From: Gymnopus androsaceus JB14
Lineage: Eukaryota; Basidiomycota; Agaricomycetes; Agaricales; Omphalotaceae
DNA length: 64,000 nt
Assembly (NCBI GenBank): GCA_009733575.1
Contig: ML769445.1
Coordinates: forward strand, 207,196-271,195
Direction: 5' to 3'
The notes beneath the pieces were generated by a model. That model was not told the DNA's origin, did no database searches, and was given only the letters and a program-made list of their open reading frames with translations. Shown in pieces: positions 1 to 64,000 of this stretch. Both the position numbers and the translations under genes were made by a program. Position 1 is the first letter of the stretch. Each line of letters starts with the position of its first letter.

Positions 1-26
1 GCATTTAATCATATCATACTTTGCAG

Positions 27-1851
27 ATAGATCTTCTCGGATGGATGGCTCGTACAGCTCTTGAGCTCATTGGCCAGTCGGGTTTCGGGTATTCTTTCGA
101 CAACATGGTAGAAGATGTGCCAAAGCACAAATACAGTATAGTCATGAAGGAATTGCAGTATGTGTTTGGATTCTACATCATTTCAAACACTTACTGTTTT
201 ATAGACCAACATTAACTCGCTTAGGGTTTGGAAGGATTTACATACTCCCATTGGCCATAAAGCTTTTACCCACAAATGTTCGCACCTTCATCATGAACAT
301 CACTCCCTGGAAAACCCTCCATGATGCTCGAGACATGATTAACTACATGCATAACCTGTCTGTCTCAATTTACGAAGAAAAGAAACGCGCACTTGAAGCG
401 GGAGATGAGGCCGTGACGAGGCAAATTGGACAGGGGAAAGATCTTATGAGCATCCTGAGTACGTGTACTTCGTTTCCTACTAGTCCATGTTGTGTCCTGA
501 AACAACTGATTTGGCAGTGAGAGAGAACATGAAAGCTGACGATGAAGACAAGCTCAAAGAAAGCGAACTCATTGCACAAGTTTGTATTTCTATGGCATTT
601 AATTGTTACTTTCAACTCTAATCTCTTGTTAGATATCGTAAGTCTTCATTTACTAGGAGCTAGTCTGGAGCATTGTATGAATCATGCTCTTCCAGGACCT
701 TTATATTCGCTGCAATGGAAACTACCTCTGTGAGTGTGGATCCAGTGTTGACCTGTCGTGCTAGCTCTGATATAATAACCCTGACCTGAAAAGACCGCCA
801 TGGCTCGTATCCTCCATCTATTAGCTCTCCATCCGGATGTCCAGGACAAACTGCGGCAAGAGATCACTAGCGCTCGAAAAGAATTTGAAGGTGGAAGATT
901 GAGTTACGATGTATTAGTCGCGCTTCCATTTCTAGACGCTGTGTGCAGAGAGACCTTGCGACTGTACGCATGTATCTCTATTAAATGGAAATTCGCTGAC
1001 TTTTATTCCACGAACAAGGTACCCGGCGGCGCCCACCATACTCCGAAGGTGTGTTTTCATGTTCTATGAACTCTGACAGTCAGTGTTTACCATAAACGAC
1101 TCCAGGTCCACCGAAGACGTTGTAGTACCGATCTCGCGTCCCGTTCGCGGAAAAGATGGGACTGAAATCACGGAAGTCTTCCTTCCCAAGTCAACTCCAG
1201 TCGTGATATCGGTATTTTATTTCAATTTTATTAGGTCTTTATGCTCTAAATACGTACTATTTCCTCCAGCTCCTAAATGCAAATAGATCTCCAGAGCTAT
1301 GGGGACCAGGTCAAACTCATTTATTCATATCCTATTCCGCCACTCACCATACGATATTGCCTGTTTCTAGACGTACTGGAGTGGAAACCTGAACGCTGGC
1401 TTTCACCGCTGCCTGATTCTGTTACAGATTCCAAAAGTCCTGGCGTTTATTCTCACCTGTAAGCAAAATTCGACTTATCTTAATGTTTATGAAGCTTAGT
1501 GTCCACCTAGTATGACTTTCAGTGGCGGAAGTCGCTCATGCATGTGAGAGAGCCTGTACAAATTCTTCCTTGTCTACATAATCTTGATTATTTCTGTGTT
1601 ACACAGTGGGTTCAAGTTCTCGCAACTGGAAATGAGTGCGTATCATAATCTTTTTTTCTCAATGACATCTGCTCAGTGATCCTGTCCGATCAGAGGCCGT
1701 CATCTCTATGTTGATGGAAAACTTCAAGTTTTCGCTTCCACCCAACAAGAAAATTCTGTGGCAAATGGCTGCAGTTGCTAGTCCCGTCGTTGCTGAAGGC
1801 AATGGGTATCCTGAGTTGCCGTTGATTGTCGAGTCGGTGAATTGCGTCTGA
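27..1851 (+). CDS. Cytochrome P450, class E (5' end outside window)
   Basis: Haem-thiolate monooxygenase, normally ER-anchored and fed electrons by P450 reductase; the substrate cannot be told from sequence. The window begins in an intron and the first visible exon starts after ttgcag at 26. Landmarks in order: the GWMARTALELIGQSG segment, the I-helix motif AAMETTS near 705-730, the K-helix ETLRL (ExxR) near 950-960, the PERW segment near 1390, and the haem loop FSGGSRSCIGFKFS, whose CIG codons are split by an intron at about 1535-1608. Reading stays open through at least eight small exons to the TGA at 1849-1851, so this copy looks functional where visible. It is a tandem paralogue of the gene at 2667-5474, with the same intron positions. 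The anchor and substrate-recognition region 1 lie upstream of the window. Confidence 0.9.
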
Positions 1852-2666
1852 TTTTGAATAGCCCTTTAGTAGATGCTTTTTTCTACTTTTTGTGATCTTA
1901 GTATAAAAATGTCTGTACATGGGATGGTACGTCACAATACGTGGCAAGCACGATGGATTCTTTGGCGACAAGAAATCCGGTTGAAAAAAAGAGGTGTTAC
2001 AGTTTATACCAGAATGGAATATACCTGGTGCACCATGCTTCGCTCCCTGGGTCTTCCCTCGAGTTGGTCATTGTTTTAGTCAGTCCTGTGCATAGAATTC
2101 TGCCTAGCATGAGGTACGAAGTCAAAGGTCGTCTCGTCCTTGTTTTCTCCGATTTTCCTAGTTTACTATTGCAAGGTTGAATCTTTGCACTGTGCCAAAA
2201 AAAAAAAAAAAGGCCGATGCCAAGGTATACGGAAAACACTCCATGAGTGATATGTATCTACTGCTGAAGCTGAGGCTGAAGCTGTTTACTATGTACGCTG
2301 TGCTGGTGATTCAATGATGAGCTTGAATACAAGCACTTCAGCACCTGCTGTTCATACTACATGTATTCCAGTACAACTTGGGCACTAGTATCCTCGATCT
2401 GCCAAACATCAGTGAGCTTGAGGGCCTGGTTATGGTGCTCTTGAAGTTGGTCATGCTCAAAAAGTCTAGGAACCTCCGGTGTTCAGACTTTGGACCGTAG
2501 CATGCATTAAAATCTTCCTTCCTTCCTTCCCGCATCGGGAAAATTCTAGGAACCTCCGGTCTTCAGATCTTGGACCGTAGCGTGTAATAAAATCTTCCTT
2601 CCTTCTTTCCTTCCTTCCCTCATTTCCAGTGGAACCAAGTACCAGCCAAACCCCGGCCTGACAAAC
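1852..2666. other. Intergenic spacer between the tandem P450 genes
   Basis: No supported gene. It holds an A14 run near 2198-2211, a short gctgaagctgagg repeat near 2263, and the 80-bp tandem duplication listed separately. The promoter of the second P450 must lie here. Confidence 0.6.
2461..2620. repeat. 80-bp tandem duplication with CCTT tracts
   Basis: Two direct copies begin at 2461 and 2541. Both contain tctaggaacctccggt, then a ttggaccgtag block, and both end in a CCTT-rich tract. They differ at a few positions, so the duplication is not brand new. The array ends about 45 bp before the ATG of the second P450, so it lies in that gene's promoter or 5' leader. Confidence 0.85.
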
Positions 2667-5474
2667 ATGTCGTTCCTCTCTCATTCACGCGGTTCCATTG
2701 ACCTCAACTTTGCCAGCGCCTTGGGGAGCCTCGTCTTCATCGTTCTTTCAGCAAGCCTTTGGACTGCGTTTTACTATCGCAGAAAGAGACATGCTGGCTC
2801 ATCGTTGAGTCAACTTCCAGGGCCAAAAATGAAATCATGGATGAAAGGTGAACGTCTTCACACTGCTCCGAGCATAAATCTCAGGCCATAGTAGGTAACC
2901 ACATGCAGATTTTCAACTTGAAGCATGGGTGGGCGTTTCACAAAATGTTGGCAGAACAATGTAGGTTTCTTCTCTACATCCGATTTGAAGATGCGGCGAT
3001 TAAAGCTTTTATAGACGGGTCTGCTGTCCTTGTCAAGGGACTCCTAGGGGTAAGCAGGCACGGTCTTGGAGCAAGTTACTACATTTACTACATCTTTCCT
3101 GACAGAGAAAGCAATTGTACACATTCGATTCAAAACTCATTTATCATATTTTGGTAAAGGTAAAATTTATGTTATTTAACTGCATGCCGATGTTAAATCG
3201 TGTTAGGACGGGTCCTCGTTTGAGCCCCTTCAAATCGAGTGCGTATTTCCGTATCAGCTTCGTGACAACTAGCGAATTCGACTATCAGATCCTTGCTTGT
3301 GTTTTTCGGAAAGGGAATGACGGGTACAGTCGGTGACCACCATCGAAAGCAGCGCAAGATGCTGAACCCAGTCTTTTCAATTGCCCATATGCGATCAATG
3401 TGTGAGTTGACAAAATGCCCAGTCAAAACAATTCTTTATACATCTTTCTGTAATAGTGCCAATCTTTTACGACGTAGTCGACCAGGTATGATGGCACAAT
3501 ATTCCATAGAAGTTGGAACTCTTGCGCTAAAATAAGTATCTTTGCATGATAGTTGAAAATTGCACTGGCTTATCGAGTTCAAGACGGACCTCAAGAAGTT
3601 AGATGATTCACAGTTATTATGAGTTATCATCCATTCACTCATCATATTGCAGATAAATCTTCTCGGTTGGATGGCTCGCACAGCTCTTGAGCTCATCGGT
3701 CAATCGGGTTTCGGCTATTCGTTCGACGACATGGTAGAAGATACGCCGAAGCACAAATACAGTATAGTCATGAAGGAATTTTTGTATACATTTTTGAACT
3801 TTCTTCATCATTTCAAACTAAACTCTTACTGTTGCTATACAGACCAACGTTAGCTCACTTGGGGTTTGGAAGGATCTACATACTTCCATTAGCCGTCAAG
3901 CTCTTATCCGCAAAGGTTCGCACTTTCATCATGAACATCACACCCTGGAAAGCTCTTCATGATGCTCGGGACATGATCAACTATATGCATGACCTGTCTG
4001 TCGCAATTTACGAAGAAAAGAAGCGCGCGCTCGAAGAGGGAGATGAGGCCATGGCGAGACAAATTGGACAGGGTAAAGATCTTATAAGCATCATGAGCAC
4101 GTATATTTCCTACTACTAGAGTCCATTTTGTGTTCTAAAATAACTGTTTAGTGAGAGAGAATATGAAAGCTGACGATGAAGACAAGCTCGACGAAGAGGA
4201 AATCATTGCACAAGTTCGTATCTTTAACATATACTCGAGTAATCGTTCTCAACTCGAAATCTCATGTCAGATGTCGTAGGTCTTCATTTACCACATGCTA
4301 GTCTCGAACACTGCATGAATTACACTCTTCAAGGACCTTTATATTTGCTGCAATGGACACCACCTCTGTGAGTGTGGATCCAGTGCTGACCCGTCGTGCT
4401 AGCTCTGATATAATAATACTCACCTGTCAAGAGCGCCATGTCTCGTATCCTCCAACTATTAGCTCTCCATCCGGATATCCAGGACAAGCTGCGACAAGAG
4501 ATCTCCAACGCGCGAAAAGAACATCACGGTAGAGACTTGAGCTACGACGTATTGGTCGCGCTTCCGTCTCTAGACGCTGTGTGCAGAGAGACCTTGCGAC
4601 TGTGCGTATATATCTTTATTAAATGGCGAATTCACTGACTTCATGAGCAAGGTATCCACCGTTGTCCACCATGCTCCGAAGGTGTGCTTTTATGTTCTAT
4701 GAACTTGCTGGATAATCGGTGCTTACCATAAACAGGTCCACCGAAGACGTTGTAGTACCACTCTCACATCCCGTTCGCGGCAAGGATGGGACTGAAATCA
4801 CGGAAATCTTCCTTCCCAGGTCCACTCCAGTCTTGATATCGGTAATTCTTCTCCGAGTATTTAGGTTTTGTGCTCTAAAATGCAAATTTCTCTAGATCCT
4901 AAACGCAAATAGATCTTCAGAGCTATGGGGACCAGGTAAAACTCATCTATTCTTTGCTATGACGTCACTCAGCCATATGCGATCCGTTTTCAGACGCACT
5001 GGAATGGAAACCTGAACGCTGGCTTTTACCACTGCCTGATTCTATTACAGATTCCAAAACTCCTGGCGTTTATTCTCACCTGTAAGCAAAATCCGTCTTA
5101 TTCTCAAACGTTCAAGAAGTTTAGTGTCCATCTAGTATGACTTTCAGTGGCGGAAGTCGCTCTTGCATGTAAGAACCTGTCCAAACTCCTTCTTGTCTAA
5201 ATAATCTTGATTACTATTTCTGTATCTACAGTGGGTTCAAGTTCTCGCAACTAGAAATGAGTGGGTATCGCTTTCTCTTTTTCTCAAAAACTTACGCTCA
5301 ATGATCCTGGCTGAAGAGGCCGTCATCTCCATGCTGGTGGAAAGCTTCGAGTTTTCGCTTCCACCCAACAAGAGCATTGTTTGGCAAATGGCTTCAGTTG
5401 CTAGTCCCGTTGTTGTTGAAGGCAATGGGCATCCCGAGTTGCCGTTGATTGTCGAGTCGGTGAAACGCGTCTGA
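2667..5474 (+). CDS. Cytochrome P450, class E, tandem paralogue
   Basis: Complete microsomal-type P450. The ATG at 2667 opens a hydrophobic anchor (LGSLVFIVLSASLWTAFYY) followed by the proline hinge LPGPK. Later exons give QLYTFDSKLIYHILVK, FFGKGMTGTVGDHHRKQRKM (helix C WxxxR-like region), NPVFSIAHMRSM, the GWMARTALELIGQSG exon at 3654 onward, the I-helix AAMDTTS near 4345, ETLRL (ExxR) near 4595, PERW near 5015, and the haem loop FSGGSRSCIGFKFS split by an intron near 5168-5231. It ends at the TGA at 5472-5474. About fifteen small exons are needed. It is very similar to the upstream copy in both exons and introns. The substrate is unknown; basidiomycetes have large P450 sets for secondary metabolites and xenobiotics. 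Confidence 0.9.
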
Positions 5475-5572
5475 TTCTTTTTATTACCTGAAATTTTTCT
5501 ACCTTTGTAATGTTACTACAAAACAACTGCAAAACGCAAGCAAAATATTCGAGTCGAGGTCAAAGCTGTACA

Positions 5573-5586
5573 TATTTATATTTAAG
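5573..5586 (+). promoter_or_regulatory. TATA-like element of the HSP60 promoter
   Basis: AT-rich tatttatatttaag, about 140 bp upstream of the HSP60 ATG and just upstream of the heat-shock elements. Assignment by position only. Confidence 0.35.
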
Positions 5587-5599
5587 TGATGCGTGAGAC

Positions 5600-5612
5600 T
5601 TCGGACTCGGAA
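5600..5612 (+). promoter_or_regulatory. Gap-type heat-shock element
   Basis: TTC-n7-GAA (ttcggactcggaa), the spacing of a gap-type HSF1 site, 27 bp upstream of the perfect element. It is supportive together with that element but weak alone. Confidence 0.45.
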
Positions 5613-5638
5613 GCACACGCCGTACCGACCGGTCCGGA

Positions 5639-5651
5639 TTCTGGAAACTTC
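5639..5651 (+). promoter_or_regulatory. Perfect heat-shock element upstream of HSP60
   Basis: ttctggaaacttc fits TTC-nn-GAA-nn-TTC exactly: three inverted pentamers, the HSF1 trimer site. It lies 75 bp upstream of the HSP60 ATG at 5727, a sensible place for heat-inducible control of a chaperonin. Confidence 0.75.
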
Positions 5652-5726
5652 CGTCAGCTTTTTTTTTCAAGCGCGCGTTATTTCTTGCTTTCATTCCTCA
5701 TCTTCTTCGTTCACATCTCAAAAAAA

Positions 5727-7675
5727 ATGCATCACCTGTCGACCACTTCTTCTAGGTCTCTCCGCCGCGCAGCTGCTAAAGCCGCAAAGCCCTCGTTAAC
5801 TCGTGGCGCTCACAAGGAGATCAAGTTTTCGAACGAGGGCAGAGCCAGCATTTTGAAGGGTGTCGACGTCCTCGCCAACGCGGTCAGTGTTACACTAGGC
5901 CCCAAAGGTATTATCCTTCTCTTAAAAAGTTTTGCGAATGCTCAATATGATTTCCAGGTCGTAATGTCATCATTGAGCAGTCGTTTGGTGGCCCAAAAAT
6001 TACCAAGGGTGCGTAGAAAATGTTTGTGCATTGAGATACTACTGACGCGACAACTTTGCAGACGGTGTCACTGTAGCAAAGTCCATTACACTACAAGACA
6101 AGTTTGAAAATCTTGGTGCACGGTAAGTATTTTGACACGTAAGGTCTGAACTATGACTAACTTGTGTTCAGTCTTGTCCAAGACGTGGCTCAAAAGACCA
6201 ATGAAATAGCTGGTGACGGCACAACTACTGCTACTGTCCTTGCACGCGCCATTTATTCCGAAGGTGTCAAAAATGTTGCAGCAGGATGCAATCCCATGGA
6301 CCTTCGTCGCGGTTCTCAGGCTGCTGTCGAACGTGTCGTTGAATTCCTAGCTTCGCAGACCAAAACGATCACAACCACTGCCGAGATTGCCCAGGTCGCA
6401 ACCATTTCAGCAAACGGTGATACTCACGTCGGTAACCTCATTGCCCAGGCCATGGAAAAGGTCGGGAAGGAAGGTGTGATCACCGTGAAGGAGGGAAAAA
6501 CCATTGAAGACGAGATTGAAGTAACGGAAGGCATGCGCTTCGACCGTGGATTTATTTCACCCTACTTCATCACCGATGTGAAGGGGCAAAAGGTCGAATT
6601 CGAGAAACCTCTTATTCTTCTTTCTGAGAAGAAGATTTCGGCCCTACAGGATATTCTTCCTGCTCTCGAGCTTGCAGCTCAATCGCGTCGTCCTCTGCTC
6701 ATCATTGCCGAGGATATCGACGGTGAGGCTCTTGCTGCCTGTATCGTTAACAAGCTTCGTGGACAGCTTGCTGTTGCTGCTGTCAAAGCACCTGGCTTTG
6801 GTGACAACCGCAAGTCCATTCTTGGTGATCTTGCCATCCTCACTGGCGGTACCGTCTTCACCGACGAAATTGACATCAAACTCGACAAAGCCACCCCAGA
6901 CATGTTCGGTACCACTGGAAGCGTCACCGTCACCAAGGAGGATACCATCTTCCTCAACGGTGAGGGTTCCAAGGATGCTATCCAGGCTCGCTGCGAACAG
7001 CTCCGTGCCCTCGTCGCCGATCCTACTACCTCTGACTACGACCGTACCCGTCTCCAAGAGCGACTTGCCAAGCTCTCTGGTGGTGTCGCTGTCATCAAGG
7101 TCGGTGGCTCCAGTGAAGTCGAAGTCGGTGAAAAGAAGGACCGCTACGACGATGCTCTGAATGCCACTCGTGCTGCCGTCGAGGAAGGTATTCTTCCTGG
7201 AGGTGGTGTCGCTCTTCTCAAAGCATCCCTCATGCTTAGCACCACCTCTCCTTCTCCTTCTTCCTCCGCCTCACCCGTCTCTCCGAACGCCATCCCCATC
7301 CCTACCGCCAACTTTGACCAAGACCTTGGTGTTTCCATTATCCGCCGCGCCATCTCTGGTCCTTCCCGTGCCATCCTCAACAACGCTGGCGAGGAGTCTA
7401 GTGTTATCGTTGGCACTCTGCTCTCGACCTACGGTGCGCCTGACAAGTTTGCCTGGGGTTACGACGCCAGCAAGGGTGAATACGTTGACATGATTAAGGC
7501 TGGTATCGTTGACCCGCTAAAGGTCGTTCGAACTGCGCTAGTTGACGCAGCTGGTGTTGCGAGCTTGTTGACGACAAGCGAGTGCTGTGTAGTTGATGCC
7601 CCAGAAGAGAAAGCCGCTAACCCTATGGCAGGCATGGGAGGAATGGGAGGCATGGGCGGCATGGGTGGATTCTAA
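5727..7675 (+). CDS. hsp60: Mitochondrial chaperonin HSP60
   Basis: Group I chaperonin of the mitochondrial matrix; refolds imported proteins with HSP10. Four exons (5727-5907, 5958-6008, 6062-6122, 6172-7675) sum to 1,797 nt, or 598 aa, normal for the family. The N-terminus ([20 protein letters not shown]) is basic and Ser-rich, as expected of a mitochondrial presequence. It is followed by the GroEL core: [37 protein letters not shown], the ATP-site [11 protein letters not shown], and the tail [14 protein letters not shown] typical of GroEL/HSP60. The first intron splits the Gly of GPKGRNV. Two heat-shock elements precede the gene. A Ser/Pro-rich insert ([19 protein letters not shown]) near residue 460 is longer than usual but in frame. 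The call is very secure. Confidence 0.98.
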
Positions 7676-8244
7676 GCTCACTTTGATGCTTGTTTCTGCT
7701 CTATGCTCCTTGAATTATTGTCGGTTATCGTTCTCGCAATGGGGCGGATAGAGGATGTCGCGCCCATTGTGTTTAGAAAAAAGATATGATGCTCTCACTT
7801 TTTAACACCTTTGGGATATTTCGTGCGATGTTTTCCGCTACTACGCTATTCAATGTATTACGATCTACACCACTTACATGTATTTCTTCTGCTAATAGAT
7901 GCAACCCCACTCATGGCATAATTTTTATTTCCTGCTCGTTCAAGACGTGTCGTCTTTCATGACCTGCCTGACGAACACTAATCTTCCTTTCCAATCACGC
8001 TTGGGCCGTGCCGTACGAACAAGATACTGGGGAAGAAACAACCTTAGACGACTTCTAAAGGAGTACGGGGTTGCTCTAGCCGTTATGTATAGCTACTCCA
8101 GCGCTATGAAAACTGTCTTTGATGACCATTGATGATCGAGCAGATTCCTATACTCTTGAGATAGTTCCAGTAAAGTCTTGGATAGCTTTCCGGTACGGAT
8201 TGTAATATTAAAGTGATAAATAATATGTAGGCGATAATAAATAT
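7676..8244. other. Convergent intergenic region (HSP60 / phosphatase)
   Basis: Holds the 3' ends of two convergent genes. A 77-codon open frame at 7899-8132 has no recognisable domain and no splice context, so I do not call it. AT-rich 3'-UTR sequence lies at both sides. Confidence 0.5.
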
Positions 8245-9821
8245 TTAAAGTACTTCTACCTGGCTTCTGCTATGACCAGCCCACGAATCACCAACAACCT
8301 CCCTCTGTTCATCCACAATAACCTCTTGGAAGTCAGCATACAACGCACTGACGACCTCACGCTCGTGCCATCTCTGGTTGGCTCCGGTGTGCTCAAGATC
8401 AACAATAGGTGTGAATGTGTAGTTTATTGAAAGGGCAGAGAGCACTCCTCCGTACGCATGAGAAATGCCTGTATCGATGATGATGATCTTTCCGTTACAG
8501 CGCGAAACGATGTTCTACATTCCGAAGTTTATTAGTCCTCGAGGGCAGTGGAACAGTATGAAGGACCTACATGAAAATCTGGTGTATGACCCATAATCAT
8601 TCTCCGCGTTCCAGTCTTTTTCAAAACCTCGTCGACATCCGCACAGGCTTTTTCATCGGGTTCAAGGGCCCAACCACGATACCATAACGGACCATTGGCA
8701 TCGTATAGCTCCTGCTCTTCTTTAGTGGTGCTTGAAGGCAGACCAGGATACGGATACGGGGGATGTGGAGGTGGCTGTTCTCTTCTCTGCAGCTTCCTCA
8801 ACAGCGACGTGCTCAGCTCATTAATTTTGCTCGGAAAAGGCGCCAAGTCTCTGTAAGTAGGAGACAGACCGCCGTGAACGAATGACAAGGCGGCATGCGA
8901 CAGTGGACCATTCTCGAGATCCAGCTCATGAACGTGCGAAGGTTCCTGCTGCTCCTCACCATCGAAATCCGGTTCAAGGTGAACATGAGAGCGAACCGGA
9001 GGGTAAGGAGTGTTGGGTGGTCCCAAGTAAGGATGTAACGGTAATCGACTTGCGGTCGTATAGTTATTTGCCCAAGAACGACCAATGCGGCCGGTAGAGA
9101 GCATGCGCTGCCTAGCTTCAATCGTACCAAAAGTTTTCAGCTCGGAGGGGTAGACGTATCTCCAGTCCCCGATCGCTATAAGCCAATGTGCTCAGCATTT
9201 GCAATCACTTTGAAGGCGCGAACTCACCATTCATCCTGCGAATAAGTTAGTCGATAATGAATTCCAATTTTTGAAGGCTTGAACTGACCATTCATGGTTA
9301 CCCAGATGAGAAAGAACGATACCTCCAGTTGCAAGCGCTTGCTCTCTTAATTGGTCCATCCAGGTGAAGAGCTTTATCGTGTCGTCTCCCCGGTCGATTA
9401 TGTCCCCAGTCTGACAAAAGAAATCGACGTTCCCAGACCAATTTCCAGACTCATCGACCACACCGGAAAAGTGCAAAACTCGTAGGCCATTGGGGTAATC
9501 TCCGTGAAGGTCTCCTACCGCCACGATGCGCCGAGTGAAAGGACGGAGAGCACTGGGATCCTCTAATGAATGGTGCTCTTGTGAATGTTCCACTTGCGAG
9601 GAAGTCTGCTGAGTGAGGATATCCTGAGCAAGGCCATGTAAAAGCGACATATGTTCTTGAAGATGCTCAGTATAAGCATTATGAAGGAGCGACTGAAGCT
9701 GGAGGTGCAGGCCATGAAGGTGCATATAATACAGCGCGCAGAAGAAAGGCACTATTACTATTATGATCCAAGCCCGGGATCTTGCAGCGCGTGGGGGGGC
9801 CTGTGTCTGTGGAGGGGCCAT
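8245..9821 (-). CDS. Shewanella-like (Shelph-type) PPP metallophosphatase
   Basis: Calcineurin-like phosphoesterase of the PPP superfamily, bacterial-like Shelph branch. Exons on the minus strand: 9821-9289, an 8-nt micro-exon 9235-9228, 9175-8571 and 8514-8245, totalling 1,416 nt (471 aa). The protein starts with a basic patch and a single transmembrane helix (WIIIVIVPFFCALYYMHLHG, residues ~18-37), so it is probably a type II membrane or secretory-pathway protein. Metal-binding motifs appear in order: GDLHGD, GDIIDRGDDT, GNHEWMNAIGDWRYV, FVHGGLSP, and GHTPDFHNIVSRCNGK followed by DTG. The micro-exon is required to rebuild NHEWMNAIGDW. Substrate unknown; characterised relatives are phosphoprotein phosphatases. 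I chose the first ATG because it places the anchor at the N-terminus. Confidence 0.9.
9228..9235 (-). other. 8-nt micro-exon of the phosphatase gene
   Basis: On the minus strand, gatgaatg lies between cgcag and gtgagt. Including it joins NHEW to MNAIGDWRYV, matching the conserved helix after the GNHE metal ligand. Leaving it out breaks the frame. Confidence 0.85.
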
Positions 9822-10098
9822 GAAGGTAGCTTAGAAGGAAACCTGGAGAAGGAGATAGCGCTCGTGTTTTTCCCGCGCCCCGACGTTTCAATGTAGATCC
9901 ATTGAGAAACTCTACAACTATGGCAGTGCCATTTCAAGGTTGAACTGCCCTCTGGTGCATCGATGCCATGTACATCTCCATATTTTAAATACAAATATAA
10001 ACAATACAAGACCTACAATTGTTGTACAAGAATAACACTACACTAGATGCCCTTTATATGCATACTTTTACAGCACCAGTTCTACCAATATCTATAGT

Positions 10099-12941
10099 TC
10101 AAGCATATGTCCTTCGTTTTACGCATTGTATCACGTCCTTGACGGCGCGTAGCCATCTTACTGCCATTTCAATCTCTTCTAGCACACCATTATGATGAGC
10201 ATCAATCTTTCGGAGCAATAACCGTCTTATTGCTTTCATCTCTTCGTCGTCACTGTCTGCGAGTATATCGTTGAACGAAGTCACGTTTCCAGTTGATCCT
10301 CTCGATGCAATAGTCGAGACAGAAGCTATCGAAGCTAGACTAGACTTTGCAGATAAGGAATTGCTGCGAATGAATAAATCATCCTCGACATTGTGCAGAT
10401 TTGAAATCATCGTCTTCCTTGCCTATGACAAATTATCAGGAAATTGCTCAACGAAATGTTCAAATCGCACCTTGATGCGCGCTTCAGTAAGCGGTCCACT
10501 CTTGAAATTGAACGACAAGCAGAGTCCAGGAGTTGTTTAGTCTATATTCATAGATATCAGCGAATTGTCCGAGGGGAGCAAAAATACTACTTACAGACAC
10601 GAGGCACTCTCGTAAACTGTCCATGTCTCGTCCTGCAGTTTCAAGAGGAACACTAGAGGCCTGCAAAGCGGTATTGAGGAAGAGGCGCATCGTGATTTTG
10701 GTGTCAGTCTGCTCTTCTGCATTGACAGTTTGCATCTGAACATCCTTTTTGGAAGATTCCGGGGAAGGTAGGGTTTTTGAAAGCGTATTGGCCGAGGATT
10801 TGCGTTTTATCCACGCGACGAATCTCGAAGTAGTGGAAGTGGACGACTTTTTCTCCGCATCTAGAGGAGAAAGTTTCCCATCTGAAAATTCCGAATCAAT
10901 AGTTTTCGGTATTGACAGAGTAGATTTTCTTTTCGCCCCAAAACCGGAAGTGCCATTGCTGACACAAGTGAGTTCAGAGTCCTCAGATACCCGTGTTCCT
11001 TTCCACAGCTGAAGACCAAGTTCCTGCATCTTCACGTCCACCGAATGTGTTGTAGAATCCAGTAGAATTGTACTGCTCTGGACATCGCTCTCTAGATCCT
11101 TCAATACGTCTGACACCTGTTTTGCACGAGCGGTGAAGTGATCAATAATTGATTTGTGGAGCTCATCGATCTCAATTACGAGCGATTCTAGATGTGTGAG
11201 GTGTCGTATATCAGCGTCATGGTGGATGGAAGGAGAGGAGATGCGCAAGTTGTCGATGAGGTGACTGGCTGCGCCGACGAGGTCAAAGTCAGAGACAGGG
11301 AGTGAGGAAAGATGTCGTCGTCCAAATGTATCATCTGGCTCCAAAAACGACTCTAAAGAAGACGCGACGGGACGGAGTGTGTTGGTCGAGAGGGAAGAGC
11401 CAGGTCGAGCGAGTTCTGCATCTTTTCCAAAGGCGATTCGAAATTCAGGTTTGGCAACATCCCAAGCGGTAAGACTGCAAACCAAATACATCAGAATCTA
11501 TAGGATGGCAAGCAAAGGATATACATACCCTTTAGCATTGCAAAGATCGCGGACAGAGTGTGAGAGATCACATTTAAGCAAGACCTCTAGAACCTCGATG
11601 GAATGACCATGCCGAGCAGCTATATGAATACAGGTATTGCCCTTCTTGTCTCTAGCAGACAGTGGAGCTCGCAGGTCCCGAACGAGATGGTAGATATATC
11701 GATACAATGCCTCAGATGGACATTTTGTATGATCAGATGAAGCGAAGCAATGAAGGGCCGTGTAATGTTCGAGGTCGGTGAACAACGCTACGTCGGCACC
11801 TGCACAGTAGAGAGTATCCAATGTTCGAACGGACGGTTCGGACGTGGATGCGCAATGATGTATAGGACTCCATCCCTTCGCGTCTCTGTTATTTACAAGC
11901 GGAGGAGAAACAGATAAAAGGGCAGCAAAGAGTGTAGTGCACAGAGCTTGGTCATTGGAATGAATTTGTTGAAGGATAGTGTCAGTCGCCTTGTTGAGCG
12001 AGCTGGATGTGAATGCCGACAATGGAAGAATTTCGGGAGTTTGGACGATTGGAATGGAAAAGACGTATTTTTGGAGAAGGTTCTCGGACTCCACCAACAC
12101 GCCACTTCTGTTCGTGAGCTAAATCCTGATTCAGTTTCGAAACTCCGAAGAGAACTTTTTTCCCCATACCTTCCACTCTTGCACGCGGTGTTGACGGAGC
12201 ATAGCTTCACATAGGTATAACACCTGTGGATGGGGTAGGGCGTACTGTATCGCGGTTCGATCGTTCAAAGCGCGTAAATCTGGTCTAGCACCGTGCATAA
12301 GCTGATAGAAGAGTCACATTCAGATTAAACGTGGTTGTTTCTACTACTAAGAAAGTGCTCACCAATGACTTCACGATGACAAGATGGCCATCGCGAGCTG
12401 CATCTACACACATAAGTTAGAATGAGAAAGTATCATCACGGCGAGTTTGAAACTTACACATCAATGGTGTTGAGCCATGCATATCAGTTCCATCCACAGC
12501 AACAGAGTATGAACTGCTCTGGAGAAGAACACTAACGGCTTCAGGCATATTCAACCAAGCAGCCATCCCAAGAGGTGTCGCGTCATTGAAAGCACGATTG
12601 GGCGCGTTCAAGGAGAATAGAGAGATCTCAGGTCGTCTGAGTATTATCTCAATTAGCTTCAGTCGAGAGGGCGTCATGAATGATTCGTCATGAGATACAG
12701 ATATGTCGCTCCACCTACAAGGCAATATTTCAATGAATTTGGAAAGCTGAAGAATAATAATAAACGCGTACTGCGTCCCAGATATCGCGCATAACAATGC
12801 AGATCTCCCAGACGCGTCGAGCGCGTTCACATTCGCGCCGGCGTCGATTGCGTCTTGAGCTCCTTCGTCATCTCCCGCTAAAGCGAAGTGCTGCAATCCA
12901 GAATTTTCCAAAGAGAGAGTCGCCGAATATGAAGAGGCCAT
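10099..12941 (-). CDS. Ankyrin-repeat protein with coiled C-terminal half
   Basis: The model starts at MASSYSATLSLENSGLQHFA (ATG 12941; an in-frame ATG at 12989 adds 16 residues). Exons include 12941-12772, 12714-12458, 12403-12363 and one from 12301. Ankyrin units are clear: GANVNALDASGRSALLCAI, NDATPLGMAAWLNMPEAVSV, GSTPLMYAARDGHLVIVKSL, KGWSPIHHCAS, and KGNTCIHIAARHGHSIEVLE. After these comes a ~330-residue region rich in Ser/Lys/Glu with heptad-like stretches (SLVIEIDELHKSIIDHFTA) and low-complexity linkers. It ends at KRRTYA, stop 10099-10101. No catalytic domain is visible. Ankyrin arrays bind partner proteins, so it is probably a scaffold or adaptor. I could not assign it to a named family. 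Confidence 0.8.
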
Positions 12942-13892
12942 AAGTAGAGACAGTCGTTTTCTGGACTCGGAAACGATAGAACAGCACAAGAAAGGATTGT
13001 GGGATAGAGAGGAAAGAAAATAGAAGAAGAAGGATTGTGAACGAGGTGGAAACTGGACGGAAAACCAGCTAAAAGTTAGCGAGGGAAAGAGACAGTGAGT
13101 TCGGCCATATATAACGGGAAATGTGGCATTACGGGAGACACATAAATGACCTGCAACGAGGCGTTTTCATCAGAAGTGTCCAGAACCCACAGTAAGTTTT
13201 GTATGTCGAGCGTTGGGCAGATGTTGACTATGTAGCAAGTAGCCGCCCACATTCTGATGAGATTCAAGTAAGCTTAAATAGGCTGTAATTGGCAAGAACT
13301 TGGCAGCCTCAATTTTCAAAGAGCGCAACTCATAAGCGGCTCGGGCCTCGAGGCGCTTTCAACATACCTGTACGCCGTCAATTAAGAGCGGGACGCTTGA
13401 GTGAAGGTCATGAGAATACTATGGATCCCCAACAAAACACGAAGTGCGTACACCACCGACTGCGAGCCTACAAACCCTCTCGAATGATAGGAGGTCTAAC
13501 TTCCATGTTGAACGTTGAATTATGACGAGTGCAGCGTCGGGCAACGAAAGAAAAAATGTCAAGATGCTTAAATAAATTGTCATCAATCTGGATCTGACAG
13601 TCAGTGGATCAGTGGAGCATAGAAGAGCACAGAGGAGGTCATCCTTAGAAATCTATCGTTCAAACGTCAAGTAGAAGAGAGAGGAGTAGAGCGGTTATGG
13701 TTATGGTAGAGTTACAGTGGTGCAAGAATAATTATACAGCGTGTTATGTTTGAACCAGAATATGGATATAGAGTATGTAATGCGACGGCGACACGTTAGA
13801 TAGAATGTGCGCTTCGAAAAGTCCATGTTAAGAAACTTTGAAAATTCTATTCCTTCATATGCCAGTTTGAGGACTGCTGATGTATGTAATGT
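12942..13892. other. Intergenic region between ankyrin gene and mex67
   Basis: About 950 bp with no supported gene. It contains the ankyrin gene's 5' leader and the mex67 3' flank. Open frames of 60-80 codons here show no domain. Confidence 0.5.
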
Positions 13893-16335
13893 TTACAGGA
13901 ATGCCTCTCTCGCCAGAGTACCCTGAATATAGGAGAAGATATCCGTCAAATGTGCACAGGATAAGATTATGAACATGACTTACCTTCACTTGTTCAAAAT
14001 TCATAAAGGCTTTCTCGACGTCCCACGCATTGTTCGTCAAACAATCAACCGCAAACTGCACGTTCAGCTTCGTGCGGGCACATATGTGCAATACCATCGA
14101 TCGCTGGGGTTCCGGCTGAGAAAGGTGACCACTTAGTACGCTGTCAATACAAGTGTGGCTAGGACTTACTATTTGATTAAGAGCTGTTTGTTGTTCCGGA
14201 GATAGTAGGGGGAGCTGTTGGTTTTGTGTTGAATCCGCTGCCGCGTTCTTCTGGCGGGAAGCGGGCTCTGGCTGCACAATCATAGGGCCAGGCTTCCAAG
14301 AGTCTGGCGAAGAGTACGCGCGTATTGTCCACTGATCGGATATTATAACAACATCCCATCCAAGGGTTTTCGCTCTACAAATACGTTACATCTTGTATCA
14401 AAGGCCAATAACAGTGAGAACATACCGTGAGCCATCTGGTGCTGGAACCAGTACGAATGTTCTGTCAAACGACCGCAGACCTTCCGCAGGCACTGGAAAC
14501 CGAACAAAAGCGGTTTAGCATATGCCGAAAGGGACATCAAGATTGCCGATACTTACGCTCTGTAAACTCTCCGTGGACCATCACCAGCAATCCCATCATC
14601 CCACCATGCGCGACAGGAAAACAATCTACACAGAACTTCTCTGGAGGACCGGATATATCGTGTTTCGTCATCGGTAAAGTTGATACATACTTGGCGATCG
14701 CCTCGCCACCGACGAAAAGCCTTTGGACTTGCTTTTCGTGTGAGTGGGCTAGACGCATGAGATTACGCGAACCAGCATCCCCCTGGGTCAGCCATGAACT
14801 CCATTCTAGCTTTCTCTGATTAGGAAGCTTGTGATGTAGAGCCAAAATTCTCGCCCTTTCTGGGATGGAAGTGTTGCATGAATATGAGAATGTAGCAGCC
14901 GGGTCATAAGCGTCTTGTAACGCTGACCGCTGAGAATCGTATGCGGAAAAGAAACTATCTTCCTTCAATACTTGCGTAACTTTTTAAAAAATGGCTACAA
15001 CTCACCGAACGAGGAAGTTGCTAAGCAAGGCTCCGTCGACACCCACTATGAGGGATCCACCCATCTCTACTGGGAACGCGGTTGAAGATGGCTTGGGCGC
15101 AGCTGCGGATGTTTTGGGCTCCTGTGAGACATCAAATGATATTTGCGCTATAGACTGGCCATCAAGCATCATAAGGGACGCAAACCGACGAAACACTTCG
15201 CTGCAGATAAAATGAACCGTTAGAAACCGTGACACTTGGCGAAATATAGAACGCACTTCTTAAATTGGTCGGCATCCTTTTTCATCATCTCCTCGCGGAG
15301 AGGGTTTCCGACAAGCAGCAGCTCCTTCAAACCAACTAACTTGTCTTTCTTTCCCGAGATAGCGTCAAGATCTCTATAGGTTTTCAAAGCGTTATCTTGC
15401 AGAGATAGATTGACGAGCCCTGGAAGATAATGGCTAAGAAGTGATAAATGTTGACCATTGAGTTGGTTCTTGGACAGATCCAGCGATTGAACCTATAACA
15501 GGGCGTCGTTAAGACAAATTAAACATTGTTTCCAAAAACAATACCTGTGGTTTGAGCTCCTTGGCAAGCTTAAACAATACAGCTGCGTCACGAGCGCTCC
15601 CGCCATGGCCGGGAGGCAGGAGGTTGAACTTCTTCACAATGTCGTCTTCAATCAGGTTCTTATGAAGAGAATTATTGACCGACTAGATTTAACAAGCAGT
15701 AATGGAAATACTCACACTGAGATCTAATAGTGCCGCCTCAGGATTCCATCGTTTCTGGACCAACTTCCGCCACGGCTCAATGCCCTTCAAGGTCGTATTT
15801 CGTGCGGGCGACCTTACAGGAATCAAAGAGGGACTGCTTGAGCCTGTTGCCCCTGATACAGCATTCCGACGAAGACGGCCAGCAGTGGTAGGGCGAGATG
15901 CACCACGAATTGATAGCGGGTCCGAAGGTCCAGCGTGATTTAAATTAACGTTCAGGCGAGAAGATAGCTGAGAGAACGAGTTGTGCGTAAGTCCTCTGTT
16001 CGCAGGAGATGGAAGGATAAAGGGAGGACCGGAAGACCAGGAATTCAGTGCGTGACGACTTGAACTCGAACCCTGGAATTCGGAAGAGAAAGTTAATGAG
16101 CAATGACAATGATATTTACCGATTTGCTAGGTCCTGAATCCTTATATGCATCGATTGGACGAGGTCGATGCAAACGTCTAGATGGTCCTTTGCGTCCTCC
16201 AGGCTTGTCAGTGGCATCCCGCATCTTTGCATCTCGATCTATAAGACCAGCATTCCGAAGTGCGTTTGAAGCTAGAGTTCGCGAGCCAGGAGCTGGACTG
16301 GGTGAGCTGCTCTGGATAGTAGTTGTTGAAAACAT
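13893..16335 (-). CDS. mex67: mRNA export factor Mex67 (NXF family)
   Basis: Main nuclear mRNA export receptor; works as a heterodimer with Mtr2 and binds FG nucleoporins. Start at ATG 16335 ([20 protein letters not shown]). A low-complexity, Arg-rich N-terminal region is followed by the leucine-rich repeats ([60 protein letters not shown]). Next is the NTF2-like domain ([31 protein letters not shown] strand), then the C-terminal UBA-like TAP-C domain ([20 protein letters not shown]). Splicing the last intron gives [14 protein letters not shown] with stop 13893-13895, the usual Mex67 end. About ten short introns. A canonical RRM is not obvious before the LRR, which is common in fungi. Confidence 0.92.
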
Positions 16336-16697
16336 GGTGGTAGCAAAACAAGAATTGAATAGGAACGCCAACCGGGCCATGCCGGACCCGACATCAGGGT
16401 GACTCATGTGACTCATGTTTCTTACCTAATTTAGTAGTCACGATCCTCCATCCTGCAAGCGCGAATCCTCATGATCACGTGAACCTTGTAGACCACAGCC
16501 TCAGCTGAACGCCAACATGACCCTCATTTATCGCAAGGTTGACTTGATCAGTTCAATGCTGTTCATTGTAATAGCAAGCTCAATATTCGTCCACATAAGT
16601 TTTTTGCTACAGCATGGCACCATCATGAATGCTGCATTCGCAAAGTTTCTGAAGGAACCTAATTACTTCTTACACAATATGCTACGAATTAGTGAAA
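16336..16697. other. Intergenic region between mex67 and vps39
   Basis: Holds the mex67 5' flank and the vps39 3' flank. An 83-codon plus-strand frame at 16517-16768 overlaps the end of vps39 and has no recognisable domain. Confidence 0.5.
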
Positions 16698-19600
16698 CTA
16701 TCGTTTTCCCTCGCTCAACTTTCGTGCAAACGCTTCCCTACACGAAAAATGAGTCACCTCTCCCCTAAAAATGCGAGTCAGTGTGGAACAGCCATCCTGA
16801 GACCGATTTACTCACCTTGGACTATGCACAGCAATGATTGTAGGCCCAATGCGCTTGTGGCATTGTGGGCATCTATGAAAAAATGTAAGCACACCGATCA
16901 ACAGCGCAACCACAAATACAGACATTCGGCTATCCGTCACTTTCACCCTCTTTGTATGTAATGTCAATAATTTCCTGGCTATTTGGTCGTTCCGCGCTTT
17001 GTTGATTTGCCATGCCACATTTGTATCAAATATTGGTATCCTTAGACCTTCGATGAGGAAAGTTCGGACATGATTGAGAGTAACTAGAGGTGGAAGAAGT
17101 TGAAGCGCTTCGGTCGTGTCGAGACGGCGACTATGTCGACTGATCAGCTCGAGCGCCGGCTGAAGCAAATCCACGTTGGTCTTGATGGTGGGTCGTAGGT
17201 AAATCCGAAGTAGGGTGAGGAAGACGTTGTCGGTTTCCGTCCCTGCTTGATGATATTGTTTGCAGTACCTGCAAGCACGGGTTAGTCTCTGTGGGCGAGC
17301 GGATGTATAGTCGTCACCCACTCTTCTGCTTTAAGATAATCCTGTAGCCGATAGACATATAGCTCAAGCGCTTGGTCATGACGACCCGATTTGCCCAGTA
17401 GGATTGCTCTTGCTTCATATAGGTCTAAAAAGACGTCAAGTCGAGACCACTCATTTGCGAAGGATCACACCTTGAGAAGACAGTATTCCATACAAATGGT
17501 CCACACGATAGTGATTGGTCGTAGTAATAAACTCGAGTAGCTTGTCATATGATTCTTTCCAAAGCTCTGCGACAGAATGTTAAACGAGGCAACTTATAGA
17601 ACCAAGGCACTCACCGTCATCCTTTCTTCTCCTAGCATCAAGCGCAATCCTAGCGTACAGCTCCGCCAATCGATCATGAAAGTCGACAGAATCCTCCTCT
17701 CTTTCCTGGATGAGATATTCCAAATACTTTGTACAGAGCAATGGACTGATTTTCTCCAAGTAATCAGCAACCTTATCCCGAGGTAGATCGACATCATCAG
17801 ACTTGAATATCTACACCAGAGCATTAACGAAGCAACCGATTATGGAGAGCGCGTACGTACTTCGAGAGCCCGTTCAGAATCCTGCTCGATTATCCATCGA
17901 GCAGACTCGAACACTTGATCCAGGTATTCCGGACCCAGTTTACGTAGATACTGAATGGAGTCGTACAGTTTCTCTTCCATGTCTTCCTCTTTCTCGCCAA
18001 GCCTGGTAGATCTATGAGCACAACAGCAATAATAGGATAAACACAACCAACGTACTGTCGCAGAAGCTCGAGTGCCTTCCCATGCATCTTCTTCTGGTGG
18101 TATAGATCCTTGAGTTCCCTAAACATCTAGAGCGACCAGTCAATCGCATTTAGCACAGAATTGACAATGGCTTACCCCGCGTGCTTTCAATACGCCCTCT
18201 ACTTCTTCAACCTCACACCAATTCGGAATCCTGAGCAGTGAGCCTGCCAGTGTAGGTCGTACAACGAGATATGACTTGAACAGTGCTGTATCCACGATCT
18301 GTGCGTACCGAAGTAGCTGCTCAGGAGTGAGCTGTGTAGGAGGTGCGTTTGGTAATGCATACAGGTCTTCGACCGATGTCGCTGAAAGTGGTGTGATTTC
18401 ATGAGCTTGATCAGCGGGTGTTATACCGACCGCAGATAACGCAGCTCCAAGTCTTACTCGTCGGTCAGGGAAGCTTCTTGCCAGACTTTCCACGGAACGG
18501 TGATAATCTACAAACGATGAGTTTGACGATCAGCTGAAATTGTGGTACGGTACTTACCACTTTCATTAGGTTTGGAAGGTTTAGATTGTGATCTCACGGA
18601 CGCTGCGTCATCCTCTTTCTGAGGAGCAACACTAACACCAACCCCAGCACCCATGAGAGCGCCTAGTCCTTTTAGGCGTCCTCGTATCATCGTCCCGGTC
18701 CCACCCGTTAACCCCAGGTTATCCAGCATCTCACTTGTAGCAGTAAACGAGCGTTCATGGCTAGCTTCCTTGGTTGTTTCGCCATCGATTTCAGAATCTT
18801 CAACAGAGCTGTGGATGGAGGGAGATCTTTGTTTGGGACCACCGTACAGTTCAATCCATTTTTCTGGAGAGATGGACAACCGACCGGATATAGACTCGGG
18901 ATAAAGCGCGACAACCTTGGCCGGATTGATGTTCAGCTCCGTGAACGTTTCAATGGCTCGATCGAACTGGCCTGCTTGGAACTCTGCGATAGCATTCAAA
19001 GCACGAATCTGTGCTCGCCGGCCATCCTGCGAGCGAATACAATTCAGACAAAGATAAATCAGAGTAGGAGAACACCTACTTTGTCAGGAAGAGACCTGGC
19101 ATCAATGGTTTCAAGCAACTTCAGGGCATCTGAATACCGGCCAGCTAAAACAAGCTCATCGAGCTGATCAGCCCAAGGTTTCATTTCAAAGTGCCATATT
19201 GAGCTCCCTTCAGCAGTAGCCGCTGTCCTGTCTGTTGGGGTCGTGACAAGAAACAAAGAGGTATTGGTTGTTGGAGAAGGTGACATTAACCGAACCGTCG
19301 CATTGACTGGCGGATTAGGATGAGAGACAGGTGCTGGAGAGGAGGATCTTGAGGATTCCTTGAAAGGATAGAGGTGCGTTTGCGTTGGGAGTAGGGATAT
19401 AGCAGAGCGGATTTGAACCACGCTCATGAGAGTAGAATTCTGTGCTGGATCTGTGTCTGTGGGATGTACAGACCCAGGAGGCAGGACAGAGAAGATGTAA
19501 GGCTTGATAAAGGCTAAAATGCAAAGTCAAATAGAGCAAAAATAATTTCAACGTGCACACGCGCCTATTTCCTCGGGAGGAGTTGGCCAAGCGATAGACT

Positions 19601-20582
19601 CTGATCTGGATGGTTTGGCATCTTTGCCAATGATTATGCCCTCATCTGAAAACATAAGAGCGCATTTTAATACATACAGAGCGTGACGCACTGTCTTTGA
19701 GGATAAGAGTTTCGTCTTCGTTCAGTCGAACAACTCCAGGTTTGGATTTAGCACCAAGACCAAGGGTCATGTATCCAGAAAGACCAGTGAAGGCACTAGA
19801 TGGACCAGAAGTAGACACTGGCATCGCGACGTCAGTGGTTGTCATTCGAGACAGTGAAAATACAGCATATTCCGTTGCAGAATATGCAAAGCATGCGAGA
19901 TCATTGTCCATAAATGATGATTATTCGAGGTGAATGTGGTAACGGAAATTCCTGAAGAAGCAATCTAGCAGCAGTTTGGAAAGCATTTGATCCAACGCAC
20001 TTTGAGTCCCTGAGCCTCTCCGTCCTTCCAAGAATATATTACAACCTTCCTACGACAGCCAACGAGTAGATATGTCGTTAATACGGGTATGGCGGTCGGT
20101 TTCGAGAATTCATCTTGTTCTTTCAACCCGGATTCTGTGCGGGAAGTGAAGGAATGAATCCCAAATGAGAATGCAGCCTTTGCAGCAGAAAGCACCGTCG
20201 GAGGCGAGAACGAAGGAAGCGGAAAGAGTGTAACAGTTGCCTCTTAGTCGAGTATTAGCTGCGACGTGAATAAGAGAAGAAATTTGCGGCTTACCTGACA
20301 GTACAACTACCGAATTTATATCTCTAATGAATCCCAGCTGCTCAATAGACCTTCTGGTCAAACTCTTCTTCACTTCAACCAAATTCAAATCGCCTTGTTC
20401 CGAGGAATCATGGCTATATACGTGGAGGTTGCCTGTAGCAGTACCGATATAGATTCTGTCGCCTGGAACTAGTTAGTGTTGCGACATTGTAAATAGGAAT
20501 CGATTTTGCCTTGAACCAGCAATGATTCAATCTTCTCCTTGAAGCCGGACAGCACAACTTTGGGATTTAGGAATGGCGCCAT
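16698..20582 (-). CDS. vps39: Vps39/Vam6, HOPS tethering-complex subunit
   Basis: HOPS subunit that binds Ypt7/Rab7 and tethers late endosomes and vacuoles; also part of vacuole-mitochondria contacts in yeast. Start at ATG 20582 (MAPFLNPKVVLSGFKEKIES), typical for the family, opening a CNH (citron homology) beta-propeller: IYIGTATGNLHVYS, LLVGCRRKVVIYSWKDGEA, DETLILKDSDEGIIIGKDAK. A long clathrin-heavy-chain-like alpha-solenoid follows (LVLAGRYSDALKLLETID, FQAGQFDRAIETFTELNI, ELKDLYHQKKMHGKALELL, DLYEARAILLGKSGRHDQAL). The C-terminus carries the half-RING CPQCHKRIG and, after a last intron near 16775-16815, GEVTHFSCREAFARKLSEGK, stop 16698-16700. At least a dozen short introns. Secure by domain order and both termini. 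Confidence 0.93.
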
Positions 20583-20821
20583 TGAGGGGCATAGCAAGAC
20601 CGTAATGGAAGCAAGAAAAGAAGGTTGTAGGAAGGCGTTGCGCCGGCTTCACCATGTGACTCAAAAATACTCGCTTTGACATGACTACCATATTCGGCGA
20701 TTCGCAAAAATTTATAACATTGCACTATCACTGTTTTACAATGAAGGGTATTATAGATGCCGGATACATGAGAATTATACAATAAGTATTCATGCGGACA
20801 ATCATAGAAAAGCAAGAGATA

Positions 20822-23800
20822 TCAAGGTGTCCAGGTCGCAGTCTATAGTGGCATGCGTCAGTGGCCATCCAGAATGCATTACAGAAGATGCTCACAAGAG
20901 GGAGGTTACGGGAGCTGCTACCAACGGAAATGGTGAAGGTTCCGTTGGGTACATACCATTGCTGGTCGACCACCGACCATACGCTAACATCCTTCCGACG
21001 AATAGGGAAGGAAGCTGTAGCGAGCGAACCAGCGCCAAGGTCTTTGACCTTGTCGAAACCACGGAGCATCCGGACAGGTTGTCCGTCTTCAGGGATCGAG
21101 ATATACTATAATAAAGCAAACAGTCGTTAGTACGATTCCAAGGATTAGCATTAACACTGACCAATTGGGCAACTTCACTTCCGGTGACGTTACCTGTGTT
21201 CGTGATGGTAGCCGATGCGGTGAAAAGGACGTCGTAGAGTGAGTTGGTGCCATCATATTCTGCAAACTTTTCAGCGGTTGTCATGAAGGAAGTGTAGTCG
21301 CTAATGGTTGTAGAGTTGATAACCAAGTCCGAGTAGTTGAAGGTGGTGTAGGAGAGACCGAATCCAAATTCTGTGTAGCATGGTTGTAGAATTGTGATGA
21401 ATTCTCGGTTCAGACATGATACGCACCGTAACGAGGAGTGATGTTCATCTTGTCGAACCAACGGTAGTCAATGAAGACACCTTCAGTAAAGTTAGCCGTC
21501 GGTGAATATACATGAGAATCAACGACGCCATTGGGAGGATAATCTTCCAAACTCTTTCCCCAAGTCCACGGTATCTTTCCAGAGGGAGAGACGTCTCCAT
21601 ATAGCACAGGAACGAGACCCGAACCTGCTTCTTGACCCGGAAGATATGCCATAACAATAGCTGTGATGTTCTCGTTGTCGACCCATTTCTCAATGTTGAC
21701 AACACCGGTGCTGTGTATTACAAGCACAACGTTTGAAGAAGAGTTAACAGCTTGAGTGATCATGAAGTCTTGGTCGTCCGTGATATTGAGGTTCAAAAGA
21801 TCGGCACCCTCGGTCGACCAGCGATCAACGAACACAAGAGTAACATCGACAGTAGGCAAAAGGTCGATGATTGATGCACTCGCGCCAGAGTTGTTGGTAT
21901 GTGTGATTATCGCACCAATCTGAGAAACCTTAGACCAGGTACTAATCACAGTATAATGTTCGTTTGCTTACCTCGGCCCCAGTCTCGATGGCACGCTGGG
22001 TGAGAGCATCAAGAGGTGTGATAAGATATGGGGCAAAACTTGATCCCGAGCCTCCTCCGATTGACAGGGTGCCATTCTGCAATTCAAGCTTGAATGGGTA
22101 TTTAAGGAGCAACACTAATGGATAGCTTACAAGGTTGTTGAGGTCACACCCCCAGGAATATTGTCCACATGAATTTATGCCAAGGACATTGGAAGATGCA
22201 TCATTACCGACTACCGCAATCCGTTGAGGGTTGTTAAGAGGGAGACCGCCAATGTTCTTTAGAAGGGTGACACTCGAGGAGCCGATCTCTTTGATGAGCT
22301 TTGCGGTTCCTGATTGACGAACATTTCGGTATCCAATGGGCAGGTCATTGAAGGTTGATAACGCATTCTAAAAGAGAAAACTTAGTCGCCATACAGGAAG
22401 AAGCCTGAATAAACTTACGAAAACTATTTCTGGAAGAGGATTGGTATCCATTCTGATAAAGCTCAGGATCGTTGATGAAGGTGGGTAAAATGTGAATGAA
22501 CACACCCAAGGTGATAATACGTAGTCAAGATACGGAGGGCCTTGTCCTGAAGCTCCTGCACTGTGATAGTTCCATTGTTGACCATCGTGACCATGTTGGA
22601 ACCCCAGAAAGTCCCGTAAAACTCTCCGAACGCGATCCCAGGCATTCCCTGACAGACAATGAGATTGGCGAAGAGCAGCAGGAATGATACGTACCAAGTC
22701 AAGACCGTTTTGTGCTGTACCAACATTGTCCTAAAGTCCAATAAATAATTGTATGTTTTTCATAAACACATTTCGCATACCCATTGAGCTCCCCAATCGC
22801 TGACAACGCCTCCCTGGAAGTTTAGCTCTGTCTTGAGTAAATAGTTGAGAGAATATGCGTTTCCGCAAGAATGAGTTTCGTTAACGCGATTGTACGAGCA
22901 CCTGTGACAACAGGAATGAGAAACACAAAAAGAATGAGAAAGGAGAAGCTACCTACATGACATAAGCGGTTCCGGCTCTGACAGCCTCTGCAAACGCCCA
23001 GAGATAGACTTCATGGGTGGTCTTGTCATCGACATTGGAGCTGATAGGCAATTGTTCGAAAGCGGGGAAAACACTGTAGCTTTCAGTCGCGTTGTAGGCG
23101 TTACGGAACGTCTCTTGCTCGTAGGCAATGAAGTGCTTTGCAACAGGAGCCACGCCGCTATCTGCCATTCCTGCAATCGCCTGGTATGATGCCTCGCCAC
23201 ATGCATACGGGTCTGCGAAAGTGCCTTCCCAAGCACGGCCCTCGAGGACATTACGACCACCCAAAGCTGAAGTAAATGATCAGACAGAAAAATTATCATG
23301 AAGTGATAAAGTACTCACGTCCACCAGTTACGGGCGCCAGCTTCAGTGAAGAGTTTCTTAGCTACGAGTGAAGAAATTGCGCAAAAGACATAATTCACCG
23401 GAATGTGGACGCCTTGATCGTGAAACTCTTGGCCTATGGCTCTGCTACGAGCATAGATAAGGTCTCTATCCCAAGTTGCAGCAGAAGTGACACCACCAGG
23501 GAACTGGCTGATTCCGTGCACGTCACGAACACCCACAGGTCCATCTTGTAGACATAGACTAGGAATGTTTAGTCGAGGAACAGAACCAGTGTTTCCAACG
23601 CAGCGACCATCTATGCCGATAGTGAGCTATGAGACGTCAGGGTTATTAGTAGATTGTCCGATACGCGTAATGTAGCAAGGCTTACATTGGCCAATTCTTC
23701 GAGCGTCATCTGGCTGACGGTTACATTCGCCTTCTGGAACGCGACAGCCCAGCCAGTCCCTCCATTAGCTTGAGCTAAGAACTATTCGTGAGCACTGAGC

Positions 23801-23973
23801 AGCGTTTTATCATCAAGAGACATACGAGAGGGCCATTTTGTTCTGTTTGCATTGTCAAGCGCGTCTCGACGATGAAAGACTTGATCAAGAGCGCGTTCGA
23901 AGGAGTAAGCAGAAACTGCTTGAGTTGACGAGACGAGCGCAGTGAGTAAAGGTCCTAACACTTGAGACTTCAT
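20822..23973 (-). CDS. Secreted beta-glucosidase, glycoside hydrolase family 3
   Basis: Hydrolyses terminal beta-D-glucosyl residues, usually the last step of cellulose breakdown. The ATG at 23973 opens a signal peptide ([20 protein letters not shown], then SA). The mature part shows GH3 landmarks: [52 protein letters not shown] (the KH motif), [20 protein letters not shown], and the nucleophile region [10 protein letters not shown] (Asp near 22790). The second domain follows ([55 protein letters not shown]), then [15 protein letters not shown] and a fibronectin-III-like tail. A last 53-nt intron (20843-20895) gives the end SSRNLPLTATWTP, stop 20822-20824, far better than reading through. Many N-x-S/T sites fit secretion. 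Confidence 0.94.
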
Positions 23974-25054
23974 TGCGAAGGGGAGGCCAAGTCAAGAGAG
24001 CAAGATTCCGCGTTGGCAGGGTTGGCTTTTTATACGGTTGGGTCCTGGGGTTTGAAATAATCGCGTTGAATCGTGGGGTAAAACCGAATCTATCATGATG
24101 CGCCTGGAGAAATGACGCGCCTGGAGAAACGATGAACCTCGGTGCGAGATAGGTACCGTACAAGAAAAGATGAGAAGCTGAAACACAATCCCCATCGAAA
24201 GCAATCAACACCCCAAATCAGCCTCGCGAAAAGCTGCAGCTAGATACTAGCCTCGACCGAAACGTTAAAAAATTCTTTTGCACAAATAAGAAAATTGTGT
24301 AGTTCCACCAAGGTGTCCCCACTTGTTTTACTGTCCCAGAATCCCCCCGCCGGCATCGATCGTACCATTTGGTCATGGAATATAAATGAAGCGGAGGAAG
24401 GAACTGACGACGACCAGAATCCGCAAGGCCCCAGCCTTATACGATTTCAACAGCGATTTTCTACTACCGCCAGCTATTAAATCCTCAACGAGCTTGGTAG
24501 AGCGATGTTGAATCATGTATTTACGACTCCGAAGTGAGCTTCGAGGCGGTCGCTAGCAGTACCGAATATACGGAATGTCGGGTGTAAGTTCGGGGAGTGG
24601 AGGCCGTAGAATCCGACGCTGCGTCTTCGTCGCGCTCATGTCGCTTGGCAACTTCGATCTAGAAATCACGACCACTACGCAATGGGAGGAAGAAGATTCA
24701 AAGATACCAATTTTATCAAGTTTGGGGTGGTATTCACCTTTTGCTCGGATCGCACTTTGTCCGCTGTTCAGGAACGAATGTGGTTGTGTGGTCACCCGCT
24801 CCGGAACTTTCAAATATCGACCGAAACCTGGTAGTCTATACGTTGGCAATACCATGTATTTATTGCGCCTACATAGATTTGGGCACAGTATTTTGAAAAG
24901 CACCATTCGTTTTCCAATCTGTATCCCGCATCTAGCCAATCGAAGCTCTACGGAAACTCGAAAATTACTTCCTTCGATGGCTATCAAGAAAGAACAGTCC
25001 TATAGGTAAGAATTTTCTTTATCTTTTTTTCCTTCCTTCCTTCCTTCCCTCCCT
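23974..25054. other. Intergenic region upstream of GH3 gene
   Basis: About 1.1 kb between the GH3 promoter and the convergent end of the spartin-like gene. Overlapping 144-codon frames on both strands at 24553-25009 lack any recognisable domain. A tandem near-repeat (gcgcctggagaaa) occurs twice near 24100-24130. A CCTT microsatellite lies at its right end. Confidence 0.5.
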
Positions 25055-25056
25055 TC
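25031..25056. repeat. CCTT microsatellite
   Basis: Four to five CCTT units followed by ccctcccttc, at the 3' edge of the spartin-like gene. The same motif recurs near 2510-2540 and 2597-2625. Confidence 0.85.
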
Positions 25057-26607
25057 ATTTGGATAGTTTGCTTTTCACATATTGCTTTCCAACCCTCTTG
25101 ATGAGTGCCTTTCTACCTACCCCGTGCATATCGATATACACCAGTGCAACATTCCGCACGGCGCCAGCCATGAGAGCCGTATTCTGCGCCGCCTCAGGGC
25201 CGTAGCTAAGTGCAAATGAAGGTAGAAAATCAATATACATTAGGAGATGAATGAGTCGCAGAGATTACCTATGGCCAACCATTCGGGTTGCGCTCCGTCC
25301 TCCTACGTCAATCAGCTGTTTCGCAGATTGATCAAGCGTTGAAAGAATCAAATCTGCGGACAATATGAGCTTAGCCTTCTGAGAGAGCGCCCGGGGCGGG
25401 AGAGGAGGAGCTGGGAGTTTCTCGGAACGAGGAGGGGGTGGAGGCTTGTCCTGGACAGACTTGCTTGAACCAGAACGTGGCGGAAGCGGAGGCTTCGCGT
25501 CCGTTGAAGGATTCGGACTGCTGGAATATGGAGGCGGAGGAGGAAGGTTTGCGACGCTCGAGCTGGCAGCACTCGAAGACGCCACAGCTTTCTTGTTTGC
25601 ACTACCTCCGATTAAACTCAATATCATCCCGTCGATTACCTTCAACGTCTTCCCACTAACTTTAACAGCTTGCGCGGTCAGGGCATGCGCATGAGTAAGA
25701 CCTGTTTGAGTGCGGGAAGATGAAATAAAAGCCACAGCTTTGGATTGTGAGGGAGATTTGGCTGGGTCGCCAGATGAGGATGACGGAGGGCGTGAAGGAG
25801 AGGGAGAATAATGAGAAACATAGTATGTGGAAGCAGACGAAATGACGTTCACGAGGAGATTCGTTGTTTGAGAAATCCCTTGACTATATTTTTGTCAGAG
25901 AATGCTATGATTTCAGACGGTGTGCTTACCTAACGACTTTGGCAGACGAGGTTATCCAGTCCTGCTCATTGGGAGGGATCGTCCTTGCAAACACCTCTAT
26001 TGCTTTCCCTTCCTCCTCATCCTCGGGAATCTCAATGACAACAGGATCATGCTCATGTCCTTTCTCCGGATGGGAAAGAGCGGCATCTTCATGGACAGAA
26101 ATTTTTTGATCTACTTCGCCAATTATGTCGCCAGAATCTTGGTTTATGAGGACGAGATGACCACGATAATCCTGAGGTGTATCCTTCAAAGACGGAGTCT
26201 GAGAAGAGAGATCCTGGTAATTGAGCGTATTCCGAAAAAATGCCTTCAAGGGCATCTATGTCTTCTCTTCTCTGCAATTCCTGAGAGTTCTCCGTCCAAG
26301 ATTCTATATCCACATCCGGAATGCGTAACTCGAGCTCCTCAGGATCCGACTCCGTTCCGCTGAAGACATATGTCCTTCCTCCAGCTTGTGCAGTCAACGT
26401 AATGACGCGCCGAGGATCGAGTGGAAACTCGTTAGAATTAATGCGCAATACGAGAAACATGCTCCGATCAAGAGCAGCTTGCACTTGGGGCGAGATTGAG
26501 ATGCATTCTACTGCTAGTGTGCCGCTCTGCGAGAATGATGAATGTCGAGAGCGTATCGTTACACCGTCAATTGAGAGGAGAACGAAAGCTTCGCTATTAG
26601 AGGTCAT
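25055..26607 (-). CDS. Spartin-like / senescence-domain protein
   Basis: Senescence-domain proteins of the spartin type associate with lipid droplets and membranes. Start at ATG 26607 (MTSNSEAFVLLSIDGVTIRS). The conserved middle reads DYRGHLVLINQDSGDIIGEV, DPVVIEIPEDEEEGKAIEVF and DWITSSAKVVSQGISQTTNL (one intron near 25862-25926). A Pro-rich spacer (LPPPPPYSSS, KPPPPPRSEK) interrupts the domain, which resumes at AKLILSADLILSTLDQSAKQ and ends AALMAGAVRNVALVYID-like, then KQYVKSKLSK. One join is uncertain: between residues ~125 and ~135 (26190-26310) the N-terminal frame (DIDALEGIFSEYAQLPG) must shift into the frame of TPSLKDTPQDYRGHL. A 115-nt intron (donor gtggat, acceptor ctcag) restores frame but deletes a plausible helix; a one-base indel is the other explanation. 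Confidence 0.82.
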
Positions 26608-26941
26608 GGTTGTTCGTTGCTAGCTACAGAATCCGCGAAAGAGTATTAAAAACCATCGTCATGATGACTGAATTTGGACAGGAGGCGTTAAATGGGCGCT
26701 TGTTGCAGATCGTCTTAACTCTTGTGTACTACTACTTGGTAATTTTTGAGTTTTTCGCTCGATGCAGGAGAGGCCTCATTCTGCGAAAAAGCGACTTGGA
26801 GTGAGCTCGCTCCATGGTCTTTCTCGGGCATTGACATTCACGGATAATCGATAAAGCACTCCGAGCCAAAGCACTAAAGCACTCTAAAGCCTCAATGTGG
26901 AAGGGTTATTATCATAACTGGCCGTTAAACTACAGACAGTC
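26608..26941. other. Intergenic region, spartin-like gene promoter
   Basis: About 330 bp between the spartin-like start and the 3' end of the carboxypeptidase gene. It contains a short direct repeat of agcac-taaagcact units near 26850-26890 (cactccgagccaaagcactaaagcactctaaag) seen only as short words. No gene. Confidence 0.4.
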
Positions 26942-29237
26942 CTAGAAGAACGGCTGGTTTGTTATCCATTGAACCATTAGATGGCGCAAGAGCTCTGGCT
27001 GCGATCGAATCACCACTGTTAACCTGAGTAAGTAAAATATCCAAGCAAAGAGACTACATGACGCACTATGACCAGCTTCCTTGATTTTAATGAAGGTGTA
27101 GTTTCCAGCACCAGGCCCAACTTGACGAATTGAGCCAACGCCAGGATATTCGAACTCACGAGCATCCCGGAATCCACTCTGATATTTTGTTTCGAGGAGA
27201 CGCATCTTCGTATAAGTAAATCCATGTCAGAACAGGCAACTCGGAAGTAACGTGGAAAACTCACCCAGGCAAAGCTGCTCCTCCAAGGACAGGCTCCGTC
27301 TTGCATGCCGTTGTAGACTGTATTGTATGAGCAAGGGAAATGGGATGGTTTCCTGATAAATAAATGCTCACCGAATAAACGCATACCATCTTCAATGACA
27401 GGAGCTAAGAAGATGGGCAGGCTGTATCCTGTAAAGGCGCATTTAGTGATAGACCTGGTTGAATGTTCACCACGTAGTCCTACATATCACCGTTGTCCAG
27501 AAACGGCATACCGATGTCTTCAAGAGCCAGGACCTTGAATTCCCTTTCACGGGAGACCCCAACCTAGTAGAGGTATCAGTAAAGAACCTTGTCTGTGAGT
27601 GACTGAGTGAACTAACAGTATCCTTGAAATCAGTGGAGCTCAGGACATCATTGACTGGGGAAACGCCTAGGAAATCACATCCTTCAGGAGGGCACTAACG
27701 CAACGACTACATTAACACCAATAGAAGCAGGAATGTGCTGGGTACCTCACCTTGGTTCTGTAATCGTACGGATCATGCTCGGGAAACTGATCCCAAAAGT
27801 CACCAACCATGTATGCACACTTGAGCATGGCGTCGGTTTTACTGGCCAAGGTCTGCTGCTGATACGAATATTGAATGCTGTCGAGGCATTCAGGGAGTCG
27901 ATCAGCCAGGTCCATCACAAGCAGTGTCATTGAAAAACATAGTCCCTTCAGGCTCACAATTGCAAAGTGAGTGATGTATCCATCTATGAGCAAGTATTGG
28001 CCTTTGAAAAGTTACGGAAGAACACCGTGTCGGAAGACTGGCCTATGATGAGTTAACGTATCGCTACAGATGTTCACCAGCATAATCTGCCTTTTGTGAG
28101 TATTTTCGGCAGGATAGGTACTTAAGACTTACCGACTCGGCATCTTCAGAATTCTCGCTGTCGATAAGTCAGATTTTGCTTCAGCATTTCGTTTCTGAAT
28201 AACGCTGATGATATTCGGAACACTATAAGCATCAGGGTTAGGACATGCTTTCCAGATTGAAAACTGGAAATGCTACACACAAATGACCTCCGTACGATCC
28301 TGAACTAATCATGAATTTATTACTTCAGACAAAATCAACCAGGATCTATTTGCTCGAAAGAATGCGAAAGACGAACTTGGCAAGATGAGGATATTGTCTG
28401 GAATTCAATCAGAGATCAGTGCGCGAGTATTGCGCCGACACACACACCTCCAAAACGCTTGTAAAAAATCATCCGTGTCCCAAGCAGCAGTGAAACTCGT
28501 ATTCCGTAACGAAGCGTGTTGACCGTAAGAGAAGCCAACACCAACGGGCTTGTAGAAGACTTATAAGTGAGTGAGAATATTCACATTTAATCACTGCACG
28601 AACATGATCAATGGCAAGGACGTTCACATGCTCGGTCCATGAATATGGAGACGCTATAGGCTTTCCTTGTCCATTCTCATTGACGAAAATTGAGCACGGT
28701 CTGAGAGTGCACTGTGTGAGTACACCGAGGACTCGGAAAAATGTGTCGAACTAACCCAGCTCCGCTGAAAGGGAACAGCATACCTGATGCTCCAGGGCCT
28801 CCGCCAAGTGTCATTACGATAGGCGCATTATTAGGATCATATCTCGCTTTGAAGAACCTACATGTAGATGTTCAATGCATTGGCTGACGTGCAGCCTGGA
28901 AGTGGCTTACCACCAAAAGAGATGTTTATCTTCTTCTCCCGCAGCGTTGGTTAGATGAGCGTATCCTGACTCGAATTTATCCTCCGGAAGACCACAAGGT
29001 AGACTCTTCCTTAGTGCTGTTCGATGTAACCTCAATCCGTGTTGCAGTGTTTGGACTCGCTCGGACATCGGGTTTGCTAGACGGCAGAGCTTGCGGTGGG
29101 GGCAGATTGAAGGTGGTTTGTGGTTGAAGTGAATCTTCAAGTCCTCGAGCTTTTAGTAGATTCGGTGACAGTATGATATCGGCTCGAACAGGGCTGGCGC
29201 TGAAGAGAAACAGGATTGCTAAAGTCGATATCATCAA
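26942..29237 (-). CDS. Serine carboxypeptidase, family S10 (secreted/vacuolar)
   Basis: Releases C-terminal residues at acid pH in the vacuole or outside the cell. The ATG at 29237 opens a signal peptide (MMISTLAILFLFSASPVRAD). Landmarks: GLPEDKFESGYAHL, HLFWWFFKARYDPNNAPIVM, the oxyanion loop GGGPGASG (usually GGPGCSS), DHPVGVGFSYGQHASLRNTS, then the nucleophile motif SYGGHFVPNIISVIQKRN, and at the end the catalytic histidine AGHMVIRSQPELL, stop 26942-26944. Two oddities: SYGG is preceded by Arg rather than Glu in the best splice model, which uses a 54-nt GC-AG intron, and the frame between DVRASPNTA and SLPCGLPED needs a weak-looking intron (61 nt, ending aaggaag) or a one-base shift. More than ten exons. 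Family assignment is firm, activity less so. Confidence 0.85.
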
Positions 29238-29482
29238 GGTGAATGCTTCGACAACAACAATGAGTGCTCGATGTACACGTCAGATTTCCCTTGCCGCACG
29301 ATGATACGGTAGAGATTGAGCGCCCGGCTCTTCAATTAGCGCCTCGATCTTATAGTCACTGTGCTTCGGTGCTCTCGGTTTACGTGAAATTTCGAGCTCG
29401 AAGTATGATATCCATTGAATTTTCATTCCCGCCGTAGCGCCGAGTATACAGATACAATTGAGGTGTGTATGATAATTCCCTT

Positions 29483-30675
29483 TCACTCACGAGCAGAAGA
29501 CCAAGGCCAAAAAATTGGTACGTTCCTACGTAAGTTAATAAAAACACCGAATGGAATTCCAGAGAGTACAGACCTTTTGTATTCATGCCATTTAGGGTCG
29601 TTTGCAAATTTTCTGTCACCGGCTTTCTCGAGTGGAGGAACCCCAGAAAGCTAAATGTAGGTTTATTAAGGACGAAACAAGAAGGCTGATTTCCGGCTCC
29701 GCACTCACCTTCCTTACCAAGAAGTAAGTGAATAATGGACTGATAGCAGCGATAGCTACAGTCCCTCTAGGGAAATAAGGTGTCTGAAGGGCCGAGGTCG
29801 ATAGCCCCCATATGCCAGCCCATATGCCTATTTCTCCGACGTAGCTGGCGTTCAGGGGATTAGATGACAGGGCGAAGAAAAATGTCTACATAGGAACTCA
29901 CTTGGGATGTCGACTGAGACTCCACAAACCAGAACTAATGAACTGTTCATCATGCTCTTTTGCATCTTTCCTACGCCTCCAAGCTGTCTTTTGACGATCT
30001 GCAAGAGCTTCGAAAAGGAATGATCCGGCAAACAAACTGAATGATACATAGTCTCGCATGCCCAGCCGCGGATGCGCATTTGCAGGGATTGCATTGGCCA
30101 GATAGACTGGCAGGCCTACCACGCAGACCCATGTTGCTTCAGGACCAGTATCAGTGATATTCCAGGAAATGGGACTAGTATGGAGAACCTTGCATGAACC
30201 AATAGAAGGTAAAATTGGCCGGCTGGTGCTTGATCTCATCGAATCTGGAATCTCCGCCAGCTTTAAGAGCTCTCTGGACGGTTCTTGGTCATATGTAGTA
30301 TCAGAAAAGCACGTATACACACAACTTACCTGCACCAGAAATGATCCCAGCCTTGTAGCCCAAACACCAAGCGCGGCGGAGAGCAAGAGCTGTCGAGGAG
30401 CAAAGGACGATAGTGGTGCAAGGCCGTGAAACTTTCCGCTTGCTAAGCTTTCCTTAAGCGAGGGGTAATAGAGAGAAACAAATGTTGTGGAGATGAATCC
30501 AACAGCGCCTCCGAGGTCATAGTACTTTTCGTTGTGTTGCGGTACGAAAACCAGGGCAAAGACTGATGAAAAGTTAGCCAGAGGGACCATAATACTAGAA
30601 ATGTCAATATCATTTACGGGCTTGTACAGCGTATGAGGTCGCAAGGGCAGGAAAAATCCTGGAAAATACGACCAT
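29483..30675 (-). CDS. DUF1295 / steroid 5-alpha-reductase-like membrane protein
   Basis: Polytopic membrane protein of the DUF1295 family, related to the C-terminal domain of steroid 5-alpha reductases and isoprenylcysteine methyltransferases; its fungal substrate is unknown. The start is taken at ATG 30675 (MVVFSRIFPALATSYAVQA). A 55-nt intron (30563-30617) joins it to LFALVFVPQHNEKYYDLGGA, VGFISTTFVSLYYPSLKESL and GVWATRLGSFLVQRAFKAGG. Then come DEIKHQPANFTFYWFMQALW, the loop SSGLWSLSRHPKYVGEIGIW (the RHPKYxGE signature), and the conserved end DRKFANDPKWHEYKRSVPIF followed by WPW. Stop 29483-29485. The family signature and both ends are intact. Confidence 0.88.
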
Positions 30676-31202
30676 GATGGTTGTGTAAGATAGACTAAGC
30701 TTGAGGAGTAAGGTTGAGACTCAGAAATAATCAGAGTCTATGTATCTGTAAGTGAACCTTTAGACAATTTGGGGCTGGGCTATACGTGTAAGTTGTATCA
30801 GTGCGTTGGCAATGGGAGTTCGAGAATAAGTGATGAGCGTTTCAAAAACGCAACGGGGCGCCTATCTTATCCTCCGATAATATCCTGCGGATGACGAGCA
30901 GCGTGACGCCGTAGTCTACAGATCGTGATCGATTCCAGCCAGAAGCGTTTACGTCGATAAACGAGGAGGGGCTTAAATTGGAACTAGCGTTAGATGTGTT
31001 CTGAATGGACCAAGCCCCAGCCAAACACGAGAGACATCCACCATTACATGCATTACATTTGGTCCTTATTACATTTGGAGAGAAGTCATCATTAATAGCA
31101 CTACATGAACAAAGCGTAAACAGACGTTAAGATAAGGACAACCAAAGAAATCCATGATGCAGCCCACCACTATAAAAAGATTACAACATTCTAGGGTGCT
31201 AC
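30676..31202. other. Intergenic region between DUF1295 gene and transporter
   Basis: About 530 bp. A small minus-strand frame (30842-31024) has no recognisable domain. A short tandem word (cattacatttgg, twice near 31050-31075) is present. No gene supported. Confidence 0.5.
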
Positions 31203-33897
31203 TTAAACAGAATCTTTTTCTGCCTTTTCTTCTTCTATTTCAACGTCAGAGACAACGGTCGTAGAGCTAGTTTCTCTGAGTCCCATTCCAGAAGTGTCGA
31301 ATCCATTGGCCTCGAGGTATTCTCGGAACTATGGACATTAATGATTAGTTAGCTTCACCCCATTAGAAAGCTGTTCATTTACTTTTTCATCCTCATCTGC
31401 CATTCCGTCGTGACTCAATGGTCTAATGAAGAAGAAAGTGATTAAAGCGCTCAATATGGCCAAGCCACTGCCAACCCAGAAGGGACCAGTATTTCCCCGC
31501 GCGGTACTGGCTCCCCCGAATGCTAAGGATAACAATATTAGGACAGGACTTGGACATTGATGGCCCGAATGACACTATGCATGAACTGCCTACCTTTAAT
31601 CATGGGAGGGAACGCCCATGTGCCAACAAATGCTCCAATCTTGCCGATAGCAGCAGCGACCCCGTAAAACTGGCCGCGAACAGCGGTAGGACTAGTTTTG
31701 CTTGCAAGAAGACCGAGGCAGTTTCCAGGCCCTGCTCGCAATCGCATTAGTCGGATTCCAAACAAATAGCTTGCTTGTGACGTACCGAGTTCACCGAAAC
31801 TCAAAAAGATACCATATACGACCTATTTAAATGTCAGTCTATAGTGAATTAGCCTAATTAAGTTTGGGGACTTGCAGCAAAAGCAGCGACGTGCGATGTG
31901 AGCCTTTGGAGAGAAAAAGAGAATCAGCGTGGCCTTTCTTTCTAGAGGAAGGCGACTTACTGTTGGTACAATCCGCTCATGATGAAGCCTATAACTGCTT
32001 GGCACAAGAGGCCAGTGATCTACATGTAGGAGGGAGAAATGAGTGAAGTGGCGAGTATATTCGGAGGAACTCACCATGGTGTACTTAGGGCCAAGGTAAT
32101 CGACGATGAACGCTCCACCAAAGGCACCAGGTATGTAGAACAAGCTAGTGAAGAAGATATTAGTATCTAATATAAGCGGAGATTCTGCGAGTGAGGGCGA
32201 GCGCCAATGTCAGTGGCGCAGGGATTGGGTTCCCTTCCTCCGCTCGCCCTCCAGCTGGACGTACTTTATTACGGTATTGAAGCCGAAGATAACAGGAATC
32301 GAGGAGCTGCCGCCTCTGTAAGGAGCGGGAGATTGAGGGAGTCCGTTATAAGTCGGGGAGAGTGAAAGAGGAACAACGGAGTCGGAGCAAGAAAGGAAGA
32401 GCAGCCGTAAAGGAAGGAGAGAGATGGTTAGCACCATTGTAAGGTAAACCCGGCATGGTCACCGTAGAAGGAAAAATAACGAACGTGATACTAAAGGAAG
32501 AATGAGAACAGAAGTCTTTATGAGGACAAAAACCAATCTTACTTGTTAATTACTGTAGACGAGTAAATGCCAAACTAGGAAAATCTGGCTTAGAATAATC
32601 CAGATTTAGGGAATGCTCAACGTACTGGATAACTGTAAAGCCGAAATTTGCCTTAGCACCGTCGAAATAAGGAGAGAGGAAGTTTACAAACGTGATAAAG
32701 TCATAGATGAACCATGTTAGCGAGATGGCGACAAGAGATGGCCAATAACGACGAAGGACCAGGCCGTAAGGTATCTTGATGTTCCTCATGGACGACTTTC
32801 TGTAGGAATCAGGCTCCAACATATTCAGTCGCCAGATAAAGACGAGCATAGCCGGGACGAATCCGAGACCAAGGGAGATACGCCAGACAGCGTGCAGATG
32901 GTTGGGACCGAAAATCCAATAGACGACAACGAGAGGCACGAACGAGAAAAGACAAAGCCAGTATCGATCATAGCGTCTGAGGAAAGAGCTTGTCAATAGG
33001 AATCCTATCTCCAGAGGATGAAACGTACTGGTTGCAAGAGCAAACCATCTGTGCTGAGCGTTCTTGCTGATCGATTTCTGTTCAGTCTGCTCTGAAGCAG
33101 AGACAGATCCACAAGGATACTCCGCACCGACACCAATACCGAGCAAGAACCTAGTATACAAGTAAGACAACGAAGGTGTGGTATGTTGAGAATCAGCCCA
33201 CCTGCAAGCACTCAACATCGCCAGTGTTCCACTAGCACTGTGATGGGCTCCTTCCGAAGCAGCAGACAACAGAGAGAAGAACGCCACGATAGCCGTAGCA
33301 CTCATCATGCCAAATTTCCGTCCTACTTTATCACTTAGAACTCCTGTACTGTATGTTTAGTAGTCTGATCAAGTGCATTACAATGCAATACACACCGAAA
33401 GATAAGCATTCCTATATTGTACGTTTAGCAGTCTGATCAAAGGGCATTACAATGAAAAACAGACTTGACCGACAACCGTTCCAGCAAACGCTAAGCTGGA
33501 GACTACCGTTGCGTAGTTGGTAGAAGCAATTTCGTTTGGATAGACGCGACTCAACACTAGGAGAATGATTGAGTTGAATCGCTAATGAATACAGAAGACT
33601 AACTAACAAACGTTCACTATAAAGAACGATGCGTCAGATTACACGATGGAATGACAAGGAATCCAAGACGCACCATCACTGAGCACACCATTTGCATACC
33701 CTACAAAAACCAGAAAATTAGCACTACTTCCGGCATAAATTATTTATCTATCAAGTACCATCGGAGAACAGGGCAGTTCCACATCTGTAAGAGCAATTAG
33801 CTTGTAATCTTTGGTTCTTAATCCAATGACCTACGCGAAGATTAGCGAAACGCCAGAAAGTCGGCTGCTCAACTTAGCGTCAGTCATTCTGCAAATG
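31203..33897 (-). CDS. MFS transporter, GIT1-like (phosphate/glycerophosphodiester type), copy A
   Basis: Major facilitator of the phosphate:H+ symporter group, closest in motif to yeast Git1 (glycerophosphoinositol uptake). Start ATG 33897 (MTDAKLSSRLSGVSLIFA), then [58 protein letters not shown] (MFS motif A), the signature [101 protein letters not shown], and a cytosolic end FREYLEANGFDTSGMGLRET, stop 31203-31205. Two features mark it as possibly impaired: a tandemly duplicated intron around a 16-nt exon (33344-33469), and a reading-frame conflict at 32940-33050, where the canonical NAMIDTGFVFS frame does not continue into FVPLVVV. An alternative donor 48 nt upstream of the acceptor keeps the frame open at the cost of that helix start. 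Confidence 0.85.
32193..32251. repeat. 11-bp inverted repeat inside a transporter intron
   Basis: gagggcgagcg at 32193-32203 and cgctcgccctc at 32241-32251 are perfect inverted arms with a 37-nt loop, within the ~125-nt intron between GFNTVIK and LFYIPG. This intron and the preceding one (~240 nt) are long for this locus. Confidence 0.75.
33344..33469. repeat. Tandemly duplicated intron with 16-nt intervening exon
   Basis: Two introns of transporter A are near copies. gtctgatc occurs at 33363 and 33431, period 68, and similarity covers donor (gtctgt/gtgtgt), cattgtaatg, ttgatcagact, ctaaac and the acceptor region. They flank the 16-nt exon 33396-33411. The second GIT1-like gene has only the inner intron at this place. 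Confidence 0.8.
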
Positions 33898-35987
33898 GGC
33901 GAATGTGAGGAGTGGCTCCTTCATCATGACGTTCGGCGGCTTTTTTAAACGTACGTCCCCGCCTGGTTTTTGGGGTCCTACCATCAATTACATGCTATAA
34001 AAAGACAGCTAGAGATATGCGCTACGCACGTTCGTCCCGACGTTTTTAGCCGGCATTCAACGAGCCAAAATGCTGTTGCAAAACTTTCAAATAAATAAAT
34101 TTCTTTATATTTTGAGTAGCTCAGAGGAAGGAGGTTTTATCCTTTGCTACACTTAGGGGACTAACGAAACATGGGTAATTTGAATAACGATACGACTGTG
34201 AGATAAGGTACTGAACGTATGTGCCAGCAAAAACTCAGGAGCAAATTGAGTACGGAGGCGAACAGACTAAAGCAGGTACCTGAGTCGGTGAGGGTGAATG
34301 CAGTGAAGCTAGCGAAGAGCATGTGGTGAACGGGAGGATCATTAATCAATATCAATGTACTGTAGGACCCCGGGAAATTAAATCTACGCTGCAGATGGAA
34401 CGAGATGGAATACCGCTGTTCCGACACTATGGCCACAAGCTTGTGTGACGCCGGACGGAACGGATATTATTGGCGCTGTTCATCGCTAATGCCAGTTGTA
34501 TTTAACTCGACCTTCGCCGGCAACCTATTGCAACCTGCCAGCAAAAACTATGTAGATCATCGTTGATGAGCATGTATTGGATGGTCATCAATGGCAAGTG
34601 CAGAGAAGTGCAGTAAGTTGTGTAGACCCTGGTTACCTGGTATGGTCTTGCGAGCTTGATAATTGAACTGCAAGGTTGCACAGAACAGAGAAAAGATCAT
34701 GTCAATTACTTATAAAATGATTGAAAGGAGGCCTCGTAATTGAAAAAAAAAAGACAGGTTAGTTGGAATGATGTTGCGTCAGCATCGTGTGATTCATCTC
34801 ACAGCGCTTATATCTGTACAACCATATTCTTTCTGCATACTGCCACTCGCCAACTTGGATCCCAGGGTTCATTTGACGAGACTGTTGGTTCAGGCTGGCT
34901 CCCCGTCAAGTCTGGGAATTCCTACGGCTCTCCTCGCGTTCCGTAAACACTCGTCATGAAGCGACAGTGACTGGAGAACTCCTTTTTGACTTCTTCTCTG
35001 TCTTTGCTCATTATCATTCTTCACGACAAACTCAAATTCACTCCGGATGAGGGTTTGCATCTTCTTTCTTCACATCTTATTCTGACATCTCGTATCATCC
35101 TGTCATACGAGAACACCACATCTTGGCTCTATCCATTGAATTATACTTGCTCATCCTCTCCGGGGTTTGTGTTGCCTCCAGCGCCTCGTGTACCTGATGT
35201 CGCTGTCAGCCTTCACCCTGACTCGTCGGTCTACGAGTCTCTACCTTTCAGAGTAACCATAGAGGCTGGTTCAGGTTGTTCACTCTCTCGCTCTCGAGCA
35301 TCCGCGGATCTGGCTCTAACAGTTCATCACTCCCCCGACAATTCGCAACAATCCGCTCATCAGGGATCCTCTACCGTTTCCGCCCATGGTCGAATCTAGT
35401 AACATTACAGAACGGAAAAACGGACCTCTGTCCTCATTCCTTCTTTCCCTCGAGTCTCTTATCGCCTTTCAATGTCAGAAAATGAGCTCTATGTCAAGCA
35501 GTGTCAAAACTTGCTCGATGCCATCTGCGTAAGTAGGTTTGGGAGCTGGTTGTGCAGTAGTATTCCGGATCAGATCAGATAATTAATGACAATGTCAATC
35601 ATTTGGGTGACATTTCTAGGAATATCGCTGAGCTACACCAGTTTGATTCACCTGTTCCCGCGTCATGAGGCCTTGGAGATAGAGGGTACATTAATGGGAT
35701 CTCTGCGCCGCCGTAGGATATTCCCCAGGCCCCCGACCCTACACGCTGCGTCTGAGCTTCAAACGTTATTGCTTTTGGTCTAATGAAAGAAGCCGCAAGT
35801 GCTGTCTTGGATCTTGGGTTAGATTGCCGCACATACATAAATGGGATGAGGACATGTATCTATTCCGCTTTCTTGTCGGTCCAGTTCGATAACCCCCCAG
35901 TCGGAGGTTTATTTCCGTCCTGATTTTGAGTTTGCTCTCAAAGTCTACCAGCCTTTCCTCTTGTCTTCATCTCATCATCGATCATCG
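33898..35987. other. Gene-poor region upstream of DUF6593 gene
   Basis: About 2.1 kb. It holds the transporter A promoter at the left. Open frames at 34161-34436 (-) and 34986-35399 (+) lack an ATG start or any recognisable domain. Pyrimidine-rich stretches (35420-35470) look like untranslated leader. I see no supportable gene. Confidence 0.45.
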
Positions 35988-36764
35988 ATGTCGTCTACAG
36001 TTCCACGTCTCGTTTTGATACTCGAACCCGACAATCCTTGCAACACGAACATGTACGATGAACAAGATGGTCGAATCTTGTATCAGGTCATGACAGAATA
36101 CAACCAAGAAATCATAACAAAAGTGAGGAATATGAATGGAGACACTATCGCATCTTGGCAATGGAGGGAATCCAGATCCGATATCATCACTTTGGGAAGT
36201 GCCCATCCTATGTCTCTCAACACATGGCTGAAAAAAAGTATTATACCTTTCAACAAAGAGTCAGTCTCATTTTGTTCATCTTCGGGTCCGATATTTATGT
36301 TATGTTTCATAGTACCGTAACATTTCAAGATCAGATAGGGCGTCACTTCAAGTGGAAGGGATGTGGAACTAGGCTACCTTTGGAGGTATGTATGTACATA
36401 CAGTAATTTGGCGCGTGCCTTTGGCCCATCAACTTGATTCTGATCGCAAAGTTACGCTTTGACTTTATAGCTCTACTCCGAACATGACAAGACAAATCCT
36501 ATCGCTTACTTTGAAAAATCATCTCAGCGTAGACCTAGTCATATAGATGATTGGGATGCACCTTCGGGCTCGCAACGACTGCAGTCCAAACTTGTGGTGG
36601 ATCAACGAGGGGAGGAAATCCTCGATCTCGTTGTGATATCATTTGTGGTGTTGGAGAAAAATCGACGAGCAGCGGAAAATCCAGCTTGGAATGGTATAGA
36701 AACATTACCTACACCGCCTATGGGCCGTGGGCTTGACTACCGGCCAAGGAATGGCCAAGTTTGA
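35988..36764 (+). CDS. DUF6593 domain protein
   Basis: A 212-aa protein of a basidiomycete-specific family of unknown function. Three exons: 35988-36259, 36313-36385 and 36471-36764 (639 nt). The N-terminal half gives LVLILEPDNPCNTNMYDEQD, GRILYQVMTEYNQEIITKVR and WRESRSDIITLGSAHPMSLN, then TWLKKSIIPF. The middle exon supplies FQDQIGRHFKWKGCGTRLPL, and the last exon YSEHDKTNPIAYFEKSSQRR and the conserved end EEILDLVVISFVVLEKNRRA. All parts of the domain are present in order, so the gene is intact. No signal peptide or membrane helix. It stands alone in a gene-poor stretch. Confidence 0.9.
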
Positions 36765-37192
36765 TATTTATTTTCTCGAGATATTAGAGTTTGGTCAACC
36801 GCACTTTAGCAGCTGGCCGGCTGCGTACATGATTAGCCACAAACTGAGAGAATTCTTACCACGTATGCACTTTCTGGGACTGCGACACCATTACTATCAC
36901 ATCAAACCCAGTGTATTACTTGGATTGTAAATTACACCGCAGTCAGATATTAGGTTGCAATGTAACATAAGGATAATAATATCAAAACAGCTTCCAAAAC
37001 AACTCCCAGAGTTAACAAAAGCTCGAAGCAATCAAATGTCACAGTTCAAACGAATATGACATATAACTATAAGGTACCAAAACAACACTAATAATACAAA
37101 GCTGTCCCAAAAAACGAAGGCGTCAGAATTTTGTGAATTTTGTTCATAGGCGGGTAATATAACATCACTTCGTGCCGTTTAACGGATGTCCA
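36765..37192. other. Convergent 3' flanks (DUF6593 / SANT genes)
   Basis: AT-rich, about 430 bp between two convergent genes. A 67-codon frame at 36727-36930 overlaps the DUF6593 end and is not supported. Confidence 0.5.
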
Positions 37193-38995
37193 TTATGAGG
37201 CTGATGAGGCTGAAACATATAGACTGTGTGTTGTTGGCCGCTGGGTCCCTGCGGTAGGTTGTGGCGAGGGATCCGTAGGCCGCGGACGATAATGAGAAAA
37301 AGAGGTGCCGATTACAGGAGTGGAAGTGTTGACTGCTACAACGGGCATCGGCCAGGGCTGATTAGCGGGCGGAGCGGGCGTTGTAGAAACAGAGGGAGGG
37401 GGTTTAGTGCTAGGATTTTGCGATTTCTGTCGATGTTGTAGGGCTGGTGATGCCACTGGAGTGGACGAGGGCGTGCTAGAAGACGAAGTGCGCGCAGCAG
37501 TTACAGGAGTTGGGGTGGGGGCGGAGCTACCAGGATCCCCATGACTGTCTGCTTCACGCCGCCTCTTAACGCCGCGCACTGAAGAAGAGTTCTCTTTCAA
37601 ACCAAGCTGAGTTGCTTTGATAAGGATTTGGTGCCTAAAAGAGGTTTAAAAGGCTGGTTATCAGAAGGAAATGCAAATCTTACCTGGTTCGGCTATTCCC
37701 CCATTGACTGACTACGTCGTCCCAGTCAACTTCCCCTGAACTGTTCTTCTTTTCTTCTACCAGCTTCTTCAAGCGTTCCATTTCTTCTTCAGACCATGCG
37801 CCTGAATTTCCTGCTCCTGGTGCTGCGGCTGCTGGGGTGGCTGAGGCAACGGGGGCGGGGCGGGTGTAGCCGGTGTCGCTGCAGGTTGTGGTTGAGGCTG
37901 AGTTGGTGGTGGTGCGGACGTGGCAGGGTGCGGCGCCGGAGCGTAATACGCGCCAGGATGGGGATAAGAATATTGATAATATGATGTAGTTGGGTATTGA
38001 CTAGGAGGTGGTGCATACATAGGATATGCAGGGCTGCTCATAGAAACAACAAAGGATTGCGGCTGACTGATCACTGCGGGCGCGCCAGCAGGTATCGGTG
38101 CCCCCGGAGCTGAACCAGGAGGAGGATGATGAACTGGAGCGTGATAAAAAGTAGGAACGACAGGGTACATCGGAGGAGGCGGTGAAGATATCAGACGAGA
38201 AGGGTTTGCAAGCTAAGAATGTGACATAAAAATCAAGTCACCATGGTATTATCGAAGACTTACAAGGATATCACAGTTCTGTTTAGCTTCATTTAACATA
38301 ATGAGAGGATCGACCTTACTGCTGGGACCCATATGGTAACATTGAGCGATCACTAAAGCAGGTGTTGCTTTCTACACGATGGCCATGTTATCTCCAATAG
38401 TGTCGGACCATGATGAAGCTTGACTTACGACCAGTTCTTCCGCAGCTCCATAGAATTCTGCACAGAGATTTAGTACGCGCCATTGGAACTCATAGTACTG
38501 CTGATTCTGAGTGTTAACCTCTGGTAGTTGGGGAGGATTCGTTCCTTGACCGGTAGGATGCAGAGGCGGGTGACTCGGCACTGAGGGTTTGGGGGGTGCT
38601 TGTGGTGCTTGGGTGTCAGCAACGCGATTTCGACGAGTTTTGGATCCTTTTGGACGTCCTCGGCGCCTGGGCTCGGGTTCTTGCGTGTGCGTGGAGGGAG
38701 GCTGTTGTTGTAGTGGTTGTTGTTGCTCGGAACTAGAGGTTAAAGAAAATTATGAGATATTAAACCTAACATTAAAAGATACATACGCAGCCGGAAGAGA
38801 TTTTGATGAAGGAGGTGAAGGGGGAGCACTGTTACGACTCAACTGCTCTTCAACCATTCCCTCGTCATCATCATCAGATTCTGCAGATTTTTGTTGCTCT
38901 ACTGAGTTATTCTTGTAAAATTGTGGCTGAGAAGAGCTCCGAGGCGGATGCAAGGCATGGGACAACGGCTGATATTGCTGGGGATAATTATCCAT
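37193..38995 (-). CDS. SANT/Myb-like DNA-binding protein with AT-hook
   Basis: Probable nuclear DNA-binding regulator. ATG 38995 (MDNYPQQYQPLSHALHPPRS). An acidic run (SAESDDDDEGMVEEQ) is followed by a Gln-rich segment and the AT-hook RRRGRPKGSKTRRNR, which contacts minor-groove AT DNA. A helical part (YYEFQWRVLNLCAEFYGAAE, KATPALVIAQCYHMGPSSKV) precedes a long Pro/Tyr/Gln-rich stretch. The SANT/Myb unit is GAWSEEEMERLKKLVEEKKN then VDWDDVVSQWGNSRTRHQIL, with the spaced tryptophans of the fold. The tail is Pro/Ser/Thr-rich, stop 37193-37195. The Pro-rich part needs a 71-nt intron (37949-37879, acceptor ctgcag) to reach the SANT frame; the neighbouring acceptor fails. The target genes are unknown. 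Confidence 0.8.
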
Positions 38996-39504
38996 GGAAA
39001 TGGGCAACGTCAATCACACGGCGGAAGGGGACTTTTTCAAGCAAGATATATTCAGTTCTGCGATTGGAAGGAATCGAAAACAGAACTTGTGCAGAGTTGA
39101 GTCCGGAGCCGTGACGTTTCCTGAGACCGATTAAAGGGTGACGAACCGCATAAACATAGGATTAAATTATAAAATAAAATCAGAGTAACTGACGGGGAGA
39201 TTTCAAAGTAATTGTGTTTTTTCTTTCTGCGACGCTCAAGTCTAGCGTAGCAGCTACTTGTGCTTGGATGTAGGCAGGACAAGCTACAACTTGAACTGGA
39301 CAGCTCGATAATTGTGAAGCTCGTTGTGGACGAAAAGAATTGCAGCGGAGTTGAAAATTGTGACTGCCGATTGTCACAGGTAAGCGCGTAACGCCGGATC
39401 CTCCTCGTAGCAGTGACTGAGTGATAACAGCCGACCCGGTTGGCTTTTAATTTTTCTCTGGTCGGTTCACCATATCACGGCCTGGATCCCGCACTGGCCA
39501 AACG
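38996..39504. other. Intergenic region between SANT and F-box genes
   Basis: About 510 bp containing the SANT gene promoter and the F-box 3' flank. No supported gene. Confidence 0.5.
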
Positions 39505-41479
39505 TTACGAAATCACTCGTGTATGGTATTTAGAATACTGCTGTCTTAAAGCACTTATACCAACCTCTTGAACATTCAATACTCGCATCCCTTGACAATC
39601 TTCAACAACATAACATCCAATCTGCTTTGTACGAAAAACCCCAGTAAGCTGATCCAGGTGATCCCACAATCCCACGTCCCGAAGAGTAAATTCGCGCAGA
39701 TTAGGATTCCGACTGGCGATGAGTATCGCGCTCTTGGTGAGGTCGCTCCCTTTTACCTTGCGCACTCGAGTGACAGTCAGACTCCGAAGAGCTGGAGCGT
39801 GTTTTAGACCTGTGGAAATCTCTCGCTGATGATGTGAGTAAGCCTTCCTATTCTACACAAACGCTCTGGAAGCTCACCAAAGACAACGTTGATGTAGCAG
39901 AGATTTCCAAAGATGTGAGCTGCGAGCATTTCCCTAATAACCTATTGTAAAAGTCGAGGTCCGGGTGGACGTTATCAAGATAGTTGATGCAAACGCTTAG
40001 TGATTCCAAATGATGAAGATCTCCCAGAACGTCGCCAAAATTAGCGGAAGGGCTGAACCAGTCCTGGATAATAGTCGGACAATATTAGCTCGTGGAGTGG
40101 AGCCTGGATTGAGCATACCATCAGAATGAGAGTCCGAATCCGGGATAAAGCACCACTACCTTTGAGCTGGTGTAGACTTCCTTGATAGGTTTCAAGTTTC
40201 GGTAATGAGAGTAAACAAGCCAATGATGCTGAAGAATACGACATGTTTCCGAGGGACGATATTCTTTCTAAATTCGGATGTGCTTGTAGAAACGTACAAA
40301 GCAGTTCATCATCGCTGTCGTCATTGAACACAGCACCCAATGCTAGCTTACGGAGGCGAGGCCAACGTCCAGAGAGGACATGCTTAATATGCCAGGCATT
40401 GGAGTCGGAGAAGATAGTACCATCTAGTGTTAGTTCTTCTAAATCTTGACTCTCGAAAAGCATCGTCCAAAAAATTTCAGGTAGTTCTTGATTTCTGTTG
40501 TATTCTATAGCGGCCTGAGTGAAGAGAGACGGGCGTTGCAAGTAAGCTCACTAATCATTGTCCAACGCTCCAGAACTTGAGTGAAAAGATGGAATCCTTT
40601 GAGGTTTCTAAACTCAAGAAGCTATGGAACGCGAGTCAAATGCGAGTTCAAGTCACGAACGTAGCCGATACCTGGTTATGCGTCTTGAGACTGTGGAGCG
40701 TATTTTGGCCCACAGAGGTACCAATATTCCGAAGATGAGGACAGCTATGAATGTTGAGACAGTTTCAAAGACATTGATAAATCTTGAACCCTTACTGTAG
40801 CCGTAGCACTGACCATAACGAATCTCTAGGCATCTCCTTCCCATACCATTTAAATGTCTTCAAAAGAGGCAAGGCGTCCTGTGCCGCAATCCCTTCGATA
40901 ACATCAACCATCCAGAGCTCATCTATAGCCTTGTCGGAGCTATTTGCCCACCCAGAATTACGATTGGGTTTGAGAATCAAGGTCTGAATGTAACGTGTCA
41001 TTGCTGGTCGCTGTTCAAAGATCTTCAGCGCTGAACGACACAGATCGGTGTATGCCAAATCAACCGAACAATATGCGTAGGTCTGTAGTAAAAGAGCAAG
41101 ACGTTTACACTGAATCCAGAGATTAGCATTTGGTGCATTGTATAAAGAAGTTCAAGACTTACTGCTAGACGCAATCGAAGGATGTTCGCAGGGCTAGACC
41201 AACTAGCAATCTCACACAAGATATCATCCGGAATGTCATCAAGGCAATAATGTGAATGAGTTGGGGCTGAAATTGCCGAGGACAAAACCGATACAGCTTT
41301 GGGGGACGCCGAAATCCTTGTCTTTTTCAACAGTAGATTCCTTGGAAGCTGTTTTGCGAAATCCACTGAATATGTTTGAATTCTTTCTAGAATAATTTGT
41401 AGGAGAAGCGTTTCGACATTAGGAAATTGAAAACGCTGCCGTGCCAACACTGGCGTTCAAATGACAAAAGCAATTGCAT
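39505..41479 (-). CDS. F-box protein with leucine-rich C-terminal region
   Basis: Probable substrate receptor of an SCF ubiquitin ligase. The F-box is LDDIPDDILCEIASWSSPAN then ILRLRLA near 41160-41250. The preceding open frame has no ATG of its own; I place the start at ATG 41479 (MQLLLSFERQ), joined by a 64-nt intron (41387-41450) to RIQTYSVDFAKQLPRNLLLK. After the F-box come irregular LRR-like strands: ALPLLKTFKWYGKEMPRDSL, SQDLEELTLDGTIFSDSNAW, RWPRLRKLALGAVF, LESLSVCINYLDN and NPNLREFTLRDVGLWDHLDQ. The end is YSKYHTRVIS, stop at 39505. Basidiomycetes have many such F-box genes with fast-changing C-termini. The start exon is the least certain part. Confidence 0.75.
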
Positions 41480-41795
41480 CAAAGCGCTCAAGCCTCAAAC
41501 ACTATTAAGCGCCTACTACGAGCGCCACCGAGTTCAGAGACGCGTTCGTATGGCAAGCCATTAGCAATGCCTGATACTTGTTCGTGGGTACTAGCGCGTC
41601 GCTGAGCAAATATTGAATGCCGAAGGGACGCGTCGTCTGTTCGTGACGAGAGAAAACTTGTAGTATATACGTAGGCGAGCATAGCTAGTCTACTACACGC
41701 CGCTTCTTAACACTCACTCTTGAGCAACTGTTAGCGACAGAACTCAAGATTACGCAAGCGTATAGATTCGTCACTGCTCGCATCAAACGAGATAA
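41480..41795. promoter_or_regulatory. Divergent promoter region, F-box (-) and SDR (+)
   Basis: 316 bp between two divergently transcribed starts. No clear TATA element or named operator was found. Inferred from gene orientation only. Confidence 0.4.
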
Positions 41796-42933
41796 ATGAG
41801 GCGTATTAAAGGAGACCTTAAACAAGACGGGAAAGCCCCATACCCGACTCTCATGGCCCGTACTCCACTTCCTGTAGGACTTTCATACCGCGGCAAGACT
41901 GCTCTCGTTACTGGCGCAAACACTGGGCTGGGATACGCTGTTGCGGCCCTCCTACTTCGTCATGACATATCTTGCTTGATTTTGGGGGTTCGCACTATAG
42001 AGAAGGGTGAATCTACTAAAGCGCGACTACTTCAGGAACCTGCTACCAAAGCGCAGGGGGAAACTCCAGATATTCTGTTCTACACAATGGACATGCTATC
42101 TGGCGAATCCGTCGTAGAGTTCAGTGAGCAGATCCTGACCCAGGTGCCAAAGCTGGATATTGTCATTCTGAATGGTGGGTGTATTCCATCCTAGTCTAAG
42201 TATATGATTGAACTAACTCCGAGTCGTAAAGCTGGGATGATGACCTGGAACTACGCCAAGTCATCATTCACCGAGAACGAGTCCACTTACCAGGTTAATC
42301 ACCTTTCCACAGCGATGCTCGCTGTATACCTCCTCCCGCTCCTCAAGAAGTCTTCTGCACCTGGTCAGCCCACACATCTCACTATCATAGGCTCTGCATT
42401 ACAGCTCTTCTCTCCCTTCATCAAGAAACCTATTCCTGACGACAGGTCTGTTGTGGAATACATGAACGATCCGGAGACCTTCTCCACCTTGAACCGCTAC
42501 TCGGACACTAAGCTGCTTATTGGCACGTTCACGCGTGAACTGGCGACTCGTATAAATCCTGCGCAGGTCATTGTCCACGATGTCGATCCCGGTATCCTTG
42601 ATACAGATCTCGGTCGGAATGTGCCCGGGCCTCTCAAACCTGTGGCGAAGGTCTTTGGCTGGATGGTAGCTAAACCTCCACACGTCGGAGCCGCAGTTGT
42701 GCTTCATGCAGTTGAGAGAGGCAACGAAAGCCATGGAAAGTTCGTAGATATCGAGAAAGTCAAATCGTGAGGTTACATCATTCGAATCAAGAGGATTGAA
42801 CGGCTGACACCCATGAAGCGCCACCTTCAAAAATGAGGAGATGGGCAGACGAATGACAGAGAAGAACTGGAAGGAAACCATAGAGATCGTTGACAAGTTT
42901 AATCCTGAAAGCATGAAGAGAGCCTTGGAGTAG
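41796..42933 (+). CDS. Short-chain dehydrogenase/reductase
   Basis: Classical-type NAD(P)H-dependent SDR. Exons 41796-42174, 42232-42766 and 42819-42933 (342 aa). An in-frame ATG at 41853 (MARTPLPVGLSYRGKTALVT, 323 aa) sits closer to the Rossmann fold and may be the true start. Motifs: TGANTGLG (cofactor loop), LNAGMM rebuilt across the first intron (the NAG motif), IIGSA (catalytic Ser), YSDTK (YxxxK catalytic pair), and the DPGILDTDLGRN segment. The third exon, ATFKNEEMGRRMTEKNWKET then IEIVDKFNPESMKRALE, matches the usual SDR C-terminus; without the 52-nt intron the protein would stop early at 42770. Similar proteins act on retinol- or polyketide-like ketones. Substrate not predictable. 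Confidence 0.9.
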
Positions 42934-43123
42934 ATGGGTTTCTTTATAAACAGCTATTGTCGAGAATGGCAGAGAGGCAAGTTCAAGTTGTTGGCGGTTC
43001 AAGTTGCAACCTCGAAAAAGCCTCGTTAATGATTGAGCATGAAAATTCGTAGAGATACATTGATCAAGGCATTAAGGTAACGATACACATGAAACGTAGA
43101 AAGCATAGAAAGCATCGAAAGCA

Positions 43124-43806
43124 TCAAGATAACAATAAAAGGAAAGTTGATAGTTGGGTGAAGAATTTGAAGGTCATAAAGATAAATGCAAGGCTCGAGC
43201 AGTAGCTCATGTTCTCAAAACGCCCCATATAGCCAATGAAGCAACGACATACAAGCAACAGTAGGATGCAGAGCGCGATCAAGCACCGTTTGGCCCATTT
43301 GACTTCTGCTTTGCGCATCTTTTCGATGATTTCCTGTCGTTCGCTCTCTGTCTTTTCTGGTAACCATACAGATGAGGGCGTAGATTCTGGTTGACGGAGA
43401 GGGGACAGAAGTATGAGAGATCCAAATATCCAAAATGGAGGGAATACTAGGAGGGAAGAGAAGCAAGTTAAGAATTTGGAGAAAGAATGTACTCAAAAAA
43501 TAACTCACTGAATCCAAATTTGAACATATACATAGCCAGTGTCACAGGCTCGTTTGAGCCTGAAGATGAATATGCTGGAGGCTCTTCGAGATAAGGCGGT
43601 AAAACCTCCTCCGTCTGCCCTTCGCACTGATCTCCACCGTGGTGACCGAAAACGAATTCAACAGCATCAACATTCGGGGGAGCATCGGATATGACGATGG
43701 TATCCTCTAGAGGAAGATGGTTGCCTTCAATGGTATGGGAGGCAGAAGCACTGGTACTGGCTTCAGCAGTAGACGCGACCTGGAGCTGAGATTCGGAGGA
43801 AGACAT
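43124..43806 (-). CDS. Small basidiomycete membrane protein (PPFWIFG type)
   Basis: 206 aa from two exons (43806-43509 and 43446-43124). The N-terminal half is Ser/Glu-rich and disordered, with a PPYLEEPPAY motif that resembles PY ligands of WW domains or Rsp5-type ligases. Then NEPVTLAMYMFKFGFIFPPF and WIFGSLILLSPLR (re-entrant or first membrane segment), a basic-acidic stretch (EKTESERQEIIEKMRKAEVK) and a second helix CLIALCILLLLVCRCFIGYM. I recall this arrangement from mushroom genomes, but no function is known to me. The last ~40 residues (MTFKFFTQLSTFLLLLS) extend beyond the usual end. Confidence 0.72.
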
Positions 43807-44169
43807 GTCAAATGTTTATACGTTTATAACGAATCGAATCGGAAGAGGGCAAAGCTACAGCGTCGACGAGGGTGAAAAGCGTAATTAAGATTCGAATCCA
43901 TGGTCGCGGATTTATAGAAAACTTGGATTGGAACCAATCCACGGAAATTGACGCTCGGTATCCATGCATGAGAAAAGATACTAAACTAGGTAATTTCGGT
44001 TGTCATGCAGAATTACTATAAAAGGTATAAAATCTATTCCATCATCCAATTGCTTTGTTTCGCGCTCTGGCAGTTTCCGGGACGAAGCAAAGTTCACCGG
44101 ATTGCTCCGTGGTTTCCTTCCTTGTTCTGGATGGGAAAATACTTTTATTACTCTAGCTTAATCTTTCTA
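43807..44169. other. Intergenic region
   Basis: About 360 bp upstream of the small membrane protein and downstream of the CCCH-related gene. No gene seen. Confidence 0.5.
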
Positions 44170-45342
44170 CTATTTCCTCCACCCAGAGCGAATTGCATGG
44201 ACCTCCCGATGAGCTTTCTCCGCCATCAGCATAGTAATCGTCTCCGTTAATTTGACCTGTTCAGCTTTCCAGCTCTCTCGCAGTTGAAGATCCATCATCT
44301 TCGACATGAGTTCGAGTCGCGTCCGAACGTTCTTTGCTGCAAGCTCAGACAAGTAGTAGCAGTCGGTGTTTCCTGGTTGGATAAAAGAACAGTTTAAACA
44401 GGAGCCAAACATGCAGAATTCCTGATAACAAACAGGTAAGTAAGTATATCTGGGTCATTGGGATAAGGTGAAACCTTTCTATGATCATGCGCTATCCAGC
44501 TTCCGCGCATCTCCGCAGAATTATGAGCGCCACCGTCATCATGAGGTGGTGCATCACGATATGTAGTCTTGCGTATGGAAGGAGTTGGCAGAGTCGTGGG
44601 TTCAGACGATTCGTTATCCTTGCTTTGTTTGTTCCCATTCGAATTTTTCTTCGTTTTGATCTCCGCTTGAGCGCCTGATGGAACTACGACTACACATGTA
44701 GACGGTGGTATAGATGCGACCGACGGTTGTTCGGGTGCTTTAGAGGTGACCGTCTGAGCAGTTGGGCACGACGAAGGCGGAGCGTGATCAGACGATGTAT
44801 TCGAGTTGCTATCTTGGCTCTTCATCTTTGTCTCGACATCAGTTTCTACTTCCTTCCCGACGAGGTCGATTTCAAGTTGAGTTTGTTCTACCGCCGCGAT
44901 ACTTCCTAACCCTTCTCCTTTCTGCGTGCTGTCCGTACGTCGCAGCTTTTGCATACTCGGAATAGGGGCCGGCGACGTGTCTAGAGATTCTGTTTTCTCT
45001 GCTGGTGAAGGCTGTCGAATGATCTCCAACCAGTCGTCTAATTCTTCTACATGTGTTTCTTCAGAAAGTTTTTGTTGAGCAAGTCGATGGAAGAAGATGA
45101 AATTCAGCTTTACCTGAAAAGCGTCCCTTTGGCGTACTCGGCAGTAGGACTGGCGACGAGCTTCGGGAAAGGGTTTCCTCTAATTCTTCCTGCTCTACCA
45201 CCTTTGATGAATCTCGAACGACTTGTACCCACCCGTCTATGATATGGATCTCTTTTAAAGGGGTTTTGTTAGGCATATTCATCAAATGAAAGCGAGTTCT
45301 ACCTGAACAGCGCTCTACCGGTGCTTGTTCTTTGATATCCAT
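44170..45342 (-). CDS. CCCH-family-related protein without intact finger (tandem copy 1)
   Basis: ATG 45342 (MDIKEQAPVERCS). A short first exon splices to EIHIIDGWVQVVRDSSKVVE, and a second round of the same pattern follows: GRFS, an intron, then EETHVEELDDWLEIIRQPSP. The protein so contains two copies of the [IL]D-x-W-x-x-[IV][IV]R unit also found twice in the neighbour at 45823-46676. The middle is a long Ser/Thr/Glu-rich disordered stretch. The last exon starts EFCMFGSCLNCSFIQ, which resembles a broken CCCH finger, and ends in a helical segment (LELMSKMMDLQLRESWKAEQ), stop 44170-44172. It is recognisable only through its paralogue. Possibly RNA-binding by ancestry. Confidence 0.65.
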
Positions 45343-45822
45343 TCTTTCAAGAGATTTCGTAAAAGAAAACGAAATGGCCAGTTCAAAACAGAAGCGTAGG
45401 TGATGGTCAAGAGCAAGTTGAAGCTAAATCTGTCTTAGGAGCGTACAACGATCGAAAAACGTGACATGTCTGACATTGGGGAGCAAAGGTCTTGCGAAAG
45501 ATCAATCCAAAGAGGGTACGATTTGTTCATTCTCCAAGTTTTCGACCTGGAAGAAAGCAGGTCTCAAACCAAAAGACCTTTGTGCACTTAGCCAGCTCGT
45601 TCGTGAATCATAGTTGTTCTCTTCTGAGAAGGTTTTGAGTCTGTATCGCTAGAGGTCCGTCAGAAAAATAAGCGCGAACAGGTTTAACGCCCACAAGCCA
45701 AGGTGTATGTAAGTCTGTGTAATTCATTTGCTACAATCGCGAAAGACATGCCATTTCCACTCCCAAACGTAACAATTCGTACAGGTCCAAGTCGCCTCAA
45801 GATTGTTCCTCCCATGCATCAG
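45343..45822. other. Intergenic region between tandem CCCH-related genes
   Basis: About 480 bp. The part near 45400-45450 resembles the 5' flank of the next paralogue (a shared word meaning caacttgctcttgac on the minus strand and a cgatcg/cgatcat-aaaaacgtgaca block). No gene. Confidence 0.5.
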
Positions 45823-46676
45823 TCAAGATAGTAAGAAGAAAGGAAGTGCGCAGTCAGCGATTTCCGCATGGATAAAGCGACATCTTTTCCCGTACGGGCA
45901 GGACCCCCCCGGCAACCAGAAATTCTAATGATAAACTCTCAGGATGAGTTGGAGGGTAAAGATCAGGAAAAAACACGCACTCGACAGGTTTCAGTCTTGT
46001 ACTGGAAGAATGATAAATATGTAGTCAGCACATAGAGGTCCATAAGATTGGTAGGCGTTCTTACCTTGGAGTGACGCGTAGCCATACGAAGTTCTTCTTC
46101 ACCGTGTGCGAATTGGCACTTCGCACCATAGCGACAGCTACCTCGATATTCCCAGTTTACGCAAAGCTCTGTTTTGCGCTTGCCTGGGAGGACGGGAATC
46201 GATGATTTATACGAGTTGCCGTCATTGTTTCTTTTGTTTTCCGACGCGTTTACGGTTTTCATTGTGGTTTTGACGATATTTCCTTCTCGTTTCTCGATGC
46301 CCTGAAAATGTTCCGTCTCTGCGACAGTTCCTAGTGCTTCTCTCGATCCTTCCTGGACATTATCCGTATACTCTGGCGTTCTCGAAGGTAGGACTGACGA
46401 GTTTAGGGGCTGGGGTTTCTCTGCCACCTGTGACACCTCTCGAGCAATATCCACCCACTCATCTAATTCATCCAAAGGAAGCAAGTTTGGAGACGAGTTT
46501 AGGGACCGTTGATTCTTTGATTCTTCGTGTTCTATCGTCTGTAACGGCTCTCGAACAATCTCCAACCACCCGTCTAATTCTCCAAAGGGTTTCGTTAACT
46601 CTTGAAGGAGCCCGTGAAGATAGATAAAAGTAGCTTTACCTGAGAAACGCTCTGCTAGTACTTCGATACTATCCAT
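45823..46676 (-). CDS. Tandem CCCH zinc-finger protein, TTP/Zfs1-like (tandem copy 2)
   Basis: Tandem CCCH proteins of the tristetraprolin type bind AU-rich 3'-UTRs and promote mRNA decay. ATG 46676 (MDSIEVLAERFS) splices over a 60-nt intron to ELDGWLEIVREPLQTIEHEE, then DELDEWVDIAREVSQVAE. Finger 1 is KTELCVNWEYRGSCRYGAKC then QFAHGEEELR: C-x8-C-x5-C-x3-H with the RYKTEL-type lead. After RHSK an intron leads to YKTETCR, and a second intron to NFWLPGGSCPYGKRCRFIHA. Finger 2 thus reads C-x9-C-x5-C-x3-H, one residue longer than canonical at a G7 tract. Ends at FFLLS, stop 45823-45825. Family call good; RNA targets unknown. Confidence 0.85.
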
Positions 46677-46842
46677 TTCTTCGTGATTCTTTTTGGGAGA
46701 CTTGTGAAAAGCTAAAGCAGGAGAGGGTTAGGAGCAAGTTGAGAGTAACCGAGAGTCTTACACGGAGGTTGACTATGATCGAAAAACGTGACACAGTCGA
46801 CTGCAGCGAAAAATAGGCCCCTAGTTCACCTAGTCGCACAAC

Positions 46843-47141
46843 TCATCCGCGAATTATTCTTCCCGGTTCTTGAGATTGTTTGCTCGTGGCTGTCGCGTAA
46901 GCATTGAGGGAGGGGATCAACCCAGAGGAAAGCATGGCCTGAGGCTCCGGTGGCATCTCAGAGATCATCGCAGCTCTGGCGAAAGAGAGGTCGCACTCTA
47001 ATTGAGGGATTTCTTCTTCCTTCTGTGAGACTGACGAATCGTGATCGACTTCTAAACCGCGCAATTCTTCGATAATTCCTTTCCAAGGTTGAGCGGGTTC
47101 GTAAAATTGGCTCTACCTGAACACTCTGCTAGTTCTTCCAT
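46843..47141 (-). CDS. Truncated third member of the CCCH-related family
   Basis: ATG 47141 (MEELAECS) splices over a ~45-nt intron (gtagagcc to ggaaag) to GIIEELRGLEVDHDSSVSQK, EEEIPQLECDLSFARAAMIS, stop 46843-46845. The short first exon ending in CS/FS, a following intron that also begins gta-a/g-ag, and the upstream flank all match the two neighbours, but there is no D-x-W unit and no zinc finger. It is about 85 aa. Probably a decayed tandem copy; it may not make a working protein. Confidence 0.5.
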
Positions 47142-47390
47142 CCGGCATTCGTATCGTCTTCCATATGTGTTTCTAAGGTTTTGGTTAAGCGAACAGCCTG
47201 GAAACAGATGAAAGCGAGATCTAGCTGAGTAAAACGTGCTGATCCACGAGAAAAGAAGACAACGGGATGCAAACGCGTCAAGAGCAAGTTAGGTGAAGTC
47301 ACGCAGAATGGGCATCTATGATCAAATCGCTGCAAATATTGGTCCAAGATTCCGCGTTTTGATACTGGTACAAATTCAAAAGCGAGTCAT

Positions 47391-47819
47391 TCAATGCTCC
47401 ATGGCATCTCTTTTCCCAGTCTTGATCAGTTCATTCCTAGATAAATTTGGTAAGAGAGCTGAGCAAAGAACCAAAAGAAGCATTATTTGCTCACCTCAAC
47501 TGCACACTGAATTCATCCTCAATATCATCATCGTCCCAATTATCCTCCCATCAGTTTATCTCCGCCAGATTTAGCAGCACCAGGAGCAGCTCCTCCAAGA
47601 TGAGCTAAATCTGTCTGAGAATCGTCCCAGTCTATCGATTGCCAGTGAGCTTTTGATTATTCAAAGTGGATTTTAGTACACACCAGCAGCGGCAAATTCC
47701 TCAAATTCGTCATCCTCCTCTAGAACACCAAGGTGAGGACGAGCTTCCTGCTTCTTCTCCTCTACTTTGGAGGGTTTCTCTTGCGTTTTTGGCTTGGAAC
47801 TCGAAGCGGTCGTAGACAT
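47391..47819 (-). pseudogene. sem1: Sem1/Dss1, proteasome lid subunit (frame broken by one base)
   Basis: Sem1/Dss1 is a small acidic protein of the 19S proteasome lid, the TREX-2 complex and BRCA2 complexes. ATG 47819; the N-terminal exon ends EEDDEFEEFAAA, and the second begins DWDDSQTDLAHLGGAAPGAA then KSGGDKL. Here the family continues WEDNWDDDDIEDEFSVQLR. The sequence has all those codons, but one extra base (T at 47551 on the plus strand) puts a stop soon after KLMGG. The third exon (NELIKTGKRDAMEH, stop 47391-47393) is also intact in the downstream frame. No GT-AG intron removes the extra base. Either a consensus error or a true lesion that would leave a ~70-aa protein without its second acidic block. 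Confidence 0.85.
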
Positions 47820-48111
47820 TGTGGACGCGTCAGTCAAGAAGTTTTAGCGCGCGGCTTAGCAACAAGCGCTTTTTCTAACAGATGGGCGCTTTTTTCGCTC
47901 ATCTCATTTGCTACTTAGTACTTAATCTTATCATTTTAATTTTGCAGAATAATGCTGGCAAACGATTCATAGCCATGATAAGTACTAGAATACCCTATTG
48001 GCACGCAAAACGGCTTATCATTTCAAGTCCCCAAACAAATTCATACAGGTCTGTCAGTCGGTCATAAAAACGTCGTAAAAAAGCAGTAACTTTTTGTTCG
48101 TCGTTAGGCTC

Positions 48112-50908
48112 TCATACGGGATTTTCTTCCTTCACGTCCTCAACAGGCTCACCTAGGTCTACCGCAGTGGACACCTCAGATCCAAGACCCATCTGAGAGG
48201 TATCGTACCCGTTCTCCTCCAGGTACTCGCGGAACTGAGAGATAATTATTTATTAGTTCGGGCAAGTATAAATGTAAGTTCAAATGCTACCTTTGCGTCC
48301 TCCGCTACCATACCATCGGCATACATGGGTTCAATAAAGAAAAAGGTGACCGTAGCGCTCAAGATTGCCAAAGCGCTTGCAATCCAGAACGGGCCAGTGT
48401 TTCCTCTGGTACTCGAGTCACCGCCAAAGTCGATAATTATTTGCGGGAAGGCTAAAAATCGTCAGCTCGTATGATACAATACCATCGCCTTCGGACATAC
48501 CCCAGGTACCGACGAATGCACCGACTTTTCCTACTGCAGCAGCTATTCCGTAGTATTGTCCACGGACAGCGGTCGCACTAGTTTTCGCAGCAAGCAAACC
48601 GATACAATTGCCAGGACCTGACGAGAAAATCAGTGAACGGACATGAGGGTCAGAAAATATGAGTCAGAAAATACTCACCAAGTTCTCCGAAGCTCAGGAA
48701 AATACCATACAGCACAGCGAAAGCGGCGATGTGATTCGTCAATCTGTATGTTTCCTCCGTTAACGGTACATTAACTCGAAAATATTGCGTACGTTTTGTA
48801 AAGTGCACTCATTATGAAACCTATTGCCATTGAGATTCATGAATTATGATCTCCTTTGAAAGAAATATGCTCACCTATCACAGCTTGGCAAAGCAAGCCC
48901 AAGATCTGCGATTGATGAATTGTCATCAATCATTGGAAAGCATCACGGTAGTCTACTCACCAAGGTGTACTTTGGCCCCAAGTAATCAATGATGAACGCT
49001 CCGCCAATGGTTCCTAGCACATAGTTAGAAAGGGATCAGAAGGAATTTTTGAGTACAGCAGCCTACCTGGCATATAGAACAGGTTGATCACCACATTCCA
49101 TCCTAGAATCTTGTGAGCTTGGAGACCATCATTAAAATAGTAATTGCTGTACCGAGGACAGTGGTCAACGCATCCGAATTTCCTGATTTTGAAGTTCAGA
49201 TTCAATACTCGGGCTGTTGTAAGAAGAAGAAAGCAACCTGTAATACTGGAGGATCAGATCAATATATTTATTTACCGGAAAAGAATATAGAAACTCTCAC
49301 TTGTCCACTACCGTGCCAGAGTATATGCCAAACTGCCAAAACCAAAGATGAGATCACATACGGATTGCCTTCCAGCATGAAGTCTACACACCGGATACCT
49401 ATCCCAGAATCATCAGTCAATCAACAGCTGAGAGATTACCAGCGCACGTACACTATAAAGTCGTACAGAAACCACGTAAAGGAGACTGCAGCCAACGACT
49501 TCCAATAACGGCGAATTACCAGCCTATATGGAATCTTGGCATGTTTCATCGAGTCCTTCTGGAATCTTTCCGGCTCTCTCATCCCAATTCGCCACACAAA
49601 GACCGCCATAGCAGGGAAAAATCCCAATCCCAGAGACATTCGCCATACAGCTCGGAGGTGGTGTTCACCAAAGCTTGAGGAAAAAGCTCCAATCAACATA
49701 CAATACGAGCGATGGTTGAGCACATACATCCAAAAACATACGAAGGCACAAAGTTGCGATTACAAATCCAAAGTCAATCATACAGTCTGATATCAAAAGA
49801 TGAGAGCTACAAAAGAACAACATCAGCAAAACCTGGGTGTACTGACAGAGCTGATAGCTCTGTCCAGCACTCATAGCACTCATAGCAAGGTCCCATCTAT
49901 CCAGAGCTATGGATTGCTATGGGCTACTATGAGCTGCTATGGATGTCCAAGGACAATATAAATCTGCAGGCTCATAGGAGCTCATAGCTACCCATATGGG
50001 TAGCAGTTCATAGCAGTTCATAGTTCTGTGGCTGCTATGGATTGCTATGCTTGCTATGACAACTATGGCAATTATCCAGGTTTTGCTGATGATAAAGTAG
50101 AGGACATACTTGTGGCCAGAGCAAACCATCTGTGTTGTGACATCTTGGCAATATCCTTCTCTTCTGTCCGCTCTGAAGCAGCAACTGAACCACAAGGGTA
50201 CTCTGCACCGACACCAATGCCCAAAAGAAACCTAAAGGAAAATGAATTAGGTAGTATCACTGACTCAACCATCTGACTTACCGAAATACACTCAGCATAG
50301 CTACTAAACCAGGAAGGCTGCCATGGGCCCCCTCAGACGCAGCGCAGAGCAGAGAGAAGAGCGCCACGATACCAGTGGCAGTCATCATTCCAAATTTTCT
50401 TCCGACCTTATCCGACAAGTAACCTTGTTTAGGATAGAATAAGTACGCCGCAAGTCGCAGACTTGACAATACTAACCGAATAACAGCATTCCGACGACCG
50501 TTCCAGCAAAGACCATACTGCTGATAACGTTGGTATACTTATGAGCGGTGAGTTCACCGTCATAGATTCGATTCAAGACTAGTTTTGATACTCGATGGTC
50601 AAGAGCTTTTCGTTTGATAACATTGTGTCACGTACTAAGGTTGACTGTCAAGCGCACCGATTAGTGACTTCTGAATGGATCCTTAGAGGATGTTACGCAC
50701 CATCGCTGACAACCCCGTTGGCGTAGCCTAATGAAAAGCACCACTGTTAGTCCCATGGAAAACCTGCGATTACAACTGCATCTACCGTCTGAAAACAAGG
50801 CCGTGCCACATCTATCGTGAGTGGATTAACTGGTCGTGCAACATGAAATGTACAGGGAACATACGCAAAGATGGGAGAAACACTCTTGAACGTCTGGAGT
50901 AGTCCCAT
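48112..50908 (-). CDS. MFS transporter, GIT1-like, copy B
   Basis: Paralogue of the transporter at 31203-33897. ATG 50908 ([15 protein letters not shown]), then [38 protein letters not shown] (MFS motif A), [111 protein letters not shown] segment, and a C-terminal [20 protein letters not shown], stop 48112-48114. The intron after ALAT (about 49,796-50,110) is enlarged by a 271-bp foldback element but keeps good splice sites. A 55-nt intron (gtatgt to ttggag) is needed to join IATLCL to [11 protein letters not shown]; with it the frame is clean. Likely functional phosphate, glycerophosphodiester or related anion uptake at the plasma membrane. Confidence 0.85.
49821..50091. mobile_element. 271-bp MITE-like foldback element
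   Basis: Perfect 16-bp terminal inverted repeats: catcagcaaaacctgg at 49821-49836 and its complement at 50076-50091. The interior is built from many ctatgg/ctcatag words in both orientations around a perfect 18-bp palindrome (gctacccatatgggtagc, 49987-50004), so it can fold into a long imperfect hairpin. No coding capacity. It sits in an intron of transporter B. I see no exact target-site duplication. Confidence 0.7.
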
Positions 50909-51899
50909 TATTATCAAAGTCGTTCAACTCGATGGATGCAGCAAGAGAAGAAAGACTTTTAGAGAGATATATATGTAGTCTTATATACGTATCTGGACCC
51001 GACCATCAGGGGCTTCTTGACGAGCTATCATCTGTGTTCAAAGTTCGATTTCGGGATATCCCAAAGCAAATCTTACGGGCTGTTGAGCGCGCACGTTCGA
51101 GGCGTTTGCAGACTCGTGATAAAGAGATGTACTTATTTTGGCAATGGGAGTGTTATAATTGACAGTCTTGACCTGTGTCTGGAACAATCGTCAAAGGTGA
51201 TGGTCCCGGGAAAGCCATAACCTTAAGTACCTGTATTTCCCTCACACGCTAAATTCCTCGGGAATGAAGTCCGGTAAACTAAAAAGAAGGCGGATTTATT
51301 TCAGCCAGTACTCCGCACTGAAAATCTATGGTACTCACCTCTCTCTCTACTGACTCGGAAGTGTGGCGACTCGGAGTTTAGTGGACGTGGATTCTGAAAA
51401 CCCTTATCCAGGCGTAACACATTTAGCATCACTGCGGTCTGAAGATAGATGTCAGAGCAAGTGTCAGAGAGCTTCAGGACAGGAAGACTCTTATGGGTTA
51501 GGAGACAGTTGATCATGGATGATAATCTGTTCAAGATCGCCTGCATTAACTTCTATTCTATGCACGCGACCAGTCAACGACTAGTGATTATATTCGCTGC
51601 TCAGCAGTCTTGGTTTCGGACATTCTTGCTTCCTATCGATGGCGATGAAGCGATGAAGCGATGAATTCCCTTATCAACAAGCAACCTTGAAGGCCGAGTC
51701 TTTCGAGATAGGGCAAGATCGTTATGTTGGTATCTGGACGGATCGATCCGCTGGCCCAGAGAGGGTCACATAGAAGGCTTGAAGAGATTCCAAAGAGATA
51801 CAGGAACAGAATACTCTAGAACACGAAAAGCCATGAACCCGGTTTTTGGGCGCTCAAATCAGCTGCATGATCTTACAGCGCTCTATCATCTCTCCTTTC
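50909..51899. other. Intergenic region between transporter B and tad2
   Basis: About 1 kb. Frames of 60-80 codons on the plus strand (50932-51162, 51449-51664, 51779-51979) show no firm domain. One contains RKAMNPVFGRS, which recalls a P450 helix-C word but stands alone. Confidence 0.45.
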
Positions 51900-52642
<743 letters not shown>

Positions 52643-53094
52643 AGACTGGATGAGATTGCGCTACAAGCTTTGCTTCTGAAACGTATCACGGTGTTATCCA
52701 TTATCTCCAGATCTCCTTATTCGTCTGTGTATTCCCGCTGCATGTATATCAATCGAATTCCCTCAGACCTACAGTGACTTCCTCAACACACTCATGACTT
52801 CATGCGCGGTCCTTTGTGGCCATCTAGTCTGATCCAGACGATCATCCGGATGCGATACTGAGGGTGGAATGAATCATGACCATTCACATTTGTATGCCTA
52901 CAGGGATGAGTATCATTATGGCACTTTCTATAAATGTTCTGATTCACAAAGAAGAGTGACCGTTGAATTATTCTTAAGCCACTATGGTGCATATGAGACT
53001 CGGGATGCATCTGACACTGACAGACAATACTTTAAAGTTTATGTAACCATACCACTCTCTCCTGTTCTCTCACCTTGCCTTCTATCTCACATTC
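52643..53094. other. Intergenic region between tad2 and sirtuin gene
   Basis: About 450 bp; sirtuin promoter and 5' leader. No gene supported. Confidence 0.5.
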
Positions 53095-55102
53095 ATGACA
53101 CTGTTCCTCCCTCTGGAGGATTCAGCGCCCTTGTCTTCAATACCATCTTTTGTTATCAAACCAAGTGAGCCGAAAGCCCAAGTTACAAAAGTAATAAAGG
53201 CAATTCTGAAAGCCAAGCGGATCGTAGTAATATGTGGTGAGTATTCTTGTAGTCGTCTTCTAGCAAAGCATTCTCAATTCTCCTCCTCTTCCAGGCGCTG
53301 GGATATCTGTTAAAGCAGGCATTCCCGATTTCAGGTCTTCCGAGGGTCTTTTCCAGACGTTGAAGCGGGATAACCCTAAAGATGGCTTGTCGTCAGGGAG
53401 AGATTTGTTCGACGCATCTGTTTTTAATGTGAGGAGTCCTTGAGTAATGTCCCTGCCCGAATTTGATTGAAAACTAACTCCAAAATCTATGTAGAGTGAA
53501 CAGAGAACAATGCAGTTTTTTCAAATGATCTCAAAACTTTGTAGTCTTTCTGAAACCGCAGAACCAACATCATTTCATCATATCCTACGGTCTCTCGATA
53601 CTAATGGTCGACTTCTACGCGTTTATACTCAAAATATCGATGCCATTGAAGCGAAAACCGGACTTTCATTCGGTGTCCCAGAATTCCAAGGCAAGCGAAG
53701 CAAACTGCGTAGTAGCACGTTTCAGGAGGTCGGTGACCCCGGCCCATCTACAACTGCTAATAGAATGCCACGATGCATCCCTCTACACGGAACTCTTCAA
53801 CTAGTCCATTGTCAGATCTGCACCCACTCATTCCCCCTTGCCGATTATCTCCCGTCCTTTGCGTCAGGTGTTCCCCCGGAATGCCCCGAGTGCACGTCTA
53901 TGGAACGTACGAGACAGCTTGTCGGCAAGCGTGCACGCGGAGTCGGGAAGCTACGACCTAGTGTGGTGCTTTACAATGAGGCGCACAAGGACGGTGAAGG
54001 TGTGGGTGATATAGTACAGAAAGATCTCATTGGGAGCAAGGGGAAAAGCGGAGCTGATTTAATTTTGGTGGTGGGTACGTCTCTTAGGGTGCCAGGTACG
54101 AAGAGAATGGTTCGCGAATTTAGTCGAGCCGTCCATTCGAGAGGAACGAGCTCGAAAGAAAGCACCCCAGGAGGTGACGAACAGGCGTCGCAGCAGCAGC
54201 AACAGCAGCCGTTAAAAGCGATCTACCTGAATATGGACTTTCCTGTCCCAACGAGAGAGTGGGAAGGAGTGTTTGATGCATGGATACAGGGCGATGCGCA
54301 GACCTTTGCTGAGATGCTGCAAGAGGAGCTAAAGAAGGAAATTCGAGCCAAGGAACTCGCTGCTGAAAGGAGGAAAAAAAGAGAGGAAGAGATAGCTCTA
54401 GCTGCGCTTACTGGCACTCCTTTGGTGAAGCAAAAGATGAAATCGAAAGCAGAGCCGAAAGACGGTCCACCTGTGGCGAAACGCAAAGTTCCAGCGGCGG
54501 GAGACTCTGATATGAAACGAAGGAAGCTTGTGGTAGAAATACCTCCTTTTCCGGAGAGTGTCAGGCGATCCTATCATGGCTTGGGAAGGCAGCCTCCTTC
54601 TCCAGCTTCACCGTCTCATCTGACACTACGTATTCCTGCTCGCTCCACGCCTCCAGCGAAGCTTCCTGCTTTACTAGCTCCGTCGACACCAAGTAAAGTT
54701 TCCACGACTCTCGGTCGTCCGCCACCCACGCCTGAATACACGCCCGGGCGAAACAACAGTTCTCCTCGATTCCGGACTCTCACCTCGACGCATCACGATC
54801 AACGCCAGCGGACGCCTCCGTCCGAGTCGACCAGCTCCATGTCCAGCCTGACTACGAGCGAGGACGAAGGAAGCGGAAGCGATTCTGATATCCAGGTTGA
54901 TGTCGAAGATAGTTCTCGCTATCATAACAAAAATGGGACATGGCAGGGCGCGTATTATTTGCCTTTTAAAACGCTCTCTTTACCGGCGTCGGGAAACGTA
55001 TATGGAGACGACGCATCTATGATGGTTGTGGATGATTTTCGAGGTCGATTAGGCACGTCGTGTTTAAGGACTACACAAGTTGAAGTTGGCGAGGGTGGAT
55101 GA
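53095..55102 (+). CDS. Sirtuin (SIR2-family NAD-dependent deacetylase), Hst3/Hst4-like
   Basis: NAD-dependent protein deacetylase. Exons 53095-53236, 53295-53428 and 53495-55102 give 627 aa. Sirtuin core: CGAGISVKAGIPDFRSSEGL (rebuilt across intron 1), YTQNIDAIEAKTGL, the catalytic histidine IPLHGTLQLVHC, a Cys4 zinc module (CQIC then CPEC), RPSVVLYNEAHKD, LILVVGTSLRVPGTKRM and IYLNMDFPVPTREWEGVFDA. The zinc module and the NMDFP segment resemble Hst3/Hst4 (histone H3 K56 deacetylases), so a chromatin role is my inference. A ~250-residue tail follows: a charged coiled coil (LQEELKKEIRAKELAAERRK), a basic segment, then Pro/Ser-rich disorder. A Q-run (SQQQQQQP) lies in the catalytic domain. Confidence 0.92.
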
Positions 55103-55345
55103 TCATTTGCCATCTACTGTTCACATTTCGTAACTTATTGCTTGTTTATTTCGTGTATACACTTCTGCGGGGACACTGTGTAGTAGTGGTTTGGTAGTCA
55201 GTCTATTCTATTCTATTATAGTGGTGTGTTTTACCATGTGGTCATATTAAGCGCCCATTACTTTGAGCGCCCAATAGCCTTCAGATAGGAGTCAACTAAT
55301 TTTAGGGCCTTTCCTAGTACAGAGATTTATTGGTCTTGTTCTACG

Positions 55346-56522
55346 ATGACGGCGAAGGAGGAACTGCGCCAGTTTCTTATGCAGCCGCGGCCGCCACCGC
55401 CGCCTCCAACAGCAGACAAAGATCCTCTCTACATACCTCCCGTTCCTGATCCTCCCACCATACCTCCACATCTTGGCAGCCTCCCGCCTGAGGATTACAT
55501 CGATCTGGCGTTGGAATACATCGACCAATATACGTTTTCTAGGGATTTTATCAAGTACACACCAATCACTCTTAAACCGTCCCGGTATACTCCGTTGCCC
55601 GAATGGCAGGAAAAAGCGCGACTTTATCTTCGAGCTTGTGTCAATGTTGACAGGAGTTGCCTAGCACCCATCGCGGATTCTTCTTATAGCCCTGCCTACC
55701 AGAAACAGCGGTTTGTTCATGAATTCGTCTTCAAACAGAGATGGGCATTGGAGGAACTCGCGTCAAAAATGATGAGTTTAGTGGAAATTGGTGTGTTCTT
55801 TTGTGAATCATCTTAGCGGCGTCTGATGTTTGGGCAGTGAGATCGGTGACCCGAACCCCATCGGCTGTGTCAACGCCAATGAGTACAGGAACTGAAACGA
55901 AACGAAACGTGGTTACTCAGGTATCTGCGTGTCCCAAGTCCTGGATGTTGGATCTCACTCCGTCTAGGTATGTGAACGCGATGTGAGATGTCGAATGACT
56001 GGAGTCGCAAGTGCAAACTCGGAATATACGGACGAAGAAATAATAATGCAGATAGAAGACTCAGAAGAGGCCCAAGCCTTCCTCGAGGTAACTCACGGTA
56101 TTCCTTTCTCCACGGGAGCAACTGTTCGTCAATTTTCATCCACATATTGTGTTAGCTCTAACCATCCATTAGACCTTCAATCTCGTATACATGCTTACCG
56201 GTATCTCAGTGGAAAACTGGGTAGCCGATTCCGTTCAGAATGCGCTCTTACTCCAGCAGGGTCTACACTCACTATTTGCGGCATTTCAACTATACCTCGA
56301 ATGGAGTAGCGATGACTCTGAAGTAACATCGTGTTCTCTTTCCATGTGCTGTTAATGACCATTTTACCCAGATATTCATTCGACGGAGACGCACACCTCC
56401 ATTAGCCAACCCTATTGCCGTTCTGCGCACCGTCGTCAATGATGCAGGCTGGACCTGTGCTGTCCCAGGTATGCTTTTTGATAGGTGCCTTCGGCCGCGA
56501 CAGAACACCAATATTCCTGACA
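55346..56522 (+). pseudogene. Unrecognised host gene, 5' part (split by the transposon)
   Basis: Exons 55346-55790, 55838-55920, 55968-56097, 56210-56322 and the start of a fifth at 56372. The N-terminus is Pro-rich (LMQPRPPPPPPTADKDPLYI), followed by PEDYIDLALEYIDQYTFSRD, RYTPLPEWQEKARLYLRACV, EYTDEEIIMQIEDSEEAQAF, ENWVADSVQNALLLQQGLHS and LANPIAVLRTVVNDAGWTCA. All joins use GT-AG introns and keep phase. Exon 5 runs open to 56522, where the transposon begins; the rest resumes at 63458. Without the element the gene would encode about 380 aa. I do not recognise the family; no signal peptide or membrane helix is evident. Confidence 0.75.
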
Positions 56523-56538
56523 TTAGGGATGTTTCGGG
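56523..56538 (+). repeat. Left terminal inverted repeat of transposon
   Basis: ttagggatgtttcggg, preceded by the TGACA duplication at 56518-56522. It matches the inverted right end at 15 of 16 positions; only the outermost base differs. Confidence 0.82.
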
Positions 56539-56540
56539 CC

Positions 56541-56577
56541 CAAGGGGCGTTCAAAAAGTAGATTCACTAAACCGACT
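56541..56577 (+). repeat. Left subterminal inverted segment
   Basis: Contains caaggggcgttca and tagattcactaaaccgact. The inverted counterpart is at 63251-63287, with a few mismatches in a 4-base middle stretch. It lies 2 bp inside the left terminal repeat but about 150 bp inside the right one. Confidence 0.8.
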
Positions 56578-56953
56578 ACCCCCAGGTAGTACTACTACTT
56601 TGGGTCCCGGGGTCCTGAAAAACACAGCCACTTCACTAATTACACCTCTTGAGCACATCTTTTTACTGAGCCAATAAAGTAACTTCGGACTTGTTCCCAT
56701 TCAAATTATTATGCAAATTTGTGTTAATTTGCCTCTTTGGATTTTTTTTCTGGGCTGAGATATGTTTGAGAGAGCCTCGCCGAAGTGCGAGAACTGAAAG
56801 AACCAGTTTAGCGCCCATCCGACTTCTCGCATCTACAGCGATGACCGGCCTCCGCAAGCTGCGCAAAATCCGATGCCCAAAGCACTCGGTGTGACAGAGT
56901 GATGATGCGCTATCACTCACGCGTCTCGCGTCTACTCTGTTGAATCTGCTACA
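56578..56953. other. Transposon left flank upstream of its main gene
   Basis: About 380 bp of non-coding element sequence, presumably the promoter. It contains a tagtactactac/ggggtcctg block that also appears, in the same orientation, near 63209-63235 at the right end, and one atgcaaatttg word like the right-end motif. Confidence 0.5.
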
Positions 56954-59900
56954 ATGAACAACTCTCGGGACTCAGAGTGGCCGGAAATTGATTGGGATGA
57001 AGATCTTGACAAGTTGATTCCTGTTCCTTCCACTCCTTTTGGCTCCAGTTCATCTGGACAGTCCATTTTCAGTGCTCAGAATAGCAGTACCGGCTCAATA
57101 GATGCTTCTTGGACAGGACTCGATAGTTACTCTCATGATTTGGGTGCTGAATCAAGTGTATCTATACAACTCAAGTGTGTTTTATTCCTACGTTAATCTT
57201 TCTATCAGCTAACACGTCAATGAGCAGATGATCAACTATGGCCTTGAGTACAATCTCGACATCCTAATCGATGGCTTGCCGAGCTATAGCTCTTCAGTCT
57301 CTACTCCTACGCAGGTACAGTGAACAAGATTTATTGTATGTAATGCTTCTGAACAAACCCAAAATTGGCAGATCAATAGTCTACCACCGACAGCTTCATC
57401 AACTTGTACTCCATCCACTTTTTTGGTGGATAATTCTCTTACTACGCCACGCTACACACCATCCAACTCACCTCCTGAACATGGTACCAATCAGGTGCTG
57501 TTCGACACATCCTCGCAATCATCCAATACAGAACCCAGTACTCCGGCAACCACTGCTGCTTTCACACCCCGTCGACGCAAGGCCGTGCATTCTAAGCGCT
57601 CCATTTCGCGACACGCATCTCCCCACAAATCGCAAATCTGTCCACTTTGCCATACGCGTATTTTTAGCAGTCATAGCTATCATCTTATGCGTCACCAAAG
57701 CGGGAAGGAATGTAAACACGCACAGAAATCAATTGGTCGTATTTCGCGACTCAAACACGCCTCGGCTGCTCGTTCCACCTCTTTTTCCACATCCTTTCTA
57801 CCAAAACCTGCACCTTCACGTGTTCCGCGGACTGAATCCGATAGTGCTATACTGTCCCTGCCATTACCTTCCAATAATATCGATTCCATGCCTTCTACTA
57901 CTGGTGCTGAACTGGATGATGATACTCAGTCACTTGCTCTTTCATCACGTTCAAGCTCCCCAGACCCGTTCATAAGAGCATCATCTGCTCCCACAGAAGA
58001 GAGTACTGATTGTCATGACTTCGATCGCGAGAATCTGACATCCCAAAGTGCACCTGCCACCGTTTCGATTGGAAATGGGTGCAGTGGTGTTCCGATCTCT
58101 TGGACCGAAGACTTTATGAGATCTTTTCCTCTATGGATTTTGAATGATCCACATGGAAAGCTCACGTACCGCCTGGAGCGTATTGAATACCCTGAAATTC
58201 AAGGTACTGCAGGAGCAATCGGATGGGTGAAATCAGTTGCCTGTACTGGTCATGGGCCCACTTGTGGTTTTTGTCAGGCCATATCCCACCCTCGAGCTAT
58301 CACTGCAGCTGATTTGCGTGCTCAGAGTGATGCTCTTTCGGCAAACATTCCATACCAGCATCTCACTCAACCTCAACTCCTTAAAGTCTTGACTGAGAAG
58401 AGTGAAGTAATACGGCAACTCCGAGCCAAGGTAAATGGTTTTGTTCCTCCAATATCTTTGAGTTTTTATTTATATTGATTTCACAGGACCGCTCCTCGAG
58501 GAGTAAACTTGTAACTGCTGCCCGCAGGTTAGATGACAGTAAGCGTTTTCGTGCAGCTATAATCGAGAACGATGTACCCCGTCTCCAGCAGCTAGTCATG
58601 CGAATGTTCAAAGCTGGGCGGAGCGTAAACGCGATGGTGGCACAGATCAAAAAAGCAGCTGCGGGCTTGTATCACGCCAAACAGTTCAATGAAAAGGATC
58701 GGGATTTGGCCCAACTATTGCGGCATATCAGCGGGGGCTCAGGTTTGTTTGCTGCTTCACATGGCTGTGGTCTACCTTCGCTCTCAACAGCTAAACGCGT
58801 CACACCGACTCCTCCAATTACGCCCTCACCATCTACTCCTCGTTTAGACGAGATTATAGCAAATCTCCGTCTCAGTTATCCACCTCTTAAACCGGGAGAA
58901 AGTGTTGAGCGAGCAGGACAGGTTCTTATGATGGATGGAATTGCGACCACTGCTCGGATTCGACGTCTTCGTAAGACTGACGAAATGGTTGGACTATGTC
59001 GAGAGCACACGGGTGGGCTGAATCTTTCGATGGACTCCTTTGATTCAATCCTCAAAGTACGTGATGCAGTTCACGGCGATCATCCAACATGTCATTACGG
59101 AAAGGAGACTACTGTTGCAGTATTCGCGCCGTTTCAATCTACCAACTATTATCCTCGTCCAGCACTGCTCTCACCGACATGCAAAGCGGAACGTGCCCCG
59201 GATTTTGCTATTTTTGTCGCGCTACTCATCCAAGGTTACGGAATTGTCGCAGAAAAAATATATGGCGATCTCTGGGTCATCTCAACCGATGGCGATGCTG
59301 TATTCCGCTTAGGTTGTAATCAGCTCTGTTTGGTTCAGGAGCTTCCTCAAAATCATCCACTGTACGAGTTGTTATGTGGAATGCCAGGCTTGAATCTCAC
59401 GTGTGGCGAGAATTTTATTACATACAGCTCTGACTTCAAGCATAACAATAAACGTATGTCTTTTTATGTTGTTCGAAGCCCAAACTAATGATAGTTATGC
59501 TCCTAGGTTGTGCTACGCTGTGTCGCAGTAATCAGGGAATTATGATAGGAAATCATATAATCAACGCCGAGATGCTTTCTCGACTACTACTACTACTCCC
59601 TGGGCAAACCAAAGAGTCCGTTGAGGGACTACTTGACCCCGACGATCACCAAAATGTCCCGCGCGCTATAAAACTCCTTATTGCAATCCACCGTCTCTCC
59701 GATGTCAATACCTCAGGTCTAAATCCCTTGGACAAAGATCTCTTGCGCTACATTGCAGTCCTCGGTGCTCTCTTCGATGCGTTTATCCAACCGTTCATGC
59801 AACAAGAGTGGTCGCTTTACGAGCAGCTCAAATCCCTTGCTATCGCAGGCCATCTGCTGTTTGGACTTTACCGCTCGCATACGACTTCTTTCATGAGCAA

Positions 59901-62149
59901 CCAGCTCTATCACGACATGCACAGCGTAATCAAAAGCATCTATTTCTGTGTCGCAAAACAGAAGCTTCTTGATAACACGAAGGATATTTACATTTTTCAG
60001 AATGCCTCTGACCGCATCGAAAGTCTTTTTCGAGAGACTCGTACCCGAGACCACAATACAAACCCTGATGTTTTGGGGCTATCGCAGAATGTAGCTATGG
60101 CTACTGATCGGGCGAAGATATTCGAGAGAAGACCAAACATGAAGCAATCATCCCGACGTCTCTCATATGATGGAAGCGAGGGCATTGACCATGTCAATCC
60201 AGGTTATTTCACCGGTGATCTCTGTGTTGGTCATGTTGAACTTCCCAAGCCTTTCCGAGATGCCAAGTTTGCAGCTTCCGAAGTGTTGACCAAAGCTGGA
60301 CTCAGTTTTGACTTTGACGGGATTTTGGCTGAGGAAGGAGTGGATTTCTTGCGTCCTTTTGGCGGGAATGTATATCCTGGTCTTTCCCTTGATCATGACC
60401 GTTCCATCCCTGATGACTCCTTGGATTCCTCCAACCGAACTACCTCAAGTGCCCCAGCTTCCGCTTCCGATGTTAAGGCCGAATTGGAAGACAGTGAAAC
60501 GGATAACCTCCTTCATCTGGACGACTTCCTTGGTCCTGATCCTGATCACCCCGACACTATTACCACATCCGAAAACATTCCCAGCGATAGTTTGCATGTT
60601 ACACAGGACGACGGAACTGTCATCCAGATGAACAAGCTATTATTGCTTTCGACAATGTTCAAAGATGGAAAGCTGTCGAAGGACCGTATTCGACGTGCAC
60701 GTGGTTTCACTATGCCTACTAAAGTGGAGGAAGACGATGATATCCCACTTGGCGATGATACACTGCAGGTTCGGGATGTCGCAGTATGTCCAGTCCGTCT
60801 TGGAGACACGATTGCACTTGCAGTGTTAACCGTAACAGGATTGGAGAGGAAGGGAAAGAAGCATTTGATTTCTGTAGGGGAATCGGAGCTTCGAGATTCA
60901 AAAATGGATGTTTTCGTGAGTGGGCAGATTCTAAACCTATGCGAGTATCCCTTCGAGAATATTCCTTCTGAAGGCGATTCCGAACCTTCATTCACCACTC
61001 GTTGGGCATGGACAGGATCATTTGCAAGTTTCGCTCCATTGAAATCATTGCAGTCTCCAATAGGATCTACGGTACCCGAAGATGGATCCCGAAAGTCTCA
61101 TGTCATCCGCATCCCTGGCCGATTTGTCTTTGCAGTCTGTCCTGGCACAACACAACTCCTCTTAGATGATACTAGGCCATTCGCACAGGACTTGCGGTTG
61201 AATGGCCTGGACGTAACTTCCTGGATCTCGCACGATGTTCTCATTGATATAAAGGAAACCGAATTCGGAAGTATGAAAGCAGAAGAATTTGGCATCCTTC
61301 CTAGACTCGGGGCTTCGGAAACACTACCCTATAGGGACTCGGAGGGTATGCTCGGTTTCTGTATTGATACCATTTATTTCGCAAGCTCATATCTTTGGTA
61401 GGTCGCAAATCCTTTATTCTTGAAGAGCCTACACAAGAACTGGTTAGAAAGAAGAACGCATCTAGCGAGAAGCTCGATTGCTATCAGTGTGGTGCCGCTA
61501 TTGATGTGTCACTATTGCGAAGCCATGTAGGAGCTCATATCTTACTCGCAATGACAGGGGTTATTGAACCGAACCTACAAGAACCAGTACGTTCATATGC
61601 TTTTATGGAGTTTATTTACTCGTAATGTTTATATCTGTATAGATTTCTAACCCAGGTCACGCATGCGGTTTCTGTGGACGGTCCTGCGATGGACTGGAGA
61701 TGAAAGTTCTTGCACGTGAGAGGCAGTACCGCTTCTCATGTCCCCGAAAGCAAACATTTAAATATGTTTCTGCATTGAAACCGACAAAACGCCAACCTTC
61801 AACCAATGTCCCCGTATACTGTACTCTATGCCCTCTCCCATTAAATTCAAGTTCACCTCCAACGTTCTGGAAATATTCGATATTCGCTCACATCCGTGAG
61901 ATGCATCCCCATCATTGGGACATCAACACTCGAAAGCCATTCAATCTGCCAAAGGAGATGGATACTGTCAAGATTGACGAACTGGAGGTTGAAATGATAC
62001 TGAAGGCGGCGCATGTTGGTTCGAGGTTACCCATTAGTACTTCTATTGTTTCTCTTCCGTTTACTATATCCACCACATCATCTAATACCTCAAAGCGCAG
62101 CCAGCCTCCAGTAGATAGAGGAGGTAACAAGCGTCAAAAAGAAAAGTAA
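56954..62149 (+). CDS. Transposase-like protein with N- and C-terminal zinc motifs
   Basis: Large multi-exon protein of a family I recall as repeated in Agaricomycete genomes. ATG 56954 (MNNSRDSEWPEIDWDEDLDK). Zinc motif near 57635-57715: CPLCHTRIFSSHSYHLMRHQ. Candidate acidic catalytic residues in DDE order: MMDGIATTARIRR (58930s), ISTDGDAVFRLGCNQL (59280s), and DRIESLFRETRTR (60010s), the last like the E-helix of THAP9/P-type and related transposases; this assignment is inference. Between them are PLYELLCGMPGLNLTCGENF and YLSGKLG-unrelated helical parts (LLRYIAVLGALFDAFIQPFM, LAIAGHLLFGLYRSHTTSFM). The C-terminus has CYQCGAAIDVSLLRSHVGAH, CGFCGRSCDG and CTLCPLPLNSSSPPTFWKYS then AHIREMHPHHW. 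Introns fall near 57174, 58433, 59456, 61346 and 61590. Reading is open throughout, so the element may be young. Confidence 0.78.
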
Positions 62150-62339
62150 TTCGTAGCATACTCCTGTTTAGTTTAGCTAGTATACATGGTCCACAGAATC
62201 GATTGACTTTAACACCTCCTGACGTGGTTTAAGCACCTTGTCAGGATTTCGTACCACTTCTCAAAATTGGCCGATTATTCATTCGGTGTTTAAGATCGTC
62301 TTAAAAACATATTGCTGTGAGTCTAAGTGTTCCAAAAAA

Positions 62340-63078
62340 TCAAACTAAATCTATTTTATCAGTCTCCAATGACTCCAGAGGATACCGCTTATACATCCTT
62401 CTCATGTTCTCTCGATACTCTCTTCCGCGCGAGCCACTCCTTCCGGCATCAACCAAATTTGCTGCAAGAAGCTGCATTTCATGAAGAAGCTTTGGGCGAT
62501 CCGTCTCCTTCAAAGCCTCCATCAATCCTTCACCAGCTCTAACCATAGCTTGACGTAGAATGAAAAGTTCTCGCTGTGCAGCATCAGCGCGTATGATGGA
62601 AGTGTCGCGTTCATGAAGTGCATTGGTAACTTGACGTTTTATCTCACTGAGAAAGTCGCCACGATGAAGCAGGCGGTCGATCTCTTCTTGCTTGACATGG
62701 GTTGGGTACCTAAGATTCATGTCGGGAGGCCCAGCTTATTACTCAATGAGCAAGTATTAAGAAAATGATAATATTGGCACGTACCAGCTTCTTCAAACTG
62801 CTCTAGACTGCAGCTGGCAATCTCCCGAATTAAGGTCAGAGATTTTGCGAGTCCGCGACGTGTGTAAACGCTATTTGACCTGAGACAAGAATATTATTTA
62901 GTAAACAAGAGACTTGACAAGAACAATACAAAACTTACTTGAATTCATCGCCCCAGCCATCCAAATCATCCGGTGTGACTAGAGTATCACCTGGTTGGTA
63001 TTTTGTTGCAGCTGCAACTTGCTGAGCATCAAAGCTATCTTCATCCAAGAATCGCGACAGGAGGAGTTCGTAGTCCAT
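62340..63078 (-). CDS. Second transposon gene, helical protein of unknown function
   Basis: Exons 63078-62939, 62879-62785 and about 62730-62340 give roughly 210 aa. Starts MDYELLLSRFLDEDSFDAQQ, then TLVTPDDLDGWGDEFKSNSV, YTRRGLAKSLTLIREIASCS and LEQFEEAAGPPDMNLRYPTH. It ends in long charged helices (EEIDRLLHRGDFLSEIKRQV, FILRQAMVRAGEGLMEALKE, RGREYRENMRRMYKRYPLES). No catalytic or zinc motif. It converges on the transposase-like gene with under 200 bp between their stops and lies inside both inverted segments, so I take it as element-encoded, perhaps a partner or regulator of transposition. A captured host gene is possible. Confidence 0.7.
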
Positions 63079-63250
63079 GTAGAAACACGTCAGGTCACAA
63101 GAGTGACAACTTCTTTACCCTTTCGGAGGCCGTCCAGTCGGGATGTGGGCTGTGCTCATCACAAAAATCAGGTGGATATCAAGCGGATAATATTATAAGC
63201 GAGGAAAAGTAGTAGGGTACTCCTGGGGTCCTGGCATTCACTTTTTCCAG

Positions 63251-63287
63251 AGTCGGTTTAGTGAATCTACGTCCTGAACGCCCCTTG
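63251..63287 (-). repeat. Right subterminal inverted segment
   Basis: Inverted counterpart of 56541-56577: agtcggtttagtgaatcta and cgccccttg are present on the plus strand. It is separated from the right terminal repeat by the ~140-bp AT-rich motif array. Confidence 0.8.
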
Positions 63288-63295
63288 TTCGGGCC

Positions 63296-63434
63296 GGCAA
63301 ATTTTGCCAGTGGCAGACGCAAAATTTGCAAAGTTTTATGGCAAATTTTGTATAGCATGACGTAGTGCAAACTCTTTGGAGTGCGGCCAAATTTGCTGGA
63401 AATTACGGCAAAATTTGGAGCAGCAAAATTTGCC
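63296..63434. repeat. Array of GGCAAATTTTGCC-like motifs at right end
   Basis: Six variants of one near-palindrome in about 140 bp, both orientations: 63296-63308, 63319-63331, 63340-63350, 63385-63396, 63407-63418 and 63423-63434. Repeated subterminal words of this sort are often transposase-binding sites. No such array is visible at the left end. Confidence 0.75.
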
Positions 63435-63436
63435 GC

Positions 63437-63452
63437 CCCGAAACATCCCTAT
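63437..63452 (-). repeat. Right terminal inverted repeat of transposon
   Basis: cccgaaacatccctat, the inverse of the left end except for the last base, followed directly by TGACA at 63453-63457. Confidence 0.82.
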
Positions 63453-63457
63453 TGACA

Positions 63458-63678
63458 AGAAATATTTCATTCTTCACAAATTCATTGGCGATGTTGCATG
63501 GATGTGCGGTAGTGCAGAACCTCTATCTGATGAAGAAGAAGAAGACAATAAAGTACTCAGTAACGACAACTTTGATGTTGTTGTCCAAAAGCTGAACTCC
63601 CCTTTCATTGACTACTTTTTACGGGAGGGCACACTTGGCAAAGTCTGGGTTCCGAAGGAAGTTGGATTTTATTCATAA
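63458..63678 (+). pseudogene. Unrecognised host gene, 3' part after the transposon
   Basis: Continuation of exon 5 of the gene at 55346-56522. It reads KKYFILHKFIGDVAWMCGSA, EPLSDEEEEDNKVLSNDNFD, VVVQKLNSPFIDYFLREGTL and GKVWVPKEVGFYS, stop ending 63678. The 151 nt of exon 5 left of the element and these 221 nt sum to 372, divisible by three, and the codon at the join is in phase (PD then KK). An acidic stretch (SDEEEEDN) is the only compositional feature. Confidence 0.75.
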
Positions 63679-64000
63679 TGAAAAAAAGTTTTTCTTGCTA
63701 CAGTTTTGCGCTATTTTATCTCCAGAGCTTTTCAAACGTGAAATCTTCCAAGCTTGTTCCTTGCTGATATGCACAGTGAGCTAGGTATGTGCATCGCCCT
63801 ACGTTCGTGCAATATAAGTGCTTTCATTCTATTTGTCTCTGACATCACGAATTCCAGTCACCGTTTCTCCAAACTTGACTTCGATTATTCGATTAGCCGA
63901 AGCTTGTTCACTAAATGGACATCTTTGAATGGCCTTTTTTATTTATTTTGGCAACTTTAGGTCCTTACAAGAAACCCACAGGTATCTTCACTTGGGGGCA
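63679..64000. other. Window end, downstream of split gene
   Basis: About 320 bp of AT-rich 3' flank. A 68-codon frame at 63754-63960 has no recognisable domain. Nothing further supported. Confidence 0.45.

What the first reader, a model, noticed from the sequence alone, without database searches (positions are those of the whole stretch)
56518..63457. Young 6.9-kb DNA transposon inserted in a host coding exon with an intact 5-bp target duplication
The ends (TTAGGGATGTTTCGGG, inverted at 63437-63452) are flanked by TGACA on both sides. Dropping 56523-63457 joins CCT GAC to AAG AAA, and the exon reads through in phase (151 + 221 nt = 372 nt) with host codons on both sides. An exact duplication, an unbroken host frame and long open element genes together suggest recent movement. 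TAGGGATG-type ends resemble hAT elements, but a 5-bp duplication does not fit hAT (8 bp), so this may be an unnamed family.
Basis: partly seen in the sequence, partly recalled or inferred. Interest (0 to 1): 0.9.

Follow-up and report, generated by a model that had tools for sequence, protein, structure and literature searches.

The report
Two nested transposons, inner one P-like
What looked like one 6.9-kb jumping gene inside a predicted mushroom gene is two nested ones: a repeated 171-bp mini-transposon in the exon and, inside it, a 6.7-kb transposon whose enzyme is predicted to be a distant relative of the fruit-fly P element transposase, likely without some of its GTP-contact residues.

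The parts
56372..56524 (+). left part of the predicted host exon, ending with ATT
   Evidence: open frame; six of six paralogs continue from here into the sequence found at 63454
63454..63678 (+). right part of the predicted host exon, to its stop codon
   Evidence: open frame; paralogs
56522..56524 (.). 3-bp duplication ATT of the outer MITE, left copy
63451..63453 (.). 3-bp duplication ATT of the outer MITE, right copy
56525..56540 (+). outer MITE, left 16 bp (AGGGATGTTTCGGGCC)
   Evidence: same ends in the copies
63288..63450 (+). outer MITE, right 163 bp (its first 8 bp repeat the last 8 of the left piece); without the repeat the MITE is 171 bp
56533..56540 (.). 8-bp duplication TTCGGGCC of the inner element, left copy
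   Evidence: 9 of 9 relatives have exact 8-bp duplications
63288..63295 (.). 8-bp duplication TTCGGGCC of the inner element, right copy
56541..63287 (+). inner P-like transposon, 6,747 bp
56541..56577 (+). inner element, left terminal inverted repeat (37 bp)
63251..63287 (-). inner element, right terminal inverted repeat (37 bp, 92%)
56954..62149 (+). predicted transposase gene, exons 56954-57157, 57228-57314, 57372-58430, 58487-59453, 59507-61345, 61402-61586, 61643-62149; 1,615 aa
   Evidence: spliced frame without internal stop; gene model of the database record P0002 covers the C-terminal 1,116 aa
58934..58936 (+). codon of predicted catalytic D600 (P element D230)
59288..59290 (+). codon of predicted catalytic D718 (P element D303)
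59432..59443 (+). DxxH motif, D766 to H769 (P element D339, H342)
60019..60021 (+). codon of predicted catalytic E944 (P element E531)
62340..63078 (-). predicted second gene, three exons, about 209 aa, function unknown
   Evidence: no Pfam family at E up to 0.01

Best explanation
Two DNA transposons are nested in one predicted host exon: a 171-bp MITE flanked by a 3-bp ATT duplication and, inside it, a 6,747-bp element flanked by an 8-bp duplication whose transposase is predicted to be a divergent relative of the P element transposase. Order of events, inferred from the nesting: the MITE entered the exon first, then the larger element entered the MITE near its left end. The larger element most likely moves by cut and paste: its transposase would pair the 37-bp ends, cut them with an RNase H-type active site (D600, D718, E944 of the predicted protein) and join them 8 bp apart on the target, which repair turns into the 8-bp duplication. 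Zinc-finger-like motifs at both protein ends would do the DNA binding that the THAP domain does in animals (inferred). The nine short copies likely moved with a transposase supplied in trans (inferred). The predicted host frame is interrupted here (sequence); the effect on the host is untested.
Against: No Pfam transposase model, P-type ones included, matches any of the 22 proteins at E up to 1, and no PDB chain is found by sequence profile. GTP contacts K400, S409, N447 are replaced in this protein, K385 falls in a gap, while V401, F443, D444, D528 are kept. THAP is not detected. Splicing, activity and expression are untested. 8-bp duplications are also made by hAT and Zisupton. 8 of 42 outer pairs show no 3-bp duplication.
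Confidence: 0.88

Rival explanations
1. One 6.9-kb element with TAGGGATG ends and a 5-bp duplication, an unnamed family.
For: TGACA on both sides and inverted ends.
Against: 0 of 42 other outer copies have a 5-bp duplication in that register; the right end is a 171-bp repeat on its own; the inner ends have their own 8-bp duplication and independent copies; empty paralogs keep one ATT-type codon.
Confidence: 0.02
2. The inner element is a hAT or KDZ/Zisupton transposon rather than P-like.
For: These also make 8-bp duplications (Zisupton: PMC12730594 passage; hAT: same passage set), and the CAAGGGG end recalls hAT ends (recalled).
Confidence: 0.08
3. The interrupted sequence is one copy of a repeated and perhaps decaying gene family, so the insertion had little cost to the host.
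For: Seven similar places in the genome at 70-87% identity; in two of six fetched junction copies (L094, L095) the frame changes soon after the junction, and L093 lacks the homologous upstream exon sequence.
Against: The frame of this copy is open on both sides of the insert.
Confidence: 0.4

Closest known systems
Drosophila P element and animal THAP9/P-type transposons
   Same: 8-bp duplications, terminal inverted repeats, internally deleted copies, D/D/DxxH/E signature, split RNase H fold with insertion domain (PMC7776569 and PMC8230255, passages and one section seen)
   Different: 1,615 aa instead of 751 aa; no THAP domain detected; zinc-finger-like motifs at both ends; three GTP contacts replaced and one in a gap; a second gene; core identity about 14-15%
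P elements of rust fungi (Repbase P-1_PSt, P-1_MLP, P-2_MLP and short P-N copies) and RepeatMasker's label P-Fungi
   Same: Basidiomycota, P superfamily, 8-bp duplications, autonomous and short copies (PMC3164196, one passage; label in tables of PMC6136362 and PMC8594854, passages)
   Different: Their sequences are not held here, so whether this Agaricomycete family belongs to the same branch could not be tested; no rust protein appears among the hits
MITEs with 3-bp duplications (PIF/Harbinger or CACTA/Plavaka type), for the outer element
   Same: Short, inverted ends, 3-bp duplication
   Different: Target ANT rather than Harbinger's TWA (recalled); AGGGATG ends differ from Plavaka's TGT and CATCA ends (PMC12730594, section read); no autonomous partner found (half of one longer copy only)

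Membership tests
P superfamily (inner element) | D/D/E triad with [C/D](2)H motif after the second D | tested here: met
   D101, D219, D267xxH270, E445 invariant in 22 of 22, aligned to D230, D303, D339xxH342, E531; in 46 sequences 42, 44, 44/44 and 44 keep them, the rest gaps but one G
P superfamily (inner element) | split RNase H fold with helical insertion domain as in 6p5a/6pe2 | tested here: met
P superfamily (inner element) | 8-bp target duplication and terminal inverted repeats | tested here: met
   window plus 9 of 9 short copies
P element family of animals | GTP-contact residues D528, K385, K400, V401, S409, F443, D444, N447 | tested here: not met
   this protein: D528, V401, F443, D444 kept, K400, S409, N447 replaced, K385 in a gap; in 46 sequences N447 is L/I/V/M in 43, K400 never K. 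GTP binding itself untested
P element family of animals | N-terminal THAP domain | tested here: not met
   not among families found at E up to 1 in 22 of 22 proteins or in the window exons; PMC7776569 says THAP is restricted to animals
P superfamily (inner element) | match to the Pfam P transposase models PF21787, PF21788, PF21789 | tested here: not met
   no match at E up to 1 in 22 of 22; true P proteins carry them
hAT | hAT fold and C-terminal dimerisation domain | tested here: inconclusive
KDZ (Zisupton, Kyakuja, Dileera) | KDZ transposase domain | tested here: inconclusive
   no KDZ Pfam match at E up to 1; no structure compared
PIF/Harbinger (outer MITE) | 3-bp TWA duplication and a Harbinger-type partner | tested here: inconclusive
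   3 bp met, but ANT (AAT 14, ATT 13, ACT 4 of 34); partner not found

The most novel reading that the evidence does not exclude
Mushrooms carry a whole branch of P-type transposases that kept the P catalytic core and insertion-domain fold, exchanged THAP for zinc fingers at both ends, and work without GTP; this copy may still move and drive the short copies.
Probability: 0.3. Interest if true: 0.65.

Novelty: new variant of a known kind. Interest (0 to 1): 0.45.

Why it matters
It turns a would-be new superfamily into a clean nest whose order is read from its two duplications. It gives a likely mechanism to an Agaricomycete protein family (47 protein clusters over) that the sources name only as hypothetical or uncharacterized where they name it, and it offers a natural P-type enzyme with several GTP-contact residues replaced, which would make the role of GTP in P transposition testable by comparison.

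Tried and rejected
Single element with a 5-bp duplication: rejected. TA as the outer duplication: TA stands on both sides of GGG...CCC in 34 of 42 copies (register 0), so counts alone cannot exclude it; rejected because the next base also matches on both sides (AxT reading) and because the six empty paralogs have room for one AxT codon only, not for AxTAxT. First splice model of the transposase ran into stops because the first donor was wrong; a donor 17 bp upstream gave the open frame. Pfam on exons and relatives: no transposase match. PDB by sequence profile: no relevant match. Plasmid collection by protein: no match. Partner of the MITE: the held half of a 2.7-kb copy in L034 has no frame over 111 aa. 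Second gene: its seven relatives lie on contigs other than those of the listed transposase relatives. Literature: searches of an open-licence library listed no paper that I recognised as describing P elements in Agaricomycetes; I judged most papers by listing only. PMC12730594 (abstract, passages, one section) treats other superfamilies. KDZ does not appear in the fold list; that is no evidence against it.

Full report
What is there. The window lies on a 271,195-base contig of an 83-Mb assembly; a database record with the same longest-contig length and 100% identity names it Gymnopus androsaceus JB14 (P0002). But one search also shows a longer pair of inverted repeats inside (37 nt, 92%, 56541-56577 and 63251-63287) and a short pair at 63288-63307 and 63423-63442.

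The outer element. A genome search with the right end found the stretch 63288-63457 as a separate repeat at many places (40 of 92 candidates were scored). The 16-base end occurs 71 + 70 times with up to 2 mismatches, against 20 + 18 for the control pattern. In the loci at hand 42 pairs of ends were examined, the window's own not among them; 24 are 170-172 bp long, and seven are about 560-595 bp. Read as AGGG...CCCT, 34 of 42 have an exact 3-bp duplication (AAT 14, ATT 13, ACT 4, three others), against 10.7 for shuffled right flanks. At another register, GGG...CCC, three of 42 have a 5-bp match by the TAxTA symmetry. Some of the eight failures look like wrong pairs made by the script; they stay in the count. 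In the window the duplication is ATT at 56522-56524 and 63451-63453.

The empty site. The right host flank resembles seven other places in the genome at 70-87%. The six that reach the junction were fetched and aligned to the window's flanks joined with a single ATT. Six of six are uninterrupted and carry a codon (ATT, ATC or GTT) exactly there, for example NIPDIEKKYF and NIPDIDKKYF. So the old site most likely read CCT GAC ATT GAC AAG, in which TGACA already stands twice: the source of the apparent 5-bp duplication. These are paralogs, not alleles; no allelic empty site was found.

The inner element. Between the two MITE pieces lies 56541-63287, 6,747 bp, bounded by TTCGGGCC on both sides. Its left 334 bp match nine other places at 90-96%; each is a 467-477-bp element with the same ends, and nine of nine carry exact 8-bp duplications, all different. 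They share about the first 334 and the last 82 bp with it and so look like internally deleted relatives. The core of the transposase DNA was found at one place only (the search scores best candidates only). At protein level there are 29 further matches of 27-34% identity, 22 of them with stops.

The genes. Predicted splicing gives a 1,615-aa protein without internal stops. A second predicted gene on the other strand encodes about 209 aa; its role is unknown. A protein search gave 22 clusters, the window's own included, 21 of them named hypothetical protein; the named species are Agaricomycetes (my knowledge of the taxa). A search with their alignment gave 38 clusters, 25 of them new; one has TPR-type Pfam entries and none a transposase domain. 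None of the first 22 matches a transposase model of Pfam at E up to 1.

Where it differs. PMC7776569 lists the GTP contacts of P (passage). This protein keeps V401, F443, D444 and D528, replaces K400 (N), S409 (I) and N447 (I), and has a gap at K385. In 46 of the 47 clusters (P0016 was left out) K400 is N, D or S, N447 is L, I, V or M in 43, D444 is D in 14, F443 is F in 8, and no S is among the 43 residues listed at S409. The insertion domain is the least sure part of the alignment, so 'no GTP' is a prediction. THAP was not detected; zinc-finger-like spacings stand at residues 187, 1412 and 1507, though Pfam finds no zinc finger above its cut-off in the window exons.

What is known. P elements with 8-bp duplications were reported from the rusts Puccinia and Melampsora (PMC3164196, one passage seen), and the label P-Fungi appears in tables of PMC6136362 and PMC8594854 (passages). 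So the kind is known in Basidiomycota. Whether those families include this Agaricomycete branch could not be tested. I therefore call it a divergent variant beside the P superfamily: signature, fold and duplication are met; THAP, part of the GTP pocket and the Pfam profiles are not.

Age. The outer copy differs from its nearest held copy at 1 of 163 positions, and the inner element entered after it. Both duplications are perfect and the frames are open. This favours recent movement but does not prove it.

Noticed in passing
53510-55102 (+) and 6164-7675 (+): Ordinary host genes: a Sir2-family protein upstream of the interrupted gene and a Cpn60/TCP1 chaperonin (Pfam).
   Followed up: no
62340-63078 (-): The P-like element carries a second predicted gene of unknown function; seven relatives in the genome (39-47% identity) lie on contigs other than those of the listed transposase relatives, so it may travel with other elements too.
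   Followed up: partly
G000 contig C141:46966-49706 (L034 holds half): A 2.7-kb stretch with the outer MITE's ends at both sides, a possible longer member; the half held has no frame over 111 aa.
   Followed up: partly
G000 contigs C304:64157-64743 and 75429-76013: Two roughly 585-bp copies of the outer family whose 14-bp flanks are reverse complements of each other, so they seem to sit in a large inverted duplication.
   Followed up: no
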